Assembly: GCA_903892565.1 (NCBI GenBank)
Contig: CAITIX010000202.1
Location: 1 to 48,443, forward strand
Origin: an uncultured Acidobacteriia bacterium
GTDB taxonomy: Bacteria > Acidobacteriota > Terriglobia > Bryobacterales > Bryobacteraceae
DNA length: 48,443 nucleotides
Direction: 5' to 3'
In this document: in pieces, positions 1 through 48,443 of the stretch
How positions within the stretch are numbered: the stretch's first letter is position 1
Layout: the number at the start of each line of letters is the position of its first letter
Notes under the pieces: generated by a model
The model's input: the letters and a program-made list of their open reading frames with translations, nothing else
Database searches by the model: none
What the model was told of the DNA's origin: nothing
Translations under genes and position numbers: made by a program

Positions 1-1
1 A

Positions 2-1351
2 TCGCAGCTGAGTAGTCCAAATCGGCTGATGGTGGAAGTGAAGTTGCTTGACGGCAAATCGCCCGAAGCCACTCCCGACGCTAAGCCTGCGGAGAGCAAG
101 CTCACCGAAACCAAGCCGGTGGAAACACGGCCGGTGGAAGCAAAATCGGCGCAGTCTAAATCGGCGCAGACAAGGTCAGCGCAGGCAAGATTGGTGCAAA
201 GCGGGCTGCCCGAGGAGAAGTCGAAAGAAACGAAATCGGCAGAATCCAAAGCAGCGGAAGTTAAGGTAGCCGACGTTAAGGCGACGGAAGTCAGGCCCTT
301 GGAGCGCAGGGCGAAGGAGCACGACGCGCTGACCACAAACGCGAGTGCTGCGGTTTTACGCAAGGAACCGGAAACGGACGCGGTCACACATGTGGCGTCC
401 TTTGACGTGCCCGCGAGTCTGCCGAAGGCGAGTGCGAGATCGTCCGGAAGTGACGTTGTCGCGAAGCCCGCGAAAATGCCGGGCACAACGCTTGCGTCGT
501 TGTCTTCGTTGCCTCCGGTGCCGGTCGATGCGGAGTCGTCGCTTTCCGAGCCCCTTTCTACAGAGAGAGACGACGCGAGAAAGGACGACATAAGAGAAGT
601 GCTGGCGCCGAAGCCTGGCGCGCTCAACGATCGTTCGCTGGTTCGCACGCTTGGTTTGAAGCTCGGACGCGTTGTGATCGATGCGGGACATGGCGGAAAC
701 GACGTCGGGACGCACGGGCCGTCCGGGTATTTGGAAAAGGATTTGTCGTTGGATGTTGCGCGGCGTCTCGCTGCGTTGGTGCGCGACAACATGGGCAGCG
801 ATGTCGTGATGACGCGTTCCGACGACGTTTATGTGGGTCTGGAAGAGCGGACGCGCATCGCGAACGAGCGCAAAGCGGACCTGTTCCTGTCCATTCACGC
901 GAACTCGTCGCCGTACCGTTCGGCGGCCGGCGTAGAGACATTTGTCCTCAACTTCACCACGAACAAATCGGTGATGGATCTGGCGACGCGCGAGAACGCG
1001 GGTTCGGAAATGTCGATCCACGATTTGCAGGACCTGCTGCAGAAAATCGCGCTGCGCGACAAAGTTGACGAGTCTCGCGAATTGGCCGCGCGGCTGCAGA
1101 CGTCGCTCTCGAAGCTTTCGACCAACGCCAACGATGCGGCGCGGAATCGCGGCGTGAAGAAGGCTCCCTTCGTGGTGTTGATCGGCGCAAACATGCCGAG
1201 CGTGCTGGCCGAAATTGGTTTTCTGACGAATTCGGCGGACGAGGCGTTGCTGCGGAAGCCAGAGCATCGGCAGAGAATCGCCGAAGCGCTCTACAAGGGC
1301 ATCGCGTCTTACGCCGATACCTTGAGCCAAGTGGTCGCGCGCAAGAATTAG
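2..1351 (+). CDS. N-acetylmuramoyl-L-alanine amidase, 5' end outside window
   Basis: Zinc-dependent periplasmic amidase (Amidase_3/AmiC type) that cleaves the bond between MurNAc and the stem peptide, normally for daughter-cell separation. The C-terminal domain keeps the expected metal and catalytic residues: numbering from the ATG at 29, H221 in DAGHGG, E236 in LEKDL, H290 in SIHAN and E395 in LAEIGF. The frame stays open to the window edge, and the residues before that ATG (PNRLMVEVK) resemble an AMIN-domain strand, so the true start is upstream. Between the two lies about 170 residues of Lys/Ser/Glu/Ala-rich low-complexity linker with loose SAQ and ETKPVE repeats. Family assignment is firm; the N-terminal domain is inferred. 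Confidence 0.9.
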   Translation, partial: SQLSSPNRLMVEVKLLDGKSPEATPDAKPAESKLTETKPVETRPVEAKSAQSKSAQTRSAQARLVQSGLPEEKSKETKSAESKAAEVKVADVKATEVRPLERRAKEHDALTTNASAAVLRKEPETDAVTHVASFDVPASLPKASARSSGSDVVAKPAKMPGTTLASLSSLPPVPVDAESSLSEPLSTERDDARKDDIREVLAPKPGALNDRSLVRTLGLKLGRVVIDAGHGGNDVGTHGPSGYLEKDLSLDVARRLAALVRDNMGSDVVMTRSDDVYVGLEERTRIANERKADLFLSIHANSSPYRSAAGVETFVLNFTTNKSVMDLATRENAGSEMSIHDLQDLLQKIALRDKVDESRELAARLQTSLSKLSTNANDAARNRGVKKAPFVVLIGANMPSVLAEIGFLTNSADEALLRKPEHRQRIAEALYKGIASYADTLSQVVARKN

Positions 1352-1355
1352 CGTC

Positions 1356-1393
1356 CCGTCCTGTTGATCCCAAACCGTCCTGTATTTCCCAAG
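1356..1393. repeat. imperfect 19-bp tandem doublet
   Basis: Two adjacent copies (1356-1374 and 1375-1393) agree at 15 of 19 positions and share CCGTCCTGT. They begin five bases after the amidase stop codon. Similar doublets recur elsewhere between genes in this window. Confidence 0.6.
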
Positions 1394-1491
1394 CTAGAGA
1401 CGCTGTGGACAAGCCGAAAGCATCCGCTCCATAACTGTCGCGGCTCCGTTTAGGTCGGCGAAATCAATCATGCATCGAAGCCACGCCGACC

Positions 1492-2088
1492 TTACTGCGG
1501 AGGGCCGTTTGGTGACGACGCGGGCTTGACTTGTACTCGGCGAGGTCCCGGATCGGGCGTCGCGATGGGCGCGGGTACGGCACCTGTCGGCGGAGCGGTG
1601 TTGTTTGTGGTGTTGTTCGTGGCGCTGTTCGTCGCCGGAACGGGGGCCGCGGCGGGCCGCTTCGTTGCGGTCGTCGTTGACGATGCTGTCGATGGCGGCG
1701 TTGTCGGTGACGATGTTATGCGAGCGGCTGTTGGCTCGACTCCCGATCGCGTCACGCGGATGTTATTGATGACGTTCGGTGCTCCAGATGTATGGGCCAT
1801 CCGCGTGGCCGCGCCTTTGTGTTGCGGAACCGTCGTTGTCCCTTCCCAATACGCGACGCCGCCTTGGACGCGCACCGTGAAACCGTCTTTGCCAATTTTC
1901 GATTTCGCGAGTTTGGCTCGGATGGTGGCTTCGATGAACTTGTCCTGCTGGGCGCTCGTCTGCGTGTTCGTCGGGGCGTTCGTCTGGGCTGGCCCCGCTT
2001 TTGGCGCCGGGCTTTTGGAATCCGCTGCTAAGGCCGAAGGGACAAGGGTTGTCAGGAATAGCAGTAGGGCCAGAATTGCCGGAGTCAT
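1492..2088 (-). CDS. secreted BON-domain protein
   Basis: A 198-residue exported protein. A signal peptide (hydrophobic LALLLFLTTLV, then ALA before ADS) is followed by a short Ala/Pro/Thr linker. A single BON domain covers about residues 50-110, with the typical IEATIRAKL helix, a VRVQGGVAYWEG strand pair and a closing VINNIRVT strand. The C-terminal half is Thr/Pro/Ala/Asn-rich and probably disordered. BON domains are thought to bind phospholipid or envelope surfaces, so an envelope role is inferred. ATG at 2088 was chosen over an in-frame TTG at 2103 because it sits directly before the signal peptide; neither has a clear ribosome site. It is transcribed away from phoR. Confidence 0.75.
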   Translation of the reverse strand: MTPAILALLLFLTTLVPSALAADSKSPAPKAGPAQTNAPTNTQTSAQQDKFIEATIRAKLAKSKIGKDGFTVRVQGGVAYWEGTTTVPQHKGAATRMAHTSGAPNVINNIRVTRSGVEPTAARITSSPTTPPSTASSTTTATKRPAAAPVPATNSATNNTTNNTAPPTGAVPAPIATPDPGPRRVQVKPASSPNGPPQ

Positions 2089-2300
2089 ACAGACTAGTAG
2101 CAAATCTGCGGCAAAGCTCTCAGGGATTCTCCGCTGCTCCGGCCCCGGATGCTCTTCCGCGCCCGCGAAGGGGCTCGCCAGACGTGTGAGTCGACTTTAA
2201 AAATATTACGGAAGTACTCGCTCGCGGGGCTCGTGAATTGCTAGTCTTGGAGACGAAAGGCCCGCCACGGACGGCGGACAACTTCGAAAAGATCCTCAGC

Positions 2301-3704
2301 ATGTTCCGTTCTCTCTTTGCCCGGCTCGCGTTGGTTGCAGTAGTGTTGCTCGGCGCAACACTCGGCGCGATGGACTATGTGTTGACGCGCTACGCGGCGC
2401 AGCACGTGGGCGTGCCGGTTCATTCCGAAGTTCGCGGCGCCGTTTTGGAAATCGCATTTCTGGCAGCGGCCCTCGCTTTGATGATTGCGTTTTTCGTCTC
2501 GCGGTCTTTGTCCAAAAAAGTACGGCGGCTGAAGCGCGTGGCCGATGGACTGGCAGGCACCGCTCCGGAAACGATTTCGCTGTACGATCCGGGAGACGAT
2601 CTGGGCTCGCTTGAGCGTTCGCTGACGACGGTTGCTGGGGAGTTGCACACGCTTGTCGATAGTCTGCGATTCGAATCCGCGCGCCGCCAAGCGATTCTGG
2701 CGAACATGGCGGAAGGCGTGCTAGCCGTGAATCGGGATCTGCGTGTCACCTTCTGCAATCAGGCGTTCTTGAAGGCCATCGAGTTCCGCGGCGATAATTT
2801 CGAAGGCGTGCCGCTGATTGAGTTGGTGCGCGATCCCGAACTCCACGACTTAGTGCGCGGTGTTGTATCGAGCGGTGAACCCGGCGCATTACGCCTAAAA
2901 CTTTCGCCCATTACGACCCGCGTCTTCGACGTTCAGGCAACGGCCATCGCGACGTTAGCTGGCTACGGTGCCATTGTGATCTTTCACGACATCACCGACC
3001 TGGAGCGGTTGGAGCAGGTGCGTAAGGATTTCGTCGCCAACGTTTCTCATGAATTGCGGACGCCGCTGGCCGGGATTATTGGCTATGCCGAAACGCTGCT
3101 GGATGGCGCCCTGGACGACGAGAAAAACCGCACGCAGTTTGTCGAAATCATCCGCGCGAATGCCGTTCGCCTGGGGAGTATCGCCGCCGATCTTTTGGTG
3201 CTATCGGAACTCGAATCCGGGAACGACTCCGGCGACCAGGAGATCATTTCCGTGAAGGGCGTAGTGGAGTCCGCGTTGCTGACCGTGGAGTCGGAGGCTC
3301 GAGATCGAGCCGTTAAGCTGGTTCGAGATTCCATGGCGGATCTTCAAGTGGCAGGCAGCCGGTTGCGCTTGGAGCAGGCCGTGCTCAATTTGCTGGCGAA
3401 TGCAATCAAGTTTAATCGTGAGGGCGGGGAAGTCCGCCTAGGCGTCCGCCGGGACGAGCCCGGAGTGGTTTCCATTCTGATTGCCGATACGGGAGTCGGG
3501 ATTCCTCATGCGGATCTGCCGCGCATTTTCGAGCGCTTCTACCGGGTGGACAAGGCGCGCTCTCGGCAGGTGGGTGGCACGGGGTTGGGCTTGTCGATCG
3601 TCAAGCATGTGGTCGAGCGGATGAGAGGGACCGTGACCGTGGAAAGCCAACTCGGAAAGGGCACGACGTTTACGATCCGGTTGCCCGAGGCACGAAGAAC
3701 ATAG
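2301..3704 (+). CDS. phoR: phosphate regulon sensor histidine kinase PhoR
   Basis: Membrane sensor kinase of 467 residues. Two transmembrane segments near the N-terminus (about 7-25 and 48-68) flank a short periplasmic loop. They are followed by a HAMP-like region, a PAS domain (about 135-230), and HisKA with the phosphorylated H250 in VSHELRTP. The ATPase domain shows the N box (NLLANAIKFN), the G1 box (DTGVGIP) and the G2 box (GGTGLGLSI). This is the PhoR layout, and it stands just before pstSCAB-phoU, where PhoR is expected to be held off by Pst/PhoU when phosphate is plentiful. No PhoB response regulator adjoins it. ATG at 2301 is preferred to TTG at 2238 because the first transmembrane helix follows at once. 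Confidence 0.88.
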   Translation: MFRSLFARLALVAVVLLGATLGAMDYVLTRYAAQHVGVPVHSEVRGAVLEIAFLAAALALMIAFFVSRSLSKKVRRLKRVADGLAGTAPETISLYDPGDDLGSLERSLTTVAGELHTLVDSLRFESARRQAILANMAEGVLAVNRDLRVTFCNQAFLKAIEFRGDNFEGVPLIELVRDPELHDLVRGVVSSGEPGALRLKLSPITTRVFDVQATAIATLAGYGAIVIFHDITDLERLEQVRKDFVANVSHELRTPLAGIIGYAETLLDGALDDEKNRTQFVEIIRANAVRLGSIAADLLVLSELESGNDSGDQEIISVKGVVESALLTVESEARDRAVKLVRDSMADLQVAGSRLRLEQAVLNLLANAIKFNREGGEVRLGVRRDEPGVVSILIADTGVGIPHADLPRIFERFYRVDKARSRQVGGTGLGLSIVKHVVERMRGTVTVESQLGKGTTFTIRLPEARRT

Positions 3705-3726
3705 TTCCCGACATGGCTTCTATCGA

Positions 3727-3759
3727 TTGTCATCGTGTTGTAACCTATTAGTCACGAAG
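3727..3759 (+). promoter_or_regulatory. candidate Pho box upstream of STAS gene
   Basis: Three 11-bp-phased units run TTGTCATCGTG, TTGTAACCTAT, TAGTCACGAAG (3727-3737, 3738-3748, 3749-3759). The Enterobacterial PhoB site is an 11-bp direct repeat of CTGTCAT-like heptamers, which the first heptamer of each unit matches closely. It lies 33 bases before the STAS start codon. PhoB binding is inferred. Confidence 0.5.
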
Positions 3760-3792
3760 CAGTGTGCGATTTGCGGCTAGACTGAGTTCTCT

Positions 3793-4155
3793 GTGAACCC
3801 ATCTCAAGAATCTTTCAAGATCGACGTTGCGGATACCGCATCGGGTGCCCGCGTGATGAAACTCGCCGGTCCCCTCACTATTCGCACGTTGTTTGATTTC
3901 CAGACTGTTTCCCGCCAGGAAATGACGAAGCCCGTCATTGTGGACTTGTCCGGAGTGCCTTATATGGACTCTGCCGGGTTGGGCTGCGTCGTCAGCGTTT
4001 TCACCTCTTGCCAGAATCGCGGCTTGGGGTTCGGTGTCTGCGGATTAACGCCTCGTCTCCTGACATTGTTCGAGGTCACTCACGTTTCTACGCTTCTCCC
4101 CATTTTTGAATCCGTCGAGGCTGCCGAAGCCGGGATCTCAAAATCCCCGAAGTAA
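3793..4155 (+). CDS. STAS-domain anti-sigma factor antagonist
   Basis: A 120-residue cytoplasmic protein consisting of one STAS domain. S60 in MDSAGLG is the usual phosphorylation site of SpoIIAA/RsbV-type antagonists, which bind anti-sigma kinases when unphosphorylated. The start is GTG at 3793. No partner anti-sigma kinase or sigma factor is nearby; the gene lies between phoR and the porin behind a candidate Pho box, so it may couple phosphate starvation to a partner-switching cascade. That link is inference. The family call is strong and the pathway unknown. Confidence 0.85.
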   Translation: MNPSQESFKIDVADTASGARVMKLAGPLTIRTLFDFQTVSRQEMTKPVIVDLSGVPYMDSAGLGCVVSVFTSCQNRGLGFGVCGLTPRLLTLFEVTHVSTLLPIFESVEAAEAGISKSPK

Positions 4156-4160
4156 TACAG

Positions 4161-4193
4161 CTGTAACCATAGATTCATTACAGTCTCATTTCT
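4161..4193 (+). promoter_or_regulatory. candidate Pho box upstream of porin
   Basis: Phased 11-mers CTGTAACCATA, GATTCATTACA, GTCTCATTTCT occupy 4161-4193, beginning six bases after the STAS stop. A possible -10 element, TAGGAT at 4200-4205, starts about ten bases after the last heptamer, the spacing expected for a PhoB-activated promoter. This is pattern matching only. Confidence 0.45.
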
Positions 4194-4284
4194 TATCTCT
4201 AGGATAGGTAGCGGGTCTAACTACATCGGTAGTGTGCCTAGAGCCATACCGAATAAAAAAACAAAGAAAATGAGGATTGCACGA

Positions 4285-5937
4285 ATGAAGAAATTCCACC
4301 AGAAGGGCGTGCGAATGTTTATCGCCGCTCTGCTCGTTGGTACCATGCCGACCTGGGCGGCGGAGCCTGCGGGCGAGCCGTCTTCTGCGTCTGCGTCGCC
4401 GACGACTAGCGGCCCCGTCTCCGAACTGGAACAGTTGAAGCAAATGTTGTTTGAGCAACAGCGCCAGATCAACGAATTGCGTCGCCAACTGGCAGGCCAG
4501 TCGAAGAGCTCAGAAGACGTCACGGCGTCCGAAGCTGCCGCTCCAGCCGAGTTTAAAAATACCGCAACGGTGGCCAGTACGACCCCGATCGTTCCCGCTG
4601 CGGTAGCCGCTGCGCCGCTGGCTTCTGTTCTCGCCATTGTGCCTCAGGCGCCCGCCGGAGCCGCTGCCGGTCCCAGCATCGCGGACGTGAACAAGCGCGT
4701 CGATGGCTTGATTCGCGGTCTGGCTGGTTTCCGCTTCTCGGGCGACTTCCGCTATCGCTTCGACTTGCAGGATCGCTCCTCGAACGGGACTGCGGCTGCC
4801 CTCCAGAACGTTCGCAACCGCTATCGTCTTCGCTTCAATATTGACAAAGATCTCTTCAATAAAGACGGTGACGGCACGCCGCTGGCCCGCGCTCACATCC
4901 AATTGTCGACGGCCCCTTACAATAACGAACTCACGAATGACACGGACTTTAACGGCATCGGTACCAAGGCTCCCTTCTCGCTGGCCGAAGCGTACGTGGA
5001 TGTGTTGCCGATCAAGGGCCTCACACTGCGCGTCGGACGCACGGCGGAAGCTTTCGCCGACAATCGCCAGTTTATCTGGGACGACGATCTGAGGCTGAAC
5101 GGTTTCCAGGAATCCTACCGTCGCACGGCGAAAAACGGTCTCTTTGTGGAATTCCGCGCTGGTCAGTACATCTTAACCAACCCGAACGTCCAAGTGGTTC
5201 CGGCAGGCTCTCCTTATCTGAATGCCGGGTACAGCCTGGGACAGCGCATCAATGCGTCGGACCTGCTGGATCAGGGCGTGCTCGTTGGCGGCAATCTGGG
5301 CAAGAAGTGGCGCACCGATTTTAAGTTCGCTTATTTCACGCTCACCGATGCGAATCAGATCCAGTTGGCTTCTACCGCTGCCGGTCAGGGCTTGGTGACG
5401 AACGCCGTTCTCGGCGCGACGATCTCCAGCAACCTGGGTGCGACGGGTAATGCGACCACGACCTCCGGTGGCGCGATTTACTCCGCCGGTGGGTTCGATG
5501 TCCTCCACTATGGCTGGAACCTGAACTACACGGGCAGCATGATCAAGGGACACAACTTCCCGTTTGCCTTGTTCATGCAGGGCACGCATAACACTTCGGC
5601 TTCGACTCAGAATAATGGCTATATGTTGGGCGCTTCTTGGGGACAGGCCGCTCGCTTGGGCGATGTGCAGTTCCAGTATGCGTACTTCTTCAAACCGGCA
5701 AACGCGTTTGTTTCGCAGTTCACCGACGATGACGTCGGGACCGGCACTGGCGTGAACATCAAGGATCACACGTTGCGTGTGAACTTTGGAATCACCCGTT
5801 GGCTGGCATGGGAAAACCGCCTTTTCATTCAACACGGTATCTCCCGCAACGACCCGGCGAATGCCTTCTTCGTGCCGCTGCAGCAGGGCTACAACACGAC
5901 GTTCCGGTATCAATCTCACCTGGCGTTCACGTTCTAG
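4285..5937 (+). CDS. outer-membrane porin, probably phosphate-starvation linked
   Basis: A 550-residue exported beta-barrel protein. After the signal peptide (MFIAALLVGTMPTWA) comes a short coiled coil (SELEQLKQMLFEQQRQINEL), an Ala/Pro-rich linker to about residue 140, then a barrel with alternating aromatic strands ending in a terminal Phe (SHLAFTF), typical for outer-membrane insertion. The layout matches the putative porin family with an N-terminal coiled coil thought to reach peptidoglycan. It sits immediately upstream of pstS and behind a candidate Pho box, so phosphate or anion uptake is likely, but the substrate is inferred. Start at 4285 was chosen because GAGG at 4272-4275 is well placed for it; GTG at 4234 and ATG at 4270 are alternatives. 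Confidence 0.8.
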   Translation: MKKFHQKGVRMFIAALLVGTMPTWAAEPAGEPSSASASPTTSGPVSELEQLKQMLFEQQRQINELRRQLAGQSKSSEDVTASEAAAPAEFKNTATVASTTPIVPAAVAAAPLASVLAIVPQAPAGAAAGPSIADVNKRVDGLIRGLAGFRFSGDFRYRFDLQDRSSNGTAAALQNVRNRYRLRFNIDKDLFNKDGDGTPLARAHIQLSTAPYNNELTNDTDFNGIGTKAPFSLAEAYVDVLPIKGLTLRVGRTAEAFADNRQFIWDDDLRLNGFQESYRRTAKNGLFVEFRAGQYILTNPNVQVVPAGSPYLNAGYSLGQRINASDLLDQGVLVGGNLGKKWRTDFKFAYFTLTDANQIQLASTAAGQGLVTNAVLGATISSNLGATGNATTTSGGAIYSAGGFDVLHYGWNLNYTGSMIKGHNFPFALFMQGTHNTSASTQNNGYMLGASWGQAARLGDVQFQYAYFFKPANAFVSQFTDDDVGTGTGVNIKDHTLRVNFGITRWLAWENRLFIQHGISRNDPANAFFVPLQQGYNTTFRYQSHLAFTF

Positions 5938-5939
5938 CT

Positions 5940-5972
5940 TTGTAACGAACCTGTAATAAAGTAGTGTGACAA
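5940..5972 (+). promoter_or_regulatory. candidate Pho box upstream of pstS
   Basis: Units TTGTAACGAAC, CTGTAATAAAG, TAGTGTGACAA are phased at 11 bp (5940-5972), begin two bases after the porin stop, and precede the pstS ribosome site AGGAGGA (5976-5982). The close spacing leaves little room for a separate promoter, so the site might act with the upstream one. Confidence 0.45.
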
Positions 5973-5989
5973 TTTAGGAGGATTTGGTT

Positions 5990-7015
5990 ATGACACGTAA
6001 ACTAGCGCTCCTGCTTCCGCTGGCCATGATGGCCAGCGGAGCATTTGCTCAGAATGTACTGATTAACGGGGCCGGTGCGACTTTCCCGTACCCCATGTAT
6101 TCGAAGTGGTTCGATGAATACCACAAGAAGTTTCCGACGCTGCAGTTCAACTATCAGTCGATCGGCTCCGGCGGAGGCATCCAGCAGGTAACGCAGGGTA
6201 CGGTTGACTTCGGCGCCACCGATGGCCCGATGAACGACAAGCAGTTGATGGATTTTCAAGAGAAGCGCGGCAACGGTGTTCTGCATTTCCCCACCGTTAT
6301 GGGCGCAGTAGTTCCGGTCTACAACATTGCGGGTGTGACGGCGCAATTGAATTTCACGGGCGAAGCACTCGCGGGAATCTTCCTTGGCACAATCACGAAG
6401 TGGAACGATCCGATGATTGCCAAGGCGAATCCAGGCGTGAATCTTCCGGGCAACGATATTGTTGTCGTGCACCGTTCGGACGGCAGCGGCACTTCCTACA
6501 TTTGGGTCGACTATCTCTCGAAAGTCAGCAAGGACTGGGAGACGAAGGTCGGTCGCGGAACGTCGGTCAACTGGCCCGTGGGTCTGGGCGGCAAGGGTAA
6601 CGAAGGCGTTTCCGGCCAGGTGAAACAGACGCCGAACTCCATCGGCTACGTGGAATTGATCTTCGCCCGCCAGAACAAAATGCCGTTCGGCAAAGTGAAG
6701 AATGCGGCTGGTGTCTTTGTTGAAGCCAGTTTGGCGAGCGTCACGGCGGATGCGGCTGGCGCGGTGAAAGAAATTCCGGATGATTTCCGTGTTTCGATCA
6801 CGAACTCTCCCGGCAAGGAATCGTATCCGATTTCGAGCTTTACGTGGTTACTGGTTCCCTCCAAGATCCAGGATGCAACCAAGAAGAAGGCGATTGCCGA
6901 CTTCGTAAAGTGGATGCTGACCGACGGACAGGCGATGGCGACCGCGTTAGATTACGCGCCGCTGCCGAAGCCGGTAGTTGCGAAAGAGTTGAAGGCGATC
7001 GCGAAGATTCAGTAG
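5990..7015 (+). CDS. pstS: phosphate ABC transporter substrate-binding protein PstS
   Basis: A 341-residue periplasmic phosphate receptor. The signal peptide ends near ASGAFA. Phosphate-binding blocks of the family are all present: GAGATFPYP at the mature N-terminus, SIGSGGGI, DFGATDGP and RSDGSGTS. Length and order match PstS. ATG at 5990 follows a strong AGGAGGA ribosome site by seven bases; an upstream TTG at 5984 overlaps the end of that site and is rejected. It is the first gene of the pstSCAB-phoU run, and a candidate Pho box lies directly upstream. Confidence 0.96.
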   Translation: MTRKLALLLPLAMMASGAFAQNVLINGAGATFPYPMYSKWFDEYHKKFPTLQFNYQSIGSGGGIQQVTQGTVDFGATDGPMNDKQLMDFQEKRGNGVLHFPTVMGAVVPVYNIAGVTAQLNFTGEALAGIFLGTITKWNDPMIAKANPGVNLPGNDIVVVHRSDGSGTSYIWVDYLSKVSKDWETKVGRGTSVNWPVGLGGKGNEGVSGQVKQTPNSIGYVELIFARQNKMPFGKVKNAAGVFVEASLASVTADAAGAVKEIPDDFRVSITNSPGKESYPISSFTWLLVPSKIQDATKKKAIADFVKWMLTDGQAMATALDYAPLPKPVVAKELKAIAKIQ

Positions 7016-7047
7016 TTCTGTAATGTAGTCTCTTAGGTAAAAGGCCC

Positions 7048-8019
7048 ATGGCAGCTTCCTCCGCACCGCTTACGACGACGGGATCCGCAAAGCCGGAATC
7101 GTCATTGTGGCAACGCCTCCGAAGTGGGGATGAGATTGCCATGGGCATTACGTTTCTGTGTGCATTTTCGATCTTGGCCATCACGGCCTATCTTGTCTGG
7201 GAACTGTGGATCAACTCGGTGCTCCCCAGGCACCAGTTTGGATTTAACTTCCTGAGAACCCAGACGTGGGATCCGGTAGCGGGACAATTTGGAGCTCTTC
7301 CGTTTATCTACGGAACCCTTGTGACATCGGCTGTGGCCCTCGTGATTGCCGTTCCATTGGGCGTGGGCTCGGCTGTTTTCCTTGCGGAATTGGCACCGCC
7401 TGCATTGTCCGATGCGCTGGCCTTTTTGATCGAGCTGTTGGCCGCCGTGCCGAGCGTGATTTATGGACTCCTGGGGATTTTCATCCTTGTTCCGGGGCTG
7501 CGCATCATCGAGCCATATTTGAAGGCCGTGTTGGGCTGGACGCCTTTGTTTAGCGGACCTTTCTACGGCGTGAGTTTGTTTTCGGCGGGCGTGGTCCTCT
7601 CGGTGATGATCGTGCCCTTTATCATTTCCATTTCTCGCGAAGTCATTCGCGCGGTGCCCAATGATCAACGCGAAGCGGCATTGGCGCTGGGCGCCACGCG
7701 GTGGGAAACGGTGTGGGATGCCGTATTGCCGTTTGCGAGCAGGGGAATTGCCGGATCTATTTTTCTGGCACTGGCCAGATCGCTGGGCGAAACGATGGCC
7801 GTGACTATGGTGGTGGGCAATGATCCGAAGATCAAAGCCTCGCTGTTGGCCCCGGGGTATTCGATTGCGGCGGTCATCGCCAACGAATTTACGGAAGCGA
7901 CCGGCGAGTTGTACACGCAGTCGTTGATCGAACTTGGCCTGGTCCTGTTTGCGCTGACGGTGATTATTAATGGCGCGGCGCGTTTGATGATGGCGGCTTC
8001 CGAGCGAGGGAAGGTATGA
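7048..8019 (+). CDS. pstC: phosphate ABC transporter permease PstC
   Basis: A 323-residue inner-membrane permease with about six transmembrane helices, pairing with PstA to form the phosphate channel. The ABC-interaction (EAA) loop reads REAALALGATRWETVWDAVLP around residues 208-228. The N-terminal 30 residues are hydrophilic. It starts 32 bases after pstS, and its last four bases (ATGA) overlap the pstA start, implying translational coupling. Confidence 0.95.
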   Translation: MAASSAPLTTTGSAKPESSLWQRLRSGDEIAMGITFLCAFSILAITAYLVWELWINSVLPRHQFGFNFLRTQTWDPVAGQFGALPFIYGTLVTSAVALVIAVPLGVGSAVFLAELAPPALSDALAFLIELLAAVPSVIYGLLGIFILVPGLRIIEPYLKAVLGWTPLFSGPFYGVSLFSAGVVLSVMIVPFIISISREVIRAVPNDQREAALALGATRWETVWDAVLPFASRGIAGSIFLALARSLGETMAVTMVVGNDPKIKASLLAPGYSIAAVIANEFTEATGELYTQSLIELGLVLFALTVIINGAARLMMAASERGKV

Positions 8020-8870
8020 CGGGTTCGCTCCTGTTGTGGCGCCGCAAAGCCGTCAACATCGCCATGCTGACGGTAACCGGCATGTGTACGGTTGTTGCGG
8101 CGGGAATCCTGATCTTTATTCTGGGTTATCTTTTCATCCACGGCGCGGCGAGCCTGAACTGGAACTTCTTCACGAAGCTGCCAACGCCGGTGGGCGAGAC
8201 CGGCGGCGGCATGGCAAACGCCATCGTGGGCAGCGCGAAGCTGCTGTTGATCGCTTCTTTTATCGGCATTCCGATTGGTTTTCTGGCCGGCGTGTATCTC
8301 TCGGAATTTGGCGAAGGCGTGTTTGCATTCGCCGTGCGGTACGTGACGGACTTGCTGAATGGCGTGCCCTCCATCGTGATGGGCATCTTCGCTTACACCA
8401 TCATCGTGTTGCCGCAGAAACATTTTTCCACTTGGGCGGGTGGAATCGCGTTGGGTGTGATGATGATCCCCATCGCGGTTCGCAGCTCAGAGGAATTTCT
8501 GCGAGCAGTGCCGAAAGCCTTGCGCGAGGGCTCCATGGCGCTGGGCGCATCGCGGGCGCAAGCCATTTTTACAGTGGTGATTCCCGCGGCGAAGAACGGA
8601 ATTATTACGGGCGTGATGCTGAACATCGCGCGCGTTTCCGGCGAGACAGCGCCGCTGTTGTTTACGAGTTTTAGCAACCGGTATTGGTCGGAAGGGCTGA
8701 ATCAGCCGACCGCGTCGTTGCCGGTGATGATTTACACATACGCAGTGGCTCCTTACGAAGACTGGCACCAGCAGGCATGGTCGGCAGGCTTCGTCCTTCT
8801 CACGCTTGTGCTCGGCGTGAATGTGTTCGCAAGGCTGGTGCTTGCGAGAAACCGGCACGTGGCAAGGTGA
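8016..8870 (+). CDS. pstA: phosphate ABC transporter permease PstA
   Basis: A 284-residue inner-membrane permease, partner of PstC. The ABC-interaction loop is [21 protein letters not shown], near residues 168-190, and membrane helices occupy most of the rest. The start codon overlaps the pstC stop in ATGA. pstB begins four bases after its stop, so the genes are tightly coupled. Confidence 0.95.
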
Positions 8871-8874
8871 TCTC

Positions 8875-9714
8875 ATGAGTCCGACACAACAACCCATTTC
8901 CGAGGTTAAGATGTCTTCTACCGGTATTCAGCCTCCGGCTGGATTACAAGCTCCGAAAACGGCGGATGCAAAAATCCGCGCGACGAATCTCAATTTCTAT
9001 TACGGCAATTTCCACGCGCTCCATGGCATTTCCATGGAGATTTACGAAAAGAAGGTGACCGCGTTTATTGGACCTTCGGGTTGCGGGAAGTCCACGTTCT
9101 TGCGGACGTTGAACCGGATGAACGAAACGGTTCGTGGCACACGCGTCGAAGGCACAATTCTTCTGGACGGCGAGAATATCTTTGACCAGGAAGTTTCGAA
9201 CCTGCGCCGCCGCGTCGGCATGGTGTTTCAGCGCTCGAATCCGTTCCCGAAATCGATCTTCGATAACGTGGCCTATGGGCTTCGCATCAACGGCATGGCA
9301 GGCACGCGCAACGAATTGCGCGACAAGGTGGAACACAGTCTGCGGCGCGCCGCGTTGTGGGAAGAAGTAAAAGATAAGTTGGACCAATCCGCGTATGGAC
9401 TTTCTGGTGGGCAGCAGCAGAGGCTGTGCATCGCCCGCGGGCTTGCCGTGAATCCGGAAGTGCTGCTGCTGGATGAACCTTGTTCGGCGCTCGATCCGAT
9501 CGCAACGGCGAAAATTGAAGATCTCATTTTTCAACTCAAGGATAGCTGCACCATCGTCATCGTGACGCACAGCATGCAACAAGCGGCTCGCGTTGCCGAT
9601 TTCACGGGCTTCTTTCTGCTGGGCAAGCTGATTGAATTTGACGCGACCACCGTCATTTTCAAGAATCCGGCCAAGAAAGAAACGGAAGACTATATTACGG
9701 GTCGCTTCGGCTAA
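8875..9714 (+). CDS. pstB: phosphate ABC transporter ATPase PstB
   Basis: A 279-residue cytoplasmic ATPase that drives phosphate import. It has Walker [10 protein letters not shown], signature LSGGQQQR, Walker B LLLDEP followed by the D-loop SALDP, and the switch His in VTHSM. PstB-type features such as [18 protein letters not shown] are clear. ATG at 8875 follows AAGG by seven bases and the pstA stop by four; ATG at 8911 with GAGG ahead of it is a reasonable alternative that would drop a 12-residue extension. The upstream in-frame ATG at 8821 lies inside pstA and is not used. Confidence 0.96.
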
Positions 9715-9754
9715 TCCCGCAGGCTGCTTCAGTGTTTCCCAAGGAGAACACGCC

Positions 9755-10417
9755 GTGCGTCATTTTGTAGAAGAACTGGAACAACTGAAGACGAAGCTGT
9801 TGGAGATGGGCTCGCTGGTGGAGTCCTCCATTCAACGCAGTATCCTGGCGGTCACGCAAAAGGACCGCAGCGCCGCTGCGGAAGTGTTCCGCAACGAAGT
9901 GCGGATCAATGCGATTGAACTCGAAGTCGACGATTTTGCCGTGAAGCTTCTGGCCCTGCAGCAGCCCATGGCTACGGATCTACGGCTGATCGTGGCCGCA
10001 CTCAAAATCAACACCGATTTGGAGCGGATGGGCGACCTGGCCGAGAATATCGCGCGTCGGGCCTTGGCGTTGATGGACGGTCCGCCGATCAAGCCCATGA
10101 TCGATATTCCGCACATCGCGGGTCTGGTGCAGTCGATGGTACGCAAGGCGCTCGACGCCTTCGTGATGCGCGATGCGGACTTGGCGCGCAGCGTGCTGGC
10201 CTCGGACGATGCGGTGGATAGCCTGCGCACGGCCTGTTATCACGAGCTGGTAAGTTTCATGGAGAAAGATCCGCACAACATTCAGGAGGCGCTGGCGTTG
10301 CTGACCATTACGCGCAACCTGGAACGGATTGCGGATCACTCCACGAATATCGCCGAAGACGTCATGTTCCTGGTCAAGGGCGTGGACGTCCGGCACCACG
10401 CCGAGATCCGCGGCTAG
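9755..10417 (+). CDS. phoU: phosphate signalling protein PhoU
   Basis: A 220-residue all-helical cytoplasmic regulator with two PhoU repeats, linking the Pst transporter to PhoR and dampening phosphate uptake. The metal-binding repeat motifs are visible: KINTDLERMGDLAENI in the first half and TITRNLERIADHSTNIAEDV in the second. GTG at 9755 is chosen because AAGGAG at 9741-9746 lies eight bases ahead and the family begins with MRxxF. Earlier in-frame starts fall inside pstB. It closes the pst operon and converges with the CheX gene. Confidence 0.95.
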   Translation: MRHFVEELEQLKTKLLEMGSLVESSIQRSILAVTQKDRSAAAEVFRNEVRINAIELEVDDFAVKLLALQQPMATDLRLIVAALKINTDLERMGDLAENIARRALALMDGPPIKPMIDIPHIAGLVQSMVRKALDAFVMRDADLARSVLASDDAVDSLRTACYHELVSFMEKDPHNIQEALALLTITRNLERIADHSTNIAEDVMFLVKGVDVRHHAEIRG

Positions 10418-10433
10418 GTCGTAACGCTACGCT

Positions 10434-10469
10434 ACGTAACCAAGCTAGGCGACGTAACCAAGCTAGGCG
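10434..10469. repeat. perfect 18-bp tandem doublet between phoU and cheX
   Basis: The unit ACGTAACCAAGCTAGGCG occurs at 10434-10451 and 10452-10469, followed by a partial third copy (ACGT). The second copy supplies the stop codon of the converging CheX gene (10463-10465). Confidence 0.85.
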
Positions 10470-10996
10470 ACGTGTACCACTTCCGGGCGCGCGGCTTGCG
10501 GGTGCGGATGCATTTTCGTGGGAATCACGCAGAAGCTAATGTTCCACGAGTCTTCTCCGGTTTGGAACGGAATGACCGTCCACTTGGGAACGCCGGAAGA
10601 GTGCGTGCGGTAATTGCGGCCGAAGATCACGGTAGGAACGCTCAATGCGAGCGGTCCTAATTTCTCTTCAAAGATGGTTTTGACGTTACCGATGATCATG
10701 TTGGATACTTCGGCCACCGCGTCAAGCACCTCTTCATCCACGGCTTCGTAAGGCTGCATGAGAAGTGCACCGGCGAGGCGGCATGCAAATTGCGGCGTGC
10801 ACGCGATGCGGCCCGTACCGGTCCAGGATCCCGCGATGCCCACAAGGGCCACCACGCCATCCAGACTTTCGGGTTCCGCCGTCTCGTCGTAGGGGGCGTC
10901 CGCCTCAAGCGGCAACTGCAACATCGTGGAGAATAGTTCGTGCGAGGCGGAGCGCACCGCCGCTGCAATTTCCTCGGATGAAAGTCTGTCGATCAT
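10463..10996 (-). CDS. cheX: CheX-type phosphatase of a response regulator
   Basis: A 177-residue cytoplasmic protein of the CheC/CheX/FliY phosphatase family, which dephosphorylates CheY-like regulators. The catalytic ExxN pair is present in AEVSNMIIGN, followed after the helix by the expected Pro in SVPTV. The start ATG overlaps the stop of the upstream CheY gene (ATGA), so the two are translationally coupled and probably act on each other. The C-terminus runs into the 18-bp tandem repeat. No other chemotaxis genes are nearby. Confidence 0.8.
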   Translation of the reverse strand: MIDRLSSEEIAAAVRSASHELFSTMLQLPLEADAPYDETAEPESLDGVVALVGIAGSWTGTGRIACTPQFACRLAGALLMQPYEAVDEEVLDAVAEVSNMIIGNVKTIFEEKLGPLALSVPTVIFGRNYRTHSSGVPKWTVIPFQTGEDSWNISFCVIPTKMHPHPQAARPEVVHVA

Positions 10997-11364
10997 ATGA
11001 TTCCTGTCAATTTCTCCTTGATTTGTTCGGCGGTGAAGGGTTTTCGAACATACCCCACGGCCCCGAGTTCGAGCGCTTGCATGACTTTCGCCTGACTGCC
11101 TTCCGTTGTGACCATCACGATCGGCACGGATTTGAGGGCGGCATTCTCTTTCAACTTCCCTAGAAACTCAATGCCGTCCATGTTTGGCATATTGATGTCC
11201 GAGAGGATCAGCCCCACGGTTTCGGTCTTCAGTTTCTCCAAGGCATCGAGTCCGTCCCCGGCTTCGTGAACCTTCCCCAATGGGATTTCTGCTTGTATCA
11301 GAACCCGGTGCAATATTTTGCGGATGGCGGCGGAATCGTCGACGATTAACACGTCCAGTGACAC
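10993..11364 (-). CDS. CheY-like single-domain response regulator
   Basis: A 123-residue receiver domain with no output domain. The acidic pocket is D9-D10, the phospho-acceptor D56 lies in SDINMP, the switch residues are T86/T87, and K108 lies in VRKPF. It is the first gene of a two-gene operon with the CheX-type phosphatase. The cognate kinase is not in the window, so whether it serves motility, type IV pili or another output is open. Confidence 0.9.
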   Translation of the reverse strand: MSLDVLIVDDSAAIRKILHRVLIQAEIPLGKVHEAGDGLDALEKLKTETVGLILSDINMPNMDGIEFLGKLKENAALKSVPIVMVTTEGSQAKVMQALELGAVGYVRKPFTAEQIKEKLTGII

Positions 11365-11371
11365 GGTGATC

Positions 11372-11401
11372 CTTTCTGATCCACTGCTTTCTGATCCACT
11401 G
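11372..11401. repeat. perfect 15-bp tandem doublet upstream of CheY gene
   Basis: CTTTCTGATCCACTG is repeated exactly at 11372-11386 and 11387-11401. It lies just ahead of the CheY start codon on the minus strand, where the ribosome site or leader would be. Confidence 0.85.
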
Positions 11402-11553
11402 CCATTGCGATCCTAGCTGACTGGTGATAAAGGCCGTCGGCAGTGCTAGATTCCTTATCGGCCCGAAGGCCGGAATAGTAGGGAAAAGATGAAGCAACGG
11501 CGGAGGGGGCTATGGCTAGTGGCCTGTCGCAACGATAACGCGAACTTTGTGTC

Positions 11554-11646
11554 CACTCCCTGACGGTCGCGGTTCGGTGTTGAACACGATCAACAATTCG
11601 GCCTTATCGCAAAATTAGCACCGAACTCCGACTGTAAACGAGGGGA
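11554..11646. repeat. dispersed palindromic element, copy 1
   Basis: Inverted arms of about 27 bp (11554-11580 and roughly 11618-11646) share the core GGTCGCGGTTCGGTGT / GCACCGAACTCCGACTGT with about 19 of 27 positions matching, separated by a loop of about 38 bases. The arms resemble those at 37823-37904 and a solitary half-copy at 19431-19460. It fills most of the 311-base gap between the CheY gene and the 3' end of the matrixin gene; the only other structure I see in that gap is the 15-bp doublet. Confidence 0.7.
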
Positions 11647-11675
11647 CGCAGTAACGATCTCACCGCGACTGCCGA

Positions 11676-14303
11676 CTAGTTTGACGGGGCTGGCGGTAAG
11701 GACGGGACGACCGTTAAAAGAAACGGAGTCGAAACTCGGGTGCCGGTGCCAATTGTCACGGCAGTGAGTTGTGTCGTTGTCGTGGGCGAATTTGCCAGGA
11801 TGGCGGGAAGCGCGAATTGCACCAAAACCGTATTCTGGGAAGCTGCGCCTAAAGAGAAGACCGGCAGCGTTGTGGAGCCGACCGTTATCCAGATAGCGCC
11901 TGCGGGGGGTAGCGTGGGGGCGGCTCCGGCTAATCCCGTCACGACTAAGGTAATCACATCGCCTGCGTTCGCGGGAGTTGCCGCGGAAATGGAGAAGCCG
12001 GTACCGCCCGCGCCGGAACTATCAATCGCGCCTGTGATCACGGGGGGCGGCGCATCCACTTGAATTAAGATCGGGCTGGGGCCGGCGCCACTGGGAGCGG
12101 TCAACTGTAGTGCGGCGGGGCCGAAACTCACCCCAGCAGGGACAGCGGCGGTCAGGATGCCGTTCGAATTCACGCCGAAGGTCGTACTCACGCCCCCAAT
12201 GGTCAGGTTCCACCCTGCGAGGTTCGTCGGGAGGCCATTGGTGGCTAGTAAAACCGTTCCGCCGATCGGTACACCAGGCAGGCCTGTCAGAGTACTGACG
12301 CCTGGCGCTAGCAGGCTGGTTTGCGGAGCGGCGGGCGCAAGAATCGAGATTGCCGCAGGCAGTGTCACTATTTCCAGGCCCGTGGAAACGGTCGCGCTCA
12401 CAGGGCCAAGGCTAGCACCCGCGCCTACGCTGACATTCAGCTGAATCACGTTCGGGCTCACCACCCACACCCGGCGGACCGTGATGTCACTGGTGCCAAG
12501 GCCGATCACGGTCTGGCCATCGGCGAAGTGTGTATTGACGCCCGTGAGGGTCAACATTAAATCGGTTCCGGCTGTCGCGACCGCGGGCTGCACGCTGATG
12601 GTCGCCGCGTTCGAGACGCCGTAGGAATAAACGGGAGCAGTGGCAGTGCCGACCGATTGGAGCGACGTTTGCCCCTCTGGATTGACGGCTTCGACAACGG
12701 CTGCGTAGGCGCTCGGCGCGGGTGGCGGGACCACCGTCAGCGAGCCATCTATATTCACCGATTGAATCGCCGCTGGCGCTCCGTCAAAGGTGATGGTCGA
12801 GGCCGCGCTAAGATTCGATCCGGCAACGTTGAGGTTCGCGCTGCCATCGGCTGCCGTGCCCGGCGTGATCTGTGTGATCGCGGGCGGCGCAACCGCCTCC
12901 ACCGTGAACGCCTGCGGAAGCACGTATAAATCGTTGCCCAGTGTTACGGCCAGCGCCGCTGGCGTAGGAGCGGCCACTGCGGCCGTGTCGACGTACGTCA
13001 GGAGATAGCCTTGTGTGTAATAGGACAATGTTCCGGCGCGCAGCGATGCCGCGCCACCAATTATGCTGACACTCAGCCCCGGCGCGATCGCGGTTTGGTT
13101 ATTCGTGGTGATGCCCGTCGCGTAGAATACCAGCGGGTTCCCGAGCGTTCCACCGGTCATCGGAGGCTCCGACACGGCGGCTCCGTTGATGTAGCCGTAG
13201 GTTTGCATCCCGTAAATCACGGGACGCGGACGCGCCTGTACCGCGAAGTTCACGCCGCTGGTGAGCTGGCCCGCGGCGATGGAAATCTGCGCGGCTTTTG
13301 TCCAATCTTTTGTGCCGGGGAAAAAGCTGGTGTCGAAGCCGATGTTGGCCGCGTAAGTATTGCCCGCCACGTCCACCGGCGCAATGATGTTCGCCGGAGA
13401 CGCTTCGCCATCGGCCGCAGGCGGAAGAGGATGAACGTAGACCAGATAGGCGCCCGGTGTCAGTCCGTCGATGCGATACGTGCCATCCGGATTCGTCAGC
13501 GTGCCGATCGCCGCTCCCGATGCCGAAAGCGCCACCACGCTCGCCATGTTCACGCCTCCGTTGGAAAGCGTCACGGTCCCGGAAATCGTGCCCGTCGACG
13601 CCGTATAGCCGGTGGCCGGATACAACAGCGAAACCGAAGCGACATCGTCGGCTGCGAGCGGCGCGCCCTTCATCGTCCCGCGCGTGACCGCCGTCGACAT
13701 GGTCGCGGAGGTCATGGAATGCTGCAGGCCAATCGCGTGGCCGAATTCGTGCGCCACCGTGAGGAAGAAGCTATCGCTATAGCTCAACTGCTGTGTTCCC
13801 GCTGCCGCCAGATTGCTGCGCAACTGCACTTTCGAACGCAGGATCGGCACAAACGTTGCTGCGGACGTCGTTCCTTGCGCGGCGAGCGAGCTCAAACTCG
13901 CAGGGAACGTCACGCGCGTTTGCGCCAGAATTCCCGGCGGCATGTTGTCGTCGAATACGACGTCAATGCCGGGCGCGGTTTGCGGCGTGCCGATTGTCGC
14001 AAAGCCTCCGAAGGCCAAGCGCAGGGAGGACGTCGAGACGTTGTTCCATACCGCGGCAGCGCGTTGAATTTGGCTATAAACGGCCGTGCTGCTATCGCCC
14101 GGCATGAGGGCGGAAGGGCCCTGCGCCGAGATAAAGAAATTAACTTTATTGTCCTTCTGCGCCGCGAGGTCGAACTTGCCTGGGACGGCGATGAACGGCG
14201 CCGTGGACGTCGGGAAGAACACCCAGTGGTAGTAGGCCGAAGCTGCCGAAGACATCGCTGCGATGCCCGCGATAACGAGGGCGAACTGCCGGAGAGCTCG
14301 CAT
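11676..14303 (-). CDS. secreted matrixin-like metalloprotease with TIG/Ig-like repeats
   Basis: An 875-residue exported protein. A signal peptide ends near SAASA. The metallopeptidase domain covers about residues 40-230 and contains the zinc motif HEFGHAIGLQH (HExxHxxGxxH) followed by a Met-turn-like SATMS. Next comes a carboxypeptidase-regulatory-like beta-sandwich (about 235-320, GTISGTVTLSNGG). The rest is a run of TIG/Ig-like domains rich in Ala, Val and Thr (for example PPAITQITPG). No PEP-CTERM or LPXTG-type sorting tail is visible. It follows a small secreted protein by three bases, so the two form an operon. Protease activity is inferred from the motif; the substrate is unknown. Confidence 0.85.
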   Translation of the reverse strand: MRALRQFALVIAGIAAMSSAASAYYHWVFFPTSTAPFIAVPGKFDLAAQKDNKVNFFISAQGPSALMPGDSSTAVYSQIQRAAAVWNNVSTSSLRLAFGGFATIGTPQTAPGIDVVFDDNMPPGILAQTRVTFPASLSSLAAQGTTSAATFVPILRSKVQLRSNLAAAGTQQLSYSDSFFLTVAHEFGHAIGLQHSMTSATMSTAVTRGTMKGAPLAADDVASVSLLYPATGYTASTGTISGTVTLSNGGVNMASVVALSASGAAIGTLTNPDGTYRIDGLTPGAYLVYVHPLPPAADGEASPANIIAPVDVAGNTYAANIGFDTSFFPGTKDWTKAAQISIAAGQLTSGVNFAVQARPRPVIYGMQTYGYINGAAVSEPPMTGGTLGNPLVFYATGITTNNQTAIAPGLSVSIIGGAASLRAGTLSYYTQGYLLTYVDTAAVAAPTPAALAVTLGNDLYVLPQAFTVEAVAPPAITQITPGTAADGSANLNVAGSNLSAASTITFDGAPAAIQSVNIDGSLTVVPPPAPSAYAAVVEAVNPEGQTSLQSVGTATAPVYSYGVSNAATISVQPAVATAGTDLMLTLTGVNTHFADGQTVIGLGTSDITVRRVWVVSPNVIQLNVSVGAGASLGPVSATVSTGLEIVTLPAAISILAPAAPQTSLLAPGVSTLTGLPGVPIGGTVLLATNGLPTNLAGWNLTIGGVSTTFGVNSNGILTAAVPAGVSFGPAALQLTAPSGAGPSPILIQVDAPPPVITGAIDSSGAGGTGFSISAATPANAGDVITLVVTGLAGAAPTLPPAGAIWITVGSTTLPVFSLGAASQNTVLVQFALPAILANSPTTTTQLTAVTIGTGTRVSTPFLLTVVPSLPPAPSN

Positions 14304-14306
14304 CGT

Positions 14307-14891
14307 TTATCGAGCCTCCTTTTTGGCGATCTCGGTGGCCGGCTGCGTGGCCAGCTTTGTGTAAAGGGCACGAGCCACTTGCTGCTTCAGATCCGACAGC
14401 TTCATCGAAACGGTTTCGTCCGCCACCGGACGGCCCTGCGCGTCGAGCATGCGCTCACTGGCTGGGGCCCGAAACACGTTCTGCGTGGAGCCGTCTCCCG
14501 TGCGCACGTCGAACAAGCCCTGCGACAGTCCGATCAACTGCGTGAGTCCGCTTTTGCTGGTCCACAGGAAGAACACGTATTCATGGCCTTGGGCGAGAGC
14601 AGGAGCGCCCTCCACCGGCTGCCGCACGCCGCCCGCGACGCCTCCCGGGATCGCTACTTCCGTGGGAACGCCCGTCACCGGCGATTTCCAAACGTCCGCA
14701 GGCTCGAGCTTATAGACCGTGTAAACGTCCGACCCTCGCAGGATGCCAACGGCACCCACCACTTTGGCCCGAATCACGGCGGTCGACTTCTGCGCCATCT
14801 CCGGAAGGGAGAGCTTCTCGAGCGTAGTGGCGCTGGCCGGGAAAATTCCCAGCACGGCGATCCACAGCCCGAGTTTGCGCACGTTTCCCAT
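14307..14891 (-). CDS. secreted protein of unknown function paired with matrixin
   Basis: A 194-residue protein with a signal peptide (LGLWIAVLGIFPASA). I do not recognise a named domain. The middle is a likely beta-sandwich (VYTVYKLEPADVWKS, then HEYVFFLW), and the C-terminus is a basic helix (LKQQVARALYTKL). It is the first gene of a two-gene operon with the metalloprotease, three bases apart, which suggests a joint role such as chaperone, inhibitor or substrate. That is inference from context only. Confidence 0.7.
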   Translation of the reverse strand: MGNVRKLGLWIAVLGIFPASATTLEKLSLPEMAQKSTAVIRAKVVGAVGILRGSDVYTVYKLEPADVWKSPVTGVPTEVAIPGGVAGGVRQPVEGAPALAQGHEYVFFLWTSKSGLTQLIGLSQGLFDVRTGDGSTQNVFRAPASERMLDAQGRPVADETVSMKLSDLKQQVARALYTKLATQPATEIAKKEAR

Positions 14892-14929
14892 TCCTAATTG
14901 CCGACATTTCTAGGGCACTTGAAAGTCCA

Positions 14930-14948
14930 CTTTATCGGGTTGATAAAG
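14930..14948. promoter_or_regulatory. inverted repeat upstream of matrixin operon
   Basis: CTTTATC and GATAAAG form a perfect 7-bp inverted repeat around GGGTT, about 40-57 bases upstream of the start codon at 14891, and an AAAGCTTT palindrome follows. It is a possible operator; no function is shown. Confidence 0.35.
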
Positions 14949-15090
14949 AAAGCTTTAGGTCAAAATTTGGTCCTTCTTGTGTATACCTTCGACACGGTGT
15001 TGTGACAGGACACCACACTATTACTAAAGACGGCGACCGAAGCGGATGGTTCGAAGGATGTTTCCTTGTGGGAATTGTTGGGCCGGCAAG

Positions 15091-16758
15091 TTAGTGGGCC
15101 CAGCGGATGATTTCAAACACCGGACGGCCATGGGCGTCCGAGATGGTCTGGAGAATCTGGACGTGGAGCCCAGCGCTTTCCGCGGCTCTGGCCACCCGTT
15201 CCCGGCTGCCGGGATAGATTTCGAATCCGGGGGCATGGCCGACGAAAATCGCATCTGGATTGGCGGCCATCTGGGCGATGTGATCGCGCTGCGGCTGGTC
15301 TATATCGTCGTGATTGAAGTCGCCTTCGGCGTTGTCGAGCTTTAACGGTTTGGGACTCAACAAAGCGATGGGATTCTGCATTCCCCAGTCCGTGGGATAG
15401 ATCGTGGCGGAGCCATAGGAGCCCAGAGAGTCGGCCAATCCGAAGGTCGCATCGGTGAAGACGTCGCCAGGCCCATCTCTTTGTATTTGAAGCAGATATT
15501 GGTTTATGACGAGCAGGTTCATCAATGCCAAGAAAGCCACAATTCCGCGAATGGCGGTGCGCGAAGGGAGGGCCGCGATCACGGTCGCCGCGAAGAGTTG
15601 GGGGAAAGGCCACATGAGTACGACGTGGTGCGCGCTACCGCCTGCTCCTTTCGTCAAGACCATGACGATCCACGTGACGCCGCAGAAGATCAAGCAGAAC
15701 CATGCCGTACGGGATCGCCACCATAGAGGAGCTCCCAGCAAAATACAAATCCATATGGCGGATTCACTGGCGCTTGCGATGTGGTCCCCCAGGACGTCGT
15801 GGATGGCCGATGCGACGCGTCCTGAGGCTGCCTGGGGCGGTCGAGACCCCGGGAGGGTACCGTTCGATACCAGATAGCCGAACAGCGCGCTGCCGTTGAG
15901 GGCAATTTTGACCTGGACGAATTTCGCGTTCCAGTCCGGATTGTCGATGTGGCCGGATGCGCGGAAGGTCGCGCCATGAGTCCGTATATGGTATAAAATA
16001 AAAGGACTTGCTCCGATGATGAAGGCGGCTGTCGCGATCCCGATGCGGCGCCACCGGAGCGAGCCGAGGATTTCTTTGTGAGACACGACTCCGGCTGCAA
16101 CTGCGAGCCCGGCGAGGGGCCACATAAAGATCGCCTTGTTCCAGAGCGCCAGCCCCAGGCAAAAAAATCCGGCGGCGAGGAGCCAGTGTGTCGTTTTGCT
16201 ACGTTGGTCGCCATTTTGGATGCCATTTTGAACGCAACGTCGGTAGTATTGCACCACGGCAAAAATGCCAGTCACAAGTAAAAAGTGCTCAATCGCGACC
16301 GGCCCCCAGTCGAAGGTGTCTAACAGCAGGAAGATGGGATCGGAGGCCAACAAGACTGCCGCGATCCAGGCTACTCTGCGTCCCCCGATGGTGTCCGCCA
16401 AACGAAAGAAAAAGAATATGGTTACCGCTCCAAGGAGCAGCATGGGGAGGCGCACGGAGTAGGCGCCGCCATGAAAGATCTTGAGGATCGGCCAATAGAT
16501 CGCCGTTTTCAGTGTGCCGATGTAGGTCATCAGCATGAGCGGGATTGGATGATGAAAGGCGCGGATGCGGAACTCGAAGTAATCCTGATAGATAGGAACC
16601 GAGAATAGGGCCTCGTCATCCTGGATTCCGGCGAACGGAATAAAAAGCAGCCCGGCCACGACAAACGCCCCGCAGATTCCCACAACGGCACAGAGTGCCC
16701 GAAAAGAAATGCTAGTATCTGGTGCGTCCCGGCGTTCTTCCATGAGACTTTTGTCCAT
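15091..16758 (-). CDS. GT39-type membrane glycosyltransferase
   Basis: A 555-residue polytopic inner-membrane protein of the PMT/ArnT (glycosyltransferase 39) type, which transfers sugars from polyprenyl-phosphate donors on the outer face of the membrane. The first periplasmic loop carries the acidic motif GIQDDEALF, matching the catalytic D-E of the family. About ten hydrophobic helices follow, then a soluble C-terminal domain (about 430-555). ATG at 16758 is preferred to TTG at 16818; ATG at 16743 is also possible. The acceptor (protein, lipid or polysaccharide) cannot be told. Confidence 0.75.
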   Translation of the reverse strand: MDKSLMEERRDAPDTSISFRALCAVVGICGAFVVAGLLFIPFAGIQDDEALFSVPIYQDYFEFRIRAFHHPIPLMLMTYIGTLKTAIYWPILKIFHGGAYSVRLPMLLLGAVTIFFFFRLADTIGGRRVAWIAAVLLASDPIFLLLDTFDWGPVAIEHFLLVTGIFAVVQYYRRCVQNGIQNGDQRSKTTHWLLAAGFFCLGLALWNKAIFMWPLAGLAVAAGVVSHKEILGSLRWRRIGIATAAFIIGASPFILYHIRTHGATFRASGHIDNPDWNAKFVQVKIALNGSALFGYLVSNGTLPGSRPPQAASGRVASAIHDVLGDHIASASESAIWICILLGAPLWWRSRTAWFCLIFCGVTWIVMVLTKGAGGSAHHVVLMWPFPQLFAATVIAALPSRTAIRGIVAFLALMNLLVINQYLLQIQRDGPGDVFTDATFGLADSLGSYGSATIYPTDWGMQNPIALLSPKPLKLDNAEGDFNHDDIDQPQRDHIAQMAANPDAIFVGHAPGFEIYPGSRERVARAAESAGLHVQILQTISDAHGRPVFEIIRWAH

Positions 16759-17062
16759 GCTACGGAACAGTATACGGCAGTGGGACGAATTGCGGAGAAC
16801 GCACGGAAGGAGAGACAAGCGCGAGATATTTACAGATATTCCGGGATGGCTATAAAGCTTGCAAGATGAGTGGTCGATAGGGGTAGATCAGTGCGGCAAA
16901 AGCAGGGCGCGCAATTGTGGCAATCAAATTGCTTGCGCATCAGGGTTCTGCTGTGCTAAGATTTTTGAAAATCGAAATAAGGAAACCGCAGCCCGGGATT
17001 GGCTGGGGCATCTATCGTTCCAGGCGAGACGCCGGAACGAACCTCCCACGTCGCAGAGACAC

Positions 17063-17124
17063 AAGACGTAGATCAAACCAAGACGTAGATCAAATTGAGT
17101 AGGTCAAATTGAGTAGATCATTGG
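17063..17124. repeat. stacked short tandem repeats
   Basis: Unit 1 (17 bp, AAGACGTAGATCAAACC and the same ending ATT) covers 17063-17079 and 17080-17096. A 14-bp unit (GAGTAGGTCAAATT, then GAGTAGATCATTGG) follows at 17097-17110 and 17111-17124. All share the core GTAGRTCA. Confidence 0.75.
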
Positions 17125-17187
17125 TGGGTGCTTTTTAGTAGTTGAAGAATTTGGTTTTGAAGTTTGAACCTTTTTGGAAGTCGGCGC

Positions 17188-17204
17188 GTCTAATCCGATT
17201 AGAC
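17188..17204. promoter_or_regulatory. 17-bp palindrome, candidate operator
   Basis: GTCTAATC, one central C, then GATTAGAC make a perfect 8-bp inverted repeat, 114 bases upstream of the DksA-like start. The size and symmetry suit a dimeric regulator; its identity is unknown. Confidence 0.4.
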
Positions 17205-17256
17205 ATAAGGCCCTCATCTAAAAAGGGACGAGCAACGTAGAGAATAGAGACCGGAC

Positions 17257-17295
17257 ACACGGATAAGAGACACGGATAAGAGACACGGACAAGAG
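17257..17295. repeat. 13-bp tandem repeat, three copies
   Basis: ACACGGATAAGAG at 17257-17269 and 17270-17282 is followed by ACACGGACAAGAG at 17283-17295, one base different. It ends 22 bases before the start codon at 17318. Confidence 0.85.
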
Positions 17296-17317
17296 AGACG
17301 ATACTGGAGACAACAAA

Positions 17318-17704
17318 ATGACAAAAAGTGAATTGAAGAAATTTAGAGAAACATTGGAGGCGAAGCAGGCTGAGTTGGAGCTGTTCGTACGAAATCGCGA
17401 AGGAATCGCGATCGAAAAAAGCCCCGATGCTTTAGACGAAGTTCAACATGCGGCCGAGCGCGAGCTCGCCATCCGCAACCTGGATCGCGAATCGCAACTG
17501 CTCCGCAACGTGCGGGCGGCATTGCGTCGCATCGAGGAAGGCGCGTTCGGCGTGTGCCTGCACTGCGAAGAAGATATCAGCCCTAAGCGGCTGGCGGCCG
17601 TGCCGTGGACTCCCTTCTGCATTCAGTGCCAGGAGATTGCTGACCGCAACCAGAGCGGCGAAGGATCGGAAAGCCTCGAGGAACTGCTGGTTCCCGCAGC
17701 TTAA
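17318..17704 (+). CDS. DksA/TraR-family zinc-finger protein
   Basis: A 128-residue protein with an N-terminal coiled coil (about 1-75) and a C4 zinc finger formed by C80, C83, C101 and C104 (VCLHC and FCIQC). DksA-type proteins enter the RNA polymerase secondary channel and modulate transcription, often with ppGpp. The coiled-coil tip has SPDALDE rather than the DxxDxA of E. coli DksA, so the exact role is uncertain; general stress or sporulation-type TraR homologues look similar. The leader carries tandem repeats and a palindrome, and a hairpin with a T-run follows the gene. Confidence 0.85.
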   Translation: MTKSELKKFRETLEAKQAELELFVRNREGIAIEKSPDALDEVQHAAERELAIRNLDRESQLLRNVRAALRRIEEGAFGVCLHCEEDISPKRLAAVPWTPFCIQCQEIADRNQSGEGSESLEELLVPAA

Positions 17705-17758
17705 TTTCGATCGGTCGTTTCTTCGATCGATTCGTTTCTCTGTTCCCCGAATCTCCGC

Positions 17759-17806
17759 GGGCGCGGGCCTCACCAAGTGGTGGAGCTCCGCGCCCTGCGT
17801 GTTTTT
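17759..17806 (+). terminator. probable intrinsic terminator after DksA-like gene
   Basis: GGGCGCGG (17759-17766) pairs with CCGCGCCC (17788-17795), with an inner CACCA/TGGTG stem. A run of five T lies about six bases further on (TGCGTGTTTTT). It lies between converging genes ending at 17704 and 17818. Confidence 0.6.
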
Positions 17807-17817
17807 GGCGGACGGAA

Positions 17818-18456
17818 TTATGCTTCGGCCGCGGTGTTCTTGATCTCGACGTAAGAGATCAATCGTCCGGCACTTTCTTTGTCGCGGCGGAAGGAATGAA
17901 AGTTCTCGGCGTCGCAGAAGGTGCAGCGCGCGATCACGTCGATGTGTGCGCCGTCTACTCCGGCATCCAGCAATTGCTGGCGATTCGCCGCCGCGAGATC
18001 GATGCAGCACTTGGCGGTGTGCCCGGCGGACTGCGCCGTGGGCGCGCCAAAGAACCGTGCCACGTCTGCGCCAACCTCGTAACAGCACTTCCCGATGCCC
18101 GGTCCGATAGCCGCACGCACGTTCTTCGCGTCAGCCTGCATCTCCCGCAGAGTTTCCCTGACGATCTGCGCAGCAGTGCCGCGCCATCCGGCGTGAACTG
18201 CGGCAACGCGGCGGGTCTTCACGTCCACGAGCAGCACAGGGTAGCAATCCGCCGTGCGGATGGAGACGCGTAGGCCCGCCTGATCGGTCACCAGCGCATC
18301 GCCTTCGCCCACCAGGCCCGCGTCGTGAGCCGCCAGTACCCTTGCGGAATGAATCTGCTTGAGGCTGGCCATGCCGTCTTGCGAGAGCGGCGCGGCGCGC
18401 GTGCCGAAGCCGTGACGGAGCCAGTCGATTTCGGAAAGTAGGGCGGAGTAAATCAT
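17818..18456 (-). CDS. pgeF: PgeF/YfiH multicopper-oxidase-like purine nucleoside phosphorylase family protein
   Basis: A 212-residue cytoplasmic protein of the YfiH/PgeF (formerly laccase-domain) family. The catalytic metal site is intact: H36 in KQIHSARV, C71 in RTADCYPVLL and H88 in VHAGWRGT, plus the GPGIGKCCYEVG block. Family members have been reported to act on purine nucleosides or to edit peptidoglycan precursors; which applies here cannot be told. It lies alone on the minus strand, 103 bases from the divergent kinase gene, and converges with the DksA-like gene. Confidence 0.9.
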   Translation of the reverse strand: MIYSALLSEIDWLRHGFGTRAAPLSQDGMASLKQIHSARVLAAHDAGLVGEGDALVTDQAGLRVSIRTADCYPVLLVDVKTRRVAAVHAGWRGTAAQIVRETLREMQADAKNVRAAIGPGIGKCCYEVGADVARFFGAPTAQSAGHTAKCCIDLAAANRQQLLDAGVDGAHIDVIARCTFCDAENFHSFRRDKESAGRLISYVEIKNTAAEA

Positions 18457-18559
18457 TGCGGTTCGAGCAATCGTGTGCTGCCTTCTCAGTGTATCGAGCC
18501 CGATGCATCCGTTTTACAAGGGCGTCCTCCTGCGGTTGGGGTAGAATCATTGGGACACT

Positions 18560-21232
18560 ATGCCGCTCCCTCTCGGCGCGAAAATAGGGCCGTATCTTAT
18601 CCTTTCAGAGCTCGGCGCCGGAGGAATGGGCGAGGTGTATCGCGGACGCGATACCAAGCTCGATCGCGAGGTCGCGATCAAAGTCCTGCCGGCCTCAGTG
18701 GCACGCGATCCCGAACGGCTCGCGCGATTTGAACGCGAAGCGAAAGTGCTCGCGTCGCTGAATCATCCGAACATTGCGCAGATCTACGGCGTGCAGGAGG
18801 CCGAGGGATATCAAGCGCTCGTGATGGAACTCGTGCCCGGGCAAACGCTCGCGGCTCATATCGAGACCGGCGCGATTCCCTTGGACGAAAGCCTTCGTCT
18901 CGCCGGTCAGATGGTGGAAGCGCTTAGCGCTGCGCACGAGAAGGGCATCACGCATCGCGATTTCAAACCGGCGAATGTGATGATCACGCCCGAGGGCGTC
19001 GTCAAGGTTTTGGATTTCGGATTAGCCGCGGTGTCGCAACCGAATGACGCGCCCACGGGCACAAATGTCGCGACGCTGACCATGTCGCCGACCAGCGCGG
19101 GGATGATCATGGGCACGGCTCCGTACATGAGCCCCGAGCAAGCTCGCGGCAATCAAGCCGACCGGCGCTCTGATATTTTCTCCTTCGGGGTGGTGTTGTA
19201 TGAAATGCTAACGGGCAAGCAGCTCTTCCACGGCGAAACGGTGTCCGATATTTTGGCGAGCGTGTTGAAGGACGCTCCGAATCTGGACGACGTCCCCGAG
19301 CAAGTGCGTCCGCTGCTGCAGCGATGTTTGCAAAAAGATCCGCGCAAGAGGCTGCAATCCATCGGCGATTGGGATTTGCTGCTGGCCATTGGATCGGGTG
19401 CGAGTGGGTTGGGTGTGCAGGCCGCCGTGTCCGCTCCTTCACAGTCGCGGTTCGGTGCTGTGATCTTGGTGGCGGCACTCGCAACGCTCGCGGCCGTTGG
19501 GCTCGCATTTATCCACTTCCGCGAAACGCCTCCCGAGCAGCGGAGGCTGAATCTTTCAGTACTGCCCTCCGATGGGACGACATTCGACTTCTCCAACTTT
19601 GCCCTCCCAGCGCTGTCTCCCGATGGAACACGGATGGTGTTCGGCGCCAGAGGCGCCAGCGGAAGAACGCAACTATGGGTGCGTCGCATGGATTCGGGAA
19701 TCGCACAAGCGTTGCCCGGCACCGAAGATGGCTTCCTGCCGTTCTGGTCTCCGGATAGCCAGTACATCGGCTTTTGTTCGGGACTCGGGCTCAAGAAGAT
19801 TGACATAGCCGGTGGGCCGCCTATTGCACTTGCGAATCTTCCTGCTCCTTTGCGAGGGGGGACGTGGAGCCATCAAGGCGTCATTATCTATTCGGTCAAT
19901 GGGCCGAACGGGCTGTTTCAGATTCCCGCAGCGGGCGGGACTCCGACGTCAGCCACTTCCTTCGATGCCGTCAAGGAGCAAACGGGGCACCGATTCCCTT
20001 GGTTTCTGCCGGACGGCCGACATTTTCTATACATTTCCTCGCGAACGGGAGACATTCCCGTGCTGGTGGGATCGCTCGATGATCCCAAGAGCCCGGGCAA
20101 ACAGCTGGCACTGGCCAATTCCAATGCGATCTATTCGGATGGCCAATTACTGTATCTTCGCGAAAGCACTCTCATGGCTCAGCCTTTTGATCCGGTGAAG
20201 CTGGTCACCACAGGGGAAGCCAAGCCGATCGCGGAGGGTGTCAACACCTATATGCAGCCCTCGCGCGTAGCGGGCATGACGGTCTCGGCAACAGGACTTC
20301 TGGCGATTGAGACCGGCGTTGGCGCAAACATGGCGCGTTCCCAGTTGGTTTGGATGGATCGCAGCGGTAAGTCGCTGGGAGCGGTGGGAGACTTCGCGCA
20401 GATGGCCGGTGGCGGAATTGTCGATAGTCTGGAGCTATCTCCCGATCAAAAGTCTTTGGCTGTTGCTCTCGGTGCCAACGGCGGCGCCAATATATGGATC
20501 GTCGATCTTGCGCGGGGCGTACCGACTAGATTCACTCTTACGCCGAATGCCTTTGAGTCAAGTCCGGTGTGGTCGACCGATGGTTCGACGCTGTTTTGGC
20601 ACAGCAATCGCAAAGAACAGATGTTCCGCAAAGCATCAAACGGCATCGGCACGGAACAGCCCGTCCTCGCGGCCAGCAACGCCAACGCATGGCCGACCAG
20701 TGTTTCGCCCGATGGTAAGTTTCTCCTGTATTCGTCAAGGGGCGGCGGAACACGTGGCGCCCTGATCTGGCCGCTGGAACAATCGGGAGACGGAAAATCG
20801 CAGCAGCTTGCCTCGGGAACCGCGGCACAGGCTCGTTTCTCTCCCGACGGGAAATGGGTTGTTTACCAATCCGTGGAAACGGGGTTAAGCGAAATCTACG
20901 CGGCGCCGTTTCCCGGTCCAGGCGGAGAACGGCCGATCTCAACGGGCGGCGGATACTCGCCGCGCTGGCGGCGGGACGGCAAAGAGATCTTCTACTCAAC
21001 GGCAGACAACCACCTGGTAGCGACGGAAGTGGCGGAGCGAAACGGTACGCTGGAGATCGGAAAGACCCAGGTACTGTTCGGTGGCATGCCGAAAGGTGGA
21101 GTCTCAAACCAGGTCTATTACGACGTCAGTGCCGATGGGAAGAAGTTCATCGTCACACAGGGCGACACGCGGGATATTATCGCGACGCCTGTTACGGTGA
21201 TCCAGAACTGGACCGCGGGGTTGAAGAAATAG
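18560..21232 (+). CDS. serine/threonine protein kinase with C-terminal TolB-like propeller
   Basis: An 890-residue membrane kinase. The Hanks-type domain spans about residues 8-270 with the Gly loop GAGGMGEVY, the catalytic Lys in VAIKVLP, HRDFKPANV (F in place of the common L), DFGLAA and APYMSPEQA. One transmembrane helix follows (about 297-320), then a TolB/WD40-like beta-propeller whose blades show repeated SPDG motifs (LSPDGT, VSPDGK, FSPDGK). This architecture is common in Acidobacteriota and suggests external ligand sensing with cytoplasmic phosphorylation. The codons just before the membrane helix are a near-copy of half of an intergenic palindrome in this window (19431-19460). Confidence 0.93.
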   Translation: MPLPLGAKIGPYLILSELGAGGMGEVYRGRDTKLDREVAIKVLPASVARDPERLARFEREAKVLASLNHPNIAQIYGVQEAEGYQALVMELVPGQTLAAHIETGAIPLDESLRLAGQMVEALSAAHEKGITHRDFKPANVMITPEGVVKVLDFGLAAVSQPNDAPTGTNVATLTMSPTSAGMIMGTAPYMSPEQARGNQADRRSDIFSFGVVLYEMLTGKQLFHGETVSDILASVLKDAPNLDDVPEQVRPLLQRCLQKDPRKRLQSIGDWDLLLAIGSGASGLGVQAAVSAPSQSRFGAVILVAALATLAAVGLAFIHFRETPPEQRRLNLSVLPSDGTTFDFSNFALPALSPDGTRMVFGARGASGRTQLWVRRMDSGIAQALPGTEDGFLPFWSPDSQYIGFCSGLGLKKIDIAGGPPIALANLPAPLRGGTWSHQGVIIYSVNGPNGLFQIPAAGGTPTSATSFDAVKEQTGHRFPWFLPDGRHFLYISSRTGDIPVLVGSLDDPKSPGKQLALANSNAIYSDGQLLYLRESTLMAQPFDPVKLVTTGEAKPIAEGVNTYMQPSRVAGMTVSATGLLAIETGVGANMARSQLVWMDRSGKSLGAVGDFAQMAGGGIVDSLELSPDQKSLAVALGANGGANIWIVDLARGVPTRFTLTPNAFESSPVWSTDGSTLFWHSNRKEQMFRKASNGIGTEQPVLAASNANAWPTSVSPDGKFLLYSSRGGGTRGALIWPLEQSGDGKSQQLASGTAAQARFSPDGKWVVYQSVETGLSEIYAAPFPGPGGERPISTGGGYSPRWRRDGKEIFYSTADNHLVATEVAERNGTLEIGKTQVLFGGMPKGGVSNQVYYDVSADGKKFIVTQGDTRDIIATPVTVIQNWTAGLKK
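19431..19460 (+). repeat. half-copy of dispersed palindrome inside kinase gene
   Basis: This 30-bp stretch matches the left arm at 37821-37850 at about 27 of 30 positions and the arm at 11552-11581 at about 25 of 30. It is in frame and encodes part of SAPSQSRFGAV, ending at the start of the transmembrane helix. No second inverted arm is seen. Confidence 0.7.
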
Positions 21233-21242
21233 CGCGTGCAGA

Positions 21243-21294
21243 ATCCCCGCCCTCACGGGACAGGGCTATAACCCCGCGGCGTCAGCCCGGGGAT
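21243..21294. repeat. 52-bp palindromic element
   Basis: The outer inverted repeat is ATCCCCG (21243-21249) and CGGGGAT (21288-21294). Inside, GCCCT and AGGGC (21249-21253 and 21262-21266) can pair. It starts ten bases after the kinase stop and might act as its terminator, though no T-run follows. Confidence 0.5.
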
Positions 21295-21348
21295 CATATA
21301 CGTACAGTGTGGCGCGGAAAGCCCCACTCGGGAAATAAGAGTTTCAGT

Positions 21349-21419
21349 GGAGCCCCATGCATTAGCTTGGGGCTTACACATTTTAAGTTTCTAAGCCCCA
21401 CGCTCACGCATGGGGCTCC
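21349..21419. repeat. 71-bp long hairpin element
   Basis: The 28-bp arms 21349-21376 and 21392-21419 match at 25 positions when one is inverted. The outer 12 bp (GGAGCCCCATGC / GCATGGGGCTCC) are perfect, and the loop is 15 AT-rich bases. The length is far beyond a usual terminator. Confidence 0.8.
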
Positions 21420-21460
21420 GCGAACCGAGCTGACGCGCAAAGTACCGGTGAAGTAGGCTT

Positions 21461-21570
21461 GTGGCGCACGGCCGTGCCGTGTTCACACTCGTGTAAACGC
21501 CTGGCGTCTTGTGAAAATCAGCCGGGCGTTCCGATGAGTCGGGACGCGGCACGCTGGGAGCGTGCGCCAC
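21461..21570. mobile_element. 110-bp palindromic element interrupting hicA
   Basis: GTGGCGCACG (21461-21470) and CGTGCGCCAC (21561-21570) are perfect 10-bp inverted ends. Near the right end, GCACGCT-GGG-AGCGTGC (21549-21565) makes an alternative hairpin that can extend with GGGACG/CGTCC to 21541-21574. The right end lies where a HicA-like reading frame stops resembling its family, so the element appears inserted. It is too short to encode a transposase and would need one in trans. No target-site duplication was identified. Confidence 0.55.
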
Positions 21571-21683
21571 GTCCTCAAGCTGGCTGGCGTTGCCGGATTA
21601 AAGTAGACGTCGTGCCGTCCGCCGCCGCGCCTCAAAATGCAACCAGCGCCTTCCAGGGACCGCACGAATTCGCGGCGCTTCAG
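21571..21683 (-). pseudogene. hicA: truncated HicA toxin remnant
   Basis: After the hicB stop the minus strand reads KRREFVRSLEGAGC then RRGGGRHDVYFNPAT, matching the N-terminal two thirds of HicA mRNA interferases, including the conserved His. The family's following VPRH-type strand and C-terminal helix are missing; the frame instead runs into the 110-bp palindrome and ends at 21483. The first codon would be CTG, overlapping the hicB TGA. Loss of the C-terminal half suggests an inactive toxin. Confidence 0.6.
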
Positions 21684-21904
21684 GCTGTGATTTCGATCTC
21701 TTTCGTCTCGAACCCGGGGGCTTCGGGAGACGGCTGCTCTTCCAGCATCAAGAGATACGCGTCGCGGAGGTTGTCTTCCAGTTCTACCAAAGTGGCTCCC
21801 TGGCTGAACACGCCCGGTACATGAGGAAGCCGGCCGACGTACCAATCGCCGTCTTTCCAATATTCCATGCGAAAACGCAAGGCTTGCGACATCACCCTCA
21901 TCAT
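21680..21904 (-). CDS. hicB: HicB-family antitoxin
   Basis: A 74-residue protein matching the HicB-like N-terminal fold: FRMEYWKDGDWYVGRLPHVPG, then SQGATLVELEDNLRDAYLLML. HicB partners normally bind and neutralise HicA. No clear C-terminal DNA-binding domain is present, as in other short HicB proteins. It overlaps the hicA remnant by four bases (CTGA), the usual hicBA coupling, so this is an intact antitoxin with a damaged toxin. Starts at Met1 or Met5 are equally plausible. Confidence 0.8.
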   Translation of the reverse strand: MMRVMSQALRFRMEYWKDGDWYVGRLPHVPGVFSQGATLVELEDNLRDAYLLMLEEQPSPEAPGFETKEIEITA

Positions 21905-21928
21905 AACGCGCCGAGACGCCGCCGGAAA

Positions 21929-23281
21929 CTACTTGCTCTCAAGCAGGAACGTGGGAGCCAAGCCGGACAGCGTCGTGAAGCCGGAGGTTCCCGCGACACT
22001 CAGCCAGCTGGAAACGCCGTGGATCTTGCCGCCGAGCGAATGCGGATGCATTTCGACATGCATGTCTTTCATCACGAGGCTGCCGTACTGGAACAGCGGG
22101 AATACGGCGCGCGCGGTGTCGGTGGTTTCCTGAATCACGTAGGGATTGCGCATGGCCTGGCGCAGGGCCTTCTCCCAACCAAGTTCGTCGGTATCGGCGC
22201 CACGGAAGGTTTGCAGATCCGTGGCGTCGCTGTTGGGCTTCAGCACCAGCTTGGTGCGATGCTTCATGGCGTATTCGGGAAGATCGATGGTGCGGCCGTT
22301 GTGCGTCGTTTTGGCCGCCTGCACCAGGCGCGTCCAGGGGATGAAATCCTTGATCGCTTTGCGTTCGGCAGCCGGGAACTTCGCGGTGAACGTTTCGTCT
22401 GTAAGCAGGTCGAAGATCGCACGCTTGGCCAACGACTCGCTGCGGAAATTATTGATTACGCAGACGGCGCGTTCTTTGTAGGCGCGCACCAGCGGATGGT
22501 TCAGGTCGAAGCGCACCAGGAATTCCTGCAGACGCAGCGCGCGATAGACGATGTCGATCTGGAGCTCGCCGTGACGCAATACGCCGTTGCGATACTCCAC
22601 GTGTTCGGGGGCGATCAGATTCGCCGTCAGGCCCTCTTTGCGGAAGAACTCGAGCAGCAAGGCGTTCTCGCTGGCCTCGGCCGGTTGAAACGGCGGACGG
22701 GATTCGATGATTGCGATGGACGGCTTCTTCTGCTTGCCGCCGAATTCTTTGTAAGCCTTCAGGATCCCCTGCAGTAAGAACTTGCTGCCGGCGAGCTTCG
22801 TCAGTTTGTATTTCTTGCGGAATTCCTTTACGGGAGGCGCGTCGTAATAGACGTCTGCCATCAGATCGCTGTAAATGACGCTAGAGGGCGACGCCTCGCG
22901 ATATCCCAGGAAGCGCATGGCGCCGTTGTGGATGCTCGCATCGAGCACGCCGGTCATCGACAGAGGCGCGAATCCGGGATCGACCGCGGCCAGCATGCGT
23001 TCGGCCGGCAGCAGTTGCAGCCGCGCCATGTGTGCGGGCGAAGTTAAAACGATTTGCTCGGTGCGGCGGATGGCCGACAGAATGATGGCGTTCGCTTTCT
23101 CCAGCGCCGCATGATCGCGGCTCGAGACAAAGTGGGGACGCAGAACCGGAGACATCGGATGATTGGTGAGCTTGGCTGCGCGCAATTGCGCTTGCAGTTC
23201 TGCCGCCCAACCCAACTCAATGTAGGGTTCGTTCTCGATTAGTTTGTGGTAGCGGGCGATCGCCTCGGTCGCCAGGGTCAT
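21929..23281 (-). CDS. circularly permuted ATP-grasp-like protein
   Basis: A 450-residue cytoplasmic protein without signal or membrane segments. The segment IDIVYRALRLQEFL, then NNFRSESLAKRAIFDLL, then LVLKPNSDATDL resembles the order of motifs in circularly permuted ATP-grasp enzymes, which ligate carboxylates to amines using ATP; NPYVIQE would be a late motif. Those enzymes often sit with alpha-E or transglutaminase genes, none of which is here, so the substrate is unknown. The fold call rests on motif resemblance only. It lies 25 bases upstream of hicB on the same strand. Confidence 0.5.
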   Translation of the reverse strand: MTLATEAIARYHKLIENEPYIELGWAAELQAQLRAAKLTNHPMSPVLRPHFVSSRDHAALEKANAIILSAIRRTEQIVLTSPAHMARLQLLPAERMLAAVDPGFAPLSMTGVLDASIHNGAMRFLGYREASPSSVIYSDLMADVYYDAPPVKEFRKKYKLTKLAGSKFLLQGILKAYKEFGGKQKKPSIAIIESRPPFQPAEASENALLLEFFRKEGLTANLIAPEHVEYRNGVLRHGELQIDIVYRALRLQEFLVRFDLNHPLVRAYKERAVCVINNFRSESLAKRAIFDLLTDETFTAKFPAAERKAIKDFIPWTRLVQAAKTTHNGRTIDLPEYAMKHRTKLVLKPNSDATDLQTFRGADTDELGWEKALRQAMRNPYVIQETTDTARAVFPLFQYGSLVMKDMHVEMHPHSLGGKIHGVSSWLSVAGTSGFTTLSGLAPTFLLESK

Positions 23282-23426
23282 GTGCGTTGACCGTTAGTAT
23301 TACACAGGGAATCAAGGTTTGGAAAGCGAAACCTAAGAGAAATATGCAATTATGTTATTGAAAAAGAATAACTTGTTCTGCGGAAAGAAAATTTACAGAG
23401 GTGTTATCTAGAAGGGCTCGAACGCG

Positions 23427-23461
23427 GGAAGCCCCCAGATCTGGTAGGTCTGGGGGCTTCC
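23427..23461 (-). terminator. strong hairpin after typA
   Basis: A perfect 13-bp inverted repeat, GGAAGCCCCCAGA (23427-23439) with TCTGGGGGCTTCC (23449-23461), has a nine-base loop. It starts 14 bases past the typA stop on the minus strand. No U-tract follows in that direction, so it may be a weak or factor-assisted terminator or a 3' stabiliser. Confidence 0.55.
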
Positions 23462-23475
23462 GAGGTGGGTCTAAT

Positions 23476-25269
23476 TTATCGCTGATTCTGCTTCAGGATC
23501 TTTTTGCGCAAGCGAATCGATTGCGGAGTGACTTCGACTAATTCATCGTCGCGGATGAATTCCAGTGCCTGTTCCAGATTGAGTAAACGAGGTGGCACTA
23601 GGCGAATCGCTTCATCGGCGCTCGAGGCTCGCATATTGGTGAGCTTCTTTTCCTTGACGATGTTGACGTCGAGATCGGCGTCGCGCGCGTTCTCTCCGAC
23701 GATCATGCCTTCGTAGACTTCCAGGCCCGAGCCCACGAACATATCGCCGCGTTCTTGAAGGTTGAAGAGCGCGTAGCCAGTGGTCTTGCCGGCGCGATCG
23801 GCAATGAGCGATCCCGTGGGACGCGACGAGATATCGCCCTGCCATTCCACATATCCGTGGAAGAGCGAGTTCATGATCGCGGTGCCCTTCGTATCTGTCA
23901 GCATTTCGCTGCGCAGACCGATCAAGCCGCGCGACGGAATCAGGAATTCCAGGCGCACACGGCCGGAGCCGTGGTTGATCATCTTCTCCATCTTGCCTTT
24001 GCGGGTGCCCAGCTTTTCGATCACCACGCCGACAAACGTATCCGGGCAATCGATTACCAGCAGTTCCTGCGGCTCGTGGGTCTTCCCGTTGATCTCTTTG
24101 GTCAGGATTTCCGGCTTGCCGACGGCCAGCTCGAAACCTTCGCGACGCATCATTTCGATGAGAATCGCCAGTTGCAGTTCGCCGCGTCCCATGACCTTGT
24201 ATGCGTCGGGTCCACCGGCCTCTTCCACCTTGATGGAAACGTTCGTGAGGAGTTCTTTATCCAAACGATCACGCAGATTGCGCGACGTCACGTACTGGCC
24301 TTCGCGTCCCGAAAACGGCGACGTATTAATGAAGAACGTCATCGCGATCGTGGGCTCGTCGATCTGGATGTGCGCCAGCGGTTGCGGATTATCAACGCTG
24401 GTTACGGTCTCGCCGATGGTGATGCCCTCGACGCCGGCAATCGCCAGGATGTCGCCAGGGCGCCCAATCGTTTCGTCCACACGCTTCAGGCCTTCGAACG
24501 AATAGAGCTTGGTGATCTTGGTCTTGTGCATCGTCCCGTTTAGCTTGGCGATGTTCACTTCGTCGTTCACGCGCAGCGTTCCGTTGAACACGCGGCCAAT
24601 GGCCAAACGGCCGAGGTAGTCGGAGTAATCGAGATTCGCCACCAGCATCTGTAGAATGGCGTCGGCATCGCCCGGCGGCGGGGGAATGTTCTTGATGATG
24701 CTTTCAAACAGCGGCTGCAGATTTTCGCTCGGATCTTCCGGCGTGAGCTTCGCGATACCCGCCTTGCCGTTCGTATAAATCACCGGGAAGCTGAGCTGAT
24801 CTTCGTGCGCATCGAGATCGATGAAGAGATCGTAGACCTCATTCAGCACTTCTTGAATGCGGGCGTCGGGACGGTCGATCTTATTGATGACCACGATCTG
24901 CGGCAGTTTCGCTTCGAGCGCCTTCGAGAGCACGTAGCGCGTCTGCGGCAGAGGGCCTTCGCTGGCATCGACCAAGAGCATCACGCCGTCGACGATCTTC
25001 AGCGCGCGTTCTACTTCGCCGCCGAAATCACTGTGGCCGGGGGTATCGATAATGTTGATCTTCGTCTCGCCGTAGCGGACGCCGGTGGCTTTCGCCAAAA
25101 TCGTGATGCCGCGCTCGCGTTCCAGATCGTTGGAATCCATGGCGCGCTCGGCGACTTCTTCGTTTGCGCGAAAAATGCCGCTCTGCTTGAGCATGGCGTC
25201 GACCAGCGTTGTCTTGCCATGATCGACGTGCGCAATGATGGCGATGTTTCGAATAGAGTTGTTGGACAT
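23476..25269 (-). CDS. typA: ribosome-associated GTPase TypA/BipA
   Basis: A 597-residue translational GTPase that binds the ribosome and aids assembly and stress adaptation. The N-terminal G domain shows [22 protein letters not shown] and [12 protein letters not shown]-like domains and the BipA-specific C-terminal domain ([13 protein letters not shown]) follow. Full length for the family. The start ATG at 25269 is well supported by the conserved [15 protein letters not shown] beginning. It is divergent from der, 136 bases away. Confidence 0.97.
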
Positions 25270-25405
25270 TCGGGAAAAGGGGGAAGTCTTATTGTCGCAC
25301 GTTGTGGAGGCGGACCCGTGTTTTCCGTCGGCATCCCCGTTTTCTGTTTGTCACAAATTGGCTGATGCCGCTTGCGTGCGCCAATATACGCGATGATAGA
25401 GGTTA

Positions 25406-26767
25406 GTGCATCAACTTCCGTCCATTGTCATCGTGGGACGCCCGAACGTCGGGAAGTCCACACTCTTTAACGCGATCACCGGCCAGCGGCGCTCCATCGT
25501 GGGCGACGAGCCCGGTATCACGCGGGACCGCATCTATGGCAAGGCCGAACATCGCGGCAAATCGTTCGAGCTTGTCGATACCGGCGGCATCATCCCCAAC
25601 GACGAGGAAATGATCCCGAGCCAGATCCTGAAGCAGGCCCGCGTGGCGTTGCAGGAAGCCACGCACATCATCTTCCTGATCGACGGGCGCGCGGAGATCA
25701 CGGGCACGGACCGCGACCTGGCGAAGATCCTGCGCAAGATCGGCAAGCCCGTAGCGCTGGCCGTGAACAAGATCGATAGCCCGAAGCGCGAGGATCTGAC
25801 GCACGAGTTTCATTCGCTCGGCTTCAAAGATATGTTTCCGGTTTCGGCCGAACATCGTCTTGGAATCGGGGAACTGCTGGATCACGTGACGGAAGAGATC
25901 CCTGCGTCCGAGGCCGCGAAAAAACGTGGTGCGGTGCAAAAGGGCAAACGGGGCGGTCGCCTGCTGGAGCCGGAAGCCGAGGAGGACGAGCACGCGCCCG
26001 AAGTCGTACGGCCGATCAAGGTCGCGATCATCGGACGTCCGAACGTGGGTAAATCCACGTTGCTGAATGCACTCACGGGCACCGAGCGTGCGATTGTTTC
26101 GCCCATTGCGGGAACCACACGCGATGCGGTGGATGAAGCCGTCACGCACAACGGCACGGAATACGTTTTCGTCGACACGGCGGGCATTCGTCGCAAAGGC
26201 AAGACAAAGCTGATGGCCGAGAAGCTCAGCGTCGTGATGGCGCGGCGGCATCTGCGGATGTCGAACGTGGCGATTCTCGTGTTGGACGCGACCGAAGGTT
26301 TGCTGGCGCTGGATGCGACCATCGCTGGATACGCGCACGAAGAAGGCCGCGCTGTGGTGCTGTGCGTCAACAAATGGGACGCGATCGAAGATCCCAATAA
26401 GAAGAAATTTCTGGAAGCGATCCGCGATCACTTGAAGTTTTTGGAATATGCGGCAGTGGTCTATGTGTCGGCGCAAAAGCGCGCGGGCACGAATGCGCTG
26501 TTCCCTCTGATCAAGAAGGCCTACGAATCGGCTTCACGGCGCGTGACCACTGGAGAATTGAATCGGTTCGTGGAAACGCTGGACTGGGAATACGACATGA
26601 AGATCCACTACATCACGCAGGCGGGTATTCGGCCTCCCATGTTCATCGTGTTCTCGGGCAAGGGCGGCAATCTGCACTTTTCCGCCGAACGTTACTTGAT
26701 GAACCGGCTGCGCGAGCGCTTCAATTTCGAAGGCACTCCGATTATCGTGAAGACGAAGCGGCGCTAG
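25406..26767 (+). CDS. der: ribosome biogenesis GTPase Der
   Basis: A 453-residue protein with two tandem G domains, each starting GRPNVGKST (about residues 10 and 211), each with its DTxGI and NKxD motifs, then a C-terminal KH-like domain ending in GTPIIVKTKRR. It is needed for 50S subunit maturation. The acidic linker between the G domains is long (EPEAEEDEHAPE). The start is GTG at 25406, with AGAGG just ahead. Its last 26 bases overlap the converging yfhO-like gene. Confidence 0.97.
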   Translation: MHQLPSIVIVGRPNVGKSTLFNAITGQRRSIVGDEPGITRDRIYGKAEHRGKSFELVDTGGIIPNDEEMIPSQILKQARVALQEATHIIFLIDGRAEITGTDRDLAKILRKIGKPVALAVNKIDSPKREDLTHEFHSLGFKDMFPVSAEHRLGIGELLDHVTEEIPASEAAKKRGAVQKGKRGGRLLEPEAEEDEHAPEVVRPIKVAIIGRPNVGKSTLLNALTGTERAIVSPIAGTTRDAVDEAVTHNGTEYVFVDTAGIRRKGKTKLMAEKLSVVMARRHLRMSNVAILVLDATEGLLALDATIAGYAHEEGRAVVLCVNKWDAIEDPNKKKFLEAIRDHLKFLEYAAVVYVSAQKRAGTNALFPLIKKAYESASRRVTTGELNRFVETLDWEYDMKIHYITQAGIRPPMFIVFSGKGGNLHFSAERYLMNRLRERFNFEGTPIIVKTKRR

Positions 26768-28904
26768 ATTTTCGCAGCGCTGCCACCATCAATAAGATTG
26801 TCGCGAGGCTTATCGCTGCGCCCATTCGTAATCCCTCGTCTTTGAATGCGAAATCGATCCGATGTTGTCCGGCTGGGATTTTGATTGCTTGAAATGCATT
26901 GTTCCCGCGCTCGATGCGGGTAGGCTGCCCGTCTATCAATGCGCTCCATCCGGGATTCCATTGCTCGGATAAATAGAATTTCCCTGCGGCTGCTGCTTTT
27001 ACAGTAAAAGACCGGTGCTCGGGCTCCCAGAGCACGCGCGCAACGTCCGCCGCTGCGTCCTCCACGCCGTAAGGCGGATGCGGATCGATGACCGCGAAGA
27101 CCTTGTAGTAGGAATCGTCAGGCGCTAATCGGCGGAGCTTCGGATTGCTGTTCAACGCGGCAAACTGAGGTCCCTGTTCGGAGGAGATGAAGTAGCCGAT
27201 GCCGAGTGAGCGAAGGCCGCGATCATTCGCCGGATCGACAAGATAGTCCCAATTTGATAGAAACGTGCCAGTGGTTTTGAGAAAGTCGCGATAGGCCGTG
27301 GTGAGAAATGGATCGAAGCCCTGCGGCGTCGTCAGGCCGTAGTGGCGCAGATCGGCGGGCAGTGGGCCAGTTTGATCGAGTGCGACTCGGTAAATAGAGT
27401 TGGCCGTGAGTTGACGGTATGTATCGCCGTTCATGCCGGGCATCCCGTCTGTTGGACTGGCGCGGTCGGGCGTGCCGTTGATTCGTTTCGATGTCCCGTG
27501 AACTTTGTAGTCGACTGCTATGGCGAAGAGCAAAGAGATGCAGAGAACCGCCCCGACGAAACCGCGTTGCGCGCGCAATAAGAAGAGGCCGGCAAGAAAC
27601 AGTGCTGCAAGAATCGCGACATCCGATGCTCCGGCCCAACCTGGCGCGAAATCGCTGGTTTTCCAAATCCGCAGAAGCCGGGCAGAGAAAATAACCAGGC
27701 AGGCAATCACGGCCAAGGAAAGCATTCGCGTGGATCTTCCTGGTCGTGAGAGAACGCGATCGATGCCGATGGCGGCTAACGGCGCGGCCGCTGCGGAGAG
27801 ACCCGCGAGGAAGTAATAGTCACGGCAGAGTTGCCCGAGCAGCGTGGAGCGCAGAACCAAGCTTGAAACTACGTGCAATGGATTTATCGCGACGATGCCG
27901 CAGATCGCCATCATGCCTACCACAGGCGCAGCGCTCCAGTTCCCGGAAGACCTGCGAAGACAAAGAAAGAGAAGCAGGCCGACGATTCCAGGGATGCCGA
28001 GGTAAAAATATTCCTGGCCTGGGTTTGCCAGCACGTCCACGTGCGGACCGAAATTATAGAAATTCGGAATGAGATACGAAATGTAAAACGCTAGATCGCT
28101 ATAGCCTAAGCCGTAACGCGCTTCGGGAACGCGCAGGGCGCTGAGCCGGATGGCGGGCAGCAACTGAATCATGACGAGTCCGAGCGATGCTGCGATCGCG
28201 CCACAGCATCCCAGTAGAGCTCTCCAGCCGTTGCGGCGGCACAGCGCGTAGCTCACGAAGCAGATCGCCACGACGAACCACGTGGGCGTGTATCCGCCCA
28301 GAAACGCGAGCGCGGATGCTGTTGCGGTTTTCCAGAGCGGACGCCACGATGCTTTCTCGTCGGCTTCATCAATGCCCATGAGTCCGAGAGGAATCGATGA
28401 GTAGCCGACGATCACTCCCAGATGTTGGAGCTGCATCATCATGTAACCGCTGTAGGCAAAGACTGCGGCGCCACAGGCGCTCGCGAACGTGCGCAAGCGG
28501 CGGCCGCGCAGCCAATAAAAGCACAGCATCCAGGCGATCCAGATGTGCAGCAGCACGAAGACTTCAAGCGTCCAATAGGAAAGATGCTCCCGGCGCCAAT
28601 TCGCCAGGAACAAAATCCAAGTTCCGGGATAGAACAGCGCGACTTGCGGATTTGCGGCGAAGGGCATGCCTCCGTAGTTCGAAGGATCCCACTCGGGAAA
28701 ACGGCCGTGGCGAATCGCAACGTATGCGTAATCCGTGAGCGGGAAATGGAACGACGGCAAATCGAAGGGAATGTAGCTCCGGCGTGCAAAATATTCCCAA
28801 AAGAACGCGATCGTGCTGAGCAGGGAAACGAGCGGCGCAAGCCAATGATGCGAACGAGGAAGATGAGAAAGAGAGAATGATGTCGCGCGCTCGGGGCTCT
28901 GCAT
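26742..28904 (-). CDS. YfhO-family membrane protein
   Basis: A 720-residue polytopic membrane protein. The N-terminal loop YIPFDLPSFHFPLTDYAY and the FPEWDPSNYGGMPF motif match YfhO and related GT-C-like proteins, which help decorate cell-surface polymers. About a dozen hydrophobic helices follow. The C-terminal soluble domain has the family ending: YLSEQWNPGWSALIDGQP, then IKIPAGQHRIDFAF. ATG at 28904 is preferred to the far-upstream in-frame start at 29039, because the latter would run through the divergent MFS gene. Its 3' end overlaps der by 26 bases on the opposite strand. Confidence 0.75.
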   Translation of the reverse strand: MQSPERATSFSLSHLPRSHHWLAPLVSLLSTIAFFWEYFARRSYIPFDLPSFHFPLTDYAYVAIRHGRFPEWDPSNYGGMPFAANPQVALFYPGTWILFLANWRREHLSYWTLEVFVLLHIWIAWMLCFYWLRGRRLRTFASACGAAVFAYSGYMMMQLQHLGVIVGYSSIPLGLMGIDEADEKASWRPLWKTATASALAFLGGYTPTWFVVAICFVSYALCRRNGWRALLGCCGAIAASLGLVMIQLLPAIRLSALRVPEARYGLGYSDLAFYISYLIPNFYNFGPHVDVLANPGQEYFYLGIPGIVGLLLFLCLRRSSGNWSAAPVVGMMAICGIVAINPLHVVSSLVLRSTLLGQLCRDYYFLAGLSAAAAPLAAIGIDRVLSRPGRSTRMLSLAVIACLVIFSARLLRIWKTSDFAPGWAGASDVAILAALFLAGLFLLRAQRGFVGAVLCISLLFAIAVDYKVHGTSKRINGTPDRASPTDGMPGMNGDTYRQLTANSIYRVALDQTGPLPADLRHYGLTTPQGFDPFLTTAYRDFLKTTGTFLSNWDYLVDPANDRGLRSLGIGYFISSEQGPQFAALNSNPKLRRLAPDDSYYKVFAVIDPHPPYGVEDAAADVARVLWEPEHRSFTVKAAAAGKFYLSEQWNPGWSALIDGQPTRIERGNNAFQAIKIPAGQHRIDFAFKDEGLRMGAAISLATILLMVAALRKSSAASSSR

Positions 28905-28959
28905 CTCCAATGTTTGAGTATAAATCGTTGAGCTCTCCGCATTCCTGCGAAAATGAAAT

Positions 28960-30210
28960 TTGAGTTCTCCGTTTCGCGCACTGCGCTCCCGCAATTTCCG
29001 GCTCTTCATCATCGGCCAGAGCATCTCGCTCACCGGCACGTGGATGACGCGTCTGGCGACGAGCTGGCTGGTCTATCGCCTCACGGATTCCGCGTTTTTG
29101 CTGGGCTTGGTGAGCTTTATTGGGCTGGTGCCGGCGTTCTTTCTGCCGGCATTCGCCGGCGTGTGGGTCGATCGTTGGGATCGCCACAAGGTGCTGATCG
29201 CCACGCAGGTTCTGGCGATGCTGCAATCGCTGGCGCTCGCGGCGCTGACGCTCAGCGGCCATATCAACATTACTTGGGTGCTTTGTTTGACGTTTATCCA
29301 GGGCTTGATCAGCGCGGTAGAGATCCCGACACGGCAATCGTTCGTAATCAAAATGGTGGACGATCGCGCGGATCTCACGAATGCGATCGCATTAAACTCG
29401 TCCAACTTCAACGCCACGCGACTTGTGGGACCGGCGATTGCCGGACTGATCGTCGCGGCTGTCGGCGAGGGATATTGTTTTCTGATCGACGGAGTCAGCT
29501 ACATCGCCGTGATCGCGGGCCTGCTCATGATGCGCATTCAGAAGGACGAGCCGCGCCACACCGAACAGCACATCGTGCAGGATTTGGTCGAAGGATGGCG
29601 CTACGTTACGGACTATGCGCCCATTCGCTGGATCTTGTTGTTCATGGCGTCGATCGGGATCGCGGGCGCTCCGTATAACGTGCTGACGCCGATCATCGCG
29701 GGTCGCGTTCTGCAAGGCGGCGCGCACACGCTGGGGTTCCTCATGGCCGCCTCCGGCGTGGGGGCGTTAATATGCGCGATTTCGCTGGTGCTACGGCGCA
29801 GCGTTGTCGGGCTGGGAAAATCCATCGCGATTGCCGTCGGCCTGTTTTCCTTGGGCAGCATCGGGTTGGGGCTGTCGCATTGGTTCTGGGTTTCCGTGCC
29901 TTTGATGGCCGTCACGGGCTACGGGCTGATGACGCAAATCGTAGCGAGCAATACCATCATCCAGACGATTGTCGAAGACAATAAGCGTGGGCGCGTGATG
30001 GCGTTTTACACCATGGCGCTGCAAGGCTCGATCCCCATCGGGAGTCTGATCAGTGGCGCGCTGGCCGCACGCATCGGAGCGCCGGCATCGCTCATCGGAA
30101 GCGGCGTTGTCTGCATGTTCCTCACCGTGTGGTTCTGGCGAAAGCTGCCGCAGATGAGAGAAGACGTAAAGCCTCGCTTCATCGAATTGGGGATCCTGCC
30201 GGACGCTTAG
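28960..30210 (+). CDS. major facilitator superfamily exporter (EntS-like)
   Basis: A 416-residue transporter with about 12 membrane helices. The opening FRALRSRNFRLFIIGQSIS and the loop GVWVDRWDRHKV (MFS motif A) are typical of the MFS_3/EntS branch, whose members export siderophores and other small molecules. The only in-frame start is TTG at 28960, because a stop lies two codons upstream. The substrate is unknown. Its TAG stop shares bases with the TAA stop of the converging manA-like gene. Confidence 0.85.
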   Translation: MSSPFRALRSRNFRLFIIGQSISLTGTWMTRLATSWLVYRLTDSAFLLGLVSFIGLVPAFFLPAFAGVWVDRWDRHKVLIATQVLAMLQSLALAALTLSGHINITWVLCLTFIQGLISAVEIPTRQSFVIKMVDDRADLTNAIALNSSNFNATRLVGPAIAGLIVAAVGEGYCFLIDGVSYIAVIAGLLMMRIQKDEPRHTEQHIVQDLVEGWRYVTDYAPIRWILLFMASIGIAGAPYNVLTPIIAGRVLQGGAHTLGFLMAASGVGALICAISLVLRRSVVGLGKSIAIAVGLFSLGSIGLGLSHWFWVSVPLMAVTGYGLMTQIVASNTIIQTIVEDNKRGRVMAFYTMALQGSIPIGSLISGALAARIGAPASLIGSGVVCMFLTVWFWRKLPQMREDVKPRFIELGILPDA

Positions 30211-31019
30211 GGCGCCTGTTGCGGTTCCGGGACCAGTGCCCGCAGCAGGGTGACTTGTCCCGTGATCGGAATGTGCGATGTGTCGCCCGGGACATACCAG
30301 ACGTCGCCTGCTTTCAAAGGCTGCCTGTCGATCTCTCCTTTGCCTTCGATCGCGATGAGTAATTGCGGGCGTCGCGTCATAGGGCGATAGAGAATTTGCC
30401 CGTGCACGGTGAGCCGCGACGTCACGAAGTAATCGGACGTCACGGGCAGTTTCGCGCGCGCCGCGTGGGAGCCGAACTGCGCGACGTTGAGCCCGTGTTC
30501 CAGGTGGAGTTCGCGGCCCCGGCCGTAATCGTAAATGCGATACGTGATTTCCGATGGCTGCTGGATTTCACACAACACAAGGCCTGCGCCAATCGCGTGA
30601 ACGACACCCGAGGGAATGAAGAACGTGTCCTCGGGCGCGGCGTCGAACCATTCGAGCATGGCCTCGATTTCTTCACGCTCCGGCGAGTCGGCCGCCGAGC
30701 GAACCTGCTCCTTCGATACGGGCGCGTGAAATCCGGCGCTGATTTTCGCGGATGGTTCGGCGCGCAGAACGTGCCACATCTCCGTCTTGCCGGGAGAATT
30801 GTGATGCTCCTGGGCGTAGGCGTCACCCGGGTGGACCTGGATAGACAGAGGCTCGCTGGTGAACAAAAACTTCACCAGCAGCGGGATGTCGGCGGGCACC
30901 TCGTGCCACACCTCCCCGATGCGAGCGGCTCCTGACGCTAGATTGGGGAACCACGGCTCCAACTGGGTGGTTCCCCAAACGCTTTCTACGAACTTCGGTT
31001 CCAGCTTGCGAAGCGGCAT
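30207..31019 (-). CDS. manA: mannose-6-phosphate isomerase, class I type
   Basis: A 270-residue cupin enzyme interconverting mannose-6-phosphate and fructose-6-phosphate, using zinc. Metal-ligand blocks are visible: LSIQVHPGD, then GKTEMWHV, then PSGVVHAIGAG. It is shorter than E. coli ManA (about 390), like other compact bacterial forms. ATG at 31019 begins one base after the aminotransferase stop, so the genes are likely co-transcribed; GTG at 31028 is an alternative. A related sugar-phosphate isomerase role cannot be excluded. Confidence 0.82.
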   Translation of the reverse strand: MPLRKLEPKFVESVWGTTQLEPWFPNLASGAARIGEVWHEVPADIPLLVKFLFTSEPLSIQVHPGDAYAQEHHNSPGKTEMWHVLRAEPSAKISAGFHAPVSKEQVRSAADSPEREEIEAMLEWFDAAPEDTFFIPSGVVHAIGAGLVLCEIQQPSEITYRIYDYGRGRELHLEHGLNVAQFGSHAARAKLPVTSDYFVTSRLTVHGQILYRPMTRRPQLLIAIEGKGEIDRQPLKAGDVWYVPGDTSHIPITGQVTLLRALVPEPQQAP

Positions 31020-31020
31020 T

Positions 31021-32202
31021 CTACACACGAGCCGCGATGAAGCGCGCGAGGCGGTCCAGACCGCGCTCCAGCTCTTTCATCGAAGTCGCGTAAGAGATGC
31101 GGATATGCTCATTCGTGCCGAACGCTTCGCCCGGGACAACCGCGACGAACTCTTCGGCCAGCAGCTGCTCGGAAAACTGCAGCGAGTTGGTGATGCCGTT
31201 CTTGTAGGCGGCGCTCACGTTCGGATACGCGTAGAAGGCTCCTTGCGGAACTTGCACCTTCACGCCCGGCATGGCCCGCAGGCGGCCGATGACGTAATCG
31301 CGACGCTTGCGGAATTCGCCGAGCATCATTGAAACCGAATCCTGCGGTCCGCGTAACGCTTCCACGGCGGCTTTCTGCGCGATGGACGTCGGGTTCGACG
31401 TCGAGTGGCTCTGCAGCTTGTTAATGCCGCTGATGATGGCGGCCGGCGCGAGCACGAATCCGATGCGCCAGCCGGTCATCGAATAGGTCTTCGAGAGCGA
31501 TCCCGCGACGATCACAGTATCCTTCAACGCCGGAGTCGCCAGCGAATACGGCTGTTCGTCATACAGGAAGCGATCGTAGCATTCGTCGGTGATCACCCAG
31601 ATGCCGCGATCTTTGGCGATGGCAACGATTTTGTTCAACTCCGCGCGATCGAATGCGGCGCCGCTCGGATTCGAGGGCGAATTGAGCATGATCATCTTCG
31701 TCTTGGGCGTGATGGCCTTTTCGATCATGGACGCCTTAAGGTCGAAGCCCTTGTCTTCGTCCGTTTCGACGAACACGCACTTGCCGCCCGCGAAATTCAC
31801 GACGTCCTTATAGGTCACCCAATAGGGCACCGGGATGATGCACTCGTCGCCCGGATCCAGCAGCGCCTGCGTCAGGCCGAAGATGGCGTGCTTGCCGCCG
31901 ACCGTGACGATGCATTCCTTCGTGGTATACGCCGTGCCGTAGTTCTTCGCGTGGTACTCGCAGATGGCCTGCTTCAGTTCCTCGGTGCCGCCGGCGGGCG
32001 TGTACTTGGTGAAGTTTCCGTTGACGGCGTCGATCGCCGCTTGCTTCACGTTTTCGGGCGTGGGGAAGTCGGGCTCGCCTGCGCCGAAATCGACAACGTC
32101 TTTGCCTTCGCGACGCAGCTTGTCGGCGTCGGCAGCCACTTTCATGGTCGACGAAACGCTGATCCTCGAAATTCTCTCCGCCAAGGTTTGTACACTTTGC
32201 AT
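31021..32202 (-). CDS. class I/II aminotransferase (aspartate type)
   Basis: A 393-residue PLP enzyme. The cofactor-binding Lys lies in GSLSKTYSMTGWRIG, with NSPSNPSG and ITDECYDRF supplying the phosphate and pyridine contacts. The N-terminal FGAGEPDFPTP is typical of the bacterial Ib aspartate aminotransferase group, which moves amino groups between aspartate and 2-oxoglutarate. The ATG start has AGGAG ten bases upstream. It is followed immediately by the manA-like gene. The precise amino-acid preference is inferred. Confidence 0.92.
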   Translation of the reverse strand: MQSVQTLAERISRISVSSTMKVAADADKLRREGKDVVDFGAGEPDFPTPENVKQAAIDAVNGNFTKYTPAGGTEELKQAICEYHAKNYGTAYTTKECIVTVGGKHAIFGLTQALLDPGDECIIPVPYWVTYKDVVNFAGGKCVFVETDEDKGFDLKASMIEKAITPKTKMIMLNSPSNPSGAAFDRAELNKIVAIAKDRGIWVITDECYDRFLYDEQPYSLATPALKDTVIVAGSLSKTYSMTGWRIGFVLAPAAIISGINKLQSHSTSNPTSIAQKAAVEALRGPQDSVSMMLGEFRKRRDYVIGRLRAMPGVKVQVPQGAFYAYPNVSAAYKNGITNSLQFSEQLLAEEFVAVVPGEAFGTNEHIRISYATSMKELERGLDRLARFIAARV

Positions 32203-32255
32203 TTTGTTTCTGCTCCTTAATTTCCACGCGGTGGGTTACACCCGATTCCGCAAAC

Positions 32256-32774
32256 TTACAAATTCTTGCTCTCCACGCGAGGCGTCAACAACGTCTTGAG
32301 ACGCGCTTCCACCAGCGGCGGAACCATCCCATTCACGTTACCGCCGAGTGACGCCACTTCCTTCACCAGTTGCGAGCTGATAAAAGAATACGCCTCGCCG
32401 GCCATCAAGAAAACCGTTTCGACGCCGGGACTCAAGCGCCGATTCATATGCGCGATCTGAAGCTCGTACTCGTAATCCGAAATCGCGCGAATCCCACGCA
32501 GGATAAAATTCGCCCCGCGATCCTTCACATAATCCACCAGCAGCCCGTGGAACCAGCCGACCTCCACATTGGGATACGGCTTCACCACTTCGGTCAGCAT
32601 ATCCACCCGCTCTTGAATCGAAAACAGCGGCTGCTTGCGCCGATTCTCCAAAATCGCGACGATCAAGCGATCCGCCAACCGGCTGCCGCGCTCGATCAAA
32701 TCCAAATGCCCATTGGTGATGGGATCGAACGAACCGGGATAAATCGCGACAATCTTTGAACGTGGCGCAGCCAG
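32256..32774 (-). CDS. coaD: phosphopantetheine adenylyltransferase, CTG start
   Basis: Fourth step of coenzyme A synthesis (4'-phosphopantetheine plus ATP to dephospho-CoA). Starting at the CTG at 32774 the protein is 172 residues, beginning with the essential block IVAIYPGSFDPITNGH that holds the nucleotide-binding T/HxGH motif (T20, H23). Later family motifs follow, including LRGIRAISDYEYE and SFISSQLVKEV. No ATG, GTG or TTG exists in frame between the upstream stop and this block; the first such codon (TTG at 32705) would delete the catalytic motif. AGGAG at 32780-32784 lies five bases ahead of the CTG, which decides the start. Confidence 0.92.
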   Translation of the reverse strand: MAAPRSKIVAIYPGSFDPITNGHLDLIERGSRLADRLIVAILENRRKQPLFSIQERVDMLTEVVKPYPNVEVGWFHGLLVDYVKDRGANFILRGIRAISDYEYELQIAHMNRRLSPGVETVFLMAGEAYSFISSQLVKEVASLGGNVNGMVPPLVEARLKTLLTPRVESKNL

Positions 32775-32779
32775 ACAAA

Positions 32780-32784
32780 CTCCT
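32780..32784 (-). promoter_or_regulatory. ribosome binding site fixing the coaD CTG start
   Basis: On the minus strand AGGAG is followed by TTTGT and then CTG. This spacing is ideal, and it is the only Shine-Dalgarno-like sequence near the conserved N-terminus of coaD. Confidence 0.65.
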
Positions 32785-32832
32785 ATTCGGACACTTTGAA
32801 CGCGGGGGATTGAACTTTCAGTTTATCAAACG

Positions 32833-33186
32833 CTAGCCGGAAGCTGGACGTGACGCCAAGGCGCGCTGGACGGCGGCTTTGAGTGGCGGAAGATCGTGGA
32901 CTACTGTACGCCAGATGGCTTGAACATCAATGCCGTCGTACTGATGACGGAGCCAGTTGCCGAGACCGCGAATGTCGCGCCAGGCAAGCCCAGGACAGAG
33001 CGCTTCCGCTTGATCATCCAGACGAATGGCGGCTTCGCTGATGACGAGAAGCTTGCGTTCCACTGCTGCAACGGTTCTAACGTCGGATTGAAAGGCGTCG
33101 GCGTCCATTCCCGTCGTAAATTCTTCGATCAGCGCAATCGCGGCCAACATGTCCTCGAGCGGCAGCCACGGTTCCTTAAAAGGCAA
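32833..33186 (-). CDS. hepT: HepT-like HEPN (DUF86) toxin-type protein
   Basis: A 117-residue helical HEPN-domain protein. WRDIRGLGNWLRHQYDGID is the family signature region. In many HepT proteins the active-site motif reads RNxxxH; here the Arg position is Gly (GLGNWLRH), so RNase activity may be changed or rely on the neighbouring Arg. The start is taken as TTG at 33186, with GAGG six bases ahead, which overlaps the mntA stop by 11 bases; TTG at 33216 is an alternative. It forms a toxin-antitoxin pair with the upstream nucleotidyltransferase. Confidence 0.8.
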   Translation of the reverse strand: MPFKEPWLPLEDMLAAIALIEEFTTGMDADAFQSDVRTVAAVERKLLVISEAAIRLDDQAEALCPGLAWRDIRGLGNWLRHQYDGIDVQAIWRTVVHDLPPLKAAVQRALASRPASG

Positions 33187-33469
33187 GAACGGCCTCGCGA
33201 ATGGCTCTTTCGGCAATGGGTTTCTTTAAGGTGTGAGATGGCGACAGATCGACCGGAGCGCCTAGCAGATCGGACAACTTGTTTTCCAAACCGACCATCT
33301 CGAGGAGGGACAGACCCTTTTCCGGATCGAAATCGGCGATCAGGTCCACGTCCGATGGTTTGGCTTCCGCGCGAGCCAGCGAACCATGCAGGCGCAGGTG
33401 GACGATCCCGGCTGCCTTCAGCTCCGGCGCATGGCTGCGCAACGTCGCTATGACCTGATCCCTATCCAT
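33176..33469 (-). CDS. mntA: MNT-type nucleotidyltransferase antitoxin
   Basis: A 97-residue minimal nucleotidyltransferase. The motif GS-x9-DVD (LHGSLARAEAKPSDVDLIAD) holds the two metal-binding Asp residues. In characterised MntA-HepT pairs this enzyme AMPylates the HEPN toxin near its active site to neutralise it. ATG at 33469 is chosen with AAGG close ahead; an upstream in-frame start would add 12 unconserved residues. The 3' end overlaps hepT. Confidence 0.82.
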   Translation of the reverse strand: MDRDQVIATLRSHAPELKAAGIVHLRLHGSLARAEAKPSDVDLIADFDPEKGLSLLEMVGLENKLSDLLGAPVDLSPSHTLKKPIAERAIREAVLAF

Positions 33470-33582
33470 ACCTTGCACTGTGCCACAAACCGGGAAACTA
33501 GGCAAATCGCCGCATTTTGCGTGCTGCGGCGAACGGCCAGTTTACGAACTGTGCGTATCATGTCAAGGGAGGCGAGGGCCAC

Positions 33583-34017
33583 TTGAGAAAGACTGAGAAA
33601 TTTCGGACTGTCCCAGCTTTCGCAGGTGTGGCCGTTATCCTGCTTCTCTCTGCGTGCGGTCACAAATCCGAAGTGGCTCGGCCAGAAAACGTACCGAACG
33701 ACGCTATCTTCGTGAGTGGCGGCAAGGTCGGCGGCTGGTGGCAGCAGTGCACGCCGGGAGGTCCTGGACAACCCGTTCACTGTCGTATATGGGGCGGGCC
33801 AAACAGTACTCTGGTGCTTGTTGACGAGCCGTTCCTTCCCTACGACGGCGGTCCGCCGCCGAATTCGGAGGAACTGAAGATAGCGCCCGAGCCAACATTC
33901 CCAGGGCCCGATAGGATCATTTTGACCAGCAACCGCGTGTTGCTTCCGCAGTCGCGCTTTGAGGAGCTAAGAAAGTTCGTTGATTGGCTGAACGGTAAGT
34001 CGGACAGTCCCCGCTAA
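33583..34017 (+). CDS. small lipoprotein of unknown function
   Basis: A 144-residue exported protein. The N-terminus has a short basic stretch and a hydrophobic run ending in the lipobox LLSAC, so it should be lipid-anchored. The rest is Pro/Gly-rich with WWQQCTPGGPGQPVHCRIWGG, where two Cys residues may pair. I do not recognise a family. TTG at 33583 is taken as start with GAGGG/GGGAGG just upstream; a longer form from 33517 is possible but would place a long tail before the signal. Confidence 0.6.
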   Translation: MRKTEKFRTVPAFAGVAVILLLSACGHKSEVARPENVPNDAIFVSGGKVGGWWQQCTPGGPGQPVHCRIWGGPNSTLVLVDEPFLPYDGGPPPNSEELKIAPEPTFPGPDRIILTSNRVLLPQSRFEELRKFVDWLNGKSDSPR

Positions 34018-34077
34018 TCCGCACTCGGATCCGCTCAGACCTTCTACGCTGCGAAGTCATCAACCCGCTAGTGGATC

Positions 34078-34193
34078 TTACTGCCCCAACTGCCACGAGC
34101 CCAGATCAATCCCGAGCTTCTTCATTTCTTCGGCGTAGTAGCGCTTGTGTAGCAAATCCCACTCTTCGGTGCCTTCCGGGATTTCGCGTTTAC
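34078..34193 (-). pseudogene. C-terminal remnant of an unidentified protein
   Basis: The minus strand encodes REIPEGTEEWDLLHKRYY followed by AEEMKKLGIDLGSWQLGQ and a TAA stop at 34078-34080. The codon use and mixed charged/aromatic composition look like a real protein tail of about 38 residues. Upstream the frame enters the four-hairpin element at 34194 and meets a stop inside it, with no start codon or family N-terminus. The original protein is not recognised. Confidence 0.5.
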
Positions 34194-34284
34194 GTGGGGC
34201 GGGTCTTCCGACCCGCAGCCCGAGCTTCCGCTCGGGCTAACGCCAGGCAGAAGCCTTGCGTGCGGAGCCGAAGCTCCGCCCCAC
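34194..34284. mobile_element. 91-bp four-hairpin palindromic element
   Basis: A 9-bp closing stem (GTGGGGCGG 34194-34202 with CCGCCCCAC 34276-34284) encloses four consecutive stem-loops with 4-base loops: GCGGGTC/GACCCGC (34199-34216), AGCCCGAGC/GCTCGGGCT (34217-34238), an 8-bp stem with one mismatch around AGAA (about 34240-34260), and GCGGAGC/GCTCCGC (34262-34279). The first and last stems compete with the closing stem for a few bases. Read on the minus strand the loops are TTCG, TTCT, GGAA and GGAA, mostly classic stable RNA tetraloops. It abuts a truncated gene. Confidence 0.65.
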
Positions 34285-34380
34285 AATACATGATGTTCGA
34301 AAATTCAGGTACTCAGCCACGAACGCGATTCTGGCGCGCCATAATATGTTTTCTGGTTAGTTCCGGTTTGAGGAGGATCT

Positions 34381-34858
34381 ATGACGAGAACACTGTTGAG
34401 CCTGACGATTCTAACGATCTGCATGTGTGCCAGCATGGCGCGAGCAGAGGAGAGCGCGGCAGGTTCGTCCAGCACGTGGAGTGATCCGAAGACCGGACTG
34501 ATGTGGGCTACCAAAGACAACGGTGCCTCCGACACCACGTACCCGCAAGCCGTGGAATACTGCCAGCAACTGAGTCTGGGTGGTTTCTAAGGACTGGCGA
34601 CTGGCCAAAGTTCAGGAATTGCGCGCTATATACGATCCCACTGCCGCGAGCGGCACGTACCTTTTTAACGGCAACCGTTTCGACCTGCATATCAAAGGCG
34701 GAATCCAATTGAGCGGAAACGGTACCTGGAGTTCCACGCCCGCCAATACCGCGACGGAGGGCTCGGTCTTCAATTTTCTGATTGGTCTCCAGTAGGTCGC
34801 GCTTCAGGACCACTCGCACAGCCTGCGGGCGCTGTGCGTGCGAGGCGTCGGAAAATGA
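34381..34858 (+). pseudogene. DUF1566-family secreted protein, broken
   Basis: A signal peptide (LTILTICMCASMARA) is followed by TGLMWATKDNG and YPQAVEYCQQLSLGGF, the usual start of a DUF1566 (Lcl C-terminal) domain. The frame then ends at a TAA, but one base further on it resumes as KDWRLAKVQELRAIYDP, so there is a single extra base near 34588-34591. The second part reaches GSVFNFLIGLQ, an in-frame TAG (34793-34795), then VALQDHSHSLRALCVRGVGK and TGA at 34856-34858, the expected family ending. Two lesions imply a pseudogene unless the sequence is in error. The ribosome site upstream is strong. Confidence 0.8.
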
Positions 34859-35045
34859 CCGAATCTTCGGCCATTTGACTCTTTGTTGCCGTTTCCGTGG
34901 GCCGCGGGTCTTTGCCTTTTATGCATCCGTCCCGGACCGGCCCGTAGTCGGGGCGTCCTCTTCGCTCCCTACTTGCGACCACTGGGAAGAGGGTGTGGGG
35001 GGGGAAACCGCGACAGAGTCGTCTGTAGCGGTTCCACCCTTTGCT

Positions 35046-37226
35046 CTAGTCGCGTCGCTTCTCTTCGCGCTTTTCCTCGCGGCGTTCCGGCCGGCCGACC
35101 GGCTGAGCGTTGCCTTGTGGTGTGGGCTGCGGCCGGGCCACCTGCGGTTGCTGCCGATCGGCGGGACGCTGCGGAGGAGGCGTATATTGCGGCGTGCTCT
35201 GCTGGGGCGTGTTCTGTTGAACTGCCGCCGGCTGTTGCGTCTGCTGCGGGAAGCGTCCGCGCCGTTCCTGCGGCGTGTTCGGATTTTGTGACGGATTCGT
35301 TTGTCCTGCCGGGAATCCACCGGGTCCGCCGGGAGGATTCCCGCCTACGCCTTGCGGCTGCTGGTACGCGCCACGATTGGGCTGGTTCACGTTTGCTGGC
35401 GCACCGCCGGGCTGTCCGCCGGGCTGTCCGCCGGGCTGTCCACTAGACTGGCTACCTAACGGTTGATAGCCGCCATTCTGCTGGCCTCGTCCGCCGAACC
35501 CACGATTGTTCTGTCCTTGTCCGAATCCGCTGGGTTGCCCCGCTTGCGGAGATCCGCCCACCGGAGCTCCGACCTGGGGATTCCCAACCTGCGGCGCTGC
35601 ATTCTGCTGCTGTTGCGGAATGGCCGAACGGAACGCCGGACGCGTCTGCTGCTGCGTCTGCTGCATCTGGCCGTATTGGGCGCGGCTCAGTGGCTGTCCG
35701 GGATTCTGCTGCAGCGCCGATTGCTGTTGATTGAATGAAACCGGAGCCGGCGGCGGAGTTGTCCTCGCCACGAATGTTCGGTTCGCGATTCCCGCCGGCG
35801 GCGCGACCGACGAAGCGGCTTGTCCACCCACGAAGGCGCCGCGCTGCGGAGCAACTCCAGCGGAAACGCCTACCTGCGCCCGTGCCATCGCACCCGGAGA
35901 AACGGCAACCGCGGCGATCGCCACCGGTCTACCCGCAACCATCGCGCTCTGCGGAACCGCCGTTACCGCGCCGGCTACTCCACGGTTGACGTAGTTGACG
36001 TTGGTCACGTTGACGTTGTTGATCACGGTGCGATTCACGATCACTGTATTCGTGACGTTCACCTGCGTGATGTACGTCGGACTGTGTCGATACGGAGGCA
36101 CCCAGACTTCGCGCGGTCCCAGCGCAAACCAGCCCACCGCCGGACCCGCTCCAATGCCGATGGAGACACCAAATCCCGCGCCGCCCACCCATCCGACCAG
36201 CGCCGGAGCATACACCGGACGCACGCCCACCACTACCGGTCCGGGCACCCACACCCAAGCCGCGCCCGCATACGCCCAGCGGCCGTAGTGGAAGGGCGCA
36301 TAACCCCAGGGCGCATCGTCTACCCACGTCCAGCCCCAGGGAGCCACCCAGGCCCAATGCCCGTGATGATAGGGAGCCCAGCCGACCTCTACGCGCGGAA
36401 CCCACACCATGCCATAGCCGCCCTCTTCTCGCCACACGCCGTGGTCGTCCAGATCCGCGTAGCCCGGCATTTCGCGCGAAACGTAGCGCGCCGAAGGCGA
36501 TGTATCTTCACGGCGGTCGCGATTCGCGCACCAATTGTCGAACGCATCGGCCACCGGAGCAGTGCGGCGGTCGAATACGGGCTGGCCGTTTTCTTCCATC
36601 ACGCGAACTTGATCGCGGGCATGCAAGGGAAACAGCTGCCCTCCTGCAGCGACTTCGGCGTCGCCGCCACGGACGGTGGCGATGGTGGCATCACCCTGCT
36701 CGTTGACGTCAATGCGATATTCTCCCGCCCGCAGCAACGTAAATGCGGCTTGCGGCGTATCGATCTCCACGCTTTCCTGGTCCGCCAGCCTGCGCACGCG
36801 AATATCCAAGGTTCCGGACGATACCTGAACCTGCGCCAGGGTATCCGTTAAATTCACGAACGTAAAATTCGTGCGGCCATTTAATCGGAAGGCCAGCGAA
36901 CCAAGATGCAATTCCGTGCGGGCTCCCGCGTCGGTCCACAAACGATCTCCCGTGGTGATGGGACGGTTCAATGTCGCGGGGACCCAATCCTCTACGCCGC
37001 CGGGTTGAAATGTGACGTTGCCTTCAATCAAGCCCAAGCGCGCCGCGCGGCTCGGAGGATCGACAAATGCGGCATCGTTATTTGCATCTGCGTTTGTGTC
37101 GGACGGGTAGGGGAAATTTCCATCTCCGGGAGCTTGCGCTCTTAGAAGAGGGATTGCTCCGGCACAGAAGAGCACCGCAATCGCTAGCATTGGTCTTGCC
37201 GCGCCCCTGGAAGTTTCGTTCTGCAT
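35046..37226 (-). CDS. secreted FecR/DUF6600-type protein with low-complexity tail
   Basis: A 726-residue exported protein. A signal peptide (LAIAVLFCAGAIPLLRAQA) leads to a FecR-like beta domain (about 55-210: GNVTFQPGGVEDW, then GDRLWTDAGARTEL, then TPQAAFTLLRAGEYRI). A Trp/Tyr/Gly-rich DUF6600-like region follows (about 255-370, HGHWAWVAPWGWTWVDD), then an Asn/Val/Thr repeat stretch (NVTNTVIVNRTVINNVNV). The last 280 residues are Gln/Pro/Gly-rich. ATG at 37226, just before the signal peptide and with GAGGA ahead, is preferred to upstream starts. The role is unknown; an envelope or surface function is inferred. Confidence 0.8.
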   Translation of the reverse strand: MQNETSRGAARPMLAIAVLFCAGAIPLLRAQAPGDGNFPYPSDTNADANNDAAFVDPPSRAARLGLIEGNVTFQPGGVEDWVPATLNRPITTGDRLWTDAGARTELHLGSLAFRLNGRTNFTFVNLTDTLAQVQVSSGTLDIRVRRLADQESVEIDTPQAAFTLLRAGEYRIDVNEQGDATIATVRGGDAEVAAGGQLFPLHARDQVRVMEENGQPVFDRRTAPVADAFDNWCANRDRREDTSPSARYVSREMPGYADLDDHGVWREEGGYGMVWVPRVEVGWAPYHHGHWAWVAPWGWTWVDDAPWGYAPFHYGRWAYAGAAWVWVPGPVVVGVRPVYAPALVGWVGGAGFGVSIGIGAGPAVGWFALGPREVWVPPYRHSPTYITQVNVTNTVIVNRTVINNVNVTNVNYVNRGVAGAVTAVPQSAMVAGRPVAIAAVAVSPGAMARAQVGVSAGVAPQRGAFVGGQAASSVAPPAGIANRTFVARTTPPPAPVSFNQQQSALQQNPGQPLSRAQYGQMQQTQQQTRPAFRSAIPQQQQNAAPQVGNPQVGAPVGGSPQAGQPSGFGQGQNNRGFGGRGQQNGGYQPLGSQSSGQPGGQPGGQPGGAPANVNQPNRGAYQQPQGVGGNPPGGPGGFPAGQTNPSQNPNTPQERRGRFPQQTQQPAAVQQNTPQQSTPQYTPPPQRPADRQQPQVARPQPTPQGNAQPVGRPERREEKREEKRRD
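35406..35441. repeat. 12-bp coding tandem repeat, three copies
   Basis: GCCGGGCTGTCC is repeated exactly at 35406-35417, 35418-35429 and 35430-35441. It encodes the GQPG triplet in the low-complexity tail of the FecR/DUF6600 protein, a likely site of slippage length variation. Confidence 0.85.
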
Positions 37227-37388
37227 TGGTCCTCGCATCCGTCCCCGTATAAGTCCCCGCATAAAGTCCCCCTCTGCCGCTCCTATGGTTTCAAACGCGG
37301 ATGCCGACCGCAAGGTTGCGCAGATGAACGGCTTTTCATCAAGAAAGTTTAGGGACTGGTGCCGGTGTGCGGGTGGTAATGTGAAACC

Positions 37389-37796
37389 ATGGCCAATGAA
37401 ATCACGATCCAGATTGCCCAGATCTCGCCCACGACGTCGGAAGCAACCATTCGCAGGCATCGCGTAAAGGTGGATCGTCCCGAACCGAAGGGCGGCGCGG
37501 ACGAAGGTCCCATGGGCGGCGAACTATTTCTGGCGGCAATCGGCGGTTGTTTTATGAGCAATCTGCTGGCCGCGATTCGCGCCCGCGAAGCGGCCGTGAC
37601 GGACGCCACGGTCGAAGTCATCGGGACTCTGGCGGATTCGCCCGCGCGTTTTTCCGCCGTCGATATGTTCGTCCGTGCGACTTATGACGACGCTGCATTG
37701 TTCGAAAAGTTGGTGGATATCGCCGACCGCGGCTGCATCATGATGAACACGCTGCGCGGGAAACTGGAAGTGAATCTGCGTATCGCGGTGGACTAA
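37389..37796 (+). CDS. OsmC/Ohr-family protein
   Basis: A 135-residue cytoplasmic protein of the OsmC family, thiol peroxidases that reduce organic hydroperoxides. The two reactive cysteines are in place: C54 in IGGCFMSNLL on the central helix and C115 in ADRGCIMMNT. It is divergent from the FecR-like gene. An Ohr-like peroxidase role is inferred; some OsmC relatives have other substrates. Confidence 0.85.
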   Translation: MANEITIQIAQISPTTSEATIRRHRVKVDRPEPKGGADEGPMGGELFLAAIGGCFMSNLLAAIRAREAAVTDATVEVIGTLADSPARFSAVDMFVRATYDDAALFEKLVDIADRGCIMMNTLRGKLEVNLRIAVD

Positions 37797-37822
37797 TAGC
37801 CTGTAACGATCTTGCCGCTCGG

Positions 37823-37904
37823 CCCCTCCTTTACAGTCGGGGTTCGGTGCTGGTTCTGCGAAGACGCCTGTATTCGGCACCGAACCGCGACCGTTAGGGA
37901 GCGG
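37823..37904. repeat. dispersed palindromic element, copy 2
   Basis: The 28-bp arms 37823-37850 (ending GGGGTTCGGTGC) and 37877-37904 (starting GCACCGAACCGCGACC) match at about 23 of 28 positions when inverted, with a 26-base loop. It shares the arm sequence with 11554-11646 and the half-copy in the kinase gene. It lies between two converging genes, where it could also act as a terminator. Confidence 0.75.
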
Positions 37905-37917
37905 ACGGAAATATGAT

Positions 37918-38760
37918 CTAGCGGACAGCGCCGGCGGACTTCTTCTTCCGGGGCGCTGCGACTTTGCTCGCGGCCACGCGCTGCACCAGGCAGGCCCAGT
38001 CCCATGGATAGGGAGCGGCCGAGGCGCGCGGCTTCTTCAATCCTTCTTCGGACCACGGACAATAGGCGCGGGCGATGCGGCGCGGCGTCAATCCGTAGGT
38101 TGGCAGGATGCGCGCTAATTCGCCGCGCGAAAAATGTTTCTGCATGGCTCCGGCACGATTCAGCAGTCCTTGCGCTACGAGCGCTGCCGGCGTGGATCGT
38201 CGCTTGCTGTTTTTTTGAACAACAGGAAGTTCATCCACCATCTTTGCGGATTCAATGGACGGCACGACAATCAGCGCGAAGCCGTTGGGCAGCGTGACAG
38301 AGGCGAGGCTGGTCCACAATCGATCGCGCAGCTTTTCGTCGGGCGACGTGATGACGTTGAGACAAACCGTCAGGTCGGCCACTGTGCCGATTTTGCGCGC
38401 GGCCTGCGCGAGATCCATACGCAACCAGCGGGTCTTTTCGAGAATGGGCGCCGATTGCCGGCTCTTCGCGCGGGCCAAAATGTGGGGCGCGAAATCCACG
38501 GCAATGATTTCGGCAAAGCTATCGCCGAATTCCTTTACGAACGTGCCGATGCCGCAGCCGAGATCCACCAGGCGCGATTCGCGACGCGGCAGCTTCACGC
38601 GTCGCACGAGACGGCGCATCTGATGGTTCATGTCGACAGCCGTAATATCGCACACAGTGTCTTCGAAAGCGTTGGCCAGGCGATCCCAGCGCGCCTGATT
38701 CATGTTCGAGGCTTTTGCCATTTTATGTAGACGCGCGAGTATGCTCGCTGCGCCGGACAT
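37918..38760 (-). CDS. class I SAM-dependent methyltransferase
   Basis: A 280-residue cytoplasmic protein. Motif I is VDLGCGIGTF (about residues 63-72) and the acidic end of strand 2 is AVDFAPHIL. The substrate is unknown. An N-terminal helical part (about 1-55) precedes the Rossmann domain, and the C-terminus is Lys/Ala/Pro-rich and ends in a basic tail (AAPRKKKSAGAVR). It stands after purA on the minus strand, 53 bases downstream. Confidence 0.8.
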   Translation of the reverse strand: MSGAASILARLHKMAKASNMNQARWDRLANAFEDTVCDITAVDMNHQMRRLVRRVKLPRRESRLVDLGCGIGTFVKEFGDSFAEIIAVDFAPHILARAKSRQSAPILEKTRWLRMDLAQAARKIGTVADLTVCLNVITSPDEKLRDRLWTSLASVTLPNGFALIVVPSIESAKMVDELPVVQKNSKRRSTPAALVAQGLLNRAGAMQKHFSRGELARILPTYGLTPRRIARAYCPWSEEGLKKPRASAAPYPWDWACLVQRVAASKVAAPRKKKSAGAVR

Positions 38761-38773
38761 CTCCTATATGCTT

Positions 38774-38803
38774 GGTCCTGTCTACTCGGGTCCCGTCTAT
38801 TGT
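38774..38803. repeat. imperfect 15-bp tandem doublet
   Basis: GGTCCTGTCTACTCG is followed by GGTCCCGTCTATTGT, agreeing at 11 of 15 positions, between the purA stop and the methyltransferase start. Confidence 0.45.
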
Positions 38804-38813
38804 GGACGGACGG

Positions 38814-40707
<1,894 letters not shown>

Positions 40708-40716
40708 GCGGTTCCG

Positions 40717-41289
40717 ATGCGTGAGCTTTATGCTGCGGCCCGTTCCGGCGATGCGGCTGCGGTGCAAAAACTCGTGGACGCCGATCCGAGCCTCGCGCTC
40801 TTCGCGGCGGCCATGCAGGGTGATGTCCCCGCACTCGAAAGCCTGCTTTCCGCGAATCGAGCTTCTGTGAACCAAGCTTTGATTTCGTCGCTGAGCTCGG
40901 ATGGCTGGACGCCGCTGCATTTGGCCGCGCTGTTTGGGCGTGCCGACGCGGTCCGTCTGCTGATCAACAAGGGCGCGGACGTTGCGGCGCGATCGGGCAA
41001 TGCGATGGCGAACACGGCATTACACGCGGCGGCCGCGGGACGTGCGTCCGGCGTGGCGAAGATCCTGATCGAGTGTGGCGCCAGTCCCAATACCCGGCAA
41101 AATGGCGGATGGACGCCGTTGCACGCGGCCGCGCAAAATGGCGATGTGGAGCTTGCCCGAATGCTGCTCGACAGTGGCGCCGACGTCACCATTCGGGCGG
41201 ATAATCAGCAATCTCCGTTGGACTTAGCCTTAACCAAGGGCCAGCAGGCGATGGTGGAGTTCCTGGAAGAGCGCGGCGCCCGCCTATAA
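40717..41289 (+). CDS. ankyrin-repeat protein
   Basis: A 190-residue cytoplasmic protein made of about five ankyrin repeats; clear repeats read DGWTPLHLAALFGRADAVRLL, ANTALHAAAAGRASGVAKIL and GGWTPLHAAAQNGDVELARML. Ankyrin stacks bind other proteins. No signal peptide or catalytic domain is attached. It follows the unknown gene at 40243 by nine bases, which makes that protein its most likely partner (inference). Confidence 0.9.
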   Translation: MRELYAAARSGDAAAVQKLVDADPSLALFAAAMQGDVPALESLLSANRASVNQALISSLSSDGWTPLHLAALFGRADAVRLLINKGADVAARSGNAMANTALHAAAAGRASGVAKILIECGASPNTRQNGGWTPLHAAAQNGDVELARMLLDSGADVTIRADNQQSPLDLALTKGQQAMVEFLEERGARL

Positions 41290-41305
41290 GCCTTCCGGGC
41301 GGCCT

Positions 41306-41335
41306 CGCCGTGGGTAACAACGTCGTGGGTAACCT
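41306..41335. repeat. imperfect 15-bp tandem doublet
   Basis: CGCCGTGGGTAACAA is followed by CGTCGTGGGTAACCT, matching at 12 of 15 positions, 17 bases after the ankyrin gene stop. Confidence 0.5.
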
Positions 41336-41427
41336 CGAGATGCCGTAACTCGTCTCTTCATGGCTGCCTACTCCGTTTGCATGTGACAGTTGTGCCCAAC
41401 GGATGCGTCCGGCGAGAACGCAGTATA

Positions 41428-42783
41428 ATGAGAATCGGCATTCACGTGACATTTCAGAACGCATTTGGCATCAACTCAGTTCGTGCAGTGATTCGGATCC
41501 TGGCGCTCGCTTGCGTCGCTTTTCTTCTTGTGGGCTGTTCTAGCGCTCCGTCGCCCGGAGCCGGCACCACCGCGAAGAAGGGCAAGAAGGGCGGCGATGG
41601 CGCTCCCGCGCCTGTGGTTGTGGCAAAGGTGGTTCGCAAGGATGTGCCGATTGACGTTACGGCTGTCGGCAACGTTGAAGCCTACAACACCATCAGTATT
41701 CGGCCGCAGGTGAGCGGACAGCTGATGAAGATTTTTATCCAAGACGGCGACTACATCACCAAGAATCAGAAGCTGGCCGAGATCGATCAACGCCCGCTGC
41801 AGGGGCAGGTGGCACAGGCGGAAGCCCAGCTATCCAAGGATCGCGCGCAACTCCAGCAGGCGAATGCGAATCTGGCGCGTGACGTGGCGAACGAGAAATA
41901 CGCCCGGGAGCAGGCCGAGCGCTACGCGAGCTTGTTCAGCCAAGGGGTCGTTTCCAAGGACGACCGTGAGCGTTTTGCTTCGAATGCCGATGCGCTGGGA
42001 CAATCCGTGCAAGCCGATCGCGCGGCGATTGAAAGCGCCAAGGCGCAGATTCAGGCCGATCAGGCCAGTCTCGACAACATTAATCTGCAGCTGAGCTTCA
42101 CCACGATCTATTCGCCGATTGATGGGCGACTGGGAAATGTCACCATAAAGGCAGGCAACATCGTTACCGCGAACCAAACGGAGTTGATGAGCCTTGCGGG
42201 AGTGCAGCCCATTTATGTCACTTTCGCCGTCCCGGAGCCCCGCCTGCCGGAGATCCGCCGCTTCATGGGATCCGGCAGTAAGCTTCCCGTGGAGGCGAAG
42301 TCTCAGGATGAGACCGGCGACGGAGAACGCGGCGAGTTGACGTTCATCGACAATAATGTGGACGCGACGACGGGCACCATTAAGTTGAAGGGAACTTTCC
42401 CGAATACGAATCGCAAGTTGTGGCCTGGCGAGTTCGTAAATGTTTCCATGCGACTCACGCTGCAGCCCAACGCGCTGGTGGTTCCGTCGGCAGCGCTGCA
42501 GACGGGCCAGGATGGAACCTACATCTACGTGGTGAAAGCCGACGCAACGGTGGAGATGCGTCCGGTGACGCCGGGGCTGCGCGTCGGCGATATCCTGGTG
42601 ATCGACAAAGGATTAAAAGAAGGCGAAACGGTCGTGACGGAAGGCCAGCTTCGCTTGTCCCCGGGAAGCAAGGTCCTGATTCAGGGCGGCGCGGGCGCCG
42701 ATGGCAACATCGGAACCGGTGCCCTGATCGATGCGCCAACCAAAGGTGCCAGCACTTCGAAATCCAGCTCCCCGCGGAGCTAA
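41428..42783 (+). CDS. RND efflux periplasmic adaptor (HlyD/AcrA-type lipoprotein)
   Basis: A 451-residue membrane-fusion protein that would bridge an RND pump and an outer-membrane channel. A signal peptide with lipobox LLVGC gives lipid attachment. The lipoyl-like halves (ISIRPQVSGQLMKIFIQDGDYI and FTTIYSPIDGRLGNVTIKAG) flank a coiled-coil hairpin (about 125-230, with a VSKDDRE turn). Beta-barrel and membrane-proximal domains follow (LRVGDILVIDKGLKEGE). ATG at 41428 is preferred to 41377 because the signal follows it. No RND pump gene is adjacent; the next gene converges. Confidence 0.92.
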   Translation: MRIGIHVTFQNAFGINSVRAVIRILALACVAFLLVGCSSAPSPGAGTTAKKGKKGGDGAPAPVVVAKVVRKDVPIDVTAVGNVEAYNTISIRPQVSGQLMKIFIQDGDYITKNQKLAEIDQRPLQGQVAQAEAQLSKDRAQLQQANANLARDVANEKYAREQAERYASLFSQGVVSKDDRERFASNADALGQSVQADRAAIESAKAQIQADQASLDNINLQLSFTTIYSPIDGRLGNVTIKAGNIVTANQTELMSLAGVQPIYVTFAVPEPRLPEIRRFMGSGSKLPVEAKSQDETGDGERGELTFIDNNVDATTGTIKLKGTFPNTNRKLWPGEFVNVSMRLTLQPNALVVPSAALQTGQDGTYIYVVKADATVEMRPVTPGLRVGDILVIDKGLKEGETVVTEGQLRLSPGSKVLIQGGAGADGNIGTGALIDAPTKGASTSKSSSPRS

Positions 42784-42829
42784 GTGCTTTTCGATGGCTC
42801 GTTCGGGCCAGCCTAGTGACTCAGCACAC

Positions 42830-44035
42830 TTAAACGCGTTTTAAATCGAACGCTTCATCGCCTGCCTGCTCTGGCGTGAGCTTTGTCCCGCTGCCCAATA
42901 TCTTTCTTGCCGCAATGTGATCGGCAAAACGATTCACGGAATCGGCCGCAATGAAACGCTTGTCCTTGAAATAGAACGCGGTGAATTTGCCACTGGCTGC
43001 GTCGCCGCGCACGATGGTCTCATCGTGGCCGTTCGATAAACCCGCCATCTGAAACCGGTAATTGTACTGATCCGTCCAAAACCACGGCGGATCGCGATAT
43101 GGCTCTGGCGTGCCCTCAATGCCGCGCGCGACACATTTCGCCTGATCCACGGCGTTCTGCACGGATTCCAATCGGACGCGCCCTCCCGCACGCGCATTGG
43201 CGAAGACGCAAGGGAATTCCGCACAATCGCCGATGGCGAAAATGTTGGGATCGGACGTGATCAGGAATTCGTCCACGGCGATCCCGTTGCCAACGGCGAG
43301 TCCCGCGGCTCGGGCTAGTTCCACGTTGGGGACGACGCCGATTCCTGCGAGCACCACTTCGGCAGCGCGGCGGCTGCCGTCCGTGAAACGAATCGCGGCG
43401 TCCTCGATTTCTTCGATGCCTGTTGCGAGAAGAATCTCGACGCCTTCCTTCTCATGAGCATCGCGAAAGAAGTCGGAGAGCAGCGGCGAGACGGCGCGCG
43501 CCATGAGACGCGGCGCGGCTTCGATCACGCACACTTGCTTGCCGAGCTTTCGCGCGGCGGCCGCAATCTCCAGTCCGATGAATCCTCCGCCGATCACCGC
43601 CACGCTTGTGGCCGAGGCCAGACGTTCGCGGATTGTATCCGCATCGGGCAATGTGCGTAAGTAGAGAGCGCGTTCGGAACCTTTGATCTGCAACAGGCGA
43701 TTGCGGGCCCCCGTTGCCAGAATGAGGTGTTCGTAGGGCAGCACGGATCCGGATCGCAGCCGAATGCGCTGCAATGGCGCTGCGATATCGACCACGGTCT
43801 GTCCCAGTAGAAGTTCGATGTGCTGCTTGTCGTACAGCGATTCCGCGCGCAGAGGGAGCCGCTCTGCATCGAGCGTCCCCATGAGATAGGCCTTCGAGAG
43901 CGGCGGCCTCTGGTAGGGCGCCTGATTTTCATCGCCGATCAGAAGGATCGGTTTTTCGTAGCCTTGCGCCCGCAGGGCCGACGCAGCTTCCGCGCCGGCT
44001 TGTCCGCCGCCAATGATGACCACGCCAGCCGACAT
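42830..44035 (-). CDS. FAD-dependent ferredoxin reductase
   Basis: A 401-residue flavoprotein that passes electrons from NAD(P)H to a 2Fe-2S ferredoxin. The FAD-binding IIGGGQAGAEAA is near the N-terminus, the NAD-binding IGGGFIGLEIAAAARKLG near 145-162, and the second FAD motif FAIGDCAEF near 265. It resembles rhodocoxin/putidaredoxin-type reductases, which serve cytochrome P450s or dioxygenases; no such oxygenase is adjacent. It is the last gene of the redox operon, 68 bases after the ferredoxin gene, its likely partner. Confidence 0.92.
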   Translation of the reverse strand: MSAGVVIIGGGQAGAEAASALRAQGYEKPILLIGDENQAPYQRPPLSKAYLMGTLDAERLPLRAESLYDKQHIELLLGQTVVDIAAPLQRIRLRSGSVLPYEHLILATGARNRLLQIKGSERALYLRTLPDADTIRERLASATSVAVIGGGFIGLEIAAAARKLGKQVCVIEAAPRLMARAVSPLLSDFFRDAHEKEGVEILLATGIEEIEDAAIRFTDGSRRAAEVVLAGIGVVPNVELARAAGLAVGNGIAVDEFLITSDPNIFAIGDCAEFPCVFANARAGGRVRLESVQNAVDQAKCVARGIEGTPEPYRDPPWFWTDQYNYRFQMAGLSNGHDETIVRGDAASGKFTAFYFKDKRFIAADSVNRFADHIAARKILGSGTKLTPEQAGDEAFDLKRV

Positions 44036-44103
44036 GCTTGTCCTCCGACTTGCTCTGGACCTGCCTCTGCGATTCGCCTATTGGCCTGTCGCAAAAACGA
44101 CGT

Positions 44104-44427
44104 TTAGGTCTGCCGCTCCGGCATGCGCACGATCAGGCCGTCCAGCGCCGCGATCGCCGGGATCTGGCAACTCAAGCGGCTGTTGGGACGCCGTGCAACG
44201 GCCGTAGCGTTAAGCATCTCCTCCTGCTCTTCACCAATGGGGGGGAGCTTTGCGAGAAACGCTTCGTCCACGAAAACGTGGCACGTAGCGCACATGCAGG
44301 CGCCGCCGCATTCGGCGACGATGCCGTCGACCCCGTTGCGCACTGCGCCTTCCATGACCGAATAGCCGGCGGGAACGTCGATGGTCTGCGATTCGCCGGT
44401 GTGCGCGATGTAAGTTACTTTTGGCAT
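44104..44427 (-). CDS. adrenodoxin-type 2Fe-2S ferredoxin
   Basis: A 107-residue electron carrier. The cluster ligands are C40, C46, C49 and C87, a C-x5-C-x2-C-x37-C spacing typical of adrenodoxin/putidaredoxin-type ferredoxins; an extra C44 lies in GGACMC. It is encoded between the AhpD-like gene and the reductase, which is the expected electron donor. The terminal acceptor is not identified. Confidence 0.95.
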
Positions 44428-44437
44428 TCTGAGTCCT

Positions 44438-44833
44438 TTATGTGCGGAAACGTTCGTCTATTTCCACTTGATAACCGCTCACGAGGCGGTTGGTTTCGTT
44501 GGCCATGCCGACCACGGCCATGATCTCGGCAAACTGGGCGTCCGTCATACCTTTATTGCGGGCCGCCGCCGTGTGCGACGCGATGCAATACGGGCACTGA
44601 TTGCTCGCGGAAACCGCGAGATAAATCATTTCCTTGGTCAGCGCATCGAGCGCGCCGGGAGCCATGATCTGCTTGATGGATTCCCACGTCCGGCGCAGCG
44701 TGGCAGGATCGTTGGCCAGCGCCTTCCAGAAATTATTGATGAAATCCGTCTTGCGCGTGGCCATGATGTCGTCATAGACAGCCCGCACTTCCGGCGTTGC
44801 GTCCTTGTATTCCACCAGCCCCAGAGTCGCCAT
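44438..44833 (-). CDS. AhpD-like carboxymuconolactone decarboxylase family protein
   Basis: A 131-residue helical protein with the redox motif CPYCIASH (CxxCxxxH) of AhpD-like alkylhydroperoxidases. Such proteins reduce peroxides or partner proteins through the Cys pair. ATG at 44833 is chosen: longer in-frame extensions overlap the upstream gene and lack protein character. It begins ten bases after the upstream gene and ends ten bases before the ferredoxin gene, so it belongs to the same operon. Confidence 0.88.
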
Positions 44834-44843
44834 ATATTCGGAT

Positions 44844-45347
44844 CTAGTTGCGGCTCCCCTGCGGGCCGACGCGGCCTGCCAGCGGCTGCACCACGGTTCC
44901 GCCGCAGACGCCGACGCCGATATTCGTAAGCGCGTTGAGCAGGTTATACAAAACCGAGTACACCACTTGTTCGCTGACCGCCGCTTTGTTCGGCATGCGG
45001 AAGGAGGCCGGGAGTTCTTTGTTGATCTGCAGGCGAATGGAATTCGGCAGCGCCTTGCCTTGACGATCCCTTTGATTGGCGAGTTGAATGGGCGTTTGCA
45101 ATACGGCACCCGAGGTTCCGTCCACGTAAAACTGGCAGCGCGAGAACCACCCCAGGTTTGCGGGATCGGCGGCGTCGAACAATAACAGCGGCGCCTGCCG
45201 CGCGTCGGCGTTGAGATCGAGCACGACGCGGCGAGACTGCTCCTCGAACTTGAGTTCGAAGCCAGTCTGCTTGGCGATGTTCTCGATGAACTCGCGGTCG
45301 AGTTCCAAGAGCAGCCATTTGTGAGGTCCCGCCTGCAACACTTGCAT
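44844..45347 (-). CDS. protein of unknown function heading the redox operon
   Basis: A 167-residue soluble protein without signal or membrane segment. The N-terminal half looks like an alpha/beta fold (MQVLQAGPHKWLLLELDREFI, then RRVVLDLNAD). The C-terminal part has a helix (VVYSVLYNLLNALTNIGVGV) and a Gly-rich end with two Cys in total (SRCQF and GVCGG). I recognise no family. Its position ahead of the AhpD-like, ferredoxin and reductase genes makes it a candidate redox partner or substrate (inference). It is divergent from the HAD gene, 38 bases apart. Confidence 0.7.
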   Translation of the reverse strand: MQVLQAGPHKWLLLELDREFIENIAKQTGFELKFEEQSRRVVLDLNADARQAPLLLFDAADPANLGWFSRCQFYVDGTSGAVLQTPIQLANQRDRQGKALPNSIRLQINKELPASFRMPNKAAVSEQVVYSVLYNLLNALTNIGVGVCGGTVVQPLAGRVGPQGSRN

Positions 45348-45385
45348 GCACTGTCATTTTAGCAGTGGCGCTATCGTGAGAAGAG

Positions 45386-46066
45386 ATGACTGCCGCACTT
45401 GTGCTATTTGACATTGACGGAACTCTGTTACGCCGGGCGGGGCCGCATCATCGAAACGCGCTCGTGGAGGCCGCTCAGAGGGCCTCCGGACTCGAGGTGA
45501 GTATCGAGGGGATCCCCGTTGCGGGGATGCTGGATCGCGATATCGTCGCAACGATGTTGCGCGCCGCCGGAGCTTCCGAGGCGTTAATTCGTCGCGTGAT
45601 GCCCGAAATCGTGATGGAAGCCCAACGGCTCTATATTGGCAGCTGCCCGGATCTGCGCCGCAAGGTGTGTCCTGGAGCGCGCATGCTGTTGTATAAACTC
45701 TCGCGCAGAAACATTCCTGCGGTGCTCGTGACCGGCAATCTTACTGAAATTGGATGGACCAAGATGGAGCGTGCCGGCCTCCGTGATTACTTTCGCTTCG
45801 GAGCGTTCGCCGAGTTGGCGCGCGATCGCGCCGGGCTGGCCCGCATCGCCATCGCGCATGCGCGGCGTGAAGGCTGGATCGATCGGAAGAGCCCCATTGC
45901 GTTGATCGGCGATCATCCAAATGATATTCTTGCGGCGCGCGCCAACGGAATTCGCGCGATTTCGGTGGGGACCGGCGTTGTGGGGGCGGAAGAGCTTGCG
46001 CGCCACAAGCCGGACTTTTATGTTCCTGATATGCGGTCGCTGCGGCTCGAAGATCTGCTGGTTTGA
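45386..46066 (+). CDS. HAD-superfamily hydrolase (phosphoglycolate phosphatase-like)
   Basis: A 226-residue cytoplasmic phosphatase. Motif I is FDIDGTLL (nucleophile D9 and acid D11), motif II VTGN, and motif IV IGDHPNDILAA, with a helical cap between about residues 20 and 95. The layout is that of the Gph/PGMB subgroup; the substrate is a small phosphorylated metabolite, not identifiable here. An ATG start with AGAG close upstream. Confidence 0.88.
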   Translation: MTAALVLFDIDGTLLRRAGPHHRNALVEAAQRASGLEVSIEGIPVAGMLDRDIVATMLRAAGASEALIRRVMPEIVMEAQRLYIGSCPDLRRKVCPGARMLLYKLSRRNIPAVLVTGNLTEIGWTKMERAGLRDYFRFGAFAELARDRAGLARIAIAHARREGWIDRKSPIALIGDHPNDILAARANGIRAISVGTGVVGAEELARHKPDFYVPDMRSLRLEDLLV

Positions 46067-46157
46067 GATAAACGGGTGCCGCGCAGTTGAGTTTACGTTT
46101 TCGATGTGATCTAGTTTATGATGACGCGACGGCTGCTTCTCGCGATCGGAATTCATT

Positions 46158-46898
46158 ATGCGAAATATTTGCCTCGGGATTTTTATTTTGTCGGCGTGCG
46201 CGTTTGCTGCTGGCAACGACGTCCCAACAAAAGACTGGACGGGGTTTTACACGCTCTCGCGCGATAAGGAACTCGGGCCCCTGGGCTTGAAGAACGTCAA
46301 CATGGACCTCGACAAGACCATCATTGCCCGCCTGCAGCCGTGGGCCAAGGCGAAGATGGAGGCCACCAGCGGCGACGCCGACGATACGGGCGCGGTTTGT
46401 CTGCCGGACGGCATTTTCCGCAATCCACCGTTTGCCGGGCGCTTCTTGTGGCTGCCCACGAAAGATCACATCACGATGGTGTTCCACGAAACGAACACGG
46501 CCGGCGTGCGCCGCATTTATCTGAATCGTCCGCATCCGCGCAATCTTTTGCCGACGTGGAATGGCGATGCGGTGGGGAAGTGGGACGGCGACACGCTGGT
46601 GGTGGATACGATCGGCTTCAACGACAAATCCTGGTTGATGTCGGCGATGGAGCCGCATACTGAGGAAACGCACATGATCGAGCGCATGCGCACGGTAAAG
46701 GACGGCGCGTATTTCGAAATCGTCACAGTGGTGGAAGATCGCCATGCGCTGACTTCCGCCTACACATACACGCGCTATTACAAGAAGCAGAAAGACGAGA
46801 TCACCGAAAACATCTGCGGCGATGAGATCCAAGAGTGGAAGGACTGGCACAACAAGGCTCTGAAGCCTCAGCTCGAACGCGCCAAGCAGGTGAAATAG
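46158..46898 (+). CDS. secreted protein of unknown function, paralogue A
   Basis: A 246-residue exported protein (signal ICLGIFILSACAFAA). The conserved middle reads HITMVFHETNTAGVRRIYLNR, then VGKWDGDTLVVDTIGFNDKSW, then IERMRTVKDG, then a closing TSAYTYTRYYKKQ. The same ordered blocks occur in the next gene, so the pair arose by tandem duplication. I believe similar proteins are frequent in Acidobacteriota, but no biochemical role is known to me. The next gene starts two bases after its stop. Confidence 0.75.
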   Translation: MRNICLGIFILSACAFAAGNDVPTKDWTGFYTLSRDKELGPLGLKNVNMDLDKTIIARLQPWAKAKMEATSGDADDTGAVCLPDGIFRNPPFAGRFLWLPTKDHITMVFHETNTAGVRRIYLNRPHPRNLLPTWNGDAVGKWDGDTLVVDTIGFNDKSWLMSAMEPHTEETHMIERMRTVKDGAYFEIVTVVEDRHALTSAYTYTRYYKKQKDEITENICGDEIQEWKDWHNKALKPQLERAKQVK

Positions 46899-46900
46899 TC

Positions 46901-47578
46901 ATGAGAGATTGCTTCCGCTTCACCGCATTCTTACTTTTTGCGGCGGCGCAGTTCGCTGCCGCGCAGTCCAAGCCCACGCCTCCTGACATCACCGGCGTGT
47001 ACGAAATTGTTTCCGATAAGACGGTTCTTCCTGGCGGCTTGAAGAATAGCGGTTCACCGAGCGCGGTCCCGCTTTCGGCGGCGGCGAAGGATCAAATGAA
47101 GTCGGTCGACGTGAAAACGGATCCCGCGCTGCACTGCCAGCCAGTGGGTCCATTCCGCATGACGGCTCGCGAGGAGAACAAGATCGAGGTGATCCCCGCC
47201 ACGAACGGGACCATCGTGATGTTGTTTGAAGATCTATCGCGCGGCGTGATGCGGACGATTTACATGGCGCGTGGCCATCGTACGGATCTGGGTCCTTTGT
47301 GGCTGGGCGATTCGGTAGGTAAGTGGGAAGGCGACACGCTGGTGGTGGATACGAATAGCTTCAACGATCAAACGTGGCTCAACGAAGAAGGTGCGCAACA
47401 CGGCGATGCGTTTCACTTGATCGAGCGTATCCGTCCGATCCTGGGCGGAAAGTACTTGGAATATAAAGTGACTGCCGAAGATCCCAAAGCGCTGGTGAAA
47501 CCGTATACGTACACGCGTTATTACGAACGCTCGAAGACGGAGATCGGGCAGGATAACTGCGTCGAGGACGGGGAGTAG
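46901..47578 (+). CDS. secreted protein of unknown function, paralogue B
   Basis: A 225-residue exported protein (signal ends FAAAQFAAAQS). It shares with paralogue A the blocks MRTIYMARGHRTDLGPLWLG, VGKWEGDTLVVDTNSFNDQTW, HLIERIRPILGG and KPYTYTRYYERSKTEI. An earlier in-frame start at 46835 lies inside paralogue A and is rejected. The role is unknown; the motif CQPVGPFRM replaces CLPDGIFRN of paralogue A, so the two may differ in ligand. Confidence 0.78.
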   Translation: MRDCFRFTAFLLFAAAQFAAAQSKPTPPDITGVYEIVSDKTVLPGGLKNSGSPSAVPLSAAAKDQMKSVDVKTDPALHCQPVGPFRMTAREENKIEVIPATNGTIVMLFEDLSRGVMRTIYMARGHRTDLGPLWLGDSVGKWEGDTLVVDTNSFNDQTWLNEEGAQHGDAFHLIERIRPILGGKYLEYKVTAEDPKALVKPYTYTRYYERSKTEIGQDNCVEDGE

Positions 47579-47630
47579 CGGCATCAAATATGGCGCACGC
47601 ACTTTTGCGTGTCGCCATATCGCGCTACTC
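47573..47630. terminator. bidirectional terminator-like hairpin between converging genes
   Basis: Outer arms GAGTAGCG (47573-47580) and CGCTACTC (47623-47630) are perfect. Inner arms starting ATATGGCG (47588-47601) and ending CGCCATAT (47606-47620) pair with one bulge around a CTTT loop. The outer arms contain the stop codons of both genes. A clear T-run is absent on either side. Confidence 0.6.
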
Positions 47631-48443
47631 GTAAAACGCGGGAGCTTTCTTCAGCTTCTGGTTTGCCAAATAATCGTGCTGGATCCACAGCTGTGCGCCG
47701 GTCTTCTTTAGATACGCTTCGATTACACCGCGGGATACTTTTGTTTGCGCCGCGTTGAACTCCGTATTGGGATAGCGGTCCAGCTTGCGCTCTTCGGGAT
47801 AGTGCCACAAGTCGCCACTCAGGAGGACGGGTCCGGTCTTGCGAAGTTTCAGGAATAGCACCTGATGATCCGGCGAATGGCCGGGTGCGGATTTCATAAT
47901 GACGGAGCCATCGCCAAAGACATCGTATTCGTCGTCTTTCTCGATCACGGTTTTGGCATTCTTCAACGCCATGAAGTTGGCGGGCACGGTGCGATCGGAG
48001 GGCGGTTCCATGAACATGATGTCGCGTTCTTTCTGCCGGACCAGCCAGGTGGATCCCGCGAACACATTTCCATTCGCGACGTGATCGTAGTGGAAGTGCG
48101 AGAACGCCAGATACGTGATGTCCTTCGGCGTGTAGCCCACGGAGGCGAGCTGCGGCAAGAGCGGCTTGCCGACAATGGCGTAGCCCAGTTTTATCGGCGC
48201 CGTTGCGCCTGGCTTTGAAAAATCGGCGTCGGGGACGACTCCCGTGTCCCACATGAGTGTGCCTTTGGGATGCACGATCAAGAAGCACGCGTCGGACATG
48301 AGATTCGTCCCAAGTTCTTCGCGTTTGAAGTTGTAGCGTCCGGGGTCTGGCATATCTAAGTAGCCACAATCGAAGACATACAAGCGCACGGACTTCACGC
48401 GCGCGGGGTGCTTCTCGGCGTGGGCCAATGGCCCGCACAGCAG
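47625..48443 (-). CDS. metallo-beta-lactamase-fold hydrolase, 5' end outside window
   Basis: The C-terminal 272 or so residues of a secreted MBL-fold enzyme. The metal-binding motif is HFHYDH, with further ligands likely in PGHSPDH and LSGDLWHY, an arrangement like N-acyl-homoserine lactonases and related lactonases. Upstream of TTG at 48428 the frame stays open to the window edge and reads LLCGPLAHAE, the end of a signal peptide, so the true start lies outside. Lactonase activity, and any link to quorum quenching, is inferred from family only. Confidence 0.85.
   Translation of the reverse strand: MLCGPLAHAEKHPARVKSVRLYVFDCGYLDMPDPGRYNFKREELGTNLMSDACFLIVHPKGTLMWDTGVVPDADFSKPGATAPIKLGYAIVGKPLLPQLASVGYTPKDITYLAFSHFHYDHVANGNVFAGSTWLVRQKERDIMFMEPPSDRTVPANFMALKNAKTVIEKDDEYDVFGDGSVIMKSAPGHSPDHQVLFLKLRKTGPVLLSGDLWHYPEERKLDRYPNTEFNAAQTKVSRGVIEAYLKKTGAQLWIQHDYLANQKLKKAPAFYE

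Follow-up and report, generated by a model that had tools for sequence, protein, structure and literature searches.

The 48,443-nucleotide stretch of contig CAITIX010000202.1 analyzed here (the window), from an uncultured Acidobacteriia bacterium of the family Bryobacteraceae, contains a 91-base element at positions 34194-34284 that is made almost entirely of hairpins. The locus raises the question of what such an array represents: a folded RNA, an old repeat kept for the host, or a mobile element, and if it moves, which enzyme moves it.

Structure of the element

Sequence, folds, and copies define the element, assigned to neither strand, as two double-hairpin ends placed back to back in a four-hairpin cloverleaf. 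A 9-bp inverted repeat, GTGGGGCGG at 34194-34202 and CCGCCCCAC at 34276-34284, encloses four successive stems, and the sequence-only reading that had reported this arrangement was right in coordinates, stems, and loops. In the predicted fold, the outer 5 bp of the repeat (GTGGG/CCCAC) close the cloverleaf, and the remainder joins the stems of hairpins 1 and 4. By sequence, DNA fold, and literature, the left tag GTGGG (34194-34198, plus strand) corresponds to the foot (GT[AG]G) found in REPs; its partner is the right tag CCCAC (34280-34284; GTGGG on the minus strand).

The DNA fold places four plus-strand hairpins between the tags. Hairpin 1 (left outer, 34199-34216) has 7 bp and a TTCC loop, and hairpin 2 (left inner, 34217-34238) has 9 bp and the same loop. 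Hairpin 3 (right inner, 34240-34261) has nine stem positions including one mismatch and an AGAA loop; its stem is mismatch-free, with 8 or 9 bp, in the copies on contigs C410, C450, and C374 of the same genome. Hairpin 4 (right outer, 34262-34279) has 7 bp and a CGAA loop, and reads GCGGAGC-TTCG-GCTCCGC from the right end inward. Three stems are hence perfect (7, 9, and 7 bp) with four-base loops, and the minus-strand loops are TTCG, TTCT, GGAA, and GGAA, both as previously described. Each end presents a GTGGGG foot directly at its hairpin, as in a REP, and the two inverted units, separated by a single base, fold as one element, as in a REPIN.

The same cloverleaf is predicted for DNA and for RNA, the latter on either strand. 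The 91 bases alone reach z -8.48 as DNA (0 of 200 shuffles as good), and 121 bases (34180-34300) reach z -7.25 and -7.44 as RNA on the two strands, again with 0 of 200 shuffles as good on each. The window was also divided into 91-base tiles (step 13), and none of the other 3706 attains the RNA energy of the element. By eye, no hairpin is visible at a tag-like site at 18438 of the window.

Such stability on both strands would fit a structured RNA (terminator, mRNA stabilizer, riboswitch, or small RNA) kept for an RNA role. The element is also intergenic by the open frames of the window, and in other bacteria many REPs plausibly have transcripts and a role at the RNA level (PMC3733652). Against this role, an Rfam scan of 33900-34600 returned no family at gathering score, and a tRNA search found nothing for the element. 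Moreover, UUCG and GNRA loops are not conserved among relatives. The earlier argument from stable RNA tetraloops fails because related ends carry TCCT, ATCC, or ATTC loops, or the three-base loops TTC and GCC.

Copies in the same genome

A search for further copies, proposed along with the original description, was productive. BLAST of the 4.63-Mb genome gave 12 matches, the window included, and four other copies cover most of the element at 88-93% identity. An outer-end pattern composed of GTGGGGCGG, CTTC, and CCGC at fixed spacing, with up to 2 mismatches, fits 30 places, compared with 2 for the pattern read backward; a few of the 30 are chance matches or belong to other families. These 30 tagged ends represent a dispersed repeat, yet remain below the more than 100 per genome that are usual for REPs (PMC2817692).

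The copies take several forms: complete four-hairpin elements, a two-hairpin form (C353), halves with one double hairpin, and deleted or re-arranged versions. A second complete cloverleaf, on C268, is built from different stems. Some copies other than the one in the window were seen just past stop codons. Given this variety, the building block is a single end, namely GTGGGG followed by hairpin 1 and hairpin 2. The existence of half, two-hairpin, and scrambled copies is a further argument against a conserved RNA.

Stem covariation within this genome is limited. Among the five complete copies, three pairs are changed on both sides, a result reached by 28 of 500 shuffles; the copies are very alike and the signal is weak, which counts against a REPIN-like reading. 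Evidence of past insertion was sought as an empty site. In a comparison of the full C450 copy and its surroundings with 23 genomes of the genus, no relative had both flanks together among the matches listed; those matches place the flanks on different contigs at 70-76% identity, which also counts against that reading. The same comparison for a copy in genome G150 against 19 genomes of its genus found no empty site among the matches listed. By eye, three copies of the window's own genome (L002, L003, and L009) have a common outer flank near TTTTCTGNNTTCAT ahead of GTGGGG, partly mirrored on the opposite side in L009.

Distribution and stem preservation in other genomes

With at most 1 mismatch, 102 of the family's 237 genomes have the outer-end pattern, often in a single place, which is near the control level. 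It is repeated in a smaller number of them, with 94 places in G096, 31 in G015, 29 in G177, 20 in the own genome, and 16 in G037. In a phylum-wide sample, 84 of 396 genomes have a match, many of them single, with counts of 26 in G277 and 16 in G265. Repeated hairpins with other tags were also seen: GTAGGG- or GTGGCG-tagged in G277 and G488, which belong to another genus, and GTGGCGCGGGCCTTCTGGCCCGC in G344, G325, G396, and G626, which form one genus in another family of the phylum.

Stem preservation was assessed at three inner stem pairs outside the pattern, in nine genomes with at least 6 listed hits (up to 16 listed per genome; genomes with two to five hits were left out, and the hits of the own genome came from the search with up to 2 mismatches). 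All three positions pair in 96 of the 112 ends listed. When only distinct sequences are considered, 31 of 47 pair fully, compared with a mean of 4.0 and a maximum of 11 over 2000 partner shuffles. Ends of this kind in genomes of other genera have different stem sequences and nonetheless keep their pairing. The compensatory changes named in the originally proposed check are present across genomes and remain weak among the five complete copies of the own genome. In genomes with one listed hit, 7 of 29 ends pair at these positions, a low value that is expected if many such hits are chance matches. In a MAFFT alignment of the cloverleafs of two genomes the inner hairpins looked misplaced, judged by eye, and the alignment did not enter the pair counts.

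From 60 loci examined, 32 yielded a stretch with paired ends, some of them doubtful. Four separate hairpins are present in only 12 of these picked stretches (four in the own genome, two in G096, one in G143, four in G177, and one in G155), a proportion that counts against a REPIN-like reading. For one G096 stretch (L022) and most of those from G177, the fold of lowest energy is a single long hairpin formed between the two halves, with no cloverleaf. We counted this half-to-half pairing against a REPIN-like reading of the cloverleaf, and note that published REPINs, with their complementary halves, likewise form one long hairpin.

The RAYT family and its double-hairpin ends

The strongest indication of the element's nature comes from the genes found beside related ends. 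The own genome has eight matches to Y1_Tnp (PF01797). The RAYT gene on C353, nearest in kind in this genome, begins 106 bases beyond an expanded element copy, and the right outer hairpin of this copy recurs unchanged in several dispersed copies; the element lies on one side of the gene only, which counts against a REPIN-like reading. The RAYT genes on C149 and C74 lie between inverted, GTGGGG-tagged double hairpins with stems other than those of the window element, and the C74 gene has an in-frame stop within the homologous stretch. Since the C353 gene is flanked on one side and the stems at C149 differ, the candidate mover of the window element is the RAYT family, and no single gene is named.

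Of the 237 genomes of the family, 95 have homologs of the protein from C353 (E up to 1e-20), with up to nine in one genome. At 30 loci taken from a longer list of matches, we scanned for a tag plus hairpin in inverted sense, up to 300 bases upstream and 250 bases downstream. Tagged hairpins occur at both ends of 16 loci, at the left end only of six, and at the right end only of four; the remaining four have none, which counts against the REPIN-like reading. The outer-flank control gave 0 of 27 loci (three of the 30 were too short). The ends mostly read GTGGGGC[AG]G, and 41 of 43 have a second hairpin, a variant of the REP pattern of a single 20-40 bp palindrome. RAYT genes of this bacterial family are thus often bracketed, in inverted orientation, by GTGGGG, a hairpin, and a second hairpin. 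The bracketed units measured span 661 to 685 bp, with a gene of about 190 codons between the ends. Downstream of the RAYT gene at L084 (G047, contig C28), four near-identical tagged hairpins follow each other in a row, 53 bases apart.

Outside this sample the layout becomes less regular. At 80 named genome loci of homologs from several phyla, the strict form is rarer: six have both ends, 14 have any end, and nine have a second hairpin. Acidobacteria, by name, account for 5 of the 6 both-end loci and 9 of the 14 any-end loci. Looser GT[AG]G-tagged hairpins, mostly single, occur at other homolog loci. Among the 16 of these more distant loci that are named Bryobacterales, Bryobacteraceae, Bryobacter, Solibacter, or Solibacteraceae, seven have a tagged end and nine have none, and in G096, with its 94 ends, the dominant end sequence was found at none of eight RAYT loci scanned; both results count against the proposed link. 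Distances among RAYTs and among their end hairpins are correlated (Mantel r 0.49, p 0.0002, n 21, one end per RAYT), and the shared ancestry of the genomes may contribute to this correlation.

An alignment of 21 RAYT proteins shows invariant HUH residues and, as consensus, WQ and YIExNP. Three proteins scored 23.2, 29.5, and 35.2 bits against Y1_Tnp (cut-off 23). The best NCBIfam family was REP_Tyr_transpos (NF047646), with 73.3, 69.5, and 74.3 bits; these scores are below its cut-off of 80, which counts against the assignment. A comparison of one RAYT with solved structures gave TnpArep 4er8, which we take to be the E. coli protein, as the sole match.

Considered together with these genes, each half of the cloverleaf is best read as a putative terminal 'REP' of the family's RAYT transposon, with a GTGGGG foot followed by two hairpins. 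The cloverleaf corresponds to the left and right ends of a RAYT unit minus the gene, and would therefore be a non-autonomous, REPIN-like element. In all likelihood it is a miniature of this kind, processed as folded single-stranded DNA by a RAYT acting in trans. The suggestion that it is a non-autonomous mobile element moved in trans is thereby supported, with the RAYT family as candidate mover and with movement inferred from the copies. Transposase genes bracketed by the same layout argue in addition against a structured RNA, which we regard as very improbable.

Insertion context and a possible mode of movement

In genome G155, dispersed miniatures have ends in common with a RAYT unit, on C708, as a probable cognate pair. 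Both ends of this unit have the same 35 bases. With at most 3 mismatches, 86 ends match them, that is, 84 further places plus the unit's own two, and the backward control gave 0. Ten ends are exact over the 35-base pattern, two of them being the ends of the C708 unit itself. Thirty places were fetched, the unit's two ends included. In 15 cases a matching right end follows within 100-145 bases, and each of these elements has four hairpins, its halves separated by a spacer. Genome G037 has a pair of RAYT units (685 and 678 bp) that are 92.4% identical and occupy two places. Their flanks are 79% identical over the next 43 bases on the left and 100% over the next 17 on the right, and 47-49% identical further out, a drop that is expected if the whole RAYT unit moved.

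These data bear on whether the element is an old, immobile repeat of REP type, kept for host functions related to nucleoid proteins, gyrase, or mRNA 3' ends. The few own-genome copies, many of them decayed or partial, fit such a repeat, as do the unbracketed C353 RAYT and the in-frame stop at C74. Identity of 88-93% to the window copy over most of its length in four own-genome copies, and full identity of ten G155 ends over the 35-base pattern, argue against such a repeat, which we consider unlikely.

The bases ahead of the ends suggest that insertion may favor T-rich sites. In G155, at least 4 T occur in the six bases ahead of 24 of 30 fetched ends (background 2.2%), and in a mixed set of 47 ends, for which six of the 32 picked stretches were left out, T is the commonest base at -1 (23) and -2 (21). 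At six G155 loci (L375, L379, L382, L386, L391, and L393), as in many elements of that genome, the T-run lies inside a further inverted repeat, AATGCCACGTAG...CTACGTGGCATT. It looks as if the element had inserted into another palindromic repeat, or as if this were a longer outer version of the element.

For the REPIN-like miniature, we infer binding, cutting, movement, and target choice by a RAYT along the following lines. Once exposed as single-stranded DNA, for instance on the lagging-strand template, the region would fold into the cloverleaf. A RAYT (HUH-Y1 nuclease) encoded elsewhere in the genome would then recognize foot and hairpins and cut both ends of the element, and the excised strand would be joined by it to a new, often T-rich, site. 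TnpA-REP proteins elsewhere recognize and process folded single-stranded REPs in a strand-specific manner; the spread of REPs is still described as poorly understood, and TnpA-REP is called domesticated (PMC8266576).

A bolder proposal is that Bryobacteraceae harbor a separate RAYT branch whose members have kept moving by themselves, as transposons of about 660-690 bp, instead of becoming domesticated genes in single copy; their two-hairpin ends would serve as two-part addresses, and four-hairpin miniatures would ride along into T-rich sites. We consider this possible, with the balance tilting somewhat against it. If true, no natural substrate smaller than the cloverleaf would have both ends complete. 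Gene-carrying unit and gene-less miniature have the same ends, which offers both a substrate and an enzyme for tests of REPIN movement and raises the question of what purpose the second hairpin of each end serves.

Relation to known systems

REP, REPIN, and RAYT systems are already known, as are, since 2013, inverted repeats at acidobacterial RAYT-like genes. Two-hairpin ends and the four-hairpin miniature appear to be a new form of such systems: among the papers listed in searches of the REP, REPIN, RAYT, and acidobacterial literature, no title or abstract opening mentions REP ends with two hairpins or a REPIN with four. Like the REPINs of Pseudomonas fluorescens SBW25 (PMC3116915), which lie outside genes, the elements are inverted REP pairs, dispersed, foldable as one strand, and tied to RAYTs. 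Unlike them, they have two hairpins per end and four per complete miniature, and the GTGGGG tag pairs with its mirror tag to close the cloverleaf.

The RAYTs of the family have the Y---NP motif of class 2 in common with RAYT/REP units, or REPtrons (PMC2817692, PMC6006769). IS200 transposases have the motif Y---Q, from which YIExNP differs, and by the Y---NP motif the family's RAYTs would fall in class 2 of PMC6006769, apart from IS200. Nunvar 2010 placed the origin of RAYTs after gammaproteobacteria had branched off (PMC2817692), whereas the RAYTs considered here are acidobacterial. The REP types described by Quentin 2018 include long or short hairpins, bulged forms, and the 'double foot', and a two-hairpin REP is absent from those descriptions (PMC6006769). 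For Solibacter, the same work gives a figure of about 600 structures, found beside genes of class 3. 'Double foot' REPs (subclass 2.4) may have originated by central deletion between inverted REPs (PMC6006769), whereas here two complete double hairpins persist between the feet.

Di Nocera 2013 describes, under the names TIRtrons or TIRYTs, acidobacterial RAYT-like genes (in K. versatilis, T. saanensis, A. capsulatum, and G. mallensis) that bear terminal inverted repeats; a figure legend there mentions 'double palindromic TIRs' (PMC3733652). Compared by description, the motif GGGGWSAS common to some TIRs differs from the GTGGGGC[AG]G mostly found here.

Flanking genes and direct repeats

The element abuts a truncated gene, as had been observed. 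Positions 34081-34192 (minus strand), just outside the element, duplicate part of a gene's 3' end: a match of 113 bases, at 90% identity, to the terminal part of a gene with a 204-codon frame on contig C322 of the same genome stops 1-2 bases from the element, and 34081-34188 on the minus strand corresponds to the last 36 codons of that gene. The C322 gene presumably resembles DUF507.

Duplication of a flanking gene tail was considered as a rule of insertion and rejected, since only the C149 RAYT unit stands out among 42 units tested for flank direct repeats (five picked stretches were left out, the window replaced L001, and flanks under 60 bases were dropped). This result also bears on an origin without RAYTs, as a miniature of another transposon class (classical IS200/IS605 or a DDE insertion sequence). 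Short inverted ends by themselves would suit many MITEs. A direct repeat standing out at one unit only, itself a RAYT unit, argues against such an origin, as does the presence of these ends at RAYT genes with YIExNP, the consensus in 21 RAYTs where classical IS200/IS605 proteins have Y---Q. We regard an origin of this kind as scarcely credible, and retain the RAYT-dependent miniature.

At the C149 unit (L016, 1395-2055), the direct repeats on either side are 55 bases long and by eye look like copies of a neighboring gene's 3' end. On the other side of the window element, the gene at 34382-34797 (plus strand) is seemingly broken by a frame change near 34590, past which a plausible protein runs on by eye in another frame; this may be a real change or an assembly error.
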